A stretch of 64,000 bases of DNA from Fimbriimonas sp. (GTDB taxonomy: Bacteria > Armatimonadota > Fimbriimonadia > Fimbriimonadales > Fimbriimonadaceae): assembly GCA_029866005.1 (NCBI GenBank), contig JARXAE010000033.1:1-64000 (forward strand), read 5' to 3'. The notes beneath the pieces were generated by a model. The model saw only the letters and a program-made list of their open reading frames with translations, was not told the origin of the DNA and ran no database searches. Positions 1 to 64,000 of this stretch are shown here, piece by piece; within the stretch, counting starts at the first letter, position 1; each line of letters begins with the position of its first letter. Made by a program: the position numbers and the translations under genes.

Positions 1-623
1 GCAGTGCAGAACCCATAGCCCCTAGCGAGAGCAAAGACCGGGTTGCAGCGGTTTACAGGGCCACTTGCGATCAGCGCGGCGTCGTGGCACTTCTCAAGCC
101 AAGCCTCGTCAGGCAAAGGAAGCTCATCGAGCGTCCCTCCAAGAGCGCGCACCATCTGATACAGGGCGCAAAGTGTCGCCGTATAGGTCTTCGTTGCCGC
201 CACCGAATTCTCCGTAGCAACGGACAACAATACGGAGGATTGCGCCGTCTTGGTCAGACGAGAATCGGCAGTGTTGGTTATCCCCAGCGTCATATGTCCC
301 TGCTCATTCATATAAGCAAGAAACTCGGCGACATCTGGCGCTGCCCCGCTTTGGCTGATCCCAATCGCGAGCGTTCGTCCCGGAAAACGAAGTGAAGAAT
401 GGTAGCGGGTAATCACCGAAGGAGCCGCTAGCGAAACCGGGATTCCAAGGTGGATTTCAATCAAATACCGTGCGTAAAGAGCCGCATTATCCGACGATCC
501 CCGCGCGGCAAGGAGCACCATATCGAACGGCGCCTGACCCGCAAACATTGACTGAAACTGTTTGAGATAAGACCCAGAATTTGAGGCCAGTAAAGCCGGT
601 TGCTCCCGAATCTCTCGCTCCAT
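1..623 (-). CDS. SIS-domain sugar isomerase/deaminase (GlmS/NagB-II/AgaS-like), 3' end cut by window
   Basis: About 207 residues are visible, translated from the minus strand; the gene runs off the left edge. SIS domains bind phosphosugars, and this arrangement is typical of glucosamine-6-phosphate deaminase type II, AgaS or the isomerase half of GlmS. Seen motifs: an N-terminal EIREQP stretch typical of the family start, ARGSSDNAALYARY near residue 40, the phosphate-binding ISQSGAAPD near residue 95, and NSVAATKTYT near residue 145. The ATG at 621-623 is chosen because MxREIxEQP is where the family normally begins; the open frame continues upstream to TTG/GTG codons. No N-terminal glutaminase domain is present, so it is not full GlmS. 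Substrate cannot be fixed from this fragment. Confidence 0.82.
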   Translation of the reverse strand, partial: MEREIREQPALLASNSGSYLKQFQSMFAGQAPFDMVLLAARGSSDNAALYARYLIEIHLGIPVSLAAPSVITRYHSSLRFPGRTLAIGISQSGAAPDVAEFLAYMNEQGHMTLGITNTADSRLTKTAQSSVLLSVATENSVAATKTYTATLCALYQMVRALGGTLDELPLPDEAWLEKCHDAALIASGPVNRCNPVFALARGYGFCT

Positions 624-719
624 CAGCACGCCCAAACTTGACAGACCATTTCGCACAGGGAAGAGGTTACCAAACCCCGTCGCTGAGCAAACGATTGCGA
701 GGTGTGACAAACTTATGAA

Positions 720-1172
720 GTGTTGCAAAGATTTGTTCTTCTGGTCGTGCTGCTCACTGCGTTCGGTTGTGCTCGGGAAGCTTCCAAGCCAGTGACGGCG
801 AACCAGCCACCCGAGTTAAGCTCAAACGTCGATCGACCTGAAGAGACTAAGCTAGACCAAAAAACTTCACTAGAAAATCTCGATAAAGATCACGAACTTA
901 AAGCCTACGCTGGAGCAACTGAAACCACTGGGGAAGTCTTCAAACGTGGTGATGGCGGAACCAAGTTCGTCGTCGAATTCACCACCAAAGACGACTCGAA
1001 GAAGGTGACGGAATTCTACAAAAAAGAGCTTGGTGACGGCAAGACCGACGCCAAAGGAATTGGAACCAGTATGGGGATGACAAAGGCCAACGGGAGTGTC
1101 ATCGTGATTGCAGAACCCGCAGGAACTGGGGCAAAAGTTAAGGTCACGCTCATCAGTTACACGAAGTCCTAG
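720..1172 (+). CDS. small predicted lipoprotein of unknown function
   Basis: 150 residues with a GTG start. The N-terminus has one basic residue, a hydrophobic run LLVVLLTAF and then G-C at residues 16-17, a plausible though not canonical lipobox, so the mature protein would be lipid-anchored at Cys17. It is followed by a Pro/Ser/Glu/Lys-rich linker (residues 20-60) and a compact domain of about 90 residues (YAGATETTGEVF, then DDSKKVTEFYKKELGD) that resembles small sensor-like domains in which a helix bearing KKVxxFYxxEL follows a strand. I do not recognise a named family. It lies divergently from the SIS gene and just upstream of a DUF4332 gene that has its own promoter. Confidence 0.7.
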   Translation: MLQRFVLLVVLLTAFGCAREASKPVTANQPPELSSNVDRPEETKLDQKTSLENLDKDHELKAYAGATETTGEVFKRGDGGTKFVVEFTTKDDSKKVTEFYKKELGDGKTDAKGIGTSMGMTKANGSVIVIAEPAGTGAKVKVTLISYTKS

Positions 1173-1180
1173 TCATCATA

Positions 1181-1209
1181 TTGCGTACACAAAGAATTGG
1201 GGCTAGAAT
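1181..1209 (+). promoter_or_regulatory. sigma-70-type promoter for the DUF4332 gene
   Basis: TTGCGT (1181-1186), a 17-nt spacer and TAGAAT (1204-1209) sit 41 nt before the ATG at 1251. The -10 box matches the consensus at five of six positions. This supports an independent transcript and argues against the upstream alternative start at 1197. Confidence 0.55.
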
Positions 1210-1250
1210 ATTGGTCAGGTGAGGCGCATGCCGCCCACACAAAGGAAAGC

Positions 1251-1655
1251 ATGGCTAACATTCAAGACATCGAAGGCATCGGCCCAGCGTTCGGCGAAAA
1301 GCTCGAAGCTGCTGGCATCAAGACCGTTGAGGCTCTTCTCGAGCAGGGCGCATCCGCCGCTGGCCGAAAGGCAATCGAAGAGCAGACCGGTATCGACGGT
1401 GGAAAGATCCTGACCTGGGTCAACCACGCAGACCTATTTCGCATCAAGGGTGTAGCTGGTCAGTTCTCCGAGCTTCTCGAAGCTTCAGGAGTCGATACTG
1501 TTGCCGAGCTCGCTCAGCGCAATCCAGCAAACCTTGCCGCAAAAATGGGCGAAGTCAATGCTGAGAAGAACCTCGCGAACCGAGTTCCTTCCGAATCGGA
1601 AGTCGAGAAGTGGATCGAAGAAGCAGGCACTCTGCCAAAGATCGTCACGCACTAA
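1251..1655 (+). CDS. DUF4332 helix-hairpin-helix protein
   Basis: 134 residues starting at MANIQDIEGIG. Two helix-hairpin-helix-like units are visible: IEGIGPAFGEKLEAAGI near the N-terminus and IKGVAGQFSELLEASGV in the middle, the arrangement that defines DUF4332. Such proteins are often assumed to bind nucleic acid by analogy with HhH repeats of DNA repair enzymes, but no biochemical role is established. The open frame extends to 1197, but that segment overlaps a good promoter and lacks a ribosome site, while AAAGGA precedes the ATG at 1251. The convergent nitrilase gene ends one base after this stop. Confidence 0.85.
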   Translation: MANIQDIEGIGPAFGEKLEAAGIKTVEALLEQGASAAGRKAIEEQTGIDGGKILTWVNHADLFRIKGVAGQFSELLEASGVDTVAELAQRNPANLAAKMGEVNAEKNLANRVPSESEVEKWIEEAGTLPKIVTH

Positions 1656-1656
1656 C

Positions 1657-2538
1657 CTATTGCCAGGGCGCACGACCCTTGGGTTGTTCACCCAAAACCC
1701 AACAAGCGGGGTCACGATCTTTCCAGTTCGTGACCTCGCCCTCATTTCGGCTTGCAAAAAGTGCGTCGATGTCGAGGTTTTCAACGACCAGCGCATCTTC
1801 GTTCAGCGGAGTTTCAGCCAGAATCGCCTCCATCGGGAACGGTGCCATGCTCGGCGCAATAATCGCGCTAGAACCGTAACTCTCTGGCACCGGCTCACGC
1901 CCGATGTCGCCGACCAGCGAGGCATGAAGGACAAACACCTGATTCTCCACCGCCCGGGCAAGGCAAGACCAGCGCACACGCTGAAAGCCGCGCCTCGTCT
2001 CTGTCCACGCTGGTACGGCGTGGATCAACATTCCATCTTCAGCAAGCTTTCGGGGACCCTCGGGGAACTCAGAATCGTAACAGACACTGACGCCCAGGTT
2101 TCCAGGTAAGGGCTGAATTCCCATCCCCCCAACAATTCCCCAATCACTGCGCTCATAAACCGTCAGCTTGTTCTTTTGCTGAATATAAGTGGATCCATCT
2201 GGGTATGCAATTGTGCAGATGTTAAAAATCTCTCCGTCAAGCTCCCGCAAATGTGACCCACCGACGATTACCATCCCCGAGTTTTGAGACATCCGACTCA
2301 GCCAGTCTTCAATGGCGTCGGCGTACTGAACCAAATACTTTGGAGCATCCTCAGCGCGAACCTTTGGTGCAATTTGGAGGAGCTCAAGGCAAAAAAGCTC
2401 TGGGAGAACAACCAGCTGGGCGTTGCGATCATCAGCTTCGATGAGGAATTTTTGGGCGTGATTCCAGAACGCAGCATCGCTCCGCAATGGCTGAATTTTC
2501 CAGTTAGCCACGGCCGCACGGATTGTCATGGTCGCCAC
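1657..2538 (-). CDS. carbon-nitrogen hydrolase (nitrilase superfamily)
   Basis: 293 residues covering one nitrilase fold. The catalytic triad is visible: Glu47 in LPELFC, Lys122 in QKNKLTVYE and Cys153 in SVCYDSEFPE. Family members hydrolyse amides or nitriles in the cytoplasm; this subgroup is close to the C-terminal half of the bifunctional GNAT/carbon-nitrogen hydrolase proteins of the Bacillus YhcX type. Its start overlaps the end of the GNAT gene by 13 nt, in a different frame, so the two are translationally coupled and probably act together. The ATG at 2536-2538 was used; a second in-frame ATG lies three codons later. The natural substrate is not deducible. Confidence 0.88.
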   Translation of the reverse strand: MATMTIRAAVANWKIQPLRSDAAFWNHAQKFLIEADDRNAQLVVLPELFCLELLQIAPKVRAEDAPKYLVQYADAIEDWLSRMSQNSGMVIVGGSHLRELDGEIFNICTIAYPDGSTYIQQKNKLTVYERSDWGIVGGMGIQPLPGNLGVSVCYDSEFPEGPRKLAEDGMLIHAVPAWTETRRGFQRVRWSCLARAVENQVFVLHASLVGDIGREPVPESYGSSAIIAPSMAPFPMEAILAETPLNEDALVVENLDIDALFASRNEGEVTNWKDRDPACWVLGEQPKGRAPWQ

Positions 2539-3131
2539 TCCAGCAGCGCAGCCGCATTGCCCGATTCCGGGTCTTCCATGTAGTTTGTCAGCACGTCGGT
2601 CATCGTAAGGCCCATCTTGAGAAGCGGGGTCAGAGTCCTATCCTCGACCTCGCCTCTGGAAACTGCCCAAGCGTAAAGCTCGGCGGTAGGGAAGTGATTA
2701 TGAATGAAATCTGGGAGCCGGCACGCGGTCCCGTATCGCGAGTAGCCAGTTTCCACAAGTCTAAATCTTGCCTGATACAACGCTTTGGCGACGCCGCGTC
2801 GACGGAATTCGGGGTGAACGGAGACGTCCAAGCCATAGACCGTTGAGCCTTCCGCATCGAAGTTCTCTAGGAAACAACCCCCGACAGTCTCGTCCCAAGA
2901 CCGATGGGCATGCCAGTCAATTTCCGATATGAGGGTGTTGCTACAACTTGCGACAACTTGACCATCAGACACGCCCACAAACTGGCCCTCGGGAAAAAGC
3001 TCCAGATGCCTGCGGAGATGCTCGTGTTTCCAAAGTAAATCGGCATCGAAAGGTGGCGGAAAGCAAAGCGTCTGAAGCGCGACGACGCCATCCAGATGCC
3101 GTAGCTCCATGGGTTCAACGCTAAAAGTCAA
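2526..3131 (-). CDS. GNAT-family N-acetyltransferase
   Basis: 201 residues. The acetyl-CoA pyrophosphate-binding loop is seen at residues 110-115 (RRRGVA), preceded by the strand LDVSVHPEF, the classic GNAT motif A. It starts 4 nt inside the end of parB and ends 13 nt inside the nitrilase gene, so parB, GNAT and nitrilase form one coupled unit. GNAT followed by nitrilase is the same order as in the fused YhcX-type proteins, so this looks like a two-gene version of that enzyme. Substrate unknown. Confidence 0.85.
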   Translation of the reverse strand: MTFSVEPMELRHLDGVVALQTLCFPPPFDADLLWKHEHLRRHLELFPEGQFVGVSDGQVVASCSNTLISEIDWHAHRSWDETVGGCFLENFDAEGSTVYGLDVSVHPEFRRRGVAKALYQARFRLVETGYSRYGTACRLPDFIHNHFPTAELYAWAVSRGEVEDRTLTPLLKMGLTMTDVLTNYMEDPESGNAAALLEWRP

Positions 3132-3964
3132 AGTTGAATTCCGAGCAAGTCGAGGATGCGCTGGAGGTCGTCATCCGAGAAGAATTCAATCGTGAGCTTG
3201 CCCTTGTCGCCATCGCGACTCAGCTTCGTAGGCAACGCAGTTCGCTCACTCAAAGCAGTTTCAAGCTGCTTCGTATAAGCATCTTTCTGCTCAGCCCTTT
3301 TGGGTGCCTTGGGGGCCTCGTCAGGCTGTTTGCAAAGCCGCTCGACGTCGCGCACGCTCAGACCCTTGATCAGGATCAACTCGTAAATCGCAAGTTGCTT
3401 CTCCGCGGTCGGCAATGCTAGCAATGCGCGCGCATGACCTTCCGAAATCACTCCTTCCTGGAGTCCCTGAAGAATCTCTTCGGGCAGTTTCAAGAGACGA
3501 AGGGTGTTGCTGATCGATGAACGCGTCTTTCCAACCCTGATCGCAATCTCTTCTTGATTAAGTCCGAACTCGTCCGAAAGCATCCGGTATGCAAGTGCGG
3601 ACTCAAATGCGGAGATGTCTTCTCGCTGAACGTTTTCAATGATCGCGAGTTCCAGCGACTCCTGCCCCGCCGCGGACTTGATAATCGCCGGAACCTGCTT
3701 GAGACCCGCAACCTGCGAAGCCCGCCATCGCCGTTCCCCCGCGATCAGCTCGTATTTGTTTCCCCCGATTGGCCTGACCAAGATCGGTTGCAAGACCCCG
3801 TGAACTCGTATGGAATCAGCAAGCTCCTCGAGAGCATCCTCGTCGAAGTGGCGTCGAGGCTGTCGCTGATTCGGCACGATCTGCCCGACGGGAAGGTCGC
3901 TCACACGCGTATCCTCGCCTCCTAACACCATCTGACTCAGCCCTTTCCCAACTCCGCGTGCCAT
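3128..3964 (-). CDS. parB: chromosome partitioning protein ParB (Spo0J family)
   Basis: 278 residues. The N-terminal CTP-binding ParB/Srx domain contains the conserved GERRWR box at residues 76-81, preceded by PNQRQPRRHF and HGVLQPILVRP. A central helix-turn-helix (NQEEIAIRVGKTRSSISNTLRLLKLP) recognises parS, and the C-terminal FFSDDDLQRILDLLG is the dimerisation region. It loads at origin-proximal parS sites and spreads as a CTP-dependent clamp. No parA gene lies beside it in this window, which is unusual; the neighbours are flagellin upstream and a GNAT gene downstream. I saw no clear parS palindrome, but I could not scan exhaustively. Confidence 0.95.
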   Translation of the reverse strand: MARGVGKGLSQMVLGGEDTRVSDLPVGQIVPNQRQPRRHFDEDALEELADSIRVHGVLQPILVRPIGGNKYELIAGERRWRASQVAGLKQVPAIIKSAAGQESLELAIIENVQREDISAFESALAYRMLSDEFGLNQEEIAIRVGKTRSSISNTLRLLKLPEEILQGLQEGVISEGHARALLALPTAEKQLAIYELILIKGLSVRDVERLCKQPDEAPKAPKRAEQKDAYTKQLETALSERTALPTKLSRDGDKGKLTIEFFSDDDLQRILDLLGIQL

Positions 3965-4009
3965 CGTAGAAGGACATTATGACAGTTGGATCAGCTCGCA
4001 ATCCTTGAA

Positions 4010-5473
4010 CTACTCAAGGAGGCGCAGAATCTGTTGGGGCATCTGGTTCGCCTGACCCAGAATTGCGATTCCAGTCTGCTGAATCACCTGGTTCTTTGTG
4101 AACTCTGTCATTTCAGAAGCAACATCGGTATCGATCAAGTCACTTTGAGCTGAGCTCAAAGTTTCATTGAGAACCGCCAATGATCGGCTCCTTGATTCCA
4201 ATGTATGAGTCTGAAAGGCGCCGATTCGACCTCTTAGTGAGTTAACTTCGCTCATCGCCGCATCAAAGAGCTGCATCGCCTCTTGAGGACCCCCAGAGGA
4301 CGTCACGTCAACGGAGGCAAGCGTCTTTCCAACGATGGTGTTTGCTGCTAGTTTGGTCGTTCTGGTGTCCCCAAGGATCATTCCCAGAGTTTCTCCGGCA
4401 TCAGTTCCCACCTGAATTCGAGTCTGATTTCCGAGAGAAACTTGGGCAATCGAGACTCCTGCAAAAAGCGCGGGTGCTCCATTTTCCTGCCCAACCATGA
4501 TTGAGTTACCCTCTGAGTCGGTCATGAAAGACCCATTTTGACCGAGCAAGCGTCCACCCGTGAACTCGATAACCTGAACACCGTTTTCCGTTGGGACTTG
4601 GATGTTCGCCACGCTGTCTGCGCCAGTGATGGTTTTGGCAGGCGAGGGTACTGAATTGAGGACTCCGTTTGGATCAAGAAGATTGATGGGGTACCGCGAT
4701 CCGGGCTGAATAGAGTCGAGTCTCACGAATTGCGCGCCAACTGGACCTGACAGGGCGGCCTGGACACCAGTTTGAGATGCAGCTGCGTTCAAGCGATCGA
4801 CTACTGATTGAATCGTATCGGAGCCAGGGTCGACACTGAACGACACCCCATTAATACTCAACGCACCGCCAACGACCGGTGCGGTTGGGCTCGCAAACGT
4901 GATGTCATTATCGATCCTCTCGCGGGCATGTGCAACGACTTGTTGGAGAGTGATCAGGCCCGAAGCGAGCGGGACGTTCCCAAGCTTCCCTTGGAAATTG
5001 AGACCAGTCGTTGCAGTTGCTCTTGTAACCGCAACGTCGATTCCTGCTGTTCCGTCCAATATGTTTTTTGCTCCCCACTTGGTACCCGTCGCCACCCGGT
5101 CGATACTTCCGACAATGGCGTTGATTTCATCATTGAGCGCTTGGAGTTGAGGTGTGCTGAGAGCGGCAGAGTTTCCGGCTTGGACCGCAATCGCACGACC
5201 CTGGCTCAGGAGGCGGCTCACCTCGCCCAGTGCCGCGTCCACTGCTTTGGACATGTTGACCGCGTCTTGAGCATTCTGGTTGACGTTTTCGAGCGCTTTG
5301 AGCCGGGTGCGGATGATGTCGGCAGTAATTGCCACGCCGGGATCATCGGAGACCTTATTGATCCGGAGACCTGAACTCAGGCGACTTGTTGAGCTGGTTA
5401 GCTTCTGGTTGACCCGATCGAGCTGACCCTGGACACCGAGAGCGTTAATGTTGTGATTGATTCGAAAACTCAA
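4010..5473 (-). CDS. fliC: flagellin
   Basis: 487 residues, the filament subunit of the flagellum, exported by the flagellar type III apparatus. The D0/D1 N-terminal helices are clear (MSFRINHNINAL, then LSSGLRINKVSDDPGVAI) and so is the C-terminal helix (SEMTEFTKNQVIQQ, ending ANQMPQQILRLLE). Between about residues 170 and 400 is the variable surface region. The N- and C-terminal arms pair in the filament core. The gene sits 27 nt downstream of mazG and 45 nt upstream of parB on the same strand, away from the hook cluster at 33.6-37.9 kb. The short gaps suggest co-transcription with housekeeping genes unless a promoter lies in the 27-nt gap or within mazG. Confidence 0.97.
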   Translation of the reverse strand: MSFRINHNINALGVQGQLDRVNQKLTSSTSRLSSGLRINKVSDDPGVAITADIIRTRLKALENVNQNAQDAVNMSKAVDAALGEVSRLLSQGRAIAVQAGNSAALSTPQLQALNDEINAIVGSIDRVATGTKWGAKNILDGTAGIDVAVTRATATTGLNFQGKLGNVPLASGLITLQQVVAHARERIDNDITFASPTAPVVGGALSINGVSFSVDPGSDTIQSVVDRLNAAASQTGVQAALSGPVGAQFVRLDSIQPGSRYPINLLDPNGVLNSVPSPAKTITGADSVANIQVPTENGVQVIEFTGGRLLGQNGSFMTDSEGNSIMVGQENGAPALFAGVSIAQVSLGNQTRIQVGTDAGETLGMILGDTRTTKLAANTIVGKTLASVDVTSSGGPQEAMQLFDAAMSEVNSLRGRIGAFQTHTLESRSRSLAVLNETLSSAQSDLIDTDVASEMTEFTKNQVIQQTGIAILGQANQMPQQILRLLE

Positions 5474-5500
5474 GCTGTTGACCCCGTAAAAATACGGTCC

Positions 5501-6403
5501 TCAAAGGTTTAAGTCGGCTTGTTTCTGGCTTTCTTTAGCCTGGTTCCATAGCTTGTCCCACTCCTCAAGAGTTAGCTCTTGTAGAGGCTTAGATGCGGCT
5601 TCTTCCATGTGCTGAAAGCGAGATTGAAATCGGTTAAGCATGACTCGAAGTGCATCTTCGGCATCAACCTTCTGCCACCGGGCAATGTTGACGATAGTGA
5701 AGAGCAGGTCACCGATCTCATCACGGACATCATCTTTTTCTCCGCTGGAAATCGCCTCTTTGAGCTCAGCAACCTCTTCGTGAACCTTGTCTAAAACTCC
5801 TTCAAAGTCTGGCCACTCGAATCCTGCTCGGGCCGCCCGTTTGCTGACTTCATGAGCTCGCGCAAGCGCTGGAAGCGCTTGGGGAACGCCAGCGAGAATT
5901 GACCGTACCTTCTCAGTCTGCTTGATCTTGTCCCAGTTCTTCAGAACCTCATCCGAGTCGGCAACCAGTGTCTCACCGAACACATGGGGGTGCCTCCGGA
6001 TTAGCTTGTCACTGATTCGTTTGAGAGGTTCATCAAAGCCAAACGCGCCCGCCCGCTCCGCAAGTCGCATGTGAAATACTGGTTGGAGTATGAGGTCACC
6101 CAGTTCCTCTGCTAGAGCTTCGGGATCGTTCTGATCGATCGCATCGATCGTCTCGTATGCCTCTTCCAGTAGATACTTTTTCAGCGTCGAATGGCTCTGC
6201 TCTCGATCCCACGGGCAGCCATGCGGACCGAGCAGCAAGTCCATGATGATGCTCAGCTTAACGAATGGCTGGTCGAGCGGAACATAAATTGTCGCATCTT
6301 TCGCCACTAGATCCGAACCAGGATATGGCTTCAAACCCTCAATTCCTACCCCGTAGCAGCCGTGAGGAATCGGTTCCGAACTGGGCCAATCGAGGACGAT
6401 CAT
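5501..6403 (-). CDS. mazG: nucleoside triphosphate pyrophosphohydrolase MazG
   Basis: 300 residues with two MazG halves. The first carries the metal-binding pattern LLEEAYETIDAI followed by AEELGDLILQ; the second has EVAELKEAI and RDEIGDLLF. The conserved entry motif GPHGCPWDREQSH is present. MazG hydrolyses NTPs and dNTPs to the monophosphate plus pyrophosphate, cleaning damaged nucleotides and influencing (p)ppGpp. An extra segment of about 50 residues precedes the enzyme and ends in ATIYVPL; in tetrapyrrole-methylase/MazG fusions a similar linker joins the two domains, so it may be a vestige, although that is only a resemblance. It is located between the isomerase gene (11-nt gap) and flagellin. 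Confidence 0.93.
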   Translation of the reverse strand: MIVLDWPSSEPIPHGCYGVGIEGLKPYPGSDLVAKDATIYVPLDQPFVKLSIIMDLLLGPHGCPWDREQSHSTLKKYLLEEAYETIDAIDQNDPEALAEELGDLILQPVFHMRLAERAGAFGFDEPLKRISDKLIRRHPHVFGETLVADSDEVLKNWDKIKQTEKVRSILAGVPQALPALARAHEVSKRAARAGFEWPDFEGVLDKVHEEVAELKEAISSGEKDDVRDEIGDLLFTIVNIARWQKVDAEDALRVMLNRFQSRFQHMEEAASKPLQELTLEEWDKLWNQAKESQKQADLNL

Positions 6404-6414
6404 CGGGGAGTAGT

Positions 6415-7359
6415 TTAGCCCGGTTTCTTGTCGAGAATAGATTCTTTGTAAGCCTTCTCAAACTCCGGTGAAGCGATCTTGATATCCGCTTTCTGCCGAG
6501 CTTCTTTGAGCAACTTTGAAACATCGTTCTTGGCCGAACCCTTGCGAACGAGGAGTTCACGACGCAGATCTTCTTTAAGATCAGCGTCTAAAGGACGCGT
6601 AACTCGTGCAAACACCTCTTCGACGAAGAACTTCACCAAAAGCGTGTCGCTGCTCTTGAGCCAAGCGGTGGTGTCACCCTTTTTCAGCTTGGTAACGGCG
6701 TCCTTGACGTTTGAACTTAGCTGGTCCAAAGGGATATCTCCGTACATTCCACCAACTCGGCTCGTCACGTCTTTGCTCAGGAGAGCTGCGGTGGCAGCGA
6801 ATGTCTTACCTGCCTTCAGCTCGGCATCGACCTCTTTTGACTCTGACTCGGCGTTCACCGCAATCACCCGCAGTCGGACCATAGGGGGGCGGGTGAACCG
6901 TACGTCTTTAGCCAAGTCATAAAGGTTCTTGATCTCCGTATCGGTAACCAAAACGCCCTCGGTTTGAAGTTTAAAGTTGGCGAGATTTAACCGCACCACT
7001 GACCTGTACTCTTCTTTTGTGCGTCCGGTTGACGTAAATCTGTCGAGTAACCCAGGTTCCCGACGTTGGATCATCGCCAGTTCAGCATCAATTTCGGCTG
7101 GCGTTGGTTCAACTCCTCGCTCCTTAGCGATCTGCAACGTTAATCGCTCGTTGATGATGAAGTCAACGGTCGCCAGACCAGGGAAGACTTCGATGAAGTT
7201 CCCGTCTCGGCTCGCCTTGCCGATACCCGGCAAGTACTCCATTCTCCGCACGTAATCAGCCCGAGAAACCTTCTCGCCATTGATTTCGATCATGGTATCG
7301 CTTTGCGCTCGCGCAAAAGCACCAACGAGCAGAGTTGCGGCGAGAAGAATTGATTTCAT
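6415..7359 (-). CDS. exported SurA/PrsA-like peptidyl-prolyl isomerase (parvulin type)
   Basis: 314 residues. The first ~18 residues (MKSILLAATLLVGAFARA) form a signal peptide with an A-R-A|Q cleavage site, so the protein acts outside the cytoplasm. The N-terminal chaperone-like helical region includes VDFIINERLTLQIAKERGVEPT, the usual SurA/PrsA layout, and the parvulin segment follows with FAATAALLSKDVTSRVGGMYGDIPLDQL. It would assist folding of exported or outer-membrane proteins. It lies 16 nt downstream of etfA and 11 nt upstream of mazG. The parvulin domain is somewhat divergent, so catalytic activity is likely but not certain. Confidence 0.85.
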   Translation of the reverse strand: MKSILLAATLLVGAFARAQSDTMIEINGEKVSRADYVRRMEYLPGIGKASRDGNFIEVFPGLATVDFIINERLTLQIAKERGVEPTPAEIDAELAMIQRREPGLLDRFTSTGRTKEEYRSVVRLNLANFKLQTEGVLVTDTEIKNLYDLAKDVRFTRPPMVRLRVIAVNAESESKEVDAELKAGKTFAATAALLSKDVTSRVGGMYGDIPLDQLSSNVKDAVTKLKKGDTTAWLKSSDTLLVKFFVEEVFARVTRPLDADLKEDLRRELLVRKGSAKNDVSKLLKEARQKADIKIASPEFEKAYKESILDKKPG

Positions 7360-7375
7360 ACTGAGTTTTAGACGG

Positions 7376-8197
7376 TTACTGCTTCAGCAGGTTTTGAAGT
7401 TCCGGTAGGACTTGATAAAGGTCACCAACCAAACCAAGGTCAGCAGCCTCGAATATCGGTGCGTTTGCGTCAGTGTTGATTGCAACAATCAGCTTGGAAT
7501 CCTTGATCCCTGCCATGTGCTGGGTCGAACCACTGATTCCGGCCGCGATGTACAGGTCGGGTGCGACAACCTTTCCGGTCTGGCCCACTTGGAGCTCGTT
7601 CGGAGCAATTCCTGAGTCAACTGCCGCGCGAGTTGCTCCCACTGCAGCACCCATCGAATCGGCAAAGCCACCAATCACCGCCTCAAACTGGTCGGCCGTC
7701 TTAAGCGGTCGCCCCCCCGAGACGACGATTTTTGCTGATCCAAGATCCGGTCGCCCCGTGCCTCGCTTTGCTTCATTTGTTACGATTGCCTTACTGGGGC
7801 TTGTCGTGTCGAAAGCTGCGGCCGCAACTCCATCAACCTTGGCAAAGCCACTTGGGCGGAACGTAATCACGACTTGTCCCTCAGTCTCAACCGTGGCAAT
7901 CATTGATCCTGCGAAAATGGGTCGCTTAAAGCTCGATGGTGAAACAACGCCGATGGCATCGGTCACCATCGCGCAGTCGAGTACTCCGGCAAGGTACGCC
8001 ATCGCATCCTTGCTTTGCATAGACGAAACCGCAGCGATGTGCGTGTAGCCCGACGCTTTCTCGGCCAAGGAGGCGGCGAACGCGTCGGCCGGCTGACTCG
8101 GCAAAATAATCGCATCGGCTTCTAAGCCAAGCGCCTGGATGAACCCTCCACTTTGGTCAGCGTCGGACTGATTAAATGCAATAAGAAGGAGTTTCAT
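7376..8197 (-). CDS. etfA: electron transfer flavoprotein alpha subunit
   Basis: 273 residues, shorter than the usual 310-330. The C-terminal FAD-binding domain is complete: VVSGGRPLK, GQTGKVVAPDLYIAAGISGSTQHMAGI, and INTDANAPIFEAADLGLVGD. The N-terminal domain is compact, which explains the reduced length. With EtfB it shuttles electrons from acyl-CoA and other dehydrogenases to the quinone pool through ETF-quinone oxidoreductase, which is not in the window. Its ATG follows the etfB stop with no gap, so the two are co-translated. Confidence 0.95.
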   Translation of the reverse strand: MKLLLIAFNQSDADQSGGFIQALGLEADAIILPSQPADAFAASLAEKASGYTHIAAVSSMQSKDAMAYLAGVLDCAMVTDAIGVVSPSSFKRPIFAGSMIATVETEGQVVITFRPSGFAKVDGVAAAAFDTTSPSKAIVTNEAKRGTGRPDLGSAKIVVSGGRPLKTADQFEAVIGGFADSMGAAVGATRAAVDSGIAPNELQVGQTGKVVAPDLYIAAGISGSTQHMAGIKDSKLIVAINTDANAPIFEAADLGLVGDLYQVLPELQNLLKQ

Positions 8198-8932
8198 TTA
8201 GAGGGCACCTCGCTCTTTGATCGCTGCGGCGAGTTCCTCAACCGAGGCGACTTTTCGACCCGCAGGTCGAGAAGCGGGAAGTTCAACCGAGACAACTTTT
8301 GTCATAGCTGCCGGAATAACAGAAGGAGCTCGCTTTTCGAGTGGTTTCGAGCGGGCTTTGATGATCCCAGGTAGAGCCACGTACCGCGGCTCATTGAGCC
8401 GCAAATCAGTTGTGATCAAGCAAGGGTAAGCAAGAGTCACCGTCTGCTCTCCCGTATCGGTTTCACGAACCACAGTAGCGTTCGAACCAAGTTCAACCTT
8501 TGCTGCAAAAGTCGCCTGTCCCCAGCCGAGCTTAGCCGCAAGCATTTGACCCGCCTGGTTACTGTCATCGTCGGTAGCTTGCTTGCCCATCATCACGATC
8601 TGAGGCTGCTCGGCTTCCACGACTTCCTTCAAAAGCGACGCCACGCCCGGAGAATCCAGAACGGCATCAGTCTCGACCAAAATTGCCCGATCTGCACCAA
8701 TCGCAAGTGCCTTCCGTAGCTGCTCTTCGGAAGCCGAACTCCCGATCGACACGACAACAATCTCTGTCACCGCCCCTTTCTCCTTCTGCCGAACAGCCTC
8801 CTCAACCGCAATCTCGTCGAAAGGATTGATTTCAAATTTGGCACCCGTCGTGTCGACTCCACTGCCATCGGCAAGGGGACGCACCTTTGCGTACGGGTCC
8901 ACAACGCGCTTGATCGGGACTAACACCTTCAT
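8198..8932 (-). CDS. etfB: electron transfer flavoprotein beta subunit
   Basis: 244 residues. Starts MKVLVPIKRVVDP and has the ETF-beta signatures INPFDEIAVEEA and GKQATDDDSNQAGQMLA, the latter forming the AMP-binding region. It is the first gene of the long minus-strand run reaching to the nitrilase at 1657. The 350-nt region upstream holds only a decayed gene, so the run promoter should lie just above 8932. The recognition loop region is normal in length. Confidence 0.96.
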   Translation of the reverse strand: MKVLVPIKRVVDPYAKVRPLADGSGVDTTGAKFEINPFDEIAVEEAVRQKEKGAVTEIVVVSIGSSASEEQLRKALAIGADRAILVETDAVLDSPGVASLLKEVVEAEQPQIVMMGKQATDDDSNQAGQMLAAKLGWGQATFAAKVELGSNATVVRETDTGEQTVTLAYPCLITTDLRLNEPRYVALPGIIKARSKPLEKRAPSVIPAAMTKVVSVELPASRPAGRKVASVEELAAAIKERGAL

Positions 8933-8982
8933 AAATGTATCTACGAGTTTACCGGGCTAACTCGCGCGACACTAAGCCCGCG

Positions 8983-9210
8983 TTACCGATAGATGTTCTT
9001 TAAGTCCTGTTCATAGAAAGTGAACGGCTTGTCGTAAAACTTCTGGAAATCTGGCACCGATGTGTGGCCAGGAACCGGAGCACAGTTGTTCTTCGGCTAT
9101 TCTGATCGTCCCCCCGACGCCCTTGACGAAATACTTCTGAGTCCCCCGCATCAGCTGGTACCCCGTCGCCGTCTTGACTATTGAAACTTTGATCGGACCC
9201 GAAGGTAGCT
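8983..9210 (-). pseudogene. decayed 3' fragment of a secreted/glycosidase-like gene
   Basis: The 352-nt space between etfB and the deaminase gene is not empty. On the minus strand one frame reads LPSGPIKVSIVKTATG then YQLMRGTQKYFVKGVGG and stops at a TAG (9097-9099). Right after it, a second frame reads PKNNCAPVPGHTSV then DFQKFYDKPFTFYEQDL and ends at TAA (8983-8985). The phrase 'YQL...YFVKGVGG' is typical of the start of glycoside hydrolase family 2-like or related secreted proteins (compare 'kpyfikGvg'). The pieces look like a short relic broken by a frameshift or deletion. There is no start codon with a ribosome site. The rest of the gap shows nothing recognisable. Confidence 0.45.
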
Positions 9211-9284
9211 AAAACGCTAGGGTCAGCATTGCGGTGAGGAACAGGGGTTCATTCTGTCCGCTCATGTTTCATAATTTGAAGGGA

Positions 9285-9755
9285 ATGCAAGAGCGGCCGA
9301 GTTGGGATACCTATTTCATGGAGATTGCCCATCTCGTCGCCACCCGTGCCACGTGCCCCCGACGCTCGGTTGGTGCAGTGCTGGTGAAGGATCGCAGAAT
9401 CCTGGCAACTGGCTACAACGGCGCGCCGCGAGGTATCTCCCACTGTCCAGACCAGGGCGGATCGACTGACTGGCCCCAGGGGTGCCTCAAAGCTGGTCAC
9501 TGCATCCGGGCACTTCATGCCGAGCAAAACGCGTTGCTCTCTGCAGCGATGATCGGAACGCCTTGCCAGGGAAGCACCATCTACGTAACCTGTCAGCCCT
9601 GCAACATGTGCGCAAAGATGCTGATCAACGCTGGGATTGAGCGAGTGATCTACGAAGGTGATTACCCCGATGAGTTTTCACTCGAGCTTTTTCGAGAATC
9701 TGGAATGGAGCTCTATCGTTACGTTGAAAAGACTCTCGTCAAGGTGACGCTTTGA
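9285..9755 (+). CDS. deoxycytidylate (dCMP) deaminase family protein
   Basis: 156 residues. Zinc site: HAE at 78-80 (Glu80 is the general acid/base) and PCNMC at 105-109, with a further CPxC-like pair near residue 24. The GYNGAPRGISHC segment and the insertion around GSTDWPQGCLKAGHC are typical of dCMP deaminases of the ComEB/Dctd type, which convert dCMP to dUMP for thymidylate synthesis. The start ATG at 9285 has GAAGGG just before it; the frame extends to 9234 but without support. The next gene overlaps by 4 nt. ComEB in Bacillus has this fold too, so a link with competence cannot be excluded. Confidence 0.92.
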   Translation: MQERPSWDTYFMEIAHLVATRATCPRRSVGAVLVKDRRILATGYNGAPRGISHCPDQGGSTDWPQGCLKAGHCIRALHAEQNALLSAAMIGTPCQGSTIYVTCQPCNMCAKMLINAGIERVIYEGDYPDEFSLELFRESGMELYRYVEKTLVKVTL

Positions 9756-10780
9756 TTTTCCTCGCGGCTCTGCAGGATTCTCTCAAAGGGATGAAGCAGC
9801 CGTTTATCGCTGGCATTATTGCCCTAATCGTCAGCTACGTTCTCACCCCCTACGTTCGCAAACTTGCGATCCATAAGGGAGCGGTTGATGATCCCACGAG
9901 GGATGATCGCCGGGTTCACACCGAGCCAATCCCGCGCTGGGGCGGATTGGCAATCTACGGCGGAATCCTTGTCTCCGTGATCTCCGCATTCCTCATCAGT
10001 GGCCAGCCGCTGAAACCCTATGTCATCGGAATCCTGTTGATAGGTGGAATCCTCATGCTCGTCGGTGCTCTGGATGACCTCTACCAGTACAAAGCAAAAC
10101 TCCAGGCTGGAATCCTCTTCCTCGCCGGGGTCGCGATCCAGTTTTTCTACAACAATCCAGCGGACTGGAAACTCTCCCGGGTGCATATCTACGGCTTCGA
10201 AATGCCGTTCACTGGTCAATACATCTGGCTTGCTTGGGCGGCAGTTCCGCTCACCGCAATCTACATCTTTGTTGTTACAAAAACCATGGATACCATCGAC
10301 GGCATCGATGGTCTCACCGCGGGCATCGCCACGATCGCTGGCGCAACTCTCTCGCTCATCGCCGTCTTCGGAGCGCAGCCAAGAGTCGCGATCCTCGCCG
10401 CCGCTGTAGCTGGATCTTCCCTAGGGTTTTTAAGGCACAACTATAATCCTGCGAAGATCTTTATGGGCACCGGCGGCGCCTATGTCCTTGGCTTCACGCT
10501 CGCCTGCCTAAGTGTCGTCGGGACCCTCAAGACCGCCGCTGCCGCCGCGATCTTCATGCCCCTGCTCATCTTTGGTCTCCCTCTGATCGACGCAATGAAC
10601 GTGGTCATTCGGCGCATCAAGAACAAGGTGCCCATCACTCAAGCCGACAAGCGTCACATGCACCACGAACTTCTCGCCCGAGGGCTCTCTCAGAGGCAAA
10701 CGGTTTGGGTTCTCTACATCGCTGCGGCGGTACTCTGTACCGCCGGACTTCTCGTTATCAGGGTATTTGGCGCCAAGTAA
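9752..10780 (+). CDS. undecaprenyl-phosphate GlcNAc-1-phosphate transferase (WecA/TagO/MraY family)
   Basis: 342 residues with about ten hydrophobic segments. Active-site motifs are visible: DDLYQYKAKLQ (Asp pair near residue 105), MDTIDGIDGLTAG (second Asp motif), and the C-terminal KRHMHHELLARGLSQRQ histidine loop typical of WecA/TagO. It transfers a sugar-1-phosphate from UDP-sugar to undecaprenyl phosphate at the inner membrane, starting O-antigen, teichoic-acid-like or other glycan synthesis. It begins with TTG at 9752, overlapping the deaminase stop; an ATG at 9791 is a possible alternative start but has poor spacing to a ribosome site. uppP, which regenerates undecaprenyl phosphate, follows directly. 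Confidence 0.93.
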   Translation: MIFLAALQDSLKGMKQPFIAGIIALIVSYVLTPYVRKLAIHKGAVDDPTRDDRRVHTEPIPRWGGLAIYGGILVSVISAFLISGQPLKPYVIGILLIGGILMLVGALDDLYQYKAKLQAGILFLAGVAIQFFYNNPADWKLSRVHIYGFEMPFTGQYIWLAWAAVPLTAIYIFVVTKTMDTIDGIDGLTAGIATIAGATLSLIAVFGAQPRVAILAAAVAGSSLGFLRHNYNPAKIFMGTGGAYVLGFTLACLSVVGTLKTAAAAAIFMPLLIFGLPLIDAMNVVIRRIKNKVPITQADKRHMHHELLARGLSQRQTVWVLYIAAAVLCTAGLLVIRVFGAK

Positions 10781-11713
10781 ATGGATATTCTGCAAGCAAT
10801 CGTTTATGGTGTAGTCGAAGGAGCGACGGAGTTCATTCCAGTTTCCTCAACGGCGCACATCTACTTGGTGCCCTATGTGTTCGGTTGGGAGAAGCCGGCC
10901 ACCGAATTCACCGCAATCATTCAGCTTGGTGCAATCATTGCGGTTGTCCTCTACTTCTGGAAGGACCTCTCGGGAGCCGCGGTTGCTTGGGTACGCTCCT
11001 TCATGGGTGGTCCAAAAGACACTGTCGAAGTAAAAACTGGCTGGGCAGTCGTCATCGCGACTGCCATCATTTCTATTGTCGGATTAGCGCTTCACAACTA
11101 CATTGAAGGTCCGTTCAGATCACTCTGGGTGATCGGCAGCTCCCTCATCATCATGGGTCTGATCATGGTTTTTGCTGAGAAGCGTGCGACTCTCAGCAGG
11201 GGCGCCGATTCGGTCAGCAATCGCGATGGAGTCCTGATCGGTCTGTGGCAGTGCATCGCTCTCATCCCCGGAATGAGCCGAAGCGGTTCCACAATATCCG
11301 GCGCGTTACTAGATGGCTTTGATCGAACATCCGCCGCCCGGCTCTCATTCCTCATGTCGGTTCCCGCCATAGCTCTGGCTGGAGCTTATGAGGGAGTCAA
11401 GGAGATCAAACACCTCAAAGAGGCAAACCTCGTTGCGCCAACCTTCGTTGCGACGATCGCAAGTTTTGTCGTCGGGTATGCATGCATCCGTTGGCTCATG
11501 GGTTTCATTCAGCGGAGAGGTGTTGTCCCATTCGTCGGCTACCGAATCGCCCTCGGGATATTTGTCCTGTTCATGTGCGGAACTGGCCGCTGGGATCCAA
11601 ATCCGGAGTCAAAACTAACGAACACTGCCCCATCTGAAGTTGCTTCAAATACCGAACTTCCAACCCCAAACTTCCACCGAAATGTTTCGCAAAAAGTCGC
11701 CAGCTCCCGTTAA
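10781..11713 (+). CDS. uppP: undecaprenyl-diphosphatase UppP (BacA family)
   Basis: 310 residues. Motifs of the BacA family: VEGATEFIPVSSTAH at residues 12-26 (Glu13, Glu17 and the Ser pair) and GMSRSGSTISGALL near residue 165, both in re-entrant loops. It dephosphorylates undecaprenyl diphosphate to recycle the carrier lipid and gives bacitracin tolerance. The ATG abuts the preceding stop codon, pairing recycling with the WecA-type consumer. About 35 residues beyond the usual ~270 form a polar tail (from GRWDPNPES onward) that overlaps the start of pth by 32 nt. Confidence 0.95.
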   Translation: MDILQAIVYGVVEGATEFIPVSSTAHIYLVPYVFGWEKPATEFTAIIQLGAIIAVVLYFWKDLSGAAVAWVRSFMGGPKDTVEVKTGWAVVIATAIISIVGLALHNYIEGPFRSLWVIGSSLIIMGLIMVFAEKRATLSRGADSVSNRDGVLIGLWQCIALIPGMSRSGSTISGALLDGFDRTSAARLSFLMSVPAIALAGAYEGVKEIKHLKEANLVAPTFVATIASFVVGYACIRWLMGFIQRRGVVPFVGYRIALGIFVLFMCGTGRWDPNPESKLTNTAPSEVASNTELPTPNFHRNVSQKVASSR

Positions 11714-12278
11714 CGCCGATTGGTTGATCGTCGGTCTCGGCAACCCCGGACCCGAGTACTCCGGAACGCGCCATAACATCGGCTTCGAAGTGATTGATGC
11801 AATTTGCGAGAAGCACGGAATCAAACTGGACAAAGCAAAGCACAAATCACGTTACGGGCTTGGAGTCATTGAGGGGACAGGGGTTTGCTTAGTGAAACCA
11901 ATGACGTTTATGAACCTTAGTGGTCAGGCCGTTGCGCCACTGCTGAAAGAACACGGACTCAAGCCAGATCGACTGTTAATCATCGCCGATGAGCTTGATC
12001 TCCCTCTCGGAAAACTCCAACTCAAGCCTAAAGGCGGCGCCGCCGGACACAACGGTCACAAGAGCGTCAAAGCTCTCATCGGTACTGAGGAGTACCCTCG
12101 GCTCCGCTTCGGAATCGACTCAACTCGCAAGGAAGACACCATCGACTTCGTGCTCTCGAAGTTTCACCCCGAAGAAAGAGTGGATATCAACCAGTTGCTC
12201 AAGAAGGCCGTCAAAGGAATTGAAGTCCTCATGGAACAGGGCTTTGAACGGGCTCAAAACTTGGTCAACGAAGGCTAA
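11682..12278 (+). CDS. pth: peptidyl-tRNA hydrolase
   Basis: 198 residues from the ATG at 11682. Signature LIVGLGNPGPEYSGTRHNIGF with catalytic His31, then KPMTFMNLSGQAV and GGAAGHNGHKSV, all typical of bacterial Pth, which frees tRNA from peptidyl-tRNA dropped by ribosomes. The frame reaches back to 11640 but those residues read as part of the uppP tail and precede the conserved start by too far. It overlaps uppP by 32 nt at its start and the convergent TPR gene by 4 nt at its end. Confidence 0.95.
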   Translation: MFRKKSPAPVNADWLIVGLGNPGPEYSGTRHNIGFEVIDAICEKHGIKLDKAKHKSRYGLGVIEGTGVCLVKPMTFMNLSGQAVAPLLKEHGLKPDRLLIIADELDLPLGKLQLKPKGGAAGHNGHKSVKALIGTEEYPRLRFGIDSTRKEDTIDFVLSKFHPEERVDINQLLKKAVKGIEVLMEQGFERAQNLVNEG

Positions 12279-13810
12279 CTTGCCAGCAAGAACGGCTTGT
12301 CTGGTCGAACGAATCTGAGATCCACTCGGACAACCAAGTCCGGATCAACTGCCATCCAAGGAAATCCCTCGATCGCTGCGAGCGCATTTTCAAATGTCTC
12401 AGGGGATATATCCTGCGAGGCAACTATAAACTCCGAACCGGAATACCGGCCGACGAGCGAGCCTTCAGGCAACCCCACTGAAATGGCCGACGCGACTCGA
12501 GAAAGTACCTCATCGCCGACCTTTCTGCCAAACCGACCATTGATGATATCTAGGTTTCGTACGTCGAAGACAGCAACAGTTGGAGACTCAATTTTTTTGA
12601 GTTGAGTCATGAATTCTGTACGGTTTAGTGCACCAGTCTGGGAATCAACATTAGAGATCAGCGAGAGATGCCCACAATGCGCTCGGACTTGGTCCTCGCT
12701 ATAAGTCCATCCAGTCTCATGCAACATCACCTGAGAATCGTCAAGCAGAGTCTCGTTGAGTCCAATGGTAAAGTCGTGCATGTGCGCCCAGTAGTCAGAC
12801 CGTTGAATCTGAATCTGCTTGTCAAACTCAAGAGCCTTCCACAAAGCGCGTATTGCTCCTTGGTAGTCGTCCGAATTCTCGCAGACTTCGGCTAGCCATT
12901 GGTGTAGACATGCCAAGTCATCCGAAGAGGTCGAAGCTGGCGCATGAATGATCGCGGCAACAATCTGATCCTTGGCTGCTGAGACGTCACCGAGAAGGAA
13001 CCTTGTATATCCGATCAGACCCTGAATCCGTGCCTCAGTCCGGAAGCCTCCCAGCCGCGTCGAAGCCTCTGCTGCTTGCTTGAAGTTTGCCATTGCATCC
13101 AACGGGCGATTCTGTAACAAGAACGCTTCTCCCAGAGCTCTAAATGCTGCTTCGTACGAGTTCGGAGAGAGTTCAGAGGACCGTTGTTCCAAAACCTTTA
13201 GAAGCAGAGAAGTTCCGATCTGAGCATCGACTAATGCGTATCCCGTCTCTCCCACTTGGTTTCTAGCCCACGCCCGTCGGACATATACTTGAGCTAGCGA
13301 AACTCGAAGATCATCCTCGGATTCTCGATCACCGAGCTGGTCTACGATTTCAAGAGCACTAATTCGGCACCGGATGGCGTGATCCAGCAACCCCAGCGTG
13401 GAGTAACTTTCTGCATAGTGCATGAGAATCCAAGCGATGCCACGCATGTCCCGTACCTGACGGAAGTATTCCAGCGCACTTTGCCAATCGCCAAACGCCT
13501 CAACTGGCTTACCCTGTTCCAAAGACAACCAGCCCCGAGTCTGATGTATTCGACCCATGACATACGTCAGCCTCAGTTCGAATGCAACACCCATTGCATC
13601 ATGCAAGTGCTTAAGCGCATCCTCTCGCCTCCCTAGGCAGGCGTAAGCCGAGCCGAAAGCCGCTAGCGCGTACGCTGAAGTTTGGTAGTCGCCGGGGTTC
13701 GAGAATTCGATCGCAGATTTTGCGAGTTCAATCGCCCGATGTGGCACACGGCTACTCAGCTCAAGTGCGAGCTTTCCATCGGCAAGGGCTTGTTCGTGCT
13801 GTTCGGGCAT
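12275..13810 (-). CDS. TPR-repeat protein with degenerate GGDEF domain
   Basis: 511 residues, cytoplasmic. Residues ~1-340 are helical TPR-like repeats (YALAAFGSAYACLGRREDALKHL, HQTRGWLSLEQGKPVEAFGDW, ALGEAFLLQNRPLDAMANFKQA). Residues ~380-511 have the GGDEF fold: SQTGALNRTEFM, FDVRNLDIINGRFGRKVGDEVL, then RYSGSEFIVA where the catalytic GGDEF loop should be. GG is replaced by SG and D by S, so diguanylate cyclase activity is doubtful; a c-di-GMP or GTP-sensing role, or a pure interaction role, is more likely. The TPR-plus-GGDEF architecture is common. It converges on pth with a 4-nt overlap. Confidence 0.85.
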   Translation of the reverse strand: MPEQHEQALADGKLALELSSRVPHRAIELAKSAIEFSNPGDYQTSAYALAAFGSAYACLGRREDALKHLHDAMGVAFELRLTYVMGRIHQTRGWLSLEQGKPVEAFGDWQSALEYFRQVRDMRGIAWILMHYAESYSTLGLLDHAIRCRISALEIVDQLGDRESEDDLRVSLAQVYVRRAWARNQVGETGYALVDAQIGTSLLLKVLEQRSSELSPNSYEAAFRALGEAFLLQNRPLDAMANFKQAAEASTRLGGFRTEARIQGLIGYTRFLLGDVSAAKDQIVAAIIHAPASTSSDDLACLHQWLAEVCENSDDYQGAIRALWKALEFDKQIQIQRSDYWAHMHDFTIGLNETLLDDSQVMLHETGWTYSEDQVRAHCGHLSLISNVDSQTGALNRTEFMTQLKKIESPTVAVFDVRNLDIINGRFGRKVGDEVLSRVASAISVGLPEGSLVGRYSGSEFIVASQDISPETFENALAAIEGFPWMAVDPDLVVRVDLRFVRPDKPFLLAS

Positions 13811-13855
13811 CCGCCTGAGATATGCCCGAACAGCGCGAACAAGTGTTAAGGAGCC

Positions 13856-14074
13856 TTACCGGGTTTCTGGACTCTTCTTTCGAAGATTCAAGATGTATCC
13901 AACCACGCCAAGAACAACCAGAAGATCGTCGATCCAACCGACGAACGGCATGAGATCTGGTAAGAAATCGAACGGGAAGAGAAGATAGAGAACTCCCAAA
14001 GCCGCCGCGACGCGAATGGCTTTGGGATGATTCTTGTTTCGAGCGGCTTCTGCAAGCCGAACACCTCGGTTCAC
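13856..14074 (-). CDS. small YkvA/DUF1232 membrane protein
   Basis: 72 residues. Contains the DUF1232 signature PFDFLPDLMPFVGWIDDLLV flanked by a hydrophobic helix (AALGVLYLLF) and a second one (VVLGVVGYILNL). Members are small membrane-associated proteins of unknown function. ATG at 14074, shortly after the full-length M48 frame would end at 14080. The region between it and the TPR gene (13811-13855) is short. Confidence 0.85.
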   Translation of the reverse strand: MNRGVRLAEAARNKNHPKAIRVAAALGVLYLLFPFDFLPDLMPFVGWIDDLLVVLGVVGYILNLRKKSPETR

Positions 14075-14079
14075 AACAA

Positions 14080-14919
14080 TTAGGACGTTCCGCCGGGCTT
14101 GGGGGTTCCAGCCTTAGCCTTCCGCATCGCTTCTGTCTCAAACGGCAACGGTCTCATATCAGGGAACTTCTTGCCAGGATTCTTCTTCAAGACATCCGTT
14201 GCGAAGGACCGAATCTTCTTGATTCGGTTGGCATCGTCAGGGTGAGTCTACAAAAACTCTGGGGAGGAACCCGATCCCTTAAGGGCACGGAACATTTCGA
14301 AAACTTTGGCCATCCCCTCCGGATTGTAGCCAGCCTGGACAACGTGACGGAATCCATACTCATCCGACTCCTTTTCCTGACCTCGACCATTCGCAACGTC
14401 AATCCCTACCTGCTTGATCGCCTGCCAAATCGTCATCTGCTCCTGCTTCACTCCAAAGATAGAGCCAAGAAAGATCAAACCCGCTTCCTTCTCCTGGGCA
14501 GAGTTGACTGCGCTGGCCCAGTGCTCACGCCGAATATGAATGATCTCGTGGCCCATCACTCCTGCTAGTTCATCAATCGTCTGAAACTTATCAATGAGTC
14601 CTGTAAAGAAGAAAATCGGTCCCCCCGGAACCGCAAACGCGTTCACTTCTTTCGAGTCGATAACGTCGAAGGTGAACTTCCAAGGCTCGTTTTTCTTTTC
14701 AGCGGCCGTTCGCGTATCGAGAATCTGCTGCCCTACCTGTCGCAACAGAACAACGCGTGGGTCGCTATCTGGAAGAATCTTCTCCTTCTTTCTAATCTCG
14801 GCGGCGTAGTCTGCTCCTGCTTTGATCTGCTCAGCCTTCGAGGGCTTGAACCACTGAGCGGAGGCACCAGAAGCGACTCCAACAAAAACAAATGGCAAGA
14901 CGAGATTTCGCATTTTCAA
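14080..14919 (-). pseudogene. M48-family metalloprotease interrupted by in-frame TAG
   Basis: Reading from ATG at 14919: signal peptide (residues 1-21, ending GASA), then an M48 peptidase domain with zinc site HEIIH at 124-128 and the third-ligand segment QEKESDEYG near 181-189. The frame stops at a TAG (14248-14250) directly after PEFL, yet the same frame continues THPDDANRIKKIRSFA and on to a TAA at 14080. M48 proteins normally read 'PEFLSTHP', so the TAG sits exactly where a Ser codon (TCG) belongs. The truncated 223-residue product keeps the catalytic residues but loses about 55 C-terminal residues. TAG is a normal stop elsewhere here (for example argS). Alternatives: a sequencing error or a recent nonsense mutation. 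Such BepA/LoiP-like proteases act in the periplasm. Confidence 0.85.
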
Positions 14920-15090
14920 TAGTTTACGACGAATACAATCGGCGACCGGATCCTAATACACGCCCCTGAGGAGAATTTCTCTAAAGACTCGCGAATGCGA
15001 TGCCAATGATATTTCTATCGCAAGGTGAAAGTTCTCAATGAGCGGTCTCGAACGAATCCTGGTAATTCAGCGTGGGTTTCAAGACTAATC

Positions 15091-15151
15091 AGTAAGGAAT
15101 GACAACTTTGCTTGGGAGTATCCAGGATCAGACTGGGGAAAAAAACCAATT
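15091..15151 (+). repeat. duplicated prepilin 5' leader, copy 1
   Basis: A 61-nt leader ending at the ATG of the first prepilin gene. It shares AGTAAGGAA at its beginning, TTGGGAGTATCC in the middle and TCAGACTGGGGAA just before the start with the copy at 15634-15694; both have exactly the same length. A short CCAG/CTGG hairpin over the core is possible. It probably holds the ribosome site and an element of mRNA or transcriptional control. Confidence 0.6.
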
Positions 15152-15505
15152 ATGAAGCGAAACACGAAACGAAATCGAGGCTTTACCCTCGTCGAAATTA
15201 TGATCGTCGTCCTGATTATCGGGATCCTTGCCGCGATCGCTGTCCCTAACTTCGTGAAGGCACGAGAGTCGGCTCGCCGAGCTACCTGTATTGGTAACCT
15301 CACGCAGATCAACTCAGCGAAAGAGCAGTGGGCTATGGATCAGCGAAAGTCGAGCGGTGATGCTGTCACAAACGCTGACATCACTCCTGCTTACATCAAG
15401 TCGTTCCCTGTCTGCCCAGCCGGTGGTGCATACACCACGGCAGTCGTTGGTACCAACCCATCGTGCTCCAAGGCAGCAGCTCCTGATCTTCACGTCCTTC
15501 CGTAA
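15152..15505 (+). CDS. type IV prepilin-like protein, copy 1
   Basis: 117 residues. Class III leader MKRNTKRNRG|FTLVEIM with the prepilin peptidase cut after Gly, Glu at +5, and a hydrophobic N-terminal helix (IMIVVLIIGILAAIAVPNF). Ends with a cysteine-paired tail (PVCPAGG, PSCSKAAAPDLHVLP) and has an internal CIGN cysteine. It would assemble into a pilus or type II secretion pseudopilus after processing by PilD, which is not in the window. It differs from the gene at 15695 in only seven residues. A strong terminator follows at once, so each copy is its own transcription unit. Confidence 0.9.
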   Translation: MKRNTKRNRGFTLVEIMIVVLIIGILAAIAVPNFVKARESARRATCIGNLTQINSAKEQWAMDQRKSSGDAVTNADITPAYIKSFPVCPAGGAYTTAVVGTNPSCSKAAAPDLHVLP

Positions 15506-15528
15506 GCTCCCAAGGTTCTTACAGAATC

Positions 15529-15566
15529 AAAACAGCCACCCAAGCAATGGGGTGGCTGTTTTGTTT
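15529..15566 (+). terminator. rho-independent terminator after prepilin copy 1
   Basis: Stem AACAGCCACCC with loop AAGCAAT and arm GGGGTGGCTGTT followed by TTTGTTT. It separates the two prepilin copies into independent units. Confidence 0.85.
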
Positions 15567-15633
15567 CGTGTACTGTTTTAGAACAAATCGTTTACCTAAT
15601 CCCGGCAATTCCACCTATGCCTAAAGACCGCCG

Positions 15634-15694
15634 AGTAAGGAACCGATTCTATATTGGGAGTATCCCGGGTCAGACTGGGGAAGCAACACCAACT
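15634..15694 (+). repeat. duplicated prepilin 5' leader, copy 2
   Basis: Same 61-nt arrangement as at 15091-15151: AGTAAGGAA, then TTGGGAGTATCC and TCAGACTGGGGAA before the ATG at 15695. The intervening bases differ, so the shared blocks appear to be conserved rather than merely young. Confidence 0.6.
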
Positions 15695-16048
15695 ATGAAG
15701 CAAATTACGAAACGAAACCGAGGCTTTACCCTCGTCGAAATTATGATCGTTGTTCTGATCATTGGAATTCTTGCCGCCATCGCGGTTCCGAACTTTGTGA
15801 AGGCACGAGAGTCCGCTCGACGAGCAACCTGCATTGGTAACCTCACCCAAATCAACTCTGCAAAAGAGCAATGGGCGATGGACAACAAAAAGTCAAGCGG
15901 CGATGCCGTCACCAACGCAAACATTGCGCCCGCCTACATCAAGTCGTTCCCACTGTGCCCAGCGGGCGGCGCCTACACGACCGCAGTCGTCGGTACCAAC
16001 CCATCTTGCTCGAAGGCAGCTGCGCCGGACCTTCACGTCCTTCCGTAA
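15695..16048 (+). CDS. type IV prepilin-like protein, copy 2
   Basis: 117 residues, nearly identical to the preceding gene (seven substitutions, mainly conservative) although many synonymous sites differ, for example in the codons of the hydrophobic helix. That pattern means the duplication is not brand new and that protein sequence is under purifying selection. Same FTLVE leader, CIGN cysteine and CPAGG/PSCS tail. The start was set at ATG 15695 because the duplicated leader ends there; the frame extends to 15617. Confidence 0.9.
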   Translation: MKQITKRNRGFTLVEIMIVVLIIGILAAIAVPNFVKARESARRATCIGNLTQINSAKEQWAMDNKKSSGDAVTNANIAPAYIKSFPLCPAGGAYTTAVVGTNPSCSKAAAPDLHVLP

Positions 16049-16074
16049 GCTCTCGGCAATCTGGAGATCGATTC

Positions 16075-16110
16075 ACCCTCAACCGACAATTGGTTGAGGG
16101 TTTCTCATTT
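16075..16110 (+). terminator. hairpin terminator after prepilin copy 2
   Basis: Stem ACCCTCAACC, loop GACAATT, arm GGTTGAGGGT, followed by a loose T-rich stretch (TTCTCATTT). A weaker tail than the terminator of copy 1. Confidence 0.7.
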
Positions 16111-16150
16111 ACCATTCCGCTTTGCTTATCAAAGTCCTTAAACAAAAACT

Positions 16151-16495
16151 ATGAAAACACGCGCGTTCACCCTGGTTGAGGTCATGATCGTTGTCCTTAT
16201 CGTCGCGGTGCTTTCTGGGATCGCTATCCCCAACTTTATCAAAACCCGAACCACTGCTCGCCAAAAGACTTGCATCAACAACATGAAGCAAATCGAATCG
16301 GCAAAGGAACAATGGGCAATGGACAAAAAGAAGGCCGCTGGCGACGCGTGCGCCATGTCTGACCTGGCCGGAATGGGTAACTATCTGCACAACACTCCTG
16401 TCTGTCCTGGTGGCGGAACCTATTCTGTAAACACGGTCGCGGCCCAGCCTTCTTGCTCCCTCTCAGCAGCGCCAGAGTTCCACGCGCTGCCTTAA
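16151..16495 (+). CDS. type IV prepilin-like protein, divergent third copy
   Basis: 114 residues. Leader MKTRA|FTLVEVM, so Ala rather than Gly sits at -1, followed by the hydrophobic helix (MIVVLIVAVLSGIAIPNF). Shares the body ESAKEQWAMD with the other two and the same tail architecture (PVCPGGG, PSCSLSAAPEFHALP), but is only loosely similar otherwise and lacks the duplicated leader. It is probably an older paralogue or a minor pilin. alaS begins 49 nt downstream. Confidence 0.88.
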   Translation: MKTRAFTLVEVMIVVLIVAVLSGIAIPNFIKTRTTARQKTCINNMKQIESAKEQWAMDKKKAAGDACAMSDLAGMGNYLHNTPVCPGGGTYSVNTVAAQPSCSLSAAPEFHALP

Positions 16496-16544
16496 CCGCC
16501 GAAAACCGCGAACCGAGCACGGTCAAAGCGATAAACTAGAAGGA

Positions 16545-19307
16545 ATGTCCCGCCCGATTGTGACCGTCCGAGAACTGCGCGAGAAATACCTCCGGTTCTT
16601 CGAGAGCAAAGGCCACCTCATCCACGACTCCGGCTCGCTCATTCCCTATGACGTGACCGGACGCCTGGACGAGAGCCTCCTCTTCAATGGCGCGGGAATG
16701 GTTCAGTTCAAGCCCTACTTCCGAGGCGTTGCAACCCCGCCTCGCACCCGCCTCACCACCGCTCAAAAGTGCGTTCGAACCGGCGACATCGACGAAGTCG
16801 GCGACGACAGCCACCTCACCTTCTTCGAGATGCTTGGCAACTTCTCCTTCGGTGACTACTTCAAGAAGGAAGCAATCGACTACTCCTGGGAGTTCCTCAC
16901 GTCACCCGAATGGCTCGGCCTCGATCCCAAGCGCCTCTCCTTCACCGTTTTCGAGGATGACCAAGAAGCGTATGACTACTGGTCCGCTCACCTGACCGCC
17001 GCCGGACTCGATCCGTCGATCCGCATCTTTAAGCTCGGCGACGAAACAAACTACTGGCCCGCCGGCAGCTTCACCAAAGGCCCCCCCGGCCCCTGCGGCC
17101 CCAACTCCGAGATGTTCTACTGGCAAGGCGCCGGCGACCCTCCATCGGCACCCTACACCACCGATGATTGGCTGGCCGACGACGCCGACAAAAACTGGCT
17201 CGAAATCTGGAACGACGTCTTCATTCAGTTCGAGTGGCAAGGAGAAAACATCGGTGAAAAGCCTTTTGACTCACTTGATGAGACAGACAAAGAACTCTGG
17301 AAATCTGGAATTGCTTGGAGAAAGACGGGCATGCCCAATCTCCCCTTCAACGGAATCGACACCGGAATGGGCATCGAACGCACCGTCGCCGTCCTCAACG
17401 GCTACAAGTCCGTCTATGACACCGACGCCTTCTCGGCGATCTTCGCTAAGTTAGATGAGATCAGTGAGTTCTACGCACCGACAAACGATGGCGCAAAGCT
17501 AACCCCAGAGGTCGGAACCGCCGCCCGCCGAATCATTGCCGACCACATCCGCACCGCCTGCTTCTGCATCGCCGACGGAATCCTCCCCGCAAACAACGGC
17601 CGAGGCTACGTCCTGCGCCGCCTCATCCGCCGTGCCGTCCTCAAGGGTCAGCGCACCCTCGGCTTCAACGACCTCTTCATGCTCAATGTGGCTGAAGCGG
17701 TCTTCGAAACCTTTGGAAGTCATTACAAAGAGTTAGCGGAGCGGAAAGACATCATCGTCGAAACTCTTAAGAGTGAGGAGGAGCTTTTCCGACGCACCCT
17801 CAAACGCGGCTCGGAACTTCTCGAAGAAGCCATATCGGTTCTATCGGGCGAATCCGTCCTCTCCGGTCCCACTGCCTTCCAACTCTACGACACCTTCGGC
17901 TTCCCCCTCGAAGTCACCCAAGAACTCTGCGCCGAAGCCGGGATCACCGTCGATCTCGACGGCTTCAACAAAGCCATGCAAGAAGCCCAAGACCGCAGCC
18001 GCGGCGCCCAAGGCGACAAATCTGCCTATGGCGACCTCGAAGCCACCGAGGAACTTAAGATCGACGACGCTTCCGAAATGACCGAATTCCTCGGCTACGC
18101 TGTTCTCACCGCAAGTGCAACCGTCACCCGGATCAAGCCCAAGTTTCCAAATGTTGCCTTGATCGCCCTCGACCGCACCCCGTTTTATGCAGAAAGCGGC
18201 GGCCAAACCGGCGACACCGGTACCCTTGGCGGATACAACGTCATCAACACAGCGAAGAGCGCAGGTCTCTTCTGGCATGAAGTCCAAGGCGAAAACCTCG
18301 AAGTCCTTCTCGGCAAACAGGTCGATGCGATCGTCGAAAGCCCGCGACGAAGCAAAACTCAACGCCACCACACCGCTACCCACCTCTTGCAGGCCTCCTT
18401 GCGCCACCACCTCGGAACCAGCGTGAACCAGGCGGGAAGCTACAACGGCCCCGACAACCTCCGCTTCGACTTCACCCACGGCAAAGCCCTCAGCCAAGAG
18501 GAAATTCAGAAGGTCGAACTAACTGTCAACGAAGAAATCCTCAAAAACACCGTTGTCACAACCTACGCCGACCTCCCCATCGCCGAAGCGAAAGCCAAAG
18601 GCGCAATGGCCCTCTTCGGCGAGAAGTACGGCGACAAGGTCCGCATGGTCGAGATCGGCGAGTTCAGCAAAGAGCTTTGCGGTGGCACCCATGTCCGCAC
18701 CACTGGCGAAATCGGCCTCTTCAAAATCGTCAGCGAATCCTCCGCCGCCAGCGGAGTCCGCCGAATCGAAGCCGTCTGCGGCGAGGCCTCCTACGCCCTC
18801 GTCAACCAGCAACAAAGCGACCTCAAAGAAGCCGCCGCCCTCCTCAAAACGAACCCCAAAGAGATTGTCCAAGCCGTCGAAAAGACTCTTGAACAACTAA
18901 AGGAAGAACGCAAGAAGCGTGAGAAAGCCGAAATGGCGGCGATGAGTGGAGAGAGCACAAAGCAAGAAACCACCAACATCAACGGCATTGACCTGTGGAT
19001 CAAAAACTTCGGCGACGCCGACCAAAAGGTCGCCAGCCAAGCCATCGACAACGAAGCGAACGGCAAACCCGCCCAAGTCACCCTCGGAGCCGTGGTCGGT
19101 GAAAAGATCACCTTCATGTGCAAAGTCGGCCCCGATGCCCTCGCAACAGGAGCTCACGCCGGAAACATCCTGCGCGAAGTCGCCAAAATCGCCGGAGGTG
19201 GAGGAGGCGGTCAGGCTGCGTTTGCAACCGCTGGCGGCCGAGACCCCAGTAAAGTAGAAGAAGCTCTTAGCGCCGCCGCCGCGATCCTAGCTGCTCAGCT
19301 TTCCTAA
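16545..19307 (+). CDS. alaS: alanyl-tRNA synthetase
   Basis: 920 residues, close to the bacterial norm. Class II catalytic core: RFFESKGHLIHDSGSLIP, motif 2 region RLTTAQKCVRTGDIDEVG and the GIDTGMGIERT motif 3 region. The editing domain has HHTATHLLQASLR and the zinc Cys/His in ELCGGTHVRTTGEIG. The C-terminal C-Ala domain ends in the glycine run and AAFATAGGRDPSK. It charges tRNA-Ala and clears mischarged Ser/Gly. ATG at 16545 follows GAAGGA. Codon use is more C-ending than in the pilin genes upstream, which creates many long antisense frames. Confidence 0.98.
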   Translation: MSRPIVTVRELREKYLRFFESKGHLIHDSGSLIPYDVTGRLDESLLFNGAGMVQFKPYFRGVATPPRTRLTTAQKCVRTGDIDEVGDDSHLTFFEMLGNFSFGDYFKKEAIDYSWEFLTSPEWLGLDPKRLSFTVFEDDQEAYDYWSAHLTAAGLDPSIRIFKLGDETNYWPAGSFTKGPPGPCGPNSEMFYWQGAGDPPSAPYTTDDWLADDADKNWLEIWNDVFIQFEWQGENIGEKPFDSLDETDKELWKSGIAWRKTGMPNLPFNGIDTGMGIERTVAVLNGYKSVYDTDAFSAIFAKLDEISEFYAPTNDGAKLTPEVGTAARRIIADHIRTACFCIADGILPANNGRGYVLRRLIRRAVLKGQRTLGFNDLFMLNVAEAVFETFGSHYKELAERKDIIVETLKSEEELFRRTLKRGSELLEEAISVLSGESVLSGPTAFQLYDTFGFPLEVTQELCAEAGITVDLDGFNKAMQEAQDRSRGAQGDKSAYGDLEATEELKIDDASEMTEFLGYAVLTASATVTRIKPKFPNVALIALDRTPFYAESGGQTGDTGTLGGYNVINTAKSAGLFWHEVQGENLEVLLGKQVDAIVESPRRSKTQRHHTATHLLQASLRHHLGTSVNQAGSYNGPDNLRFDFTHGKALSQEEIQKVELTVNEEILKNTVVTTYADLPIAEAKAKGAMALFGEKYGDKVRMVEIGEFSKELCGGTHVRTTGEIGLFKIVSESSAASGVRRIEAVCGEASYALVNQQQSDLKEAAALLKTNPKEIVQAVEKTLEQLKEERKKREKAEMAAMSGESTKQETTNINGIDLWIKNFGDADQKVASQAIDNEANGKPAQVTLGAVVGEKITFMCKVGPDALATGAHAGNILREVAKIAGGGGGGQAAFATAGGRDPSKVEEALSAAAAILAAQLS

Positions 19308-19603
19308 GCCGAACTCGGATCAATCCGCCAACTCCAACCGCCAATGCCGCCAGAGATGTCGGCTCTGGCATTTGGCTGCTGGAAAGCTGAGAATGCGCCA
19401 TTAACCCGAGCGGCGTCAGAGATTCCGACCGAGCCTGCGTCGGAACCAAAACCATCACTGCAACCACCAGTTTCAACATCGTTAACCCGATGGTTCGGTG
19501 CTGCAAGTTTCGTGCCACCGTGGTGGGAAAAGGGAACCCAGTAGTTCTTCACGAAGCCGCACGGACTCGTAACTCGTACGCCGAGCCTGCCCCGACCAAC
19601 CAA
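19304..19603 (-). pseudogene. PEP-CTERM-tail remnant between alaS and argS
   Basis: The 309-nt gap between alaS and argS holds, on the minus strand, a frame with DGFGSDAGSVGISDAARVNGA and AFSAFQQ; after a one-base shift the next frame reads MPEPTSLAALAVGVGG then LIRVRLRKA. PEP followed by a short hydrophobic segment and basic residues is the PEP-CTERM sorting tail, recognised by exosortase. The two frames together look like the end of one exported protein with a frameshift. The PEP frame runs on to 19267, inside alaS. No full gene precedes it, so it is a relic. The match is short, and chance cannot be fully excluded. Confidence 0.35.
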
Positions 19604-19616
19604 GTAAACTACTACC

Positions 19617-21512
19617 TTGCTACGAACCTTCCTTGCCTCCGTCTTCCGCGCCGCCTTGACCCAGCTCGTCGAGCAAGGCCGCCTGCCACAGGAGGTTTTA
19701 GACGTTCGTATCGAAATCGCCGATCCGAAGAACCCCGATCACGGCGACTTCGCCTGCAACATCGCCATGACGGCGAGCAAGGTCGCCGGGAAGAACCCCC
19801 GCGAGTTCGCGGAGATGCTGGTCGAAGGTGTTAAGTTAAACCCTGCGATTGAGTCGGTCGAAATTGCCGGTCCCGGCTTCATCAACCTTCGATTGAACTC
19901 CGAGTTCGTCGCCGGTTACGTCGGAACCATCAACGCGCTCGGACAAAACGAACTCGCCAAACAAAGCCCGGTAGAGACCCCGCTAAAAATCAACGTCGAA
20001 TTCGTCTCCGTCAACCCCAATGGCCCCATCACCATCGGCTCGGGCCGAGGCGCCGCCTACGGCTCGACCCTCTGCAACATCTTCGAAGCCGCCGGCCACA
20101 CCGTCCACCGCGAATATTACATTAACGACGGCGTGAATTCGGAGCAGATGAGATTGTTCGCTGAATCGGTGCGCGCACTGATTAAAGGCGAGCCAGTCCC
20201 CGAGAACGGATACAAAGGGGACTACGTGCACGACGTAGCCAAGGAGCTACAAGGTCAAAACCTGGAGTCAGCGGAAGTCGTCGTTCTCCAAAAGGCATCG
20301 GAGCATAAGATGATCGAAGCTCAGCGGTCTGCCCTCGCCGCCTTTGGCGTCAACTACGACACCTGGTTCTCCGAGCAATCCCTCCACGACGCCGGAACCG
20401 TTGCCGTCGAAATCAAATCTCTCGCCGCCAAAGGAATCGCCAACACCGACCCCACCCGAACCAAGCTCAAGCTTGCCAAGGGCGGCAAGATCGAGGACGT
20501 CATCATCGAGTCCCAAACCGCCGATGTCGACGACGAAGGGGAAGTCCAGCTAGCCGAAGCGACTGCCGAAGGTGAAACCCTCTGGCTCCGCTCAACCAAG
20601 CTCGGCGACGACATGGACCGCGTCCTGCTCCGCAAAGACGGCCGCCTCACCTACATCGCCAGCGACGTCGCGTATCACAAACACAAGTTCAACCGCCCAG
20701 CAGGTGCAGATAAGCTCATCACGATCCTCGGCCCCGACCATCATGGCTACATCGGACGCCTCACCGCCGTCGTCGCCGCCATGCTCCTGGAGCCAAGTGA
20801 ACCCGGCGAGCCGTGCCAAGACGAGTTCGACGCCAAGCTCTACCGCGACGAAAACGAGAAAGCCGCCTGCCAGAAGGCCCTGAAAGAAGCCCGCGAGAAG
20901 CTGGAAGTCCAAATCTACCAACTCGTCCGCTTCATGAAAGAAGGCAAGCCCGCCCCCATGCGCAAGCGGGACGGCAACATCTACGCCCTTATTGACCTCA
21001 TGCGCGAGATCGGAACCAAGCTCAAGCCCGAAGGCACCGAAGCCGAGCAACTTGAATCCGGCAAGGACGTTGCCCGCTTCTTCTATCTGATGCGCTCGCA
21101 CGACACCACGTTCGACTTCGACCTCGACCTCGCCGAAAAGCAGTCTGACGAGAACCCCGTATTCTACGTCCAATACGCTCACGCCAGAATCTGCTCGATC
21201 CTCGAAAAAGCTGGCGAGCAAGGCGACGCCAACCTCGCGCTCCTCACCCACCCCAAAGAGAAAACCCTTATCAAGCGCATCGCCGACCTCCCCAACGAAG
21301 TCAGCCGCGCCGCCGAGGACTACGGCGTTCACCGCCTCACAACCTACGCGATCGAACTCGCCCGCGCCTTCCACGGTTTCTACGGCGACTGCAAAGTCAT
21401 CTCAGAAGATGCGGCACTGACCGCAGCAAGAGTCCAGCTCTGTGAAGCGACCCAAAAAGCTCTCAAAGAGACACTCGACCTCCTCGGAGTCAGCGCACCA
21501 GAACGGATGTAG
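19617..21512 (+). CDS. argS: arginyl-tRNA synthetase with altered HIGH motif
   Basis: 631 residues, class I aaRS. N-terminal Add-1 domain for tRNA D-loop, then the Rossmann catalytic domain and the DALR anticodon domain (ending with EVSRAAEDYGVHRLTTYAIELARAF). The first signature normally reads 'NPTGPLHIGHGRG'; here residues 133-145 read NPNGPITIGSGRG, so both histidines of HIGH are replaced (Thr139 and Ser142). The second signature region PMRKRDGN is present. The start is TTG at 19617 with no good ribosome site; an ATG does not occur before conserved sequence. Length, domains and synteny with alaS support a functional gene. Confidence 0.95.
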   Translation: MLRTFLASVFRAALTQLVEQGRLPQEVLDVRIEIADPKNPDHGDFACNIAMTASKVAGKNPREFAEMLVEGVKLNPAIESVEIAGPGFINLRLNSEFVAGYVGTINALGQNELAKQSPVETPLKINVEFVSVNPNGPITIGSGRGAAYGSTLCNIFEAAGHTVHREYYINDGVNSEQMRLFAESVRALIKGEPVPENGYKGDYVHDVAKELQGQNLESAEVVVLQKASEHKMIEAQRSALAAFGVNYDTWFSEQSLHDAGTVAVEIKSLAAKGIANTDPTRTKLKLAKGGKIEDVIIESQTADVDDEGEVQLAEATAEGETLWLRSTKLGDDMDRVLLRKDGRLTYIASDVAYHKHKFNRPAGADKLITILGPDHHGYIGRLTAVVAAMLLEPSEPGEPCQDEFDAKLYRDENEKAACQKALKEAREKLEVQIYQLVRFMKEGKPAPMRKRDGNIYALIDLMREIGTKLKPEGTEAEQLESGKDVARFFYLMRSHDTTFDFDLDLAEKQSDENPVFYVQYAHARICSILEKAGEQGDANLALLTHPKEKTLIKRIADLPNEVSRAAEDYGVHRLTTYAIELARAFHGFYGDCKVISEDAALTAARVQLCEATQKALKETLDLLGVSAPERM

Positions 21513-21515
21513 CTC

Positions 21516-22067
21516 TTACCGAACCTGAACAGTATAGGGGCTCGTCACAAAGCGCCCCTTTGGAACCTGGTCGAAAAAGCTCTGAATCTTCGCTTTCGCC
21601 TCGCTGTGAGCAGGTTCGGGCAACGGCCCACCAATCCAATTGTTGATCGGAGCCGACGTATCGTAGCTCACCTGGACTTCGTACGTTCCCGCCTTAAATC
21701 TTGCCTTGCCAACAACGTCCGCTGTCCAAGAGAACCGAGCCTGCTTAGATACAGCTTGGTACCCATCTACCGTCACAAACTCCTCAGGCGTAATCGGATT
21801 CGTATTCCCGCACTGAGGGGGTGCACTCAACTTGGTCCACTTCTTCTCCCCCTTTCGGCGCAACTCGATCAACGTGCTCGGAGCACGCATCATCGAAGAA
21901 TTCGACGCGCCACTTGGCAGTAAAACGATTCGACTGCCGCTCGAGTTCTGATATACCAGCGATGCCTGAAAGTCTTCGCCAAGCTTGATTTGTTTCGGAC
22001 CCGTAAGCTCGATTTTAAGGACGGGCTTGTTTACGAGACCCAGTGAGAGAGCAGCAAGGATTATCAT
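21516..22067 (-). CDS. exported protein of unknown function, Ig-like fold likely
   Basis: 183 residues from ATG 22067 (a longer frame reaches 22178 but lacks a signal peptide at its start). The first ~18 residues (IILAALSLGLVNK) look like a short signal peptide or anchor. The rest has beta-rich character with LKIELTGPKQIKLGEDFQ, then SLVYQNSSGSRIVLLPSG and FKAGTYEVQVSYDTSAP, the pattern of immunoglobulin-like domains in secreted proteins. No named family recognised. Convergent with argS (3-nt gap) and divergent from the SIMPL gene. Confidence 0.65.
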   Translation of the reverse strand: MIILAALSLGLVNKPVLKIELTGPKQIKLGEDFQASLVYQNSSGSRIVLLPSGASNSSMMRAPSTLIELRRKGEKKWTKLSAPPQCGNTNPITPEEFVTVDGYQAVSKQARFSWTADVVGKARFKAGTYEVQVSYDTSAPINNWIGGPLPEPAHSEAKAKIQSFFDQVPKGRFVTSPYTVQVR

Positions 22068-22162
22068 CAAAAATTTGTGACGTCTGTTTTTCCGGCAGGT
22101 TTCAAAGTTTTCTTTTAGAAACGAATGCCTACCCTCGTGCGTCCCGTAAGACAGGAAACTCA

Positions 22163-22906
22163 ATGTCAGAAAATCCAAATCGTAGTCTTATCGGAACCAG
22201 CATCATTGCCTTCGCCGTAATCGCCTCGGCTTACACCCTCAGCAACGCAGTCGTGCGCGCTCGTGGAGGCGGAGAAATCAAAGTCACCGGCTCCGCCCGC
22301 AAAGACATCGACAGCGACATGATTGCTTGGACCGGCCGCATCGCCTACCGTTCCGACACCATGGGCAACGGCTATTCCGCCGTCAAAACTGCCATCGGCA
22401 AGCTTACCGATTACCTGAAAAGCAAAGGTCTAACTGAGAAGGAAATCGTGATCGGTGCCGTTCAAACCACCGCTCTGTACGAAGAGAAGAAGGAAGGCGG
22501 CTATGATAACGGCGGCTACCGATCCATCAAAGGTTATGACGTTGCTCAGGCGGTCACTGTCCGCTCGACCAAGGTGAACGAAGTCGAGCAGATCAGCCGC
22601 GAATCGACTGACCTCATCGCTCAAGGCGTCCCGCTCGTCAGCGAGACTCCGCAGTTCTTCTACACCAAGATCGGTGATGTTAAGCGCGAAATCCTTGGCC
22701 TCGCCGCCGAAGACGCCCGAAAGCGAGCCGAAGAAGTCGCCAGCAAATCCGGCGCCGGAGTCGGCGACGTCCGCGGAGTCCGGATGGCCCCGCTCCAGAT
22801 CACCCCGCGCTACGACTTCGAAATCTACAACTCGGGCTACAATGACCTGACCAGCAGAGAAAAATCGATCACCGCCGTGGTGACCGTCACCTTCGGTGTG
22901 AAGTAA
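22163..22906 (+). CDS. SIMPL-domain protein (DUF541)
   Basis: 247 residues from ATG 22163. An N-terminal membrane helix (SLIGTSIIAFAVIASAYTL) is followed by the SIMPL domain: EIKVTGSARKDIDSDMIAW, a central segment VTVRSTKVNEVEQISRES, AAEDARKRAEEVASKSG, and the C-terminal strand EKSITAVVTVTFGVK. SIMPL proteins are periplasmic or surface-bound and of unclear function, linked to stress tolerance in some bacteria. A 25-nt hairpin follows, shared with the convergent GH4 gene. Confidence 0.9.
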   Translation: MSENPNRSLIGTSIIAFAVIASAYTLSNAVVRARGGGEIKVTGSARKDIDSDMIAWTGRIAYRSDTMGNGYSAVKTAIGKLTDYLKSKGLTEKEIVIGAVQTTALYEEKKEGGYDNGGYRSIKGYDVAQAVTVRSTKVNEVEQISRESTDLIAQGVPLVSETPQFFYTKIGDVKREILGLAAEDARKRAEEVASKSGAGVGDVRGVRMAPLQITPRYDFEIYNSGYNDLTSREKSITAVVTVTFGVK

Positions 22907-22912
22907 CCACAA

Positions 22913-22937
22913 AGGGTGAGCGAACCTCGCTCACCCT
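22913..22937. terminator. bidirectional hairpin between SIMPL and GH4 genes
   Basis: AGGGTGAGCG, loop AACCT, CGCTCACCCT. It has only a short A/T flank on each side (AAA on the left reads as TTT for the minus-strand gene). It lies between convergent genes and is most simply a shared terminator. Confidence 0.65.
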
Positions 22938-22945
22938 AACTAGAC

Positions 22946-24346
22946 CTAGTTAAAGCCCGGCAGGAACTGGGCTTCAGCATCAAAGAGTCGCTTCGTCAGC
23001 TCCCGAACCTCCGCCGGACAGCACACCGCCGATGTCAGCGGATCAAGCATCAACGCCCACTCAGCATGTTGCTTCGACTTGTGCACCGCCGCATCGGCCG
23101 CTAGGTCAAAGTAGCGCATGTTCGAGTCGCAAATCGCCGCCATCTGCGATGGCAATCGACCGAACTTGGTTGGCTGAATACCGTTGTGGTTGATGAGACA
23201 AGCAACCTCGACGCAGCCGTCATGAGGAAGGTTAGAGATCAACCCCTGGTTCGGAGCAACGTTCCCGTAAACAACGATTGGAGCGTTCTTCTCAATTGAC
23301 TCGATAATCCAAGCCCCGTACTCAAACGACCGCTTGAGGTCGAGTTCCTTCTCCCCCGAGATCATCTTGTCGCGATTCTCATCCGCCGTCTTGCGCCAAG
23401 TCGGCCAGTTGTTTGCGTAGAAAGATTCTTCGCCCCGGTAACCGGTGTCCGTGTACTTATCGAGCAAGTCCTTGCGCTTACGGTAGTAGGGAAGGTATTC
23501 CGAAAGGTGTCCGCTGGACTCGGTAATGAACGCTCCGAAATGGAGCATCATGTCACTTCGCACTGGCTCTTTGGTCGCGAAATCGGAAGACCGATCCGCC
23601 GCCATCGCCATCAGCTTAGGATATAGCGACTCGCCATCTGGTCCGTTAAACTCGGTGAACCAAGCAAGGTGGTTAATCCCTGCGCACTGCCACTGAACTT
23701 GCTCGTAGGGAACCTCAGCGAAGCCCGCAAGCATCCGCGAAGTGCCCTGCACCGAGTGACAAAGACCGATCTGCTGAATCTCCGGCACCGCCCGGGCTCC
23801 GGCGAGAATCATCATGCTCATCGGGTTGGTGTAGTTGAGCATGATCGCCTTAGGGCAGAGCTCACGCATGTCTCGCAGGATATCGAGGTAGACGGGAATG
23901 GTGCGCATCCCCTTCATCAATCCACCCGGTCCAAGGGTGTCGCCGATGTTCTGACTGATGCCGAACTCGAGGGGAATGTCGTTATCAAACCGAACGCACT
24001 CCGTTCCGCTGACCTCGATGGAATTGACGACGTAGTCAATCCCTTTCATCAGCTCGCGACGATTTGTGGACCCTATTAGCTTCCACTTATCGCCCTGCCC
24101 AACCGTGTCGACAAGCTTCTGCATCAAGGTCATCTGGAGCTTGAGCCGCGTCTCATCGATATCGCAGAGTCTCAGCTCGCCGCCCTGGTTGTCAGGAATC
24201 AAAACAACATCTCGAAGAACCGAGTTTGTGAAAAAGCTACCCGCGCCCATCATCAGGACGTTGACTTTACGCGGCATCGAACCCGGAAGTCCGTTGCGCT
24301 CGTCGGCTTTACTATGGTCGAGGTGAGATTCGGTGGCGGCACTCAT
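22946..24346 (-). CDS. glycoside hydrolase family 4 (alpha-galactosidase/alpha-glucosidase type)
   Basis: 466 residues. NAD-binding motif MMGAGSFF near residue 32, then YVVNSIEVSG, the catalytic loop FGISQNIGDTLGPGG, MLNYTNPMS (substrate/metal Asn), GLCHSVQGT (Cys and His that hold Mn2+) and GINHLAWF. GH4 enzymes use NAD+ and Mn2+ in an oxidation-elimination mechanism. The 'CHS' together with an unphosphorylated-type context resembles MelA/AglA-like alpha-glycosidases, but substrate is not provable. The N-terminal ~25 residues are an extra polar segment. It is the first gene on its strand, and cysK lies beyond a 62-nt gap. Confidence 0.93.
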   Translation of the reverse strand: MSAATESHLDHSKADERNGLPGSMPRKVNVLMMGAGSFFTNSVLRDVVLIPDNQGGELRLCDIDETRLKLQMTLMQKLVDTVGQGDKWKLIGSTNRRELMKGIDYVVNSIEVSGTECVRFDNDIPLEFGISQNIGDTLGPGGLMKGMRTIPVYLDILRDMRELCPKAIMLNYTNPMSMMILAGARAVPEIQQIGLCHSVQGTSRMLAGFAEVPYEQVQWQCAGINHLAWFTEFNGPDGESLYPKLMAMAADRSSDFATKEPVRSDMMLHFGAFITESSGHLSEYLPYYRKRKDLLDKYTDTGYRGEESFYANNWPTWRKTADENRDKMISGEKELDLKRSFEYGAWIIESIEKNAPIVVYGNVAPNQGLISNLPHDGCVEVACLINHNGIQPTKFGRLPSQMAAICDSNMRYFDLAADAAVHKSKQHAEWALMLDPLTSAVCCPAEVRELTKRLFDAEAQFLPGFN

Positions 24347-24408
24347 ATTGAATGCTGAGTTTAACCGCCCTGTTGAAACGTGCCTAGTTCGCAGTCGAAA
24401 ATTGTAGC

Positions 24409-25326
24409 CTAAGCCACAAAAAGATCATCGATAGAAAGGTACCGCTCACCCGTATCGTAACAGAAGGTGAGCACGGTGGCTCCATCCGGCAGTTCAGGCA
24501 ACTTTTTCGCAACCGCAGCCAGCGACGCTCCGGAAGAAATCCCGATGAAAACTCCTTCCTCCGCCGCCGCTCGGCGGGCGTACTCGAACGCCTCGGCTTC
24601 TTCGACCTGGATCACTCCGTCCAGAGTGTCCATGTGTAGGTTAGCCGGAACGAATCCTGCCCCGATTCCTTGGAGTCGGTGCGGAGACGGCGAACCGCCC
24701 GAAATGACCGGAGACTTGGCTGGCTCGACCGCGAATACTTGAAGAGAAGGGAATTTGGGCTTAAGAATCTCGGCGACTCCAGTGATGTGTCCACCAGTTC
24801 CGACTCCGGTGATGATCGCGTCCAGCCCATCAGGGAAGTCAGCAAGGATCTCCTGAGCTGTCGTTCTTTGGTGAACTTCAATATTGGCCGGATTCTCGAA
24901 CTGCTGGGGAATCCAGCTGTTTGGAGTTTCGGCAGCGAGCTCCTTTGCCCTCTCGATCGCCCCCTTCATTCCCTTCTCTTTGGGAGTCAGGTCAAAGGTC
25001 GCCCCAAATGCCGCCATAATTCTGCGGCGCTCAATTGACATCGACTCGGGCATGACCAAGATCAGCTTGTATCCTTTCACGGCGGCGACCAAAGCCAATC
25101 CGATTCCGGTGTTTCCGGAGGTCGGCTCGATGATCGTGGTTCCCGGCTTCAGCAACCCGTCCTTCTCTGCGGCCTCAATCATGGCTAAGGCGATTCGATC
25201 CTTGATCGATCCACCGGGGTTCTGCCGCTCAAGCTTTATGAAGACGTTACAGCGATCTCCGAAGAGCCGGTTGAGCCGCACATGCGGAGTGTTTCCTATC
25301 GCTTCGAGAATGCTGTTGTATTTCAT
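24409..25326 (-). CDS. cysK: cysteine synthase A (O-acetylserine sulfhydrylase)
   Basis: 305 residues, fold-type II PLP enzyme. PLP-binding Lys42 lies in NPGGSIKDR, the phosphate-binding loop is [10 protein letters not shown], and GTGGHITG and GISSGAS are conserved. It replaces the acetyl group of O-acetylserine with sulfide to give cysteine. It overlaps cysE by 4 nt, so the two consecutive steps are coupled; CysE-CysK normally also form a complex through the CysE C-terminus. Confidence 0.96.
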
Positions 25327-26117
25327 TTTGGGTTGTATTTCACAAAGGAGCCAGGCGCGACGGATTCAGTGATCCAGGCGTTTCCACCGATGATCGAACC
25401 CCGCCCGATGACGGTCTCGCCGCCAAGAATCGTTGAATTAGCGTAAATCAAAACATCGTCTTCGATGGTGGGATGCCGTTTCGACTTCGCCATTTCCTTC
25501 GAAATCGAAAGTGCGCCGAGGGTTACGCCTTGATAAAGTTTAACGCCGGAACCAATGACGGTTGTTTCACCAATGACAACTCCGGTGCCATGATCGATGA
25601 AGAATCGCTCGCCGATCACTGCACCGGGGTGAATATCAATTCCGGTCTCTCGGTGGGCCTTTTCGGTGATGATCCGAGGCACCAGTTTGAGGCCCACAGT
25701 GTGAAGATAGTGCGCCAGTCGATAGTGGGCGACGGCGAAGAAGCCGGGATAGGAAAGAATGACTTCGTCGAGTGTTGTCGCCGCCGGGTCTCCATCCAAG
25801 ATGGCCTGGGCATCCAGCAGCAGCAACTGGCGAATCTCGAGGAGCGTTCCGAACAGCGATTCAGGTTCAATGGGTACCGAGTGAACAAGTTGTGACAGCG
25901 CTTTGGTTAGCTTCTTGATCGATTCTAGCCGCTCTTTCACCAAACGATCTTCGCAGTCGGCAACCTTGCAAAGCTCCGGAAACAGTGCCGACAACACCTG
26001 GCCCACCCACTCTTCAGAGGTGTGCTTGAGCGATAGAAGCGGACGGCTCGCATGAGCGATGTCGATGAATTCCTGGGTGTAATAGGTCTCGCTCATTGTC
26101 CTCAAATACGACTTCAT
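25323..26117 (-). CDS. cysE: serine O-acetyltransferase
   Basis: 264 residues from ATG 26117 (a TTG at 26153 and an ATG at 26096 are also possible). An N-terminal helical domain is followed by left-handed beta-helix hexapeptides: [32 protein letters not shown] and [21 protein letters not shown]. The catalytic His is in FIDHGTG. It makes O-acetylserine for CysK. The length and the N-terminal helical region resemble the plant/actinobacterial-type EpsC variant. The C-terminal tail ends ...SFVKYNPK, without the terminal Ile typical of CysE that binds CysK, so complex formation is uncertain. Confidence 0.93.
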
Positions 26118-26182
26118 CGTACCGCCCGTCGCAGAATGTGGAACGCTTCGCAACGCTCATGGTAATCTTGTCGTAAATCTAC

Positions 26183-26211
26183 TTGAGTGTCTAAGACTCA
26201 AATGGTTTAAC
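26183..26211 (+). promoter_or_regulatory. candidate dnaK promoter with overlapping inverted repeat
   Basis: TTGAGT (26183-26188), a 17-nt spacer and TTTAAC (26206-26211) resemble a sigma-70 promoter. TTGAGT and ACTCAA (26196-26201) form a perfect 6-bp inverted repeat with a 7-nt spacer across the -35 region. This is not the CIRCE element (TTAGCACTC-N9-GAGTGCTAA), so the regulator, if any, is not HrcA of the usual type. Confidence 0.35.
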
Positions 26212-26236
26212 GCCATAATAGTAAGTAAGAGCCAAC

Positions 26237-28120
26237 ATGGGAAAAACAGTAGGAATTGACTTAGGAACTACCAACAGCGTCGTCGCCGTCATGGAGGGTG
26301 GAGAGCCAGTCGTTATCGCAACGGCCGAAGGTTCACGAACCTGCCCCTCCGTTGTAGGCTTCAAACAAAACGGTGAGAGACTCGTCGGCGTGACCGCGAA
26401 GCGACAAGCCGTCGTTAACCCCGATAATACGATTTCATCCATCAAACGATTCATCGGTCACCAGTTCAGCGAAGTTTCCAGCGAGCAAAGCCGCATTAGC
26501 TACAAGCTAAAGTCCGGTAAGAATGGGCAAACCGTTGCCTATGTTCCTGCCCTCGACAAAGAACTCACCCCCGAAGAAGTTTCGGCGATGATCCTGCAAA
26601 AGCTCAAGACGGATGCAGAAGCCTATCTCGGCGAGACCGTTGATCAAGCGGTCATTACAGTTCCTGCCTATTTTAACGACGCTCAGCGAACTGCCACCAA
26701 GAATGCCGGCGAGATTGCGGGCCTCAAGGTTCTTCGAATCATCAACGAGCCAACCGCGGCATCTCTCGCCTACGGCCTCGACAAAAAGGCTAACGAAACG
26801 ATCCTCGTTTTCGACCTCGGTGGTGGAACCTTTGACGTATCCGTTCTTGATGTTGGTGAGGGCGTCTTTGAAGTCCGCTCGACCAGCGGCGACAGCCATC
26901 TCGGTGGAGACGACTTTGACAACAAGATTGTCGACTGGCTTGCCGCAGAGTTTAAGAAGGATCAAGGCGTTGATCTCCTCAAGGATCGAGCTGCAGTCCA
27001 AAGACTCCGCGAGGCCGCCGAGCGGGCAAAGATTGAGCTTTCAAGCCAGATGTCCGCGCAGATCAACCTTCCGTATGTCACCGCGGTTGACAATGAGCCC
27101 AAGCACCTTGACTACTCGATGACCCGGGCGAAGTTTGAGGAGCTGACCTCTGATCTGATGGATCGAGTGAAGAAGCCGTTCAACCAAGCTTTGGAAGATG
27201 CAAAAGTCAAGGCAGGCGAAGTCGATGAGATCATCATGGTCGGTGGTTCCTCACGAATGCCCCAAGTTCAAGAGCTTGTCAAGAAGCTCACCGGAAAAGA
27301 GCCAAACCGATCAGTGAACCCTGACGAAGTAGTGGCAATTGGCGCAGCGATCCAAGCCGGCGTCCTTGGCGGAGAGGTCAAGAACATCGTCCTCCTCGAC
27401 GTCACCCCGCTTTCGCTGGGTGTCGAAACTCAGGGTGGCATCTTCGACAAGCTGATTGATCGCAACACCACGATTCCAACCAAGAAGAGCCGGGTTTACA
27501 CGACCGCCGCTGACAATCAGCCGGAAGTTGAAATCCATATCCTCCAGGGTGAGCGACCAATGGCACGCGACAATAAATCGCTCGGCCGCTTCCACCTCGC
27601 AGGAATTCCGCCAGCTCCGGCCCGAGTGCCGCAGATCGAAGTCACCTTCGACATCGATGCCAACGGAATCCTTCACGTCAGCGCCCAAGAGAAGGGAACC
27701 GGAGCAAAGCAGTCGATCACGATTACCGGTTCGGGCAACCTGAACCGAGACGAGATTGAGCGCATGGTTCGAGAAGCTGAGATGAACGCCGAAGCCGACC
27801 AGCAGTTCCAGGAGCTCGCCGAGTTAAAGAACAAGGCCGATAGCCTAGCTTCTCAAACGGAGAAGACTTTGAGAGACGCCGGCGACAAGATCGACGAGGC
27901 AACTCGACAGTCTGCGACCGAGAAGATCGAAGCCGTCCGAAAGGCGGTAGTGAGTGGATTTGAGGAAGAAATCAAAACCACCTACGCTGATCTTGAGCAA
28001 TTGAGCCACTCTATTGCTGAGAAGCTCTATGCGGCTTCCGGCACCGAAGGCGGAGTCTCGGAGAACACGGCGGCAGACGGCGAGGAAGTCATCGACGCAG
28101 AGTTCAAAGAAGAGAAGTAA
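26237..28120 (+). CDS. dnaK: chaperone DnaK (Hsp70)
   Basis: 627 residues. ATPase domain with [32 protein letters not shown] and [14 protein letters not shown]; substrate-binding beta domain with [15 protein letters not shown] and [14 protein letters not shown]-terminal lid ending in acidic [12 protein letters not shown]. Works with DnaJ and GrpE (not in this window) to fold and reactivate proteins. The isolated locus, without grpE-dnaJ neighbours, is common outside Proteobacteria and Firmicutes. The terminator at 28141 closes the unit. Confidence 0.99.
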
Positions 28121-28140
28121 GCTTCCGAGAGTCCTCATGA

Positions 28141-28175
28141 CCCCTAGTCACTTGATTGATGACTAGGGGTTTTCT
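28141..28175. terminator. terminator between dnaK and the convergent pseudopilin
   Basis: CCCCTAGTCA, a 9-nt loop CTTGATTGA, TGACTAGGGG and TTTTCTGTT. The perfect 10-bp stem with a T-run makes a strong rho-independent terminator for dnaK. It may also serve the minus-strand gene, where the opposite side has less T. Confidence 0.85.
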
Positions 28176-28176
28176 G

Positions 28177-28617
28177 TTACCAAGTCGACATATCTGATCC
28201 ATCAAGAGCTGTGCCCGTTGCACAGGGTGATACTCTGCCATCCGTGGTGTAGCCAAACGTTCCACCACACACCGGGTCCTTGAGTCTCGTCGGGTCATTA
28301 GTGTCAAGCCCAATCGTTGTAGGATCAACATAAGGTCCGTTCCAGGTTCCCGCTGGGGGGGCAACAATGTTTCCGCTTTTGTCAAGCAGCTCCGTCGGAG
28401 CGGTCTGGCTCGCGAGCTGACCAAGGTTTTTCGGTATAAAGCCAGTATCTGCCCGCACCCTCTCAATTGAAGTTCGGATAGTTTTCAGCTTGGCTTTGAG
28501 GTGGGTCTCATGAGAGCGTCGCGTCGTACTGACGATTTTGGGAATCGCGATTGCGGCCAACACGGCAACAATCACGATAACAATCAGGAGTTCTACCAAT
28601 GTGAACGCACGGCGCAC
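28177..28617 (-). CDS. pseudopilin (type II secretion GspG-like)
   Basis: 146 residues. Class III leader MRRA|FTLVELLIVIVIVAVLAAIAIPKI, cut before Phe, with Glu at +5. The C-terminal part (NGPYVDPTTIGLDTNDP, CGGTFGYTTDGRVSPC) has the glycine-rich, disulfide-capable core of GspG/PulG-like pseudopilins. The RTSIERVRADTGFIP segment is typical of this group. The gene is last in the run HAD, GH42-like, era, and 75 nt separate it from era. It would work with the PilB/GspE-type ATPase at 62299. Confidence 0.85.
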   Translation of the reverse strand: MRRAFTLVELLIVIVIVAVLAAIAIPKIVSTTRRSHETHLKAKLKTIRTSIERVRADTGFIPKNLGQLASQTAPTELLDKSGNIVAPPAGTWNGPYVDPTTIGLDTNDPTRLKDPVCGGTFGYTTDGRVSPCATGTALDGSDMSTW

Positions 28618-28692
28618 GATAAAGATATCGGGAATCGCCCAGGTAGTCGTCAGAGTCTTTTGAACACCGGAATAAGAATTTGGGTGACCAAA

Positions 28693-29580
28693 CTAGCCCT
28701 CGTATTCCAGCTCGTGGAGGATCCGAGGATTCTGCCGCCAGCCTTCCTGGACCTTAACGTGCAACTCCAAGAAAACCTTGTTGCCGAGCATCTCTTCCAG
28801 TTCAACCCGAGCCTGAGTGCCGATCTCCTTAATGAAAGCCCCAGCCTTTCCAAGCATAATCGGCCGTTGAGAAGACTTGTCAACAATAATCGTCGCCGAA
28901 ATCCGCGTCAGGGCTCCGTCCTCTTCCCATGACTCAACGACCACCGCCGTGGCATGAGGAATCTCTTGCCGAGTCTTGATCAGGATCTTCTCTCGAACAA
29001 ACTCCGCCGCCATGAATCGCGCAGATTGGTCGGTGAACTCATCCTCTGGATAAAAAGGAGCCCTCTCCGGTATGTGGTTCAAAATGAGGTCGATTAGCTT
29101 GTCAACGTTTTCGCCCTTCGTAGCAACCGTCATCATGTACTCCTCGGTGCCAAAAAGCTCCGTGTACTCCTCAACGTGGCGAACAACATGCTCTGCCTTG
29201 AGGTGATCCATCTTGTTCAAGCAAAGCACCACCGGAACACCGACACTCTGCTTCACCAATCGAGCAATTGTCTGCTCGATCTCATCTGGTCGCGAGGCGG
29301 AGTCAACCACAACCAAGATCGCATCAATCCCATCCAAAGCTCCTCGAGCTTGCTCAACCATCGCCCGCTGAAGACGATTAATCGGCTCGTGAATCCCCGG
29401 GGTATCGATGAAGGCAATTTGGTAGTCGGGTGTCGTGGCAATGCCCATCACGCGACGCCGTGTCGTCTGTGGTTTGCTGCTAACAATGCTCACCTTATGC
29501 CCCGTGATGAGGTTAATCAGCGTGCTCTTTCCAACGTTCGGCTTCCCGACGACCGCCACATGACCAAACTTGTGTGCCAT
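28693..29580 (-). CDS. era: GTPase Era
   Basis: 295 residues. G1 loop GKPNVGKST at 12-20, G2 region QTTRRRV, G3 DTPG, G4 NKMD, and a C-terminal KH domain with the GKAGAFIKEIG GxxG loop. Era binds the 3' end of 16S rRNA and assists 30S assembly in the cytoplasm. It lies 3 nt downstream of the GH42-like gene, so the two are probably on one transcript. Confidence 0.97.
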   Translation of the reverse strand: MAHKFGHVAVVGKPNVGKSTLINLITGHKVSIVSSKPQTTRRRVMGIATTPDYQIAFIDTPGIHEPINRLQRAMVEQARGALDGIDAILVVVDSASRPDEIEQTIARLVKQSVGVPVVLCLNKMDHLKAEHVVRHVEEYTELFGTEEYMMTVATKGENVDKLIDLILNHIPERAPFYPEDEFTDQSARFMAAEFVREKILIKTRQEIPHATAVVVESWEEDGALTRISATIIVDKSSQRPIMLGKAGAFIKEIGTQARVELEEMLGNKVFLELHVKVQEGWRQNPRILHELEYEG

Positions 29581-29583
29581 GGC

Positions 29584-32500
29584 TTAGTCCCTCTTCCTGA
29601 AGAGAATATCGATTTCGACGCCGTGGCCGTCCTCTTTAAGCTTCTCTTCGCCCGTGGGATCAAAGTCCACCTGTTCGGCAAGGGTCAGTTTGCGTTCGCG
29701 TCGGTTGCGACCCTGTCTTCGACGACCTGTCGAAGTCTGGATCGCGCCTGGAGCCAGAGAAGCATCCTCCTCATAGTCGTCATCGTGGTTTTGCAGGTAC
29801 CAGTCGTCGATTCCTACATCGTCCGTGGACTCGCCGCCGTTCGACCATTCATCAAGTCGCATGATCGGAACATCAAACGTGCTCACGTCGATTCGAACGT
29901 TAGACTCGCGCTCCGGAAGCTCTGCCATATGAAGGAGCTGCCGAGGATCAGCCTCAAGGATTCGCCGAATCTCATCAGTTGGCCCGATGAGGTAGTTCAG
30001 GGTTGTACCATCGGCCGCCGTGAAGCGAAGCGAATTGGAATCAACCACTGCCCATTCTCCGGTTTGTAGGTTGTACGCGCTCCACTTACCCGGAAGCGTA
30101 ATCGTCCGCTGTCCATCGCCACAGCAGTGCACAGTAAGGAACGGAGCCCGGACGTGAACCACATCATCCGAGAAGCTGTAAACATGCGCTCCGGCTTTCT
30201 GAGCAAGGGCTCGGATCAGGGCTGGATTACAAACCGGCTCGCCAAGGAAAACGCTCGTCCATTTTGCCCCGGTCTCATCGCCGACATTGTCCTTCACGAC
30301 TAGGCTTGGTAGACCAGTCTGGATGTATTCTCCAAGAACCGCACCTTCCTCAGGAATCGCAAAATATGTCGGTTCAACAATGGTATCCGTTGAAATTGAT
30401 GCATTGGGGAAGGCCTGAGCGATCGGGTTACGGCGGTCGAGAACCTGGGTTCCCGCCTTACTGAAGATCGGCTGAGGCTTAATCGCAATTCCCGTGACCT
30501 CACGAGCTCTTTCCAGAGTTTCACGACCGGAGTCAAAAACGCCGGCCGTGTAGAACCAAGCTAGGAGCTTGCCATCTCGGTGTAGCCGCTGCTTGATCGC
30601 CGATCGAAGATCAGACCGAATATCCCAAGCGTTGAGGAACAGATAGACCTTGCTCTCAGGGAACTTCTCGCGGTGAGTGAGGTCGCTCAGCAAGTAGAAG
30701 CCAACGCTGACTCCGGCCCGAAGGACCGATTCTCGAACCGAACGCACCAGATTGGTAAACGGCTTGGTTCCCATGATGTAGCCCATTGTGCGTTCGTCGA
30801 TGAAGACCGCCACGTCAGGCTCTGAAGGGTTTGCCGCCATCGCCCTCACGAGGGTTTGGCGAAGAGTTTTCGCCCGAGACCAAACTGAATTGGTGGTGAG
30901 CCATCCGTTGCCCCATTGATCACTCCAATTCACTCCAGTTCCGTGCGCTAAGGCAGCTCCCAGTCCGCGGAGGTGAACGCTCTCGAGCGCCTGCGGAGTT
31001 CGCATCACCGGGTTGTGTGTATCAGGTTCGGGGCGGGTGGCCAGCGAGGTCTTAAAGTCCTCAAGGGTTACCGCCAACTTTCCGTTAAGAACAACTGAAT
31101 CGATTGGAAGAGTAAAGCTCGCCACCCCGCCCGGAGTTCGGTCTCGATACGAAGGAACCGCCGAAACGAAGTCGATTTCTGGGGTGCGCAGAACCTTTCC
31201 GAGAGCGAGTTGACCACTGGTCGGATAGGTGTTTTCCAAGGAAAGACCGTATCGGACACCAACCAAGAACCGTCCTTCAGAAGCTTCCTTGATCGCGTAT
31301 GAAAGATCGGCCAGCCTGTGAACCGTGATATCGCTCAGGAAGAGGTTGTAATCCACGATCGCCCTCTCTCGACGATCCGACCGGATGAGCCGCTGGTCCT
31401 TCAGTCCATCGGTGTGGAAGTCAGGAATTCGAATGGTATCGAACGAAGCGGTTCCATCAAACCAGGATGCCCGAAGCAGAACTTCATCACCTTGGTAGCG
31501 CTCGCGAACCCATTCTCGGAACTTACGTTTGCTGGCAAGCGAAATATCAAAGCCCTGAGATTCGGCGATCAGCCAGTTGTCTCGATCAATTTCAATTCCC
31601 AGGAAGTTGTTGCCAAGATCAGCCTTCTGAATCGAAGCGACCAGACCCCTCATGAGGGTTTCCACATGCTTCCAATACTTGTCATCACTCAGGCTGGGCT
31701 CTGAAAGGTCATTCTTTCGATCCCGATAGACGCCCTCAGGGAAGTCGATTTCCCAACCCTTCGCTGCACAAAGGTTGAGGTGAACCATAACTTGGGCGTT
31801 GCGAGTAATCGCCGTGATCTTCTTCGTCAAATCAACAACTTGCTGAGAGATTGCCGAGAAATGGTGCTCATCGCAAATCGCGTCAAATCCTAGGGCGAAC
31901 ACTTCGAGTCCCGCCTCTGCGGCTTGCTTGATCTCGTCAAGGATTGTCTCGACTCGTGAGGAGTCTTGAGGTTGCGCGTAGAACCAGAAGTTCGGGTAGA
32001 CCTTGTGATCTCTCACGAGCGTTGGTAGACCTTCCCTGACAACGACCTGGGGCGCATCGGCAGGAATATCAATCAGTGCCCTTGGGGGGAGAATCGTCTT
32101 CTCCGGCTTCGGCTTTGGTTCTGGCTTCGGCGTCGGTTCGCGCTCGGTAATCGTCGTACGCACTTGTTTCGGTGCTGGTTTTGGAGCGTCGTCCGAGATG
32201 GTTCTCATCTTGACAACAAGATCTTCGAACTCAATGATCTCAGTTGGATCAAATTCTAAAAGTGGGCGAGATTCGTCCCGGTCATCACGATCTCGGTCGC
32301 GGCTCTGACGTGGAGCAGCTGGCTCATCGTTGACTTTTCTGGTTTCGACTCGCTGGACATCCTCTCGCTCACGTTGCGGGCGATCACGACGTCCTCGCTC
32401 AGGTCGGGGCTCGCGCTCTTGCCTTGGCTCGCGCTCGGCCGGTACGGAGTCGCGGGAACGAAACACCGGAATCGGAAGCTCTTCATCCCAGTTTTCTGGC

Positions 32501-32910
32501 TCACTTGCCTTCTTCGGTGCAAGTTTGCGCTCAGGTTTTGCTAAGACGGTGGGTTCTTCTTCGACGACTGCCACCTTCGGCACGGCCCTTCGGGGACGGA
32601 AAGCGAGCGAGACATCGTCACTAATCAGCGATTGAAGCTCTTCAGCGATATCGCTTGTTGCTTCCGCGTGCTCTTCGACAAGTGCGGCCAGAGACACTTC
32701 TGTCTTCGGCTTACCCAGCTTCATCCGAACGGGCGCAACTTCTACCTTTTGGCGGATCTCCGGTAAGGTTTCCACAACAACCGCAGCGGGCTCCGCTTTC
32801 GGCTTAGCAACTCGCTTGACAGCGGGCTTTTTAGTGGTCTTGGGTGCGCTCTCGGCGACCGGGGTGGTTTCAGAAATCTGTTCGACAGGAGTGGTTTTCT
32901 TCCGTGGCAT
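29584..32910 (-). CDS. GH42-like TIM-barrel protein with long disordered N-terminus
   Basis: 1108 residues with no signal peptide. Residues 1 to ~300 are low-complexity and highly charged (KPKAEPAA, RDRDRDDRDESRP, PKPEPKPKPEK), like the flexible extensions of RNA-associated proteins. Residues ~305-1000 resemble GH42 beta-galactosidases: YPNFWFYAQPQ, FALGFDAICDEHHFS, SLASKRKFREWVRERY, and DVAVFIDERTMGYIMG in the trimerisation-like domain. The position of the GH42 acid/base 'NE' reads GIEIDRDNW, so catalysis is doubtful. The tail holds an acidic stretch (HDDDYEEDA) and a basic one (GRRRQGRNRRERK). It overlaps the HAD gene and sits 3 nt from era. Function unknown; I do not claim a substrate. Confidence 0.75.
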   Translation of the reverse strand: MPRKKTTPVEQISETTPVAESAPKTTKKPAVKRVAKPKAEPAAVVVETLPEIRQKVEVAPVRMKLGKPKTEVSLAALVEEHAEATSDIAEELQSLISDDVSLAFRPRRAVPKVAVVEEEPTVLAKPERKLAPKKASEPENWDEELPIPVFRSRDSVPAEREPRQEREPRPERGRRDRPQREREDVQRVETRKVNDEPAAPRQSRDRDRDDRDESRPLLEFDPTEIIEFEDLVVKMRTISDDAPKPAPKQVRTTITEREPTPKPEPKPKPEKTILPPRALIDIPADAPQVVVREGLPTLVRDHKVYPNFWFYAQPQDSSRVETILDEIKQAAEAGLEVFALGFDAICDEHHFSAISQQVVDLTKKITAITRNAQVMVHLNLCAAKGWEIDFPEGVYRDRKNDLSEPSLSDDKYWKHVETLMRGLVASIQKADLGNNFLGIEIDRDNWLIAESQGFDISLASKRKFREWVRERYQGDEVLLRASWFDGTASFDTIRIPDFHTDGLKDQRLIRSDRRERAIVDYNLFLSDITVHRLADLSYAIKEASEGRFLVGVRYGLSLENTYPTSGQLALGKVLRTPEIDFVSAVPSYRDRTPGGVASFTLPIDSVVLNGKLAVTLEDFKTSLATRPEPDTHNPVMRTPQALESVHLRGLGAALAHGTGVNWSDQWGNGWLTTNSVWSRAKTLRQTLVRAMAANPSEPDVAVFIDERTMGYIMGTKPFTNLVRSVRESVLRAGVSVGFYLLSDLTHREKFPESKVYLFLNAWDIRSDLRSAIKQRLHRDGKLLAWFYTAGVFDSGRETLERAREVTGIAIKPQPIFSKAGTQVLDRRNPIAQAFPNASISTDTIVEPTYFAIPEEGAVLGEYIQTGLPSLVVKDNVGDETGAKWTSVFLGEPVCNPALIRALAQKAGAHVYSFSDDVVHVRAPFLTVHCCGDGQRTITLPGKWSAYNLQTGEWAVVDSNSLRFTAADGTTLNYLIGPTDEIRRILEADPRQLLHMAELPERESNVRIDVSTFDVPIMRLDEWSNGGESTDDVGIDDWYLQNHDDDYEEDASLAPGAIQTSTGRRRQGRNRRERKLTLAEQVDFDPTGEEKLKEDGHGVEIDILFRKRD

Positions 32911-33592
32911 GATGTTGCTCTATTAAGTTGCAGACCCAATCCAGTAGGTCTGTGGGTGTTGTAAAGACGTAGTCCGGGGTTTCGGCAAGCAAGTCTTCCT
33001 TTTTGCCGGCGCCGTAGAGGACAGCACCCGACCAGAGACCAGCTCCACGGGCGCAACGAAGATCAAAAACTGAATCGCCAATCATAATGGCGTCTTCGGC
33101 ACTGACTCCGAGCCGCTCTAAAGCGAGCAAGGCGGGGTCAGGGCTAGGTTTTGGGTTAACGACATCGGATGCACTCACGGCGGTATCCGCCGCGCTCCAT
33201 CCACTAAAATGTTGCGAGAGAATCTCGACTTCAACGGCGTTTCGGCTCGTCACCAGCGCGGTTTTCAGCCCGATTTGATGAGCCTTCATTAGCGCCTCGA
33301 CGGCATCCACAAACTCTGTTTCCAGATGCTGATGCACTCCGTATCTCTGAATCGTGTAATCGCACAGTTCTTGCAACTGCGCCTCATCGGGGTTGAGCCC
33401 GAACAACTTCATCTGCCCCACAAGCGGAGTACCTATCAAAGCTGCGATTTCTGAATCAGAGGGCCGATTGCCCGTGAAATTCTCGTAGGTATCGCCGAGT
33501 CCCGCGATGATCATCGCAATAGAATCGACAAGGGTGCCATCAACATCGAACAGAATTGCCCGGATTGGTGGATTCTCGGAGATTCCTGGCAC
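32870..33592 (-). CDS. HAD-family phosphatase (phosphoglycolate phosphatase-like)
   Basis: 240 residues. HAD motif I DVDGT with Asp16 and Asp18, motif II Ser/Thr in VTSRN, motif III Lys in NPKPSPDPA and motif IV GDSVFDLRCARGAG. The helical cap between motifs I and II places it with the Gph/PgmB subfamily. GTG start at 33592. The C-terminal ~13 residues overlap the start of the GH42-like gene by 41 nt, so translation is coupled. Substrate cannot be told from sequence. Confidence 0.9.
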   Translation of the reverse strand: MPGISENPPIRAILFDVDGTLVDSIAMIIAGLGDTYENFTGNRPSDSEIAALIGTPLVGQMKLFGLNPDEAQLQELCDYTIQRYGVHQHLETEFVDAVEALMKAHQIGLKTALVTSRNAVEVEILSQHFSGWSAADTAVSASDVVNPKPSPDPALLALERLGVSAEDAIMIGDSVFDLRCARGAGLWSGAVLYGAGKKEDLLAETPDYVFTTPTDLLDWVCNLIEQHHATEENHSCRTDF

Positions 33593-33640
33593 GCTTCCCA
33601 GTATGGCTCATTTGAACCTAGGAATGCACCCTAAAGAAGT

Positions 33641-35428
33641 GTGAACTTGCACCGAATATCCCATTGTATGGACGCAGGATTGCTATTAGCGGGCATCTCC
33701 ACGGTGGTCAAGCCACCCGGAGCACCACCCGGAAAAGAAATCGAGACACCCCCGGCAGAAGCCAAGAACGAATTCAAAGACGTTCTGAAGCAAGCCGAAG
33801 GGAAGTCTTTGGGAGAAGTGGCGGAAACCGAGCCGAATGCTCAGCCGCAAATACTGGACTCCACCAAAGACACCAACAAGATCAATCCTGAGGAAACTAA
33901 TGCCTGGCCAGAACTCCTCGGGTTGTCAGTCGTTGCGACGAGAAATTTCTTGCCTGCTGATGCCTTGGCGGCAGTAAAAGTCCCCATCCACCTGCCCAGG
34001 GAGTCAGGAGCCCTAGTTTCGATGCCTTTCGCGGCATCTGCGGAAAATCCAACCGCTCGTGAAGCGATTGAGTTACTCAACATCGTCGGTGTAGTCTCAA
34101 AACAGAACAGCCAGCCCACTGGAGCAGTTCCTGAAGCACTAAGTTCTTTGCAATCGAAAAATTCGGTTCAGATTTTGCTCGGCAGCAAAGCAGAACAAGT
34201 TCGCATCAACTGTGCAACTGATAAGCCCGTTAGCGCTGAGGGTCAAGTGCCTCAAGTGTCATCTCAAGATCTGATAGTTGACGTGCAGATTTCTCCACTG
34301 CCATCCAATCTCGGTGCAAATATGACCGGTTCAGTTCGTATCAACCAGGCGGCAGAAAAGTCTGTTAGCGCCGAGGGTCAAGTGTCTCAAGTGCCATCCA
34401 ATCTTGGTGCAAATATGACCGGTTCAGTTCGCAACAAGCAGGCGGATGACAAGCCCGTTAGCAGTGAGGGTCAAGTGCCTCAAGTGTTATCTCAAGATTT
34501 GGCGGATGAAGAGCAGATTTCTCCACTGCCAACCAATCTCGGTACAAAAATGACCGGTTCAGTTCGCATCAAGCAGGCGACTGACAAGCCCGTTAGCGCT
34601 GAGGGTCAAGTGCCTCAGGTGTCTCCTCAAGACCTGGCGGTCGAAGAGCAGATTTCCTCCCTGCCATACGATTTGGGCCCAAATACGACCAACAAAGCAG
34701 GATCACAGGACGCTTCATCGGTAGTCGCACCTGAAATGCTGCCTGCATCTGCAAAGCAACTCAACTCTTCGGAAGTCAAAACAATCGAAGGCAAGGTTTC
34801 AACCGTCGAAACCTCAGATTGGGAGACTGTTGCGATACTAGCTGACACTGACGAGGGGTTCGCTCAAGATCAACAAAGTCACTCTGACTCACACCTCGGT
34901 GGTCAACCGCAACCGGCACAAACTCATTTCAAAGTCGTTTCAAACGAGGTGACCCAGAAAGTGGAGCAATCGATGTCGATGTCTTCAACCGAGCGAAGGG
35001 CCGTTGTCCACCAACTAACGCAGAAGATCGAAGCCCTCGCGGTGAACAGTGTTCGCAACGAAGTAACCGTCAGAATGGAACCCGCTGAACTCGGCACGGT
35101 ATTGGTCCAAGTTTCACGCGGTCTGGGTGAGTTAACCGCTTCTCTCTCGGCTACCGATGAAAAGCTGCAAAGGACTCTACACGAGGCTAAGACGGAGTTA
35201 GCAGCCGCTCTCACCGCAAAGACGAACACCACCGTCCGTGTTGAGGTGATCTCGGCCGACTCAACACCGATGGGTAACTCGGCAGACTCAAATCGTCAAT
35301 CGTCATCTCACCGTCAGCATGGGCCAGAGCCCCAGACGAAGTTCTTCCAAGCTATGAATCTGGAATCAACTTCGGTCCCTACTCAGAGAGTCCGCGTTTC
35401 GACTGGACTTATCGACCTGGAAAGCTAA
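33641..35428 (+). CDS. fliK: flagellar hook-length control protein FliK
   Basis: 595 residues. The long N-terminal part is poorly conserved, Pro/Ser/Gln-rich and disordered, as expected for the FliK ruler. The C-terminal Flg_hook domain is visible (VRMEPAELGTVLVQVSRG and LHEAKTELAAALTAKTN) near residues 470-530. Between nucleotides 34196 and 34720 it has tandem 45-residue repeats built on KPVSAEGQVPQV. The GTG at 33641 begins the frame; an ATG at 33668 is an alternative start. FlgD follows by one nucleotide. FliK sets hook length and switches export from hook to filament substrates. Confidence 0.85.
   Translation: MNLHRISHCMDAGLLLAGISTVVKPPGAPPGKEIETPPAEAKNEFKDVLKQAEGKSLGEVAETEPNAQPQILDSTKDTNKINPEETNAWPELLGLSVVATRNFLPADALAAVKVPIHLPRESGALVSMPFAASAENPTAREAIELLNIVGVVSKQNSQPTGAVPEALSSLQSKNSVQILLGSKAEQVRINCATDKPVSAEGQVPQVSSQDLIVDVQISPLPSNLGANMTGSVRINQAAEKSVSAEGQVSQVPSNLGANMTGSVRNKQADDKPVSSEGQVPQVLSQDLADEEQISPLPTNLGTKMTGSVRIKQATDKPVSAEGQVPQVSPQDLAVEEQISSLPYDLGPNTTNKAGSQDASSVVAPEMLPASAKQLNSSEVKTIEGKVSTVETSDWETVAILADTDEGFAQDQQSHSDSHLGGQPQPAQTHFKVVSNEVTQKVEQSMSMSSTERRAVVHQLTQKIEALAVNSVRNEVTVRMEPAELGTVLVQVSRGLGELTASLSATDEKLQRTLHEAKTELAAALTAKTNTTVRVEVISADSTPMGNSADSNRQSSSHRQHGPEPQTKFFQAMNLESTSVPTQRVRVSTGLIDLES
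34196..34720 (+). repeat. in-frame tandem repeat in fliK
   Basis: The phrase encoding KPVSAEG (in copy 2 KSVSAEG) recurs at 34223, 34358, 34451 and 34586. The spacings are 135, 93 and 135 nt, so the unit is 45 codons and the second unit has lost 14 codons in frame. Each unit ends around GSVRIKQATD. All spacings are multiples of three and the frame is never broken. Confidence 0.85.
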
Positions 35429-35429
35429 A

Positions 35430-36044
35430 ATGGATACAACACTCGTCTCTAACATGCAAGTTCTTGGATCGGCTCGAAAGAAGAGCACGAACAAGAGTCA
35501 ATCCGAACTCAATACACAGGACTTCCTGCAGCTGCTATCTGTTCAGTTGGCCAACCAAAACCCGCTAGAACCGATGAAGGACTCAGAGTACTACTCTCAG
35601 ATTGCACAACTCGGTACAACACAAGGTATCGATCGGCTTAATAAACAATCCGATGTCGAACAAGCCCAAACTCTGATGGGTAAAACGGTTACTGCTGTTC
35701 GTCCAGGGGCCGCGATAGATGCCACACTCTCACCAACCGTCACTGGCACTGTCACGCGAATGGTAAGTCGAGATGGCCAATATAAGATCGCAATTCAGGA
35801 GGCTAACGGAAAGATTGTTGAAGTCGGACTCGGATCGATTCAAACAGTTGAACCAACACAAAATCTTGCCGACTACGCAAATCTCGTCGGCAAATCCGTA
35901 ACAGCTCTTGACAGCAACGGTGGCACTCTAAGCGGAGAAGTCACTGGTCTCACCCGTGTAAGCGGTAACATCCAGGTGCAAGTGAAGCGGCCCGACGGCT
36001 CGACGATCAGCGTCAGTCCGAAAGACCTCATCAGGATTGGTTAA
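35430..36044 (+). CDS. flgD: flagellar hook capping protein FlgD
   Basis: 204 residues. N-terminal FlgD signature DFLQLLSVQLANQNPLEPMKD followed by IAQLGTTQGIDRLNKQ; C-terminal Tudor/Ig-like region VKRPDGSTISVSPKDLI. It caps the growing hook while FlgE subunits polymerise and then is replaced. It starts one nucleotide after fliK and is followed immediately by the TIGR02530 gene. Confidence 0.95.
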   Translation: MDTTLVSNMQVLGSARKKSTNKSQSELNTQDFLQLLSVQLANQNPLEPMKDSEYYSQIAQLGTTQGIDRLNKQSDVEQAQTLMGKTVTAVRPGAAIDATLSPTVTGTVTRMVSRDGQYKIAIQEANGKIVEVGLGSIQTVEPTQNLADYANLVGKSVTALDSNGGTLSGEVTGLTRVSGNIQVQVKRPDGSTISVSPKDLIRIG

Positions 36045-36045
36045 A

Positions 36046-36417
36046 ATGTCCACGGATCGGATTCAGAATGCTCGAATTTCGGAGCTCATGGCTACCCAGC
36101 CGTCAGCTCCTGTAGCACCAGCTCAGCAAGGAAGAGTTGGTGAGTTTGCCGACCTGCTTCAGGATCGTCTCAAACTTAGTGGACACGCACAGACACGCCT
36201 TCAAAGTCGAAACATTGAACTCGACAAGGATGCATGGGATCGTGTGATGTCAGGCGTCGAAAAGGCTGCGTTGAAAGGCGCGAAAGAATCTCTCGTGATG
36301 GTCGATGATGTTGCCCTCGTTGTCAGCATCAAAAATAAGACTGTCATCACCGCTGTCGATAAAAGCATGTTGAAAGACAATGTCTTTACTAATATTGATA
36401 GTGCAATCGTCGTTTAG
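36046..36417 (+). CDS. flagellar operon protein, TIGR02530 family
   Basis: 123 residues from ATG 36046, just after the flgD stop. The conserved pattern is plain: SGHAQTRLQSRNIELDKDAWD, then KGAKESLVMVDDVALVVSIKN and the ending KTVITAVDK...DNVFTNIDSAIVV. This family (TIGR02530) is found between flgD and flgE in flagellar operons of many bacteria, and its role in hook assembly is unknown. A TTG at 36037 could extend it three codons into flgD. Confidence 0.88.
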   Translation: MSTDRIQNARISELMATQPSAPVAPAQQGRVGEFADLLQDRLKLSGHAQTRLQSRNIELDKDAWDRVMSGVEKAALKGAKESLVMVDDVALVVSIKNKTVITAVDKSMLKDNVFTNIDSAIVV

Positions 36418-36462
36418 GTCTAAAGGAAACTAATAATAGACCAAAGATTATAGACAAGTGAT

Positions 36463-36503
36463 ATTGGCCGGACTCTGGTTCTAAAAACCCCAAAGAGGCC
36501 AAT
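36463..36503. promoter_or_regulatory. nested inverted repeat before flgE
   Basis: In the 137-nt gap between the TIGR02530 gene and flgE, ATTGGCC (36463-36469) pairs with GGCCAAT (36497-36503). Inside it, CTCT pairs with AGAG and GGTT with AACC, giving a nested stem. No T-run follows, so it is not a standard terminator. It could be an RNA processing site or a regulator site, or it could insulate flgE, the most abundantly needed hook protein. Confidence 0.4.
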
Positions 36504-36554
36504 GCTTAGCCAGAAGAGCGAAGCAAATCACAAAATAAAGGGAAATTAGAACGG

Positions 36555-37859
36555 ATGCTACAAGCCATGCTCTCAGGTGTCGCCTCAATCAAGGCTCACC
36601 AATCTCGAATGAACGTTATCGGCAATAACCTTGCCAATACCTCAACCACCGCATACAAAGGTCAACGGGTCAACTTTGCGGATATGATGTCCCAAACGAC
36701 TCAGGGCGCCAGCGGACCGACCGCCACCAAAGGCGGCGTTAACCCCACCCAGTATGGCTTGGGAGTCTACGTGGGCGGAACCGATCTAAACTTTGAGCAA
36801 GGTGGGCTGATGCAGACTAACCGCTCAACAGATCTTGCTATCCAAGGAAATGGGTTCTTCATGACATCCAACTCGACCAGGATGGCTTACACTCGAGATG
36901 GTAGCTTTGACCTTGACAGCGCCGGTGCTCTTACCCATCAGGCGACTGGCGAGCGAATTCTTGGCTGGACTGCCGACAGCACCGGAGCAATCGACTCGAC
37001 GGTTCCTCTTTCGGCGTCCAGCATAATCTCGATCACAGTCGGGAATATGAGTACGGTCAAAGCAACCGACTCAAGCTCCTTCTCTGGTAACTTGGACTCC
37101 ACATCCGCCCCGACCGACACCGTAACTACAAAGATGCGTGTCTACGACTCTCTCGGTGGCCCACACGATATCACCCTTCGAGTTAGAAATCGTCAGTCTC
37201 CTGCCCTGGCTCCTGCCCCGGCTGGTGCTCTTTCGAGCTGGGATTGGGAAATGTACGAGGGTGATCCGGCAACCGGAACCCTACTTGGAGGGAGCGCAAC
37301 TGCAGGTAACGAACGTCTCTACTTCGACTCCAATGGGTCTAGAGTGACCTCACTGGCCGTTGGCACTGAAAATGCAATCACGGTTGGTCCTGCTGTGCCT
37401 GGTTTGTACCCCCCGTTCACTATTGATGTAAAGTTTCCAAACATCTCACAGTTGGTTGCAAAGAGTCAAATCAACGGGACTGATCAGAATGGTTTTCCCT
37501 CCGGAACCCTCGAAAACTACGCGATTTCGAAAAATGGAGTCATCACCGGAATCTTCTCCAACGGACTCACACGGTCACTTGGTCAGATAGCAATTGCAAA
37601 ATTCTCTAACCCGGAGGGTATGAACCGGGACGGAGGAAATCTCTTCCTGCAGACGAATAACTCAGGCAATCCGATTGTCGGCACGGCAAACGAATCTGGT
37701 ATGGGTTCGATGAATGCAGGCTATTTGGAGCAAGCTAACGTGGATATGAGCGGCGAAATGACCGACCTAATTGTCACCCAGCGTGGATTCCAAGCCAATA
37801 CCAAGATCGTCACCACTGTTGATGAGATGCTCCAAGAGCTGATCAATATCAAGAGGTAA
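36555..37859 (+). CDS. flgE: flagellar hook protein FlgE
   Basis: 434 residues. N-terminal rod/hook motif MNVIGNNLANTSTTAYKGQRVNFADM, the YGLGVYVG region, the central FlgE domain with MRVYDSLGGPHDITLR, and the C-terminal motif SGEMTDLIVTQRGFQANTKIVTTVDEMLQELINIKR. Polymerises into the flexible hook outside the cell. GAACGG/GGGAAATTAG precedes the ATG. Its longer leader separates it from the preceding three-gene run. Confidence 0.97.
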   Translation: MLQAMLSGVASIKAHQSRMNVIGNNLANTSTTAYKGQRVNFADMMSQTTQGASGPTATKGGVNPTQYGLGVYVGGTDLNFEQGGLMQTNRSTDLAIQGNGFFMTSNSTRMAYTRDGSFDLDSAGALTHQATGERILGWTADSTGAIDSTVPLSASSIISITVGNMSTVKATDSSSFSGNLDSTSAPTDTVTTKMRVYDSLGGPHDITLRVRNRQSPALAPAPAGALSSWDWEMYEGDPATGTLLGGSATAGNERLYFDSNGSRVTSLAVGTENAITVGPAVPGLYPPFTIDVKFPNISQLVAKSQINGTDQNGFPSGTLENYAISKNGVITGIFSNGLTRSLGQIAIAKFSNPEGMNRDGGNLFLQTNNSGNPIVGTANESGMGSMNAGYLEQANVDMSGEMTDLIVTQRGFQANTKIVTTVDEMLQELINIKR

Positions 37860-37865
37860 TCGGTT

Positions 37866-37915
37866 GTTAGCGAGCGGTGAACAGTGAGCGGTTAGACGCT
37901 CGCTATTCGCCGCTC
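37866..37915. repeat. palindromic REP-like element between flgE and fumarase
   Basis: AGCGAGCG (37869-37876) and CGCTCGCT (37897-37904) form a perfect 8-bp inverted repeat, and the direct motif AGCGGTGAACAGTGAGCGG lies inside it. It lies between convergent genes. The sequence does not look like coding DNA, and it resembles short interspersed intergenic repeats seen in several bacterial phyla. It may also terminate either transcript, but it has no T-run. Confidence 0.5.
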
Positions 37916-37919
37916 TTAG

Positions 37920-39521
37920 TTAGAGACCCTCGAAAAAGTCGTTCCCTTTGTCATCCACCACGATGAAAGCAGGGAAGTTAACGACTTCAATTTTCCTTAT
38001 CGCTTCCATTCCCAAGTCCTCGAAATCGAGGACTTCAACACTTGTAATATTGTTCTGCGCCAGGATCGCCGCCGGTCCCCCGATTGATCCAAGATAGAAG
38101 CCTCCATGCTTCTTGCAGGCCTCAGTGACGACCTTCGAGCGGTTACCTTTGGCGAGCATAACCATTGAACCACGGTGCGACTGGAATAGGTCAACGAAAG
38201 CATCCATCCGTCCCGCGGTCGTCGGCCCAAATGAACCGGTCGGCATTCCCGGAGGAGTCTTTGCCGGCCCGGCATAGTAAACCGGGAACTCCTTGAAATA
38301 CGATGGCATCTCCTCGCCCCGCTCCAGCATCTCCCGAATGCGAGCATGAGCAGAGTCCCGAGCCACAATGATCGGTCCCGTGAGGCTAAGCCGGGTCTTG
38401 ACCGGAAACTGAGACAGAACCTCCCGAATTCGCTCCATTCCAAGCGTCAAATCAATCTGAACCGGTGGCGCAAGCTTTGGTTGCTCGGCTGGCAAGAACT
38501 GAGCCGGATTGTGCTCCAACTGCTCGATAAAGACCCCATCACGAGTGATCTTTCCCTTGATATTCCGGTCCGCCGAGCAACTGACGCCAATCCCAATTGG
38601 CATTGATGCTGCGTGGCGCGGCATACGCAAAACTCGGACATCGTGGGCGAACATCTTCCCGCCAAACTGCGCTCCAATCCCACTTTCCTGAGCGATCTTA
38701 AGAATCCTAGCTTCCCACTCGGCATCCCTAAACGCACGTCCTCCCTCCGATCCCGTCTTCGGCAGGTGATCATAATATCCAGCGGAGAGTAGCTTCAATG
38801 ACTTCATGACCGTCTCAGCCGAGGTTCCGCCAAGCACCACCGCGAGGTGATAAGGCGGGCAGGCAGATGTCCCGATATCCTTCAGCTTGCTCTTGACGAA
38901 CTCGGTCAAATCTCGCTCATTCAGGACTGCCGGAGTTGCCTGATAGAGGTACATTTTGTTAGCACTTCCACCACCTTTGGCTACAAACAGAAACTTAAAC
39001 TCATCACCCGGTGCCGACATGATGTCTACCTGCGCTGGCAAGTTGTTCCGTGTGTTTTTCTCCTTGAAGACCTCGAGAGGCGCGATCTGGCTGTACCGCA
39101 GGTTCTTCTCCGCGTAAGTCTCAAAAATGCCTTCTGAGACGGCTTCATCCTCATCAAAATCCGTCAGAACAAACTGTCCCTTTTTACCAAACGCAATCGC
39201 CGTTCCCGTATCCTGGCAAGAAGGCAAGAGTCCAGCTGCCGAAACCACCGCATTCTGCAAGTGGGTATAGATCACGAATCGGTCGTTATCGCTGGCCTCC
39301 GGATCGTCGAGTTCGGCCCGGAGCTGCGCAAGATGCTCCCGCCGAAAATAGAAGTTGATCTCCGAAAACGCTTCTTTTGCCAATTCAACAATCGCCGATC
39401 GGGAAACCCGCAAGTAGTCTCGCCCTTCGACCGAAACAGTAGAGACGCCGGTTGTTGAAAGTTTCCGATACTCAGTCGTATCGTCGCCTAACTGAAAAGT
39501 GGGTTCGTACTCAAAGCTCAT
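37920..39521 (-). CDS. class I fumarate hydratase ([4Fe-4S] type)
   Basis: 533 residues, the FumA/FumB single-chain form. Cluster cysteines are in [27 protein letters not shown] and [10 protein letters not shown]; the C-terminal beta domain has GPTTAGRMD and [23 protein letters not shown]. Converts fumarate to L-malate in the TCA cycle and is oxygen-sensitive. FumB, FumA and tartrate dehydratase-type proteins are not distinguished here. It is 3 nt upstream of nothing on its own strand except the pyrophosphatase gene, which is its upstream neighbour. Confidence 0.95.
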
Positions 39522-39524
39522 CTG

Positions 39525-40031
39525 TTACACCAGTCGATACTTCTTGATAATGTCGATCGCTACATCCCGGTCGTGCCAGTTGCGGACCTCCACATACTTA
39601 TCTTCAAGATCCTTGTAAACCCGGAAGAAGTGGCTGATTTCCTTCAATGTATGGTCGTTCAGCTCAGTGATAGACCGTCGGTAGCCGTAGCGAGGATCTT
39701 TGTTCGCGACGCACAGAATCTTCTCATCCGGCCCCTTGTCATCGGTCATCTCCAAGACGCCGATCGGAGTCACCTCGACGATACAGCCGGGAAAAGTAGG
39801 GTGCGAGACTAAAACAAGAACGTCAATCGGGTCGCCATCGATGTAGTGGGTCTGAGGAATGTAGCCGTAATCGAACGGATAGAACAGCGGGGAATACAGC
39901 ACCCGATCCAGCTTGATAAGTCCGGTCTTGGCATCCACCTCGTACTTGTTCGTACTCCCGCGAGGAATCTCGATGACCACATTAAAGCTCTCGGGAGCAT
40001 TCTCTCCGATCGTTGCGTGCAGTAGCGACAT
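39525..40031 (-). CDS. ppa: inorganic pyrophosphatase (family I)
   Basis: 168 residues. Family I signature DGDPIDVLVLV holds the Mg2+-binding Asp residues, with IPRGSTNKYEVD and YGYIPQTHY before it and NKDPRYG after. It hydrolyses PPi to drive biosynthesis. ATG at 40031; it lies upstream of fumarase with a 3-nt gap, so the two are co-transcribed. The reaction couples to the ribosome and tRNA synthetase load rather than to fumarase specifically. Confidence 0.96.
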   Translation of the reverse strand: MSLLHATIGENAPESFNVVIEIPRGSTNKYEVDAKTGLIKLDRVLYSPLFYPFDYGYIPQTHYIDGDPIDVLVLVSHPTFPGCIVEVTPIGVLEMTDDKGPDEKILCVANKDPRYGYRRSITELNDHTLKEISHFFRVYKDLEDKYVEVRNWHDRDVAIDIIKKYRLV

Positions 40032-40063
40032 CAGTGAAGGGAAGTTTACTCGCTACCGAATGC

Positions 40064-41044
40064 CTAAGACTGCCAGTCGAACCAGACGCCCATTGTTTCC
40101 GCCCGTTTCTCAGTTGTGAGTGCATAAGCCTTCGCGCACTCTTTCGGAAGAAAACTGTGTGTGTTTAAGCCCTCTAAAGAGAATCTGGCCGAAGCGAGTA
40201 GCCGGAAGAATGTTCTGTAAATTCGATCTTCGAACCAATCTTTCGTCTCATGCATCACATGCCCCGCATGGATCCGAACTCCTCGCCGAATCACATCTGG
40301 TGTGAGCCGCTGCTCCGACGGAGTCCCTGTATCCCCTAGCAGAACAAGGGTTCCAAAATCGCGGACCAGAGGCAGAGCCTTAGCAAAAACCGAGGCTGCA
40401 CCAGTGGTATCGATGACGATTCGCGGTAACGAGCCAAAATGTTCCTCAATGGCCATGCCGAATTCATCGACTGTGCCCGCAAACACCGCCGTAGCACCTC
40501 CGATCGATGCCAATTTGAGCCGCATTGCAACTGGATCACAGATCATCGTGTTGCAGCCGGCGGCAACGCACCAGCGAAGAGCCATCTGTCCAATAGGCCC
40601 GGCACCAATGATCGCAATGTCGTCTTCCAACCGGATGTCACCGGTCGGCAGTATCATCGAACCGATCATCGCCAAGGCGGCCCACATCGCCTGCTGATCC
40701 GAGACAGAATCCGGAATCACGGAAACACGTGAGGCAGCCACAACGTGTTCCGAAGCGTGCGAGCATCGAACAAAGACTCGATCTCCCAAAGAAATTGACG
40801 AAACCGATGCATCCAACTCCGTGACTACCCCAACCGTGCAATAGCCTGTCGAAAATGGATACTTCACCCAGTTATCCCAATGGGTTCCTGGCTCAAACAG
40901 GCGCATGAAACAGATTCCTTCTGTCCCAGTGGAAATCAGAGAACAAGTCGTACGAATCCGAACTTGCCCTTCTCCAACCGACGCAGGTTCAAAATCGATG
41001 AGTTCGACGTGACCTTTGCCCTGGAAGATGATCTTTTCCGCCAT
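40064..41044 (-). CDS. zinc-type medium-chain dehydrogenase/reductase
   Basis: 326 residues. MDR Rossmann motif IGAGPIGQMALRW near residue 145, the GroES-like N-terminal domain (VRIRTTCSLISTGTEGI) and YCTVGVVTELD. Few cysteines and no four-Cys structural zinc site, so it is close to the sorbitol/threonine-dehydrogenase-like or bacteriochlorophyllide-oxidoreductase-like branches that begin with similar sequence. Cofactor NAD(P)H; substrate unknown. Its ATG is 52 nt from the divergent cyclic-nucleotide domain gene. Confidence 0.88.
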   Translation of the reverse strand: MAEKIIFQGKGHVELIDFEPASVGEGQVRIRTTCSLISTGTEGICFMRLFEPGTHWDNWVKYPFSTGYCTVGVVTELDASVSSISLGDRVFVRCSHASEHVVAASRVSVIPDSVSDQQAMWAALAMIGSMILPTGDIRLEDDIAIIGAGPIGQMALRWCVAAGCNTMICDPVAMRLKLASIGGATAVFAGTVDEFGMAIEEHFGSLPRIVIDTTGAASVFAKALPLVRDFGTLVLLGDTGTPSEQRLTPDVIRRGVRIHAGHVMHETKDWFEDRIYRTFFRLLASARFSLEGLNTHSFLPKECAKAYALTTEKRAETMGVWFDWQS

Positions 41045-41081
41045 TGCTCAAGTCTATCTATTCATGGGAATCGCTGCAACC

Positions 41082-41087
41082 TATAAT
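41082..41087 (+). promoter_or_regulatory. -10 box close to ATG (possible leaderless transcript)
   Basis: A perfect TATAAT lies 9 nt before the ATG at 41097. Initiation 6-8 nt after a -10 box would fall within a few bases of the start codon, so the transcript would be leaderless or nearly so. No clear -35 was found at 17-nt spacing. No ribosome site is visible. Confidence 0.4.
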
Positions 41088-41096
41088 GAAACGTTC

Positions 41097-41552
41097 ATGG
41101 ACGTTCGCCGTATCATCGCAGAGAGTTACTTAGCAGCAGGGTTTACGGACGAGTTCACCGTCAAGCTCGCGGCGATTTCTACGCTGAAGCACTTTAAAAG
41201 TGGCGAGTACATGATGCGCGACGACGACGATTCTCGGGACCTCATGATCCTCGCCGATGGGAAGGCAGAAGTTAGGACCCAGGCTGAGGATGTGATTGGT
41301 TTTCTCAAATCCCCGATGCCTTTCGGTGAAGTTGCGTTTCTCGACGGAAAGCGTCGATCTGGTTCAGTCTTTGCGGTTCAGGATTGCACAGTAGTGCAGA
41401 TTCCCGAGCAACCGCTTCGAGACCTGCTGCGAAGCGAGCCAGAGATGGCCGTTCGAGCTCTGATGAACCTAAGCCAAATTTTGTGCGACCGCCTTCGAAA
41501 AGCGAATCAACAGATCGCCGCCCTCAACGCAATTGAAGAGGCAACGCTCTAG
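41097..41552 (+). CDS. stand-alone cyclic-nucleotide-binding domain protein
   Basis: 151 residues from ATG 41097. CAP_ED cupin: GEYMMRDDDDSRDLMILADGKAEV, then the phosphate-binding cassette FGEVAFLDGKRRSGSVFA and VVQIPEQPLRDLLRSEPEM, followed by a helix LCDRLRKANQQIAALNAIEEA. There is no DNA-binding or catalytic domain, so it is a bare sensor module that probably binds another protein through its C-terminal helix. Its stop overlaps the convergent GGDEF gene stop by 4 nt. An earlier ATG at 41064 is possible. Confidence 0.85.
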   Translation: MDVRRIIAESYLAAGFTDEFTVKLAAISTLKHFKSGEYMMRDDDDSRDLMILADGKAEVRTQAEDVIGFLKSPMPFGEVAFLDGKRRSGSVFAVQDCTVVQIPEQPLRDLLRSEPEMAVRALMNLSQILCDRLRKANQQIAALNAIEEATL

Positions 41553-42583
41553 GCGGCTTTCTGAGCTTGCTTGTGTTGGTACATCCGAACGTCAGCCTCA
41601 TGAAACGCCGCTCCAGCCGTAATGGTTGAACGAAGCTGCACAATTCCATAGCTCGCACTGATGGCGATCGTCTCCGTCTTGAACTGCAAAGGCTTCTTTT
41701 CCAAGACGTTGTTGACTCGCTCAAGTTTTGCTTCTGCTTGAACTTTGGTTCCTTTAAAGATAACCGCAAACTCATCTCCGCCGATGCGCGCGACTTGGGT
41801 CCCATTTCCACCCAGAACGCCAAATGTTTCACTCAGACGCTGAGCAAAGAGCACCAACGCCGCGTCTCCTGCCAGATGACCATGAGTGTCATTGATCGAC
41901 TTAAAGTCGTTGAGGTCAAGCACTGCTAAGTAGTACTCGTCACCAACCGCAGTCTTTGAGATCGCCGTCGCAAGCATAAACTCAAACGCTGATCGGTTGC
42001 TGAGTTTGGTCAGGTGATCTATCCTGACACTGCGTTCCGCGACGCGAAGCTTAGATCTTAAATCGTCAATTTGCGAAGTGCACACCTTTCGGATGACCTT
42101 TGAGGACTCCTTGTGTTCTTGGATCGCGGCCGAAAGGACATTCACTTCATGCTTGAGACCCTTCACGACTTCTTCGAAGCTCTGGGCTTCTGTCAACTTC
42201 GTCATTCTCACGGAAGACTGTTCGGTCACCTCTTCAAGCGAGTCTCCCGAGTTGACCGCTCCATCGAGAGATTGAAGAAGTTCTCGAAGGCTGTTGTGAG
42301 TTGCTTCTATTGACTTCTCGATCGCTTTCCTTTGCGACCGGGCGAAGTGTTCAACGACTTGACCAAGCACATCCGCAACCTGCTCGAAAGTTTGGTCAGT
42401 CGCCTCACAAGCAGTTGCGTCTTTACAAAGCGAGTCAATCTTAGTGCAGAAATCTTGCGAAATCGGATCGTTTGGCAAGATAACGAGCTCCTTATATCTC
42501 GATGTCGCGCAAACTCCGAGCTTCACTGCACTCGGGCTGCTCGGTGCAACTTCATCAAACGCTCCCTTCTTCTTCCACAACAT
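41549..42583 (-). CDS. diguanylate cyclase (GGDEF domain)
   Basis: 344 residues from ATG 42583; the frame continues to 42883 but this part reads as non-coding. N-terminal region with two helical segments and Ser/Thr/Glu-rich spacer, then a coiled coil (KEHKESSKVIRKVCTSQIDDLRSKLRVAERSVR), then the GGDEF domain: DHLTKLSNRSAFEF, LDLNDFKSINDTHGHLAGD and ARIGGDEFAVIF. The catalytic loop is intact, unlike the copy at 12275. No RxxD inhibitory I-site lies five residues before it. It would make c-di-GMP. Overlapping stops with the cyclic-nucleotide-binding gene suggest shared context only. Confidence 0.93.
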   Translation of the reverse strand: MLWKKKGAFDEVAPSSPSAVKLGVCATSRYKELVILPNDPISQDFCTKIDSLCKDATACEATDQTFEQVADVLGQVVEHFARSQRKAIEKSIEATHNSLRELLQSLDGAVNSGDSLEEVTEQSSVRMTKLTEAQSFEEVVKGLKHEVNVLSAAIQEHKESSKVIRKVCTSQIDDLRSKLRVAERSVRIDHLTKLSNRSAFEFMLATAISKTAVGDEYYLAVLDLNDFKSINDTHGHLAGDAALVLFAQRLSETFGVLGGNGTQVARIGGDEFAVIFKGTKVQAEAKLERVNNVLEKKPLQFKTETIAISASYGIVQLRSTITAGAAFHEADVRMYQHKQAQKAA

Positions 42584-42801
42584 GGCTGTGTAGCTATTTC
42601 CGGATTCTAGGTTCAAAGTCCCTGTGAGATTTGCGAGGGAGCAACAAAAATGTTTGAGAATGATGTGGGATTTGCGTCGGACACTAGCGCGGGACGAGAT
42701 TGTGCAATATAATGGCAGAGCTAGGCGAAGTGCGCCCGATATTGTCGGGCTCCTTTGAATAGACGTAAGGATGCAATAGAGGTGTCTTGTTAGTGTCTTC
42801 A

Positions 42802-45800
42802 ATGAATACCATCCGTAATTCAGCACTGAGTGGTGCGTTGTTGCTTGGATTGGCTTCGGTCGTCGGTGCACAGGTGGCGTCAAGCTCCACCGCCACTGAC
42901 TTCAAAAGTCGACTCAATCGAACCGCATTCACCCAAAATAAGGGTCAATGGAATTCTGAAGCTCTCTTCTCTGGCTCAGCCAATGGAATGGATCTTTGGA
43001 TTTCGAAGAAAGGTTTAGTCTTCCAGTACAACCGAACAAAGAACGATAAGGCCAGCCAATACGGCGGGCATACCGTTGGAATGTTGTTCGAGGGTGCGGA
43101 GAAGTTCTCAGCCGTAGGTGTGAAGTCGACTGGAGTCCGACAGTTTGTGTCGGCCGGAAAGTCCGGTACCGTTACAACGAATAACTACGAAAAAGTTCGT
43201 TTGAACGGAATCTATAAAGGCGTCGACGCAATTGCCTACTTCGAAAATAAGACTCCTCGTTACGACTTCATTGTCAAGCCAGGTGCTGACGTTAACTCAA
43301 TCAACCTGAACTTTAAGGGAGCATCCTCACTAAAGGTTGTCGATCCTCACCGACTCGAAGTCGGAACCGTGCTTGGTGCAAAGTACCAACAGGGACTCTT
43401 CGCATACCAAATGATCGGTGGGAAGCAAGTTTCTGTTCCCGTCAAGTTTAAGAAGATCGACGCTACCCACATCGGGTTCGAAGTCGGTGCCTACGATCAT
43501 TCCAAGTCGCTCGTTATTGACCCACTCGTCTACGGAACTTACTACGGCGGCGATCAAGGTTATGACGAAGTGCGCGGAGTCGCCGCTGACACGCTCGGTT
43601 CGGTCTATCTCACTGGATACACTCGCTCGGCAATCTATCCGATTCTTTTTGGTCCATTCGGTTTCGGTACCGCCGTTGGAAGGGACGCTTTTGTGTCTAG
43701 GTTGCAAGGCGATGCCTACAACCATGACTATTCAATGCTGATTTCAGGATCGGGCAACGAACAGGGCAATTTTATCCAGCTCGACCCGCTAGGAAATGTC
43801 TGGGTAGTAGGATCGACGAACTCGCCAAACTTCCCGCCGTTTCAATCTGCTCCATCAACTGCCGTTGGAAACATTTGGATTTTGCGCTTGACCAAGTCGC
43901 CGACCACTGTCTTGACTCCGGTGAACAATGGATCTTGGTCACTGTTTCGCATTGGGGATTCGACGGTAACGCCTCGAATCTCCGCAATCCGATCATTCAG
44001 TATCCGCCCCGACGCCACGGCTGTTTCAGGAGCAACGATTCGTTTACTTCTGACAGGTTCCTGTACTCCAGCCGGGGTATCCGAGCTCGGTGCCGCCACT
44101 GGAAACAAGGGTGCTTTCTACCTGTCGATTGACTTCGATGAGGCGACGAACCTTTTCACTCCATTCAGAGCGGCGTCTGGTTATATCCAAACGGGTGGAA
44201 CAGCTACGCCGACGATTACCGGCGGTTCATATGACAGGTCAGGGAACTTCTTCCTCAACGGAACGCTGAACGCGACCGGGAACTCAGATACCGCTGGTGC
44301 AAACCCGGTCTTTACAACCACTCCAGGGGGCTATACAAATAGCAGGCTGCAAAGAGGCCGCGACATCTGGATTCAAAAGCACTCTCCAAGCGCCGGCATG
44401 ATCTGGTCGTCGCTTCTAGGTGGAGCTGATGACGACATCACCGAAGGTTTCTTCAAGACGCACAACGCGAACGGTACAGAGGTTGGTGGAACTACGTGTG
44501 CTACAGACCCTGCCGGTAACGTCTACATCTTGGGTCGATCTCCGTCGTTTGATTTTCCTCGAACACGCGGTGTCTTTGGCGAATCCTTCATCTCAGGAAA
44601 CAACTTCATGACGGTGACGAAGATCAGTGCTGATGGTAGTGCGATTTTGTACTCCACTCATCTGAGAAATGGCGGAACCGTTAGCGGATCCGGGATTGCG
44701 GTTGACCCTCGTGGAAATGCCTACATTACTGGTGTCGCAAGTGCGGTCTATTTCATCAACGGAACCCCTCCGGATCCAGTTGAACCCAACGCGGTTACCG
44801 GAGTTGGATCAATTCCGCTCCAAGACCCTATCAGAGCTGCGTACACCCAGCCCGCTACCCCAGAAACCAGAACCAACGACGGCTTCTTCTTGATCCTCAA
44901 CGCTGATGCGACGGGACTCTTGAGAGGCACCTACGTTGGTGGAATCCTCGATGAGGGCGTGTTTGCCCCCTACGTTGATAATCTGGGTGACGTTTGGGTT
45001 TATGGTTGGGTCGATACTTGGCGACGCTACCGTGTATTCAGTTCAACTGGAACACCGACCGACCGACCAGATAGCAATGGAAGAACAGGTGGGCTTGATA
45101 CCGGGTTCATCACAAATCTTGCTTTCAAGCAAGGTGCGGAGCCTAACGGCGGCGGCGGTGTCGAGAACGAGACCAATGGCTACTTCCTCACCACGATGGC
45201 GGAAGTTGGCACAAACATCTCTTATCGACGCGATGGCTTCTTGCTTCGCTTCCGTGAATCACTTCCTCTCATCAGCAACCTGACCATGAATCCGGCGAGC
45301 ATCGCTGGAGGAGATCCGTCGGGACTTGCAAGCCCCCCAGCTTCCACAGGCACGGTCACTCTGTCCGCACCTGCACCAACGGGCGGTTCAACGATCACGC
45401 TGACGCTGGACAACGCGGCCCTCGCCTCGTTCCAACCAGCATCCAGCCTGACTACGACAACAATCACTGTCAACGAAGGCGCAACTACTGCAAACTTCCA
45501 AGTCTTTGGTCGAGTTGTCACCGGTAACCAAACCGTCAGTGTCAAGGCAGATTACGGCGGAAACGTACGAATCGCGTCACTTCAAATCACCCCGTGGCTG
45601 AGGTCTCTCGTCCTGACACCGACCAGTGTCATCGGCGGCAACACCTCTTCTGGAACTATCTCTCTCAACGCGCCAGCGCCAGCCGCTGGAGCGGTCATTA
45701 CCCTCGGAACAGATCGACCCGATCTCGTCACCTTCCCAGGTGGCGGAACTGTCACAGTTCCTGGCGGAGCAACGCAAGTCTCATTTGTGATTGATACCAA

Positions 45801-47109
45801 TGGTGTCACCTTGGATCAGACTGCTTCTATCAATACGTCACTTCTCGGAGTGACCCGAACGGCAGCTTTGGGTATTACCCAAGCCAGATTGCGTAGCATC
45901 ACCATTAACCCAACCGCCGTTGCTGCCGGAGGAACCACAAGTGGTTTCGTACGGCTTGACGGAGAGGCAGGTGCGGACATGCTCGTTGATGTTTACATCT
46001 CGGGTAACCCAGCGGGCTACGTGGTTTCTCCAACTCAGGTAACCGTTCCTGCGGGAGCCTCGCAATCAGGTCCGTTTACGATCACAACTCCATTTGAGGC
46101 TGCGAACGTTAGTCGAGTCATTCTTGCAGAACGAAGAAGCGGCGCCGGCACTGTCATTGACGGACCAGTCAGCACCACGTTGGATGTCCGAGCTGTGCTA
46201 GTAACTGGCTTCGTAGTTGTTGATCCAAGGACTGTCGCCAGCGGCGGCACGACCACCGGAACAATCACGTTGAGCACTGCAGCGCCTGCCGGCGGTGCGA
46301 GAGTTCAGCTCAACAGTAGCCGACCTGACCTCCTCAACCCAGTTGACACCTCAGGAAACATCATCTCCGAAGTAGTAATACCAAGTGGTCAAACGACTGC
46401 AACGGTAAGACTCCGAGCTCTTTTCGCACTCAACGGCGACGAGGTGGCCCGAATCACAGCATGGAGAGGTCCATCGATGAGCCTCGGTCAGTTCCAAGAC
46501 GTTACCGTCCAGGCACTAACCTACTCTCTCGCGATCAATCCAACTGCGGTGAACGACGGAGGCAATGCAACCGGAACGATCACAATCGGTGCTCCAGCCC
46601 TTCCTGGCTTTGAGATGAATCTGGCAGTTGACCTGGCAGGCGTAACTCTCAACCCGAACCCAGTGGTATTCGCCGATGGAGCAACAACGGCAACGTTCAG
46701 CATTGGAACCCCTGCCCTTACTGAGACCCGTGTCGCCACGATCTCAGCACAGGCGGGAACGCTTCCAGCGGCAACGGCAACCCTGACGGTTCGTGCCCTT
46801 GAGGTGAGTTCAATTAGGCTGCTACCAGGGAATCAGGTCAGACAGAACGCTGATGTAAGGATTGAGGTCACTCTTAACCGAGCACCAGCCGTGAACACCA
46901 CGGGAACGATCACGTTCTCGAACGCGAGCCTGCTCAATCTGCCCACCGGCGTGACAAGCGTAAACTTCACAGTCAACGCTGGTCAAACCAGGGGAACCGT
47001 GATCCTGCGAACTCGCCGAGTTCCACGAAACCTCAGCTCAACTGTCACGGCAACTGTCAGCTCGTCTGGTAACCCGTCGGTCAGTACAACACTCACTGTG
47101 ATTCGATAA
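42802..47109 (+). CDS. giant secreted DUF7948/SBBP beta-propeller and Ig-repeat protein
   Basis: 1435 residues from ATG 42802. Signal peptide MNTIRNSALSGALLLGLA...VGA|Q. Nucleotides ~42880-43520 encode a region with FTQNKGQWNSEALF and YDFIVKPGADVNSINLNFKGA, typical of the N-terminal DUF7948-like domain that precedes SBBP repeats. 43520-45280 holds the beta-propeller (GVAADTLGSVYLTGYT, GVTDPAGN-like SBBP phrases such as TTCATDPAGNVYILG). 45283-47109 holds six Ig-like repeats of about 100 residues whose starts are near 45283, 45607, 45898, 46210, 46528 and 46813, each with a 'xLxPTxVxxGGxxxGTIxLxxPAPxGG' beginning. No sorting tail at the end. Surface or secreted adhesin/matrix type; function unknown. 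Confidence 0.85.
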   Translation: MNTIRNSALSGALLLGLASVVGAQVASSSTATDFKSRLNRTAFTQNKGQWNSEALFSGSANGMDLWISKKGLVFQYNRTKNDKASQYGGHTVGMLFEGAEKFSAVGVKSTGVRQFVSAGKSGTVTTNNYEKVRLNGIYKGVDAIAYFENKTPRYDFIVKPGADVNSINLNFKGASSLKVVDPHRLEVGTVLGAKYQQGLFAYQMIGGKQVSVPVKFKKIDATHIGFEVGAYDHSKSLVIDPLVYGTYYGGDQGYDEVRGVAADTLGSVYLTGYTRSAIYPILFGPFGFGTAVGRDAFVSRLQGDAYNHDYSMLISGSGNEQGNFIQLDPLGNVWVVGSTNSPNFPPFQSAPSTAVGNIWILRLTKSPTTVLTPVNNGSWSLFRIGDSTVTPRISAIRSFSIRPDATAVSGATIRLLLTGSCTPAGVSELGAATGNKGAFYLSIDFDEATNLFTPFRAASGYIQTGGTATPTITGGSYDRSGNFFLNGTLNATGNSDTAGANPVFTTTPGGYTNSRLQRGRDIWIQKHSPSAGMIWSSLLGGADDDITEGFFKTHNANGTEVGGTTCATDPAGNVYILGRSPSFDFPRTRGVFGESFISGNNFMTVTKISADGSAILYSTHLRNGGTVSGSGIAVDPRGNAYITGVASAVYFINGTPPDPVEPNAVTGVGSIPLQDPIRAAYTQPATPETRTNDGFFLILNADATGLLRGTYVGGILDEGVFAPYVDNLGDVWVYGWVDTWRRYRVFSSTGTPTDRPDSNGRTGGLDTGFITNLAFKQGAEPNGGGGVENETNGYFLTTMAEVGTNISYRRDGFLLRFRESLPLISNLTMNPASIAGGDPSGLASPPASTGTVTLSAPAPTGGSTITLTLDNAALASFQPASSLTTTTITVNEGATTANFQVFGRVVTGNQTVSVKADYGGNVRIASLQITPWLRSLVLTPTSVIGGNTSSGTISLNAPAPAAGAVITLGTDRPDLVTFPGGGTVTVPGGATQVSFVIDTNGVTLDQTASINTSLLGVTRTAALGITQARLRSITINPTAVAAGGTTSGFVRLDGEAGADMLVDVYISGNPAGYVVSPTQVTVPAGASQSGPFTITTPFEAANVSRVILAERRSGAGTVIDGPVSTTLDVRAVLVTGFVVVDPRTVASGGTTTGTITLSTAAPAGGARVQLNSSRPDLLNPVDTSGNIISEVVIPSGQTTATVRLRALFALNGDEVARITAWRGPSMSLGQFQDVTVQALTYSLAINPTAVNDGGNATGTITIGAPALPGFEMNLAVDLAGVTLNPNPVVFADGATTATFSIGTPALTETRVATISAQAGTLPAATATLTVRALEVSSIRLLPGNQVRQNADVRIEVTLNRAPAVNTTGTITFSNASLLNLPTGVTSVNFTVNAGQTRGTVILRTRRVPRNLSSTVTATVSSSGNPSVSTTLTVIR

Positions 47110-47124
47110 GGATCATAAAGAGAC

Positions 47125-47158
47125 AAGCCCCTCCAATATTCTTGGAGGGGCTTTTCTG
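47125..47158 (+). terminator. rho-independent terminator after the giant protein
   Basis: AAGCCCCTCCAA, loop TATTC, TTGGAGGGGCTT, TTCTGT. Twelve-bp perfect stem. It also faces the convergent gpmA gene. Confidence 0.9.
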
Positions 47159-47171
47159 TGTCAATCTGAAA

Positions 47172-47774
47172 TCACAAAATCGACTTGCCAAGCACGTCGC
47201 CATCAACCGAAAGATCATAAACCAAAGGAACTCCAGTGCCCAGGTTCAGCTCGAGAACCTCTGCTTCCGAAAGCCCATCAAGTTTCATCACAATGGACCG
47301 GTTTGAGTTGCCATGAGCAACCACGAGGACATCCTTGCCAAGCGCAATATCTCCGAGGACAGCCCTCTCAAAGAATGGAAGCGTTCTGGCTGCAGTGTCC
47401 TTCAGTGATTCGCCGTTGGGAGGTGGAATATCGTAACTCCGTCGCCAGATCTTGACTTGCTCGTCACCGAACTTTTCCGCAGTCTTCTTCTTGTTGAGTC
47501 CTTGCAGATCGCCGTAATGTCGCTCATTGAGTGCTCCGTCCCGAATGATCGGAACTGTAACACCCATTCCCTCAAGAATGAGGTCAAGTGTGCGCTGCGC
47601 GCGCTGAAGTCCGCTGGTGTAAGCAACATCAATCGAGATCCCCTTCAACCGCGCTCCGGCGGCCAGTGCCTCGTCTACACCTTTTGCAGTAAGGGGAACG
47701 TCAACCCAACCGGTGAACCGGTCCTCGACGTTCCAAAGTGACTGTCCGTGTCGGACCAGAATCAGTTTTGGCAT
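47172..47774 (-). CDS. gpmA: 2,3-bisphosphoglycerate-dependent phosphoglycerate mutase
   Basis: 200 residues. RHG at residues 8-10 with catalytic His9, the GLQRAQRT and ALNERHYGDLQG motifs, and the second histidine in VVAHGNSNR. Interconverts 3- and 2-phosphoglycerate in glycolysis. Slightly shorter than the usual ~230-250 residues, since a C-terminal loop is missing, as in the compact bacterial forms. It begins 15 nt from the KdpD-like gene. Confidence 0.93.
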   Translation of the reverse strand: MPKLILVRHGQSLWNVEDRFTGWVDVPLTAKGVDEALAAGARLKGISIDVAYTSGLQRAQRTLDLILEGMGVTVPIIRDGALNERHYGDLQGLNKKKTAEKFGDEQVKIWRRSYDIPPPNGESLKDTAARTLPFFERAVLGDIALGKDVLVVAHGNSNRSIVMKLDGLSEAEVLELNLGTGVPLVYDLSVDGDVLGKSIL

Positions 47775-47789
47775 CGCAACAGAGTGTAC

Positions 47790-48878
47790 TTACTCGGCTG
47801 ACTCGTGCTGGGTAGCGACCACTAGGATATCGACTGTCTTGAGCTGTTTCGCTAATTCAAGCAAAAGAGACCCTTTCAGGAAGTCTTGTAGCTTTGTCCG
47901 ATCGCTGTGACCAAGAATGATTTGGGTCACATTGTTCTCTTGAACATATTTGATGATGGAGGAACCAACATCACCTTTCAAAGTGACGGTTGGAATTCCC
48001 AGGCGCTCGCAAAGCATGAAGTCATCCTGAAGAATTCTCGCAGCCGTGTCTGGCAACTTTGGTTCTTCAACATAAACTGCCTTCACCTCGCCCTGCATTT
48101 TCTGGGCAAGTCTCCAGCCTCGACGAATCAACCTCAGGGACGATCGGGTCGGAGTAATGCAGATCAGAACACGGTCGCTCGTTTGCCACGGCCTAGCGAT
48201 ACGCTCGCGCTTGCGCCAAGCGATGAGATCCTCATCAACGCGTCCAGCGATTTCACGCATCGCCATCTCTCGCAAGGCGTTTAACTTCACCTCATCGTAT
48301 CTTCCCTTAAGTTCTGCTTCGACAGACTCAGTCGGAACGATTTCTCCGCGCTTGACGCGGTTCCTGAGCGCCTGAGGCGTAACATCAACAAGTTCCACCT
48401 CATCGGCATGGTGAAAAAGTCTGTCTGGAACCGTCTCTTCGACCCGCCGACCGGTGATTTCAAAGATGTCGTCGTTCAACGATTCAAGCGACTCAACGTT
48501 CATCGTTGCCAAAACGTGAATCCCTTTTTGCAACAACTCCTCAACATCTTCCCACCTCTTCGCGTGGGCCGAACCTGGAACGTTGATATGAGCAAGGTTA
48601 TCCACCAGAACCGTATGTGGGGCCAGCTTTAAGATCGAGGGAATATCAATCTCTCGTCCCTCAGTTCCTCCGTACTGGAAAACGAGTGGGGGAATCGTTT
48701 GCAAACCCGCGCTGAAATCATCCGACAAAAGACGGTCCCCTGCGTTGATGATTGCAATAACACAGTCCTCCCCGCGTGCAGCACGCCGACGCGCTTCCTC
48801 AATCATCACTTTCGCCTTTCCGACGCCAGGGGCGTAGCCCAAAAAGATCTTTAGTTTTCCCGGAGTATTGGATGGCAT
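47790..48878 (-). CDS. stand-alone KdpD N-terminal sensor plus USP domain (no kinase)
   Basis: 362 residues. KdpD sensor domain at 1-230: Walker A-like GYAPGVGKA at residues 14-22 (the usual Thr after Lys is Ala), ATMNVESLESLNDDIFEITG, then PDRLFHHADEVELVDVTP. Residues ~230-360 are a universal-stress-type alpha/beta domain (RVLICITPTRSSLRLIRRGW, IILGHSDRTKLQDFLKGSLLLELAKQ). There are no transmembrane helices, DHp or ATPase domains, so it cannot autophosphorylate. In full-length KdpD the two domains sense K+ and c-di-AMP. A response regulator lies 3 nt upstream. No kdpFABC genes are in the window. Confidence 0.9.
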   Translation of the reverse strand: MPSNTPGKLKIFLGYAPGVGKAKVMIEEARRRAARGEDCVIAIINAGDRLLSDDFSAGLQTIPPLVFQYGGTEGREIDIPSILKLAPHTVLVDNLAHINVPGSAHAKRWEDVEELLQKGIHVLATMNVESLESLNDDIFEITGRRVEETVPDRLFHHADEVELVDVTPQALRNRVKRGEIVPTESVEAELKGRYDEVKLNALREMAMREIAGRVDEDLIAWRKRERIARPWQTSDRVLICITPTRSSLRLIRRGWRLAQKMQGEVKAVYVEEPKLPDTAARILQDDFMLCERLGIPTVTLKGDVGSSIIKYVQENNVTQIILGHSDRTKLQDFLKGSLLLELAKQLKTVDILVVATQHESAE

Positions 48879-48881
48879 ACG

Positions 48882-49634
48882 TTAGTCCGCAAGAGCGACC
48901 GTCATCATGCGGTCTATCCATTCAGTATGACGTTTCAAGAGGGGATCGATCATTAACGTTGCTGAAGGAGGAATCGACTTTTCCGTTCGCAGATGGGTTT
49001 CAAGCTCGAATTCACACATCGCCTGGAAGAATCGTTTTCCGCACGGGACCACGTCCGCGTCGATGTAAGCCTTGATGAGCTCCTGCACCACCGCGGGAAG
49101 AATCACCTTCACATATCTCGGAGAGTCGTTCTCTTTGATAACTTCAAAGGTGCAAGTGAGATCACCGTAAATGTCGTCTAACGCCTCTTCATTCAGTTCG
49201 AAGTTAAATCCACCGACGTTTCTACGAGAAAACTCGCGTGATACCGTCGCGATGGGAGTGTGCTTTCCGTCTCTCTCGAGTGCCGATCGAACTGCGTCCC
49301 GCAGAGCTTCCGGTGCAAAAGGCTTGCGAAGAAAATCGGTAGCTCCCCGGTTCATCGCCTCTATGGCTGTTTCGCAACCTCCATAGCCCGACACGATGAT
49401 CACTTTCGCCGAAGGATCTCGTCGTATCATCTCCTGCTCGACTTCAATCCCGGTCATATCCGGCATTTTGTAGTCAGAAACCACGATATCGAAGTTGGCG
49501 CCATTGCCATAAACGGCGAGTCCGTCACTACCGCTGTGAGCAGTTGTAACGTTGTATCCAGAGTTGGAAAGTACCAACTCCATCATCTTTAAAATGCAAG
49601 ATTCGTCGTCGATGACGAGAACGTTTGAACTCAA
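48882..49634 (-). CDS. response regulator with receiver domain and unknown output domain
   Basis: 250 residues. Receiver domain at 1-120: acidic pocket D9/D10, phosphoacceptor Asp54 in VVSDYKMPDMTG, and Lys103 in LRKPF. Residues ~130-250 are predicted compact alpha/beta (GGFNFELNEEALDDIYGDL, RYVKVILPAVVQELIKAYIDADVV) with no DNA-binding helix-turn-helix visible and no match I recognise. It precedes the KdpD-like sensor by 3 nt, so they are co-transcribed. No histidine kinase is found nearby; the phosphodonor is unknown. Confidence 0.9.
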   Translation of the reverse strand: MSSNVLVIDDESCILKMMELVLSNSGYNVTTAHSGSDGLAVYGNGANFDIVVSDYKMPDMTGIEVEQEMIRRDPSAKVIIVSGYGGCETAIEAMNRGATDFLRKPFAPEALRDAVRSALERDGKHTPIATVSREFSRRNVGGFNFELNEEALDDIYGDLTCTFEVIKENDSPRYVKVILPAVVQELIKAYIDADVVPCGKRFFQAMCEFELETHLRTEKSIPPSATLMIDPLLKRHTEWIDRMMTVALAD

Positions 49635-49794
49635 ATATCCTCCGTGCTTCCGGTCGCCCTTCTATATACGTTTCAGAAGGTGAAAGAGATGTGCACTTCC
49701 AAAGATTGATTATGGTTTGTTGAACACTCATCAAAGACTGTTATTTCGAAGATTCCGGACAATCTATTGAGCACGCGAGCGGCACTTCCGAACG

Positions 49795-49800
49795 TATAAA
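49795..49800 (+). promoter_or_regulatory. -10 box next to GTG start (possible leaderless transcript)
   Basis: TATAAA ends 8 nt before the GTG at 49809, with no ribosome site between. As at 41082, this would make a leaderless or near-leaderless transcript. No -35 match at normal spacing. Confidence 0.35.
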
Positions 49801-49808
49801 CTAGAGTA

Positions 49809-50489
49809 GTGAAGTCGCTCAGGTGGATAGGAATCGGGATAGGGCTTGTTTTTGGCTACTTCACATACAACGTGATCCATCTCGCCCTCACTCGAGGAAA
49901 AGTCGATCCAACAATGGATTTCTCCAAACCTCGCCACCCCGTCACTCCCGAAATGGCGGCGGAGGTCAAGAAACTCAACCTCAAAACGGCCAAACTCTTC
50001 AAACTCCCGAACACAAGGGGCAAACTCACAGCCATCGGAGGCTCCGGACCCCGCCCACAGTTCATATACGCTATCAAGAAAGGCTGCCCTTGCTCATTTG
50101 ACGCAGAGCCACTGATGCAGGCACTTTACAAGCACTTCCAGGGGAAAATCGAGTTTGTTGGCGTTACTGATGCCGAGCAAAAAGATGCCCTGAAATGGGA
50201 AAGTGATCTGCGTGTTCCCTATGCAGTCGTCAGCAACCCCAAAGTTGAAGTGATGCAGGAGTACCAGTTCCCAGCTTCGGTCTACTGTCATCTTGTTGAC
50301 ACGAGAGGAGTCATCGTCAAGCGATGGGCCGGCTACAGCCGCTCCTATCTGGCGGAAATGAACGTCGAGATGGCAACACTCCTCAAAGAAAAACCACGTC
50401 CTTTCGACTCACAATACGCCCCGGAAGCCAACACCAGCGGGTGTAGTTACGAAGGCTATAAGCCAGTGTTTGTTACCCCCGAAAACTGA
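49809..50489 (+). CDS. membrane-anchored thioredoxin-like protein with CPC motif
   Basis: 226 residues, GTG start. Residues 1-27 form a transmembrane anchor (WIGIGIGLVFGYFTYNVIHLAL). A thioredoxin/AhpC-type domain follows with the pair C93-P94-C95 in KKGCPCSFDAEP, then FVGVTDAEQKDAL, YAVVSNPKVEVMQEYQFPASVYCHLVDTRG and VKRWAGYSRSYL. The CPC spacing differs from the standard CxxC, so disulfide chemistry may differ. Likely a periplasmic redoxin. The small gene downstream at 50534 begins 45 nt later. Confidence 0.8.
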   Translation: MKSLRWIGIGIGLVFGYFTYNVIHLALTRGKVDPTMDFSKPRHPVTPEMAAEVKKLNLKTAKLFKLPNTRGKLTAIGGSGPRPQFIYAIKKGCPCSFDAEPLMQALYKHFQGKIEFVGVTDAEQKDALKWESDLRVPYAVVSNPKVEVMQEYQFPASVYCHLVDTRGVIVKRWAGYSRSYLAEMNVEMATLLKEKPRPFDSQYAPEANTSGCSYEGYKPVFVTPEN

Positions 50490-50533
50490 TTGGGGATAAA
50501 TACTTCTTCGCTCGTTAACAATACTGGAGCACA

Positions 50534-50869
50534 ATGGAGTCTATGGGAGTGAAGCTAACCGATCCATACGAGTTCCAAAATGAGTTCATCTCGATCCGAT
50601 TCCAAAACGGGCTCCCTCCTGAAGTCGGAATCAATGGAGTCCGGGCCGAAGATGTCATCGACGTCCTCATCGCAAAACTGAATCTCTACCAAAATGGTGA
50701 GCTCGCCTGCAAAGAGAACGATCAAGCCCTTGAATCACTCACGATTGCTCGAGATGCTCTCGTTCGCCGACGACAGCGCCGTCAAATCCAGGGCGTTTAT
50801 CACACTTTGACTCCGCACGCGGATCGTACCGAAGACGTTCACGAAGAGTTCTCCGCAACGGGTGCTTGA
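50534..50869 (+). CDS. small protein with Acb2/Tad1-like helical hairpin
   Basis: 111 residues; ATG 50534 with TGGAGC as ribosome site. Pattern: EVGINGVRAEDVIDVLIAKL (residues 30-49), then ACKENDQALESLTIARDALVRRRQRR (58-83). I recall the same framework, 'vGvNG.q.EDvi.vl...L..fQ.G.faC.EN..Al..l..A...L..R...R...Gv.gt', in small phage and bacterial proteins annotated as Acb2/Tad1 domain proteins, whose phage members bind cyclic nucleotides or NAD-derived signals and block CBASS/Thoeris defence. This is recollection of a family and not a search result. It lies between a redoxin and an M61 peptidase, with no phage genes around. Confidence 0.6.
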   Translation: MESMGVKLTDPYEFQNEFISIRFQNGLPPEVGINGVRAEDVIDVLIAKLNLYQNGELACKENDQALESLTIARDALVRRRQRRQIQGVYHTLTPHADRTEDVHEEFSATGA

Positions 50870-50915
50870 AGTTAACAACTAGAATTACTGGTACTGTTCG
50901 GGTTAAACTCGCTCC

Positions 50916-52688
50916 ATGCGAACATTCACCTTCGCGGCACTATCTCTCGTCGCCGCAACCAGTCTAGCCGACCTCAAATACACGGTCTCTCCTGGCTCGT
51001 CGGATACCAAGTTGCGAGTTGAACTAGAGCTAATTGCCAGTGCCGACAAAGTTGAGTTCCAAATCCCCAACTGGGCGCCAGGTTCCTACCGTTACGACGA
51101 CGTCTGGAAGCGAGTCACGGATGCGAAAGCAGAAGGTGGAGTGAGCGTCAAGACCGAAGGCAAGAACCCACTGATCACCACCTGGACAATTGCCGCTCAG
51201 AAAGGGAAGAAGGCTTGGATCAGCTACGAAATCCCCGTTCAGTACGCCAATAAGACCGGTCACTTCTCTGGTCCATCGTTCTATATGTACCCGGTTGGTC
51301 GTACCCAAGAACCGTGCCAAGTAGAGTTCAAGTTCGCACCCGGAACCCCCATCATCACCGGGATGAACCCCGTACGAGGGAATCAGGCTCTTTACAAAGT
51401 TTCGACGTACGACGTGCTTGCGGATAATCCCGTCACATGGGGCGACTACACCCTCGACACTTACAAGTCGTACGGCAAAACCCACTTTATCGCCTACCGG
51501 GGGATCCCGAAGAAGGACGTGGACCGCGCCTATGTCATTAAAGCCTGCAAGTTTGTTTCAGACATGCAAGCAGACTTCTTCGGCGGTAGCGTTCCTTATG
51601 ACCGCTACGTCTGGCATTTCAACGTTAATGATGCTCCAGATGGTGCTGGGGGACTCGAGCACCTCTCGAGTACCCAAATTAGCCTTGCTAGCGGTGTTGG
51701 ACCGGGTGCAGTGTCCGTCCTGTCCCACGAATTTTTCCACCTCTGGAACGTCAAGCGCATCCGCTCCAAAGCCCTGGGTCCCTTCGACTACACCACCCAG
51801 CCACAAACTGGCGCGCTTTGGTGGCTTGAAGGGGTCACCGATTACTACGCTCACACTCTCCTTGGACGCTACGGTTGGTACGGCAAGAATGAACGTCATC
51901 CCGACGCAATCGCTAAACTGTATGCTGATGCAGTCCAAAACCTGACCGCCGTTCGCGCAAGGCCGGCTCGTCTCGACGTCTCGCCCTATGAAGCGAGCTA
52001 TCGAGTTCGGGACGCGGCAGACGGAAGAGGGAACAGTCAAGGCTACCAAGTCAGCTACTACGATACAGGTTGGCTAGTCGGCCTCGTTCTCGACATCGAA
52101 ATGCTCGATCAGACCAGTGGTAAGCACAGTCTTGATGAAGTCGAACTAGCCCTCTGGGAGCAGTGCAAAGACGACAAGCCCGGATTCGAAGAAGACGACA
52201 TCCGCCGGCACCTCGTCCGCTTTGGCGGGTACCAGATGGGCACCTTCTACGATGATGTCGTGATGAAACCCGGCGAACTTCCCGTTGAGAAGCAACTCGC
52301 AAAGATTGGGAAGGAACTCTTGTCCGTTGACGAGAAGTACGGATCAATCCCGTTCTCCCTTCGAGTCAGCCTAGACGATAAGGCCCCAAGGGTATCCCTC
52401 TCGGAAGACGCGGCAATTCCTCAAGGATCGATCGTAACTAAGATTAACGGAACAGACGTCACTGGAGACAACGTCCGTTCCCAGACTACTCTCTATCGGG
52501 CTCTGCAACGCAGTTCTAAGCCAGGTGACATCCTCAAAGTAACACTCAAAGACGGCGACAAGACCAAAGAAGTCAACATCAAAGTTGGCGAAGCAACCCG
52601 GAAAGTCCAACGAATCGTCTCGGTTCAAAATCCTTCAGAGCGTCAGCTGAAGCTCCGAAAGATCTTTGAGGCTAAACGGCGCCGTTAA
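50916..52688 (+). CDS. M61-family metallopeptidase with C-terminal PDZ domain
   Basis: 590 residues. Signal peptide MRTFTFAALSLVAATSLA. Beta-rich N-terminal domain (FQIPNWAPGSYRYDDVWKRV), then the zinc site HEFFH at 271-275 and Glu305 in LEGVTDYYA, the gluzincin pattern. A PDZ-like domain is near residues 470-560 (GSIVTKINGTDVTG). M61 enzymes (glycyl aminopeptidase type) are exported. It overlaps the convergent orphan at 52685 by 4 nt. Confidence 0.93.
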   Translation: MRTFTFAALSLVAATSLADLKYTVSPGSSDTKLRVELELIASADKVEFQIPNWAPGSYRYDDVWKRVTDAKAEGGVSVKTEGKNPLITTWTIAAQKGKKAWISYEIPVQYANKTGHFSGPSFYMYPVGRTQEPCQVEFKFAPGTPIITGMNPVRGNQALYKVSTYDVLADNPVTWGDYTLDTYKSYGKTHFIAYRGIPKKDVDRAYVIKACKFVSDMQADFFGGSVPYDRYVWHFNVNDAPDGAGGLEHLSSTQISLASGVGPGAVSVLSHEFFHLWNVKRIRSKALGPFDYTTQPQTGALWWLEGVTDYYAHTLLGRYGWYGKNERHPDAIAKLYADAVQNLTAVRARPARLDVSPYEASYRVRDAADGRGNSQGYQVSYYDTGWLVGLVLDIEMLDQTSGKHSLDEVELALWEQCKDDKPGFEEDDIRRHLVRFGGYQMGTFYDDVVMKPGELPVEKQLAKIGKELLSVDEKYGSIPFSLRVSLDDKAPRVSLSEDAAIPQGSIVTKINGTDVTGDNVRSQTTLYRALQRSSKPGDILKVTLKDGDKTKEVNIKVGEATRKVQRIVSVQNPSERQLKLRKIFEAKRRR

Positions 52689-53446
52689 AGAAGCAACGCG
52701 CGAGCGGAATCGGTTCCGAGCCGCTCGCGCCACTTGTCCACCAAGTGGCCATTAATCATCCGGCCGCTATTGCTTTCATAAGCGCGGATGAACCCGAGGA
52801 GTTTCGAACCATCGGCTGTCAACACGAAAGGCGGGACATTGTTTCCCTCGCCGACTAACATCCCCGAAATCGGATCTCGAACAAGCTTGGTGATCGACTC
52901 GGTCAGTAGGTCTGGATTCGTGCCATTGAACCAGGTGAGTTCGTGGTGACTGCGCATTCCGCTCACGCTGTCCCAAGTCCAAACGAGGTAGCGCTCCCCA
53001 ACCATGTAGTGTGCGCAGATGTGTTTCGGTAATCCGGGAACTAACGCCCTCAGCTCGGCTCGGTGCACGAAAGGAAAGAATGTCGAGTTCTCCAGATTCC
53101 TGCAAGCTACCGGCGAGGAAAGCCCTTCGACTTCACGTAGACTGATTACTCGCAAGGTTGGAACCACATCCTTCACGTTGCTCAACACCACGTAAGAGTC
53201 ATCAACGTAAACCATGTTGGAGTACCGCTCAACAATGACCAACGCCGAATGATCGCTATTCCGTGACAGCACCGATTCTGGCACTGGAACATGGTCGATC
53301 GTTTGGAATTTAAACCCTCTTGGGGCCGTCCAATCTTTAACTCCCCAAGGCGAAAACCTAGGGGTTTTCTCTAACAACGACACAAGTCTCAATTCCTGAG
53401 TCTGTGGAAACCCGGTTGAACTCAAAACAGCAGAATGCATGAACAT
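52685..53446 (-). CDS. orphan protein of unknown function
   Basis: 253 residues. No signal peptide or membrane segment. Contains beta-rich phrases (ALVIVERYSNMVYVDDSYVVLSN, HYMVGERYLVWTWDSVSG) of the kind found in propeller or all-beta repeat proteins. I recognise no family. Codon use does not differ from the neighbours. It is convergent with the M61 gene (4-nt overlap) and divergent from the ABC importer. Confidence 0.6.
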   Translation of the reverse strand: MFMHSAVLSSTGFPQTQELRLVSLLEKTPRFSPWGVKDWTAPRGFKFQTIDHVPVPESVLSRNSDHSALVIVERYSNMVYVDDSYVVLSNVKDVVPTLRVISLREVEGLSSPVACRNLENSTFFPFVHRAELRALVPGLPKHICAHYMVGERYLVWTWDSVSGMRSHHELTWFNGTNPDLLTESITKLVRDPISGMLVGEGNNVPPFVLTADGSKLLGFIRAYESNSGRMINGHLVDKWRERLGTDSARALLL

Positions 53447-53464
53447 ATCTTACGGAATGTGTGA

Positions 53465-53491
53465 GGTTTCAGAACCCAAATTCCTGAAACC
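53465..53491. promoter_or_regulatory. candidate operator upstream of the sugar ABC importer
   Basis: Perfect 8-bp arms GGTTTCAG (53465-53472) and CTGAAACC (53484-53491) separated by 11 nt in the 103-nt gap between the orphan and the importer. A smaller CCGCA/TGCGG hairpin follows near 53503. Arms of this length with a spacer fit a dimeric repressor site. No repressor gene is adjacent. Confidence 0.4.
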
Positions 53492-53549
53492 AAGTATTAA
53501 ACCCCGCACCCTTGCGGAGATCACCCCCGAACTGTTAAGCTAACCCCCC

Positions 53550-54434
53550 ATGAGTCCCAAGGCGCGAGAAAACTTAACGGGATACTTGTTCATCTCGCCC
53601 TGGCTAATCGGATTCTTAGTCTTCACCCTCTGGCCCTTCCTGCGCTCGTTCTATCTGAGCTTTTGCAACTACAACATCGTCCAGCCGCCAAAGTTCATTG
53701 GCCTCGCAAACTACCAGATGATGCTGTTCAACGATGAGCTCTTCTACAAGTCCCTTTGGGTCACCCTCCGCTATGCACTCGTTGCAGTTCCTCTCACTCT
53801 GTTCGTCGGAGTTGCCCTTGCCCTCCTGCTCAATCTCAATGTGAAAGGCATCGCCGTCTTTCGAACGATCTTCTACCTCCCCTCAATCGTTCCCACTGTC
53901 GCCATGACCTCCATCTTCATGTGGATCCTTAATCCCCAGGTCGGGATGGTCAATCGTATCCTCGCCCTCGCCGGAGTTACCGGCCCCGCCTGGCTCAGCG
54001 ACCCCGTCTGGACCCCCTGGACCCTCATCTTCATGGCCGTTTGGGCCGCCGGAGGATCAATGGTCATCTACCTGGCCGGACTCAAAGACATCCCGCAGTA
54101 CCTCTACGAAGCCGCCACCCTCGATGGAGCCGGAGCATTCCGCAAGATGCGAATGATCACCCTTCCGATGCTCTCGCCAGTCATCTTCTTCAACCTGGTC
54201 ATGAGCGTTATCGGCACCTTCCAGTACTTCACCCAAGCCTTCGTCATCTCCAACGGCTCCGGCGGCCCCGAAGACTCAACCCTCTTCTATGCCCTCTACA
54301 TGTTCAAACGGTGCTGGAAGTACATGGACATGGGATACGGAAGCGCGATGGCATGGGTCCTGTTCATCATCGTCATGATCTCTACCGGCCTCATCTTCCG
54401 AACTCAAAAAAGGTGGGTCCACTATGGTCGTTAA
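53550..54434 (+). CDS. sugar ABC transporter permease (MalF/UgpA type)
   Basis: 294 residues, six membrane segments. The binding-protein-dependent permease signature EAATLDGAGAFRKMRMITLPML is present near residue 190 and couples to the ATPase. It belongs to the carbohydrate (CUT1) importers. First of three genes: permease, binding protein, permease. No ATP-binding gene accompanies them, so a shared MsmK/UgpC-type ATPase from elsewhere must energise it. Sixteen nt separate it from the binding protein. Confidence 0.93.
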   Translation: MSPKARENLTGYLFISPWLIGFLVFTLWPFLRSFYLSFCNYNIVQPPKFIGLANYQMMLFNDELFYKSLWVTLRYALVAVPLTLFVGVALALLLNLNVKGIAVFRTIFYLPSIVPTVAMTSIFMWILNPQVGMVNRILALAGVTGPAWLSDPVWTPWTLIFMAVWAAGGSMVIYLAGLKDIPQYLYEAATLDGAGAFRKMRMITLPMLSPVIFFNLVMSVIGTFQYFTQAFVISNGSGGPEDSTLFYALYMFKRCWKYMDMGYGSAMAWVLFIIVMISTGLIFRTQKRWVHYGR

Positions 54435-54449
54435 CCCCAGGAGTCGCTG

Positions 54450-55790
54450 ATGAAAGTCTCTCAAGTCATCCTCGGAATCCTCGCCTTAGCCGTCGGTTAC
54501 GGTCTCAGCACCGCCAAGATGCCCTCGACCGAAGACTACAAAGGCCGCGAGAAGATCAAGTTCTGGCATCGCTGGGGCGGCGAGTGGGAAAAGGTCGTCT
54601 TCAAAATCGCAAAAGAGTTTAATGAGTCCCAGACCCAGTACGAAGTGGTCCCCATGTTCGTCACCGGCTCGGGGTCTGAAACGAAGTTCATCCTTAGCGC
54701 CACCGGCGGCGACCCCTGCGACGTCATGTCCATCTGGAACGGCGGTCTCGCTCCTCTTGCCGCCGCCGATCTCCTGACCCCCCTCGAAACCCTCATGACC
54801 CCCGAGGAGCTCGAGTACTTCCAAACGAAAACCTACCCCTCCGTCCGCCAAAGCGGCCAATTCCGAGGCAAAACCTACGGCATCACCATCGGCGCTGACC
54901 TCTTCGGCTACTACGTTAACGCCGACCACCTCCGTGAAGCCGGCATTGACCCCGACACACCACCCAAAACCTTCGCCGACCTCGTTGCGATGGGCAAAAA
55001 GCTCGAAAAGAAGGACGCCAACGGCAACCTCCACAGGATGGGCCTCAACGCCGCCTCCCTTCAAACCCACGGCTACGCTTTCGGAGCCGGCTTCTGGGAC
55101 GACAAAACCAAACAGCTTCGTCTCAACACCCCCGACATGATCGCCGCCCTAACGGCTATGGCCGAGCAACGCAAAGGCGTCGGATTCCAAAATGCCCAGC
55201 GCTTCTGGGCAAGCCAGAACACCGGCTCCAGCACCGGGGCGTGGCCCTTTATCGACGGAGCCGTCAGCATCACCTACGACGGTCAATGGCGCGTCGAGGA
55301 AATTCGCAAGTACAAACCCGACATGGACTACCGCGTCTGGCCCATCCCCCCGCCAGAAGGTGGAAACCCCCTCCCCGGCAGTATCGGCGGAAACTTCATG
55401 ATCATCCCCGCGGCAGCCAAGAACAAGAAAGGCGCCTTCGAATGGCTCAAGTTCTGGAGCGGACTCACCAATCCCAACCGCGCCGCAAAGTTCGAAAACT
55501 GGGGGGGATGGATTCCCCTCAGCCCCGACGTCGCCCACTCCCCAACCTACGAAGCCTACGTCAAACAAAATCCCCGTTTCCAAACCTTCATCGACATCCT
55601 CGACGGCCCCAACGTCCACGCCTACCCGCCGGTCGCTTACCTCGGCTTCCTCATCGATGAGCTCCAGCGAGCCGAAGATGCCGCCCTCCGAGGTTCAAAG
55701 ACCCCCAAAGAAGCTCTCGACCAACTCCAGAAAAACGTCCAGAAAGAGCTCGCCAAGCGCAAGGAGATGGGATTCGATGACTCGCTTTAA
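54450..55790 (+). CDS. sugar ABC transporter substrate-binding protein (CUT1)
   Basis: 446 residues. An N-terminal hydrophobic segment (VILGILALAVGYGLS) acts as a signal or anchor; there is no lipobox Cys. The bacterial solute-binding fold follows: IKFWHRWGGEWEKVVFKIAKEFNES, DPCDVMSIWNGGLAPL, YGITIGADLFGYYVN, GAWPFIDGAVSITYDGQW, NPLPGSIGGNFMIIP. The position between two permeases fits a CUT1 operon. AGGAG lies 6 nt before the ATG. The 3' end overlaps the second permease start by 14 nt. Confidence 0.92.
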   Translation: MKVSQVILGILALAVGYGLSTAKMPSTEDYKGREKIKFWHRWGGEWEKVVFKIAKEFNESQTQYEVVPMFVTGSGSETKFILSATGGDPCDVMSIWNGGLAPLAAADLLTPLETLMTPEELEYFQTKTYPSVRQSGQFRGKTYGITIGADLFGYYVNADHLREAGIDPDTPPKTFADLVAMGKKLEKKDANGNLHRMGLNAASLQTHGYAFGAGFWDDKTKQLRLNTPDMIAALTAMAEQRKGVGFQNAQRFWASQNTGSSTGAWPFIDGAVSITYDGQWRVEEIRKYKPDMDYRVWPIPPPEGGNPLPGSIGGNFMIIPAAAKNKKGAFEWLKFWSGLTNPNRAAKFENWGGWIPLSPDVAHSPTYEAYVKQNPRFQTFIDILDGPNVHAYPPVAYLGFLIDELQRAEDAALRGSKTPKEALDQLQKNVQKELAKRKEMGFDDSL

Positions 55791-56625
55791 CAAAATCCTC
55801 GCCTACATCGCGCTCATCTGCCTGAGCATTCCGCCCTTGCTCCCGCTCGTCTGGATGATCTCCACGTCCCTCAAAACCAACGAGCAGATCTACATGAAAG
55901 GCGAAGGCGCCGCGACCAAGGGCTTCTCATTCGCCAGCCTCATCCCCAGCCCCGTGGCCTGGAACAACTACCCCGACTCCCTCGAGACCATCCCCTTCAT
56001 GGTCTATCTCAAAAACACGGTTTTCCTGTGTCTCTGCATTGTCATCGCCAGCGTCATCAGTAGCGCAATCGTCGCCTACGGCTTCGCCCGCATCAATTTC
56101 AAGGGCTCAAAAATTTGGTTCGGAGTCATGCTCGCCACCATGGCCCTTCCCGGTCAGGTGACGATGATCCCCAACTTCGCCCTCTTCCGCGCCCTCGGCT
56201 GGTACGGAACCTATCTCCCCCTCATCGTCCCCGCCTTCTGCGCAACCCCGTTCTACGTCTTCCTTCTCAGCCAATTCTTCAAAACTCTTCCCGACGAAAT
56301 GGCCGAGTCGGCAAAAGTCGACGGCGCCAACGAGTGGGTCATCTTCTGCCGACTCATCATCCCCCTCAGCAAGCCCGCCCTCGCCACCTGCGCCCTCTTC
56401 GCCTTTCTCGGAACTTGGAATGACTTCCTCGGCCCCCTCCTCTACCTCAGTGATTCCAGCAAATACACTCTCGCCTACGGCCTCCAACAGTTCGTCAACA
56501 ACCCCTACGTCAACTGGATGCAGCTCATGGCCGCCAGCACCCTCTTCACCCTCCCCATCATCCTGCTCTTCTTTTTCGCTCAAAAGACTTTTATCCAGGG
56601 CATCTCTACGACCGGCGGCAAGTAG
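55777..56625 (+). CDS. sugar ABC transporter permease (MalG/UgpE type)
   Basis: 282 residues from ATG 55777, where AAGGAGATG provides the ribosome site; the frame extends to 55657 but that reads as a second frame inside the binding-protein gene. Six membrane segments and the EAA loop EMAESAKVDGANEWVIFCRLIIPLSKPALAT. Together with the other permease forms the membrane pore. A terminator follows at 56635. Confidence 0.93.
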   Translation: MTRFNKILAYIALICLSIPPLLPLVWMISTSLKTNEQIYMKGEGAATKGFSFASLIPSPVAWNNYPDSLETIPFMVYLKNTVFLCLCIVIASVISSAIVAYGFARINFKGSKIWFGVMLATMALPGQVTMIPNFALFRALGWYGTYLPLIVPAFCATPFYVFLLSQFFKTLPDEMAESAKVDGANEWVIFCRLIIPLSKPALATCALFAFLGTWNDFLGPLLYLSDSSKYTLAYGLQQFVNNPYVNWMQLMAASTLFTLPIILLFFFAQKTFIQGISTTGGK

Positions 56626-56634
56626 TCCGTAAAG

Positions 56635-56665
56635 TCCCCTCTCCATTCCCATGGAGAGGGGATTT
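56635..56665 (+). terminator. rho-independent terminator after the ABC importer
   Basis: TCCCCTCTCCAT, loop TCCC, ATGGAGAGGGGA, TTT. Twelve-bp stem and a very tight loop, ending the three-gene transcript. Confidence 0.8.
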
Positions 56666-56780
56666 AGGGGTGAGGAAGAGACGTACCAACAAACCCCGGT
56701 TGAACCGGTGGAGCTGTTGTAATTGTCGACCAGCCAAGAGGGAACTCCAAACCCCCGCCGACCCGTAACTCCCTCCAGAA

Positions 56781-57269
56781 ATGCAAGAAGTCCGCGAAGC
56801 CCTCAAGCGCCAGCACCACGCCGCATTGGCGATGTTCCGCCAAGCGATCCAAATCTGCCCTGACGACGTCTGGACCTCCGGCGAACACCCAAGAAACTAC
56901 TGGCGAATCGCCTACCACGCCCTCGCCTACGCCCACCTCTACCTCTACGAAGACCTCGCCAGCTGGAACAAGTGGCCCGACCACATCCAAGAGAACACCT
57001 ATCTCGACGGCGACGACGTCCCCGTGAACGAACCCTACACGAGACAGCAGCTCGCCGAACTCGTCAACCTCATCGACTCCGAAATCGACCCCCAAATCGA
57101 CGCCCTTGACCTCAAATCTCCCACCTGCGGCTTCACCTGGTACCCCAACGTCAGTCGCGTTGAGCTCCTCATCCTCTCCCTCCGCCACATCCACGGGCAC
57201 CTTGGCCAACTCCACGAAATCCTCATCGCCCACGGAGAGGACGTCGAATGGCTGGGGCAGATAAAATAG
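56781..57269 (+). CDS. DinB-like four-helix metal-binding protein
   Basis: 162 residues. Histidines spaced as in the DinB superfamily: AYHALAYAHLYL near residue 45 and LRHIHGHLGQLHE near residue 138, able to bind a divalent metal. The long helical layout and a central 'PDHIQENTYLDGDDVPVNEPYTRQQ' insert match DinB/YfiT-type proteins used as thiol-dependent transferases or damage-induced proteins. Function not determined. Start ATG at 56781. Confidence 0.8.
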   Translation: MQEVREALKRQHHAALAMFRQAIQICPDDVWTSGEHPRNYWRIAYHALAYAHLYLYEDLASWNKWPDHIQENTYLDGDDVPVNEPYTRQQLAELVNLIDSEIDPQIDALDLKSPTCGFTWYPNVSRVELLILSLRHIHGHLGQLHEILIAHGEDVEWLGQIK

Positions 57270-57300
57270 GTCTCAGCCCAGCGGCACATTCGCCCTCGCC

Positions 57301-57546
57301 ATGACCTACCAGGAAGCCCTTGCAAAGCAAAAATCGCCAACGCCAGACCCAGATGGGTTTTGGTATCTCCATCGAACCTCAAGGTCCCAAGAGTATCCCT
57401 GGCAAGCCACCGATGGCTCCCACCGATGGTGCTCCTCAGTCTTCATGGAAGGTGGACCCAAAGAGGCGGAGGTATTAAGTTGGCCGCTGGTCACCGAAGA
57501 GGACTTCAGTGCCGAGGACTGGGACTGCTGGGAATTCGTGTTCTGA
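57301..57546 (+). CDS. small Trp-rich hypothetical protein
   Basis: 81 residues with six tryptophans (GFWYL, PWQA, HRWCS, LSWPL, EDWDCWEF). Acidic C-terminus. No signal peptide. ATG at 57301 is 31 nt after the DinB-like stop, so it is likely in the same transcript. I recognise no family. The regular spread of aromatic residues suggests a small globular or protein-binding unit. Confidence 0.5.
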   Translation: MTYQEALAKQKSPTPDPDGFWYLHRTSRSQEYPWQATDGSHRWCSSVFMEGGPKEAEVLSWPLVTEEDFSAEDWDCWEFVF

Positions 57547-57605
57547 GCAGCTGCTAAGCACAGAAACGACGAACCAGCATAAACAAAAGCAGTAGCTCAC
57601 CAGAA

Positions 57606-58181
57606 ATGATCTCCCACCCCACCGACCCCGAACTTCTCCAAGCCGCCCAAAACCTCCTCGGCCAACACATCGTCATGCCCGGGCTCCGCGCCCGAATCGT
57701 CGAAACCGAGGCCTACGGCCCCGCCGATCCCGGCTGCCACGCCTACCGAGGAATCACTCCAAGAACCCGAGTCATGTTCGACCGACCCGGCCTCGCCTAC
57801 ACCTATTTCACCTACGGCAACCACTGGATGTTCTGCGTCACCTGCCTCGATCCCGGCACCGCCGGAGCAATCCTCATTCGCGCCGCCGTCCCCCTCGAAG
57901 GCCACGAAACCATGCGCCAAAGACGCCCGAAGGCCAAAAGAGACCAAGACCTCCTCAACGGCCCCGGAAAACTCTGCGCCGCCCTCCAAATCAACCAATC
58001 CCACTACGCCCTCGACCTCAGTGCTCCCAACGGCACCCTCTGGCTAGAACCCGGCGACCCGCCCCAAGAACTCAAAACTGGCACCAGAATCGGCCTGGCC
58101 GAAGGTAAAGGCGACCTCCACCCCTGGCGCTTCTGGTCCGCCGAAGACGAACCCTACGCCAGTCGCCCGTTAACACGCTAG
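57606..58181 (+). CDS. DNA-3-methyladenine glycosylase (AAG/MPG family)
   Basis: 191 residues. AAG-type signature IVETEAYGPADPGCHAYRG, then TPRTRVMFDRPGLAYTYFTYGNHWMFCV, with the catalytic Glu in VETEAY and the tyrosine-rich nucleotide-flipping region. C-terminal GPGKLCAAL. Removes alkylated purines from DNA in base excision repair. Last gene on its strand before the smc gene. Confidence 0.93.
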   Translation: MISHPTDPELLQAAQNLLGQHIVMPGLRARIVETEAYGPADPGCHAYRGITPRTRVMFDRPGLAYTYFTYGNHWMFCVTCLDPGTAGAILIRAAVPLEGHETMRQRRPKAKRDQDLLNGPGKLCAALQINQSHYALDLSAPNGTLWLEPGDPPQELKTGTRIGLAEGKGDLHPWRFWSAEDEPYASRPLTR

Positions 58182-58268
58182 GGTGACTGAAATCTAGCAG
58201 CTAGATTGGCCTCAGAATTGACAGTCTGTTGTTCAACGACTTCAACAAGCCTCAGGTTTGATTCTCGG

Positions 58269-61200
58269 CTAGGCCCCAACCGTCCCCGGCAACCGCATCG
58301 GAACCAGAATCGAAACCCCCGGCTCCTGCATCGTCACTCCAAAAAGGGTAGTAGCGGCAGCGGCGGTTATGTCCTTGTGAGTAATAACGACGAACTGGAT
58401 CGTCTTGCTGAACTCCAAAAGAGTCTCCGCAAACCGCTCAACATTGCGCCCGTCCAACGGCGCATCGACCTCGTCCAAAACAACCAACGGAGCCGGCTTA
58501 TGCTTCAACAAAGCAAACAAAAACGCCGAAGCGCAAAGGCTCCTCTCGCCGCCGCTGAGTAGCTGCAATGGCTGCCGCTTCTTCCCCGGAAGCTGAACGA
58601 TGATGTCAACACCCGTCTCCAAGACGTTGTCCGGTTCGGTCAGCGAAAGCTCCGCGGCACCGCCGCCAAACAGCTTCGTAAACATCTCGCCAAAGTTATC
58701 TCGAACCGCGTTAAACGTGTTCACAAACTTATCCCGAGTCAGTTTATCAAGCTCCTTGATAGAAGCCTCGACCTGAACAATGCCGTTCATCGTATCCTCG
58801 CGCTGCGCGCCCAAAGATTCAAGCCGCTCCGTCAGCCGCTCATAAGCCTCGATTGCCCCGACGTTGACATCGCCCATCGCCTTAATCTCTCGCCGCAATC
58901 GCCCCGCCAACTGCTGAGCATCATCCGGAATCTCATGGATTCCTTCCTGAGCCACCGCATCCTCCTCAGTGAGACCATAAGCATCCATCAGCCGCTCCGC
59001 TGTAGTAGCTCTGCGAGTCTCCGCCCGAGCCCGAGCCAGCTCCGCCTGATGGTTCGCCTGACCAAGCGCCAAAATATTCTCCCGCGCCCCCCGAGCCTGA
59101 TCCGCCGTCGTCTGCGCCTCCTCCTGCCGCTCCCGACGCTCCTTGCTGAGGTGAGTCAGTCGAACCATCGCATGACCCTTTTCGGCCTCAAACTTCTCGG
59201 ACTCCTGCCGATGCACCTGAATCTGCGCCGCTGTCTTCTCCCGCTCCGGCCCAAGATTCTCAAGCCGTCGCCCCCGATGCTTCTCAGCATCTTTCGCCGA
59301 CTCCAACCGCTTCTCAGCGGCATATTGCCGAGTCTGGGCACTCCGCGCCCGCTCCTGAGCCTCCCGCAACCGAGTCTCCGCCTGCTCCGCATCCGCCGAC
59401 TTCGATGCCAACTGGTGAATCACCGCATCCCGCTCAGATTCAAGTGCCGGAATATCAACATCCTCGATACTCGTTCCCGCCGCCTTCTGAATCTGTTCAA
59501 GCTCCCTCCGAGCCTTGCCAAGCTGACGCTCGGCGTCCTTCAGCTCATCTTGAAGTGCCCGTAGGAAATGCAAAGCCTCCTTAACTGGCTCCTCCGCCTC
59601 GCGCTTTGCCAGTTCCTTCTCGCCAATCTGAACTCGCAACGCCTCAACTTCCTGTGTCCGCTTCGCCTTTCGCTTATCCGCGCCCGCAACGAGCTTCTGA
59701 AGCTCCTCAAGTTCCCGCTCAATCTCCGCCAGATCAGACTTTCGCTGGACAATTCCGTAACCCTGCCGCTGATTTTGTCCGCCGGTGACGGCACCGCTGT
59801 TGTGAACCACCTCGCCGTCAATCGTCACCAGCCGGTTCCAACCTGTCGTTTTAGCCAGTCGAAGCGCATCGTCCAGGGTGTCAACAATTATCACTCGACC
59901 GAGAAGGGAATCGATAACCGGCCGAACTCGGTTCTCGCACTCGACTAGTTGGCTCGCCCGACCAATGACACCTTTTTCGTTCAGCACCCGGCGGAACTCG
60001 TTCGAAGGTTCCTGAGGTCGCATCAATGGAATCGGTTGAAAGGTGCACCGCCCCGCCCTGTTCTCCTTTAGCCAGCCGACTGCACGCTTCGCGTCGGTGT
60101 CGTGGTCAACAATGAGATCATTCGCCGAAGCCCCGAGGGCGATTTCGATAGCAAGAGAGAACTCGCGATCGGCCTCAATCGCATCCGCAACGCTTTCATA
60201 CCGACCCTGCAACAAGCCCCGCTCTGCGGCCTCAAGAACGGCCCGAGAACCTTGAGACAGTCCTTCGTGGGCGTCCAATGTCGCCTCAATGCCTCGCTTC
60301 CTACCCTCAAGACTCGCTTGCTCGGCGAGAGACCCTCGCGAACGCGTTGCTTCGTCTTCGTCTGCTTTTCGAACCTCTGCAATTCGATTCTGTAGTGCAG
60401 CAATTTCGTTGTTGATTGCGCTCAGCGAGTCGTCCACGACCACAAACTCCTTCTGAGCTCCTTCAATCCCTTCATGAAGATCAGGCAGAGACTTTTCGAT
60501 TCCCGAGATTTCTCGTTGAAGCAGCTTTGCCCGTTCGGCACTTGCCTCCTGCTCGGCTTCCCACTTCAGTCGACGAACCTTCTGCTCCCGAGCCTCGTTT
60601 ACCTGTTTCTCAAGCGCAGAAAGGCGCATCGAGAGTTCTTTAGCTTCAACGCTTGCTCCAGCTGAGTCTGATTGAATTGTTTCGAGAGCGATTCTGGCTG
60701 CTTCGGCTTCGGATCTAGCCTCTTGTAAGTCGGTTTCCGCTTCCTTCACCCTCCGTTCAATGGACTCCGAATCTTCTTCGAGTGATTTTTCTTGATTGGA
60801 CAGTGAGGCGAGACGCTCCTCTAAAACTTTCACATTCGCCTGTGCGCGCTCCAGCCCGGTAACTGCTGTCTGTTGGGCGGATCTAGCCTGCTCCATTGAG
60901 GCTTCGAGTTCTTGAACCTGCATCCCAAGTACTCGGTGACGCTTCTCGAGCTCTTCAATCCGCCGGTTCTCCTCATCAACCACTCCACCGGAACTTCGCA
61001 ATTTCTCTTCGAGCGTCTTGAGCTCCGAGAGCGAGGTACAGAGATCTCGAATCAACAGTCCGATTTCAACCTCCTGCAACGATGCTGTCAGCGACTTGTA
61101 ACGTTTTGCCTGCTCAGCCTCGTCTCCAAGGGGTTCCCTTTGGGCTTCGAGTTCCCGAAGGATGTCGTCGACCCGAGACAGCGAGTCGCGCGCAGAATTG

Positions 61201-61742
61201 AGGCGGCGAAGTGACTCATGCTTTCTGGTTCGATATCGTTGAACTCCGGCTGCCTCATCGATCCAAGCACGTCGGTCCTCAGCCGAAGCGGCAAGAGCCT
61301 GATCAATCTCCTTCTGGCCAACGATTGCGTAACCAGCGCGACCAAGGCCCGAATCCGCCATCAGTTCAACGACATCGCGCATTCGGCAGGACTGCCGATT
61401 GATTGAGTATTCGGTATCCCCAGCCCGAGTTAGCCGTCTGGTTACCCAGACCTCTGTCGCATCAATGGGAAGTGAACCATCCTCGTTGTCAAAACATAGC
61501 GAAACTTCTGCAAAGCCGACTGCCTTACGCGCTTGTGCTCCCGAGAAAATCACATCCTGAGAAGATGAAGCCCGAAGGTGCTTGATCGAACCTTCCCCAA
61601 GTCCCCAGAGGATCGCATCAACGAGATTCGATTTCCCGCAACCGTTTGGTCCAACAACGGCAACAATACCGCCATCGAGTGAGAACTCGGTGCGGTCGGC
61701 GAACGTCTTAAAACCAAATAGCTTAACGCGAGTAAGGCGCAT
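58269..61742 (-). CDS. smc: chromosome segregation protein SMC
   Basis: 1157 residues. Walker A GPNGCGKSN near residue 32, two long coiled-coil arms with hinge near residues 520-640 (LAIEIALGASANDLIVDHD), and the C-terminal signature LSGGERSLCASAFLFALL followed by Walker B VVLDEVDAPLD. Builds the condensin ring with ScpA/ScpB, which are not adjacent. parB at 3128 works in the same process. The downstream 62-nt region and 61743-61814 contain only divergent leader sequence. Confidence 0.98.
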   Translation of the reverse strand: MRLTRVKLFGFKTFADRTEFSLDGGIVAVVGPNGCGKSNLVDAILWGLGEGSIKHLRASSSQDVIFSGAQARKAVGFAEVSLCFDNEDGSLPIDATEVWVTRRLTRAGDTEYSINRQSCRMRDVVELMADSGLGRAGYAIVGQKEIDQALAASAEDRRAWIDEAAGVQRYRTRKHESLRRLNSARDSLSRVDDILRELEAQREPLGDEAEQAKRYKSLTASLQEVEIGLLIRDLCTSLSELKTLEEKLRSSGGVVDEENRRIEELEKRHRVLGMQVQELEASMEQARSAQQTAVTGLERAQANVKVLEERLASLSNQEKSLEEDSESIERRVKEAETDLQEARSEAEAARIALETIQSDSAGASVEAKELSMRLSALEKQVNEAREQKVRRLKWEAEQEASAERAKLLQREISGIEKSLPDLHEGIEGAQKEFVVVDDSLSAINNEIAALQNRIAEVRKADEDEATRSRGSLAEQASLEGRKRGIEATLDAHEGLSQGSRAVLEAAERGLLQGRYESVADAIEADREFSLAIEIALGASANDLIVDHDTDAKRAVGWLKENRAGRCTFQPIPLMRPQEPSNEFRRVLNEKGVIGRASQLVECENRVRPVIDSLLGRVIIVDTLDDALRLAKTTGWNRLVTIDGEVVHNSGAVTGGQNQRQGYGIVQRKSDLAEIERELEELQKLVAGADKRKAKRTQEVEALRVQIGEKELAKREAEEPVKEALHFLRALQDELKDAERQLGKARRELEQIQKAAGTSIEDVDIPALESERDAVIHQLASKSADAEQAETRLREAQERARSAQTRQYAAEKRLESAKDAEKHRGRRLENLGPEREKTAAQIQVHRQESEKFEAEKGHAMVRLTHLSKERRERQEEAQTTADQARGARENILALGQANHQAELARARAETRRATTAERLMDAYGLTEEDAVAQEGIHEIPDDAQQLAGRLRREIKAMGDVNVGAIEAYERLTERLESLGAQREDTMNGIVQVEASIKELDKLTRDKFVNTFNAVRDNFGEMFTKLFGGGAAELSLTEPDNVLETGVDIIVQLPGKKRQPLQLLSGGERSLCASAFLFALLKHKPAPLVVLDEVDAPLDGRNVERFAETLLEFSKTIQFVVITHKDITAAAATTLFGVTMQEPGVSILVPMRLPGTVGA

Positions 61743-61814
61743 TGATGCGAATCATCTAGGATACATTTCTTTGGCCATGGCGCGATAGGCACGATCCGTG
61801 CAATTGAGGCTGAT

Positions 61815-62318
61815 ATGAATAAGTTGTGTTTATCGATCTTGGTCTTCGCTCTAGCTGCATTTTCGTCCGCAAAAGAGAATGTTGTGAAGGAAATTCAAGC
61901 AAAGTACAACTCGATCGCGAAAGTTTGTACGACCGATATATCACAAGCCATCCCGCGGATTGAGAAGTTGCTGACGAGCGACTTTAGCTGGGTCGATACG
62001 ATGGGAGCTGAGCTGAGTCGAGATCCTTATATCGGTTCACAGTCCCGAGTGATTGCTTCCGTAGCGAAAGTCTTCTCGGCCAAAAATGAGCTCTTGTCGT
62101 ACAAGATGGACGGAATCTATTTTCGCTGCCGAATCAAGTCCTCACTCCTGTTTCGTAGCGTAGGTTTTAGCAAGGACCGGCATCTGGGTGTTTCGATCAG
62201 CGATGATGTTTGGGTCAAAACGATCCACGGATGGAAGATGTTCAAGTCAACCTCCATTCGAGAATCCGACACGATTGTGCGGGCTAGCAATACCAAGCCT
62301 ACATTGCAGCCGTCATAA
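61815..62318 (+). CDS. small secreted protein, NTF2/DUF4440-like
   Basis: 167 residues. Signal peptide MNKLCLSILVFALAAFSSA|K. Mature part has helix KEIQAKYNSIAKVCT, LLTSDFSWVDTMGAELSR and DDVWVKTIHGWKMFKSTSIRE, the cone-shaped NTF2/SnoaL-like pattern common in DUF4440 proteins. No catalytic residues identifiable. Convergent with the PilB-type gene and overlapping it by 20 nt at the ends. Divergent from smc. Confidence 0.6.
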   Translation: MNKLCLSILVFALAAFSSAKENVVKEIQAKYNSIAKVCTTDISQAIPRIEKLLTSDFSWVDTMGAELSRDPYIGSQSRVIASVAKVFSAKNELLSYKMDGIYFRCRIKSSLLFRSVGFSKDRHLGVSISDDVWVKTIHGWKMFKSTSIRESDTIVRASNTKPTLQPS

Positions 62319-63582
62319 CTGCCCGCATGACTTCGGATGGTGTTGTCCATCCTGCTGCTGCCTTGGCCTTTCCGTCCTCCAGCATTGTTCGGTAACCCTG
62401 CTGATTAGCTACTTCGTTCAGCTCGGCGAACGTTACGTTCCGAGCGACGGCGGCGCGGAATTCTGGGGTTCCCAAAATGAGCTCAAAGATTCCGATTCGG
62501 CCTTTGTAGCCTGTGTTTTTGCACTCAGCGCATCCGGCTCCCTTCATGAACTTGCCGATTTCGAGTTCTGCGGGCGAAAACTTAAGCAGGAGAATTTCCT
62601 CAGCGGTCGGTTTATATGGTTGCCGGCACTTGCCGCAGTTAAGGCGAACGAGTCGTTGTGCCAAAGAGCCTAGCAAAACGCCGCCAACAAGGTAGGGCTC
62701 AGCACCCATGTCAAACATACGACCAATCGTCTCAACCGCGTTGTTGGTGTGAAGAGTAGACATAACCAAGTGACCCGTCAAACCAGCTTGAATACCGATT
62801 TTAAGCGACTCCGGATCGCGCATTTCACCAACAAGCATGACGTCAGGGTCTTGCCGAAGGAATGAGCGCATGACTCGTGGAAACGGCATTCGCTCGGTAA
62901 CTTGAACCTGGGCGATGTTCTTCTCATACTCATATTCGATTGGATCTTCGACGGTGACGATGTTGCGCACACGAGCATCCAGGGTGTTGAGAGAAGCGTA
63001 AAGGGTTGAGGATTTTCCGGAGCCAGTCGGGCCCGTGACGAGGATCAACCCGTACGGCGCGGAAATTGCCCGCTCCCAGCGACCCAAGATGTCCTCAGGC
63101 ATTCCAAGTTTTCCAAGATCAACCTTCATCGCGGCTGGGTCAAGGATACGCATGACCATCTTCTCTCCGTTCATGGAAGGCAGGCACGATGCGCGGCAAG
63201 AGAGTCGGCGCCCCATGTACTCCATGTCGATGCGCCCATCTTGAGGCTCTCGCTGCTCATCGATTCTCATCCCAGCTGCGAGTTTGAGCCTGGCCAGAAC
63301 GTTCTGAGCCTGCTCCAATGGAAGCTCTCCTGCCGAGTGGAGGATTCCGTCTTGACGATATCGAATCCGCAGTTGGTCTCGCTCAGGTTGGAGGTGGATG
63401 TCACTGGTGTTCGTTTCCAGCGCATTCATGAAAATGTTATCCACGATTCCGACGGCAATGGAAACATCGTCTCCTCCCATTTCACGCGCTTGCCCGCCTT
63501 CCCTAACAATCAATCGAAATCTCTTGGCAGCGCCGAAGTTTGTTTGTGCGTAGTCGTTCATGGCTGGTGTAGGGAGCATCAT
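62299..63582 (-). CDS. type II secretion/type IV pilus ATPase (GspE/PilB family)
   Basis: 427 residues. Walker A GPTGSGKSS, Asp box near PIEYEYEKN, Walker B DVMLVGEMRD, His box HTNNAVETI, and a zinc tetracysteine (CGKC with CAEC) near residues 330-360. It lacks the N-terminal GspE domain of ~130 residues, since the catalytic N2 region begins at SDIHLQPERDQLRIRYRQDG near residue 60. Powers pilin assembly; the prepilins at 15152, 15695, 16151 and 28177 are candidate clients. Convergent with the NTF2-like gene. Confidence 0.95.
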   Translation of the reverse strand: MMLPTPAMNDYAQTNFGAAKRFRLIVREGGQAREMGGDDVSIAVGIVDNIFMNALETNTSDIHLQPERDQLRIRYRQDGILHSAGELPLEQAQNVLARLKLAAGMRIDEQREPQDGRIDMEYMGRRLSCRASCLPSMNGEKMVMRILDPAAMKVDLGKLGMPEDILGRWERAISAPYGLILVTGPTGSGKSSTLYASLNTLDARVRNIVTVEDPIEYEYEKNIAQVQVTERMPFPRVMRSFLRQDPDVMLVGEMRDPESLKIGIQAGLTGHLVMSTLHTNNAVETIGRMFDMGAEPYLVGGVLLGSLAQRLVRLNCGKCRQPYKPTAEEILLLKFSPAELEIGKFMKGAGCAECKNTGYKGRIGIFELILGTPEFRAAVARNVTFAELNEVANQQGYRTMLEDGKAKAAAGWTTPSEVMRAVMTAAM

Positions 63583-63593
63583 ACTATGAACGG

Positions 63594-64000
63594 ATGCCTC
63601 GACCCAACCCCTTTTTGCTGATAACGATGCTGTTTTGGGGATTCAACTTCGTGTCGATGAAAATCTTGTTCCCGGTTATGGCGCCATCGGCCGTGGTTTT
63701 CTGGCGCTACTTCATCATGGGAGCAGTGCTCGTGTTGATCTGCGCGGCTTCCCGGCAGTCTTTAAGAATTCCAGTTGAGCATCGGACAGCAATCTTGTTG
63801 ACGGGTTTCTTTTCGATGGGGATCTATATGGTTCTCTTTTTCGAAGGTGTCAAACGGGCACCGGCTGGGGAGTCCGCAATTATTCTTGCCACAAACCCAA
63901 TCATGGTTGGTGTTATGAGTATGATTCTGGGCCGAGAACCGAAGTCAACGGCGCGGGTTTTGGGTTCTTTGGTCGCCCTTGTCGGGGTAGCTCTGGTCGT
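63594..64000 (+). CDS. EamA/DMT-family transporter, 3' end cut by window
   Basis: About 135 residues visible. Hydrophobic segments (LLITMLFWGFNFVSMKILF, WRYFIMGAVLVLICAA, LLTGFFSMGIYMVLFFEGV and AIILATNPIMVGVMSMIL) with the EamA feature APxxVxFWRYF. Typically ten-segment drug/metabolite exporters. It begins at ATG 63594, divergent from the PilB-type gene. Substrate unknown. Confidence 0.88.
   Translation, partial: MPRPNPFLLITMLFWGFNFVSMKILFPVMAPSAVVFWRYFIMGAVLVLICAASRQSLRIPVEHRTAILLTGFFSMGIYMVLFFEGVKRAPAGESAIILATNPIMVGVMSMILGREPKSTARVLGSLVALVGVALV

Follow-up and report, generated by a model that had tools for sequence, protein, structure and literature searches.

Within the 64,000-nucleotide window analyzed here (positions 1 to 64,000 of contig JARXAE010000033.1 of Fimbriimonas sp.), the forward strand carries at 50534 to 50869 a gene for a 111-amino-acid protein that a preliminary description named an Acb2/Tad1-like candidate cyclic-nucleotide sponge encoded by the host. 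The locus raises the question of whether this protein belongs to either family (Tad1 is Thoeris anti-defense 1), whether its gene is a host gene or a stray phage gene, and what a bacterium would do with a protein of this kind.

The gene and its surroundings

The open reading frame has the coordinates first assigned to it, begins with ATG, and is preceded by GGAG just 5' of the start. It is not a chance open reading frame, because orthologues with 90% and 83% identity occur within the genus and, in comparison with the 90% orthologue, dN is 0.07 and dS is 1.41 (dN/dS of about 0.05). The gene is under strong purifying selection. The three motifs pointed out in the preliminary description, NGVRAEDVI, LIAKLNLYQNG, and ACKENDQAL...RRRQRR, are all present, but the first had been placed at residues 35 to 42 and was off by one; it runs from N34 to I42.

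The gene lies 44 bp after a thioredoxin-like (AhpC-TSA) gene (49809 to 50489, forward strand), which adjoins it in the three closest species only, and 46 bp before an M61 aminopeptidase gene (50916 to 52688, forward strand), whose neighbor cluster is found again in 9 of the compared loci. No promoter or terminator consensus was found within 49600 to 51100. The earlier statement that no phage genes surround the gene holds, in that the scanned neighbors in the window are housekeeping genes (AlaRS, ArgRS, DnaK, a KH-domain GTPase, SMC, a T2SSE-type ATPase, fumarase, a flagellar hook-type protein, and a sugar ABC transporter). Two other genes of the window deserve separate mention: positions 29587 to 32910 encode a 1,108-amino-acid protein that has no Pfam match at all, and positions 47790 to 48878 encode a KdpD sensor domain fused to a universal stress domain, adjoining a response regulator gene. 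In other bacteria, the targets of c-di-AMP include KdpD proteins of this type.

Family assignment by sequence

When the single sequence is compared with the PDB by phmmer, phiKZ gp184 is matched at an E value of 5e-9 and CmTad1 (8kbb) at 2e-7. A profile of 60 host relatives matches all solved Tad1 chains at E values of 1e-11 to 1e-16, with no non-Tad1 match in the PDB below 0.6. The homology with known Tad1 proteins (CmTad1, 8kbb; CbTad1, 7uav/8smd; phiKZ gp184) covers the C-terminal 75 residues. The protein is also matched at 5e-19 by phrog_2428 (PHROG 2428), a group in which Bacillus phage SPG24 is represented by its annotated Tad1. PHROGs gives this phage family no known function, and its definition, unlike the family described here, includes no host members.

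Searches with Pfam, NCBIfam, and PADLOC give no significant match to the 111-amino-acid protein, and a plasmid search gives no match. Among the hairpin families, Tad1 is recovered by profile, but the Pfam family Acb2_Tad1_hairpin (PF24729) does not detect the protein. PF24729 also misses phiKZ Tad1 (L094:1036-1728), and for this reason surveys that use PF24729 will undercount. The phiKZ protein gp184 has been validated as an injected virion protein (PMC10449902), phiKZ Tad1 is described as injected and as sequestering cyclic nucleotide second messengers (PMC13282480), and the phage Tad1 gene is given as orf184 in a review (PMC12043709).

Predicted fold and conserved pocket positions

The AlphaFold2 model (49 sequences; pLDDT, 83.8) has three short N-terminal beta strands at residues 7 to 10, 13 to 15, and 20 to 23 (50552 to 50602, forward strand), followed by helices at residues 38 to 54 and 60 to 86 (50645 to 50791, forward strand), which form the two-helix hairpin that had been expected and which carry Y52, N62, R79, and R83. 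The order characteristic of the Tad1 family, antiparallel N-terminal strands and then two long helices, is thus found in the predicted model, which aligns to residues 11 to 124 of CbTad1. The top 20 Foldseek matches of the model in the PDB are all Tad1 chains (E values of 2e-6 to 9e-3), and beyond Tad1 chains nothing in the PDB is below 0.7. VIA-align gives a Z score of 10.4 against Tad1 over residues 1 to 94 (94 residues), versus 7.2 for the best unrelated chain. Matches to the model in BFVD include proteins named Acb2/Tad1 hairpin domain-containing. T4 Acb2 (Vs.4) shares the two-helix hairpin, but it has an N-terminal helix where the host model has strands, it has no significant sequence match, and its fold match is weak and nonsignificant (Foldseek E value of 4.1 and TM score of 0.30; VIA Z score of 5.8, within background). 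The Acb2 half of the original name is thus not supported, and we retain the Tad1 half, which profile, predicted fold, and pocket residues all favor. Homology and modeled fold together support the conclusion that the 111-amino-acid protein belongs to the Tad1 family.

The residues of cbTad1 that we take to form the Tad1 ligand pocket, F82, N92, R109, and R113, are equivalent to Y52, N62, R79, and R83 in both the phmmer and the profile alignments, where a single fixed offset in the PDB chain accounts for all four cbTad1 letters. All 60 aligned host sequences have F, Y, or H at position 52, and none departs from N62, R79, or R83. The family core motif, F-Q-x-G...G-x-N-G...E-D-V-I (residues 23 to 42; 50600 to 50659, forward strand), includes Q24, G26, G32, N34, and G35, which are likewise invariant; when six phage sequences are added in a second alignment, the invariant positions are Q24, G26, G32, N34, G35, Q53, C59, N62, A72, R79, and R83. 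As judged from these alignments, the putative Tad1 pocket positions (aromatic, Asn, Arg, Arg) are shown to be kept in all host sequences.

The host protein differs from Tad1 in having a shorter N-terminal sheet and an extra C-terminal tail. The sheet helps to form the pocket in Tad1 and is about 20 residues shorter here, and the annotation of some phage relatives reads "structural protein"; both observations are compatible with a fold that has been kept after nucleotide binding was lost, the protein now having a structural or scaffold role. We consider this quite improbable, since the pocket ranks among the best-conserved parts of the family and the phiKZ "structural protein" turns out to be the injected Tad1. 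The tail, RTEDxxxEFSATGA (50819 to 50866, forward strand), is conserved only in the genus of the window and a near neighbor, and within the genus it is kept while other parts of the protein vary. FSATGA was considered as a shared C-terminal tag and was rejected; the genome has a single instance of "FSATGA-stop" in the TCN-serine spelling.

Distribution and vertical inheritance

The gene is present in 62 of 85 Fimbriimonadaceae genomes (52 of the 70 good ones), including all 20 in the genus of the window, and the profile search finds the same set of carriers as the protein search. Across Armatimonadota, 67 of 291 genomes are carriers with the protein query and 68 with the profile, the additional one being a contig-edge fragment. 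Matches within the phylum are confined to one order, the named relatives being Fimbriimonadaceae/Fimbriimonadales. Roughly one in four genomes of the family do not carry the gene, so the lineage can do without it. It is mostly single copy among carriers, and it is single copy in the genome of the window; in one genus there are two copies in two separate conserved neighborhoods (L065/L066, L070/L071, L078/L079, and L080/L081). A record titled Methanoregulaceae archaeon (JADZEW010000008.1, locus L141) contains a Fimbriimonadaceae-type copy that is nearly identical to that of locus L139, and its title is probably wrong.

As an anti-defense protein, Tad1 is encoded by phages or prophages, and the closest known families of the 111-amino-acid protein are phage proteins, so the gene could be read as a recent prophage remnant or a stray phage gene. 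We regard this as extremely improbable. The window gene is not encoded by a phage or prophage: its neighbors are of the host, and each subclade has fixed, ordinary cellular neighborhoods around the gene. The distribution is order-wide, and the gene tree tracks genera with 11 changes, where the minimum possible is 9 and shuffling gives 32.6. In a tree from a short alignment with weak deep forks, the host sequences form one group separate from the phage sequences with a support of 90. Based on synteny, tree, and neighbors, we reject a prophage origin.

A second chromosomal lineage and phage relatives

A relative of 81 to 102 amino acids is encoded in nine Bacillus/Metabacillus genomes at one strictly conserved ypp-recU-ponA locus (L134, L136, L137, L138, L140, L143, L144, L145, and L149; match at about position 7001). 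On one side of this locus are yppG, DUF1798, DUF2515, recU, and a class A penicillin-binding protein gene; on the other are hsp20, PTS EIIA, an MrfA-type helicase, an RNase H-like exonuclease, and ypsA. Of the 80 genomes of that bacterial family, 17 have a match to the relative, two of the matches being partial or weak. The clear matches to its model are Tad1 only, and it has no equivalent of R83.

Some phage contigs encode Tad1-like proteins with the N-terminal motif of the host family, MDGSPALVE (L158:6001-6252; also L157, L159 to L161, L165, and L166); L158 also encodes endolysin, exonuclease, and HNH genes. These phage proteins may be a link between the phage and host branches.

Candidate ligands and possible roles

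We think it fairly probable that the gene encodes a Tad1-family protein that has been inherited vertically and domesticated by the host, and that this protein buffers or senses a signal by binding a cyclic nucleotide. Members of the Tad1 family form hexamers and bind gcADPR and cyclic di- or trinucleotides, and by analogy nucleotide binding is likely here. The protein would form an oligomer, and a cyclic nucleotide or a cyclic-ADP-ribose-type signal would sit between protomers, in contact with the aromatic Y52 and with N62, R79, and R83; the free level of the signal in the cell would then be lowered or read by the protein. Buffering is a putative role. As to the ligand, we infer candidates from the c-di-AMP (DisA-type) and c-di-GMP (GGDEF) synthase domains of the host, and defense signals are possible in relatives. 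Counting against this explanation are the shorter N-terminal sheet, the quarter of genomes that do not have the gene, the absence of SMODS and TIR_2 from the genome of the window, and the lack of a PF24729 score.

The genome of the window has no match to CD-NTase (SMODS) or TIR_2 proteins, so a CBASS or Thoeris signal of the host's own is not evident. Among relatives, all 13 genomes of the family with SMODS are carriers of the Tad1-family gene, and none of the 23 noncarriers has SMODS (Fisher P = 0.016). This agrees with a link to defense in which the cell keeps the protein as its own sponge, either to buffer it safely against CBASS-type signals that arise by accident or to trap nucleotide signals made by phages. 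Such a link is unlikely, however: the association within genera is weak (P = 0.067), SMODS is absent from 49 of the 62 carriers, and TIR_2, for which we reject a link, shows no association with the gene (31 of 62 carriers versus 12 of 23 noncarriers).

DisA-type c-di-AMP synthase is present in 70 of 70 good genomes of the family, that of the window included; being universal, it is not informative by its association with the Tad1-family gene. The GGDEF genes that had been claimed to be nearby are in the window at 41549 to 42883 and at 12275 to 13810. These synthases, together with a housekeeping-type distribution, mostly in single copy, and a tail kept within the genus, would suit a receptor rather than a sponge, one that passes a c-di-AMP or c-di-GMP signal to a partner contacted by the C-terminal tail. 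Nevertheless, no conserved partner gene adjoins the gene, the tail is absent beyond the genus and its near neighbor, and the reported binding of cGG and cAA by Tad1 is only weak (PMC12043709); we consider a receptor rather doubtful.

Comparison with other sponges and implications

Compared with the Tad1 proteins of phages, the buffering or sensing protein that we favor has the same predicted fold over residues 1 to 94 and the same aromatic/Asn/Arg/Arg pocket letters, while it is chromosomal, is vertically inherited, and shows no sign of an anti-defense role. Acb4 and Tad2 are also nucleotide sponges, but they have different folds: Acb4 reportedly shares no structural homology with Acb2, Tad1, or Tad2 (PMC11722364), and Tad2 is a tetramer of different build (PMC12043709).

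In the cited papers, Tad1 figures as a counter-defense protein of phages or prophages, and we found no paper on a host-encoded Tad1 in the open-licence literature. A chromosomal Tad1 relative suggests that hosts use such a nucleotide-binding protein for their own purposes. We raise tentatively the broader possibility that Tad1-fold proteins are established cellular binders of nucleotide signals that were fixed independently in Fimbriimonadales and Metabacillus and act in normal host signaling (e.g., c-di-AMP/c-di-GMP homeostasis), so that hosts and phages would share the family, with the phage sponges as one of its branches. A practical warning is that a Tad1 match by itself is no marker of a prophage. 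If our favored reading is true, hosts would use the Tad1 fold to buffer or sense nucleotide signals, and sponges may have a cellular counterpart.
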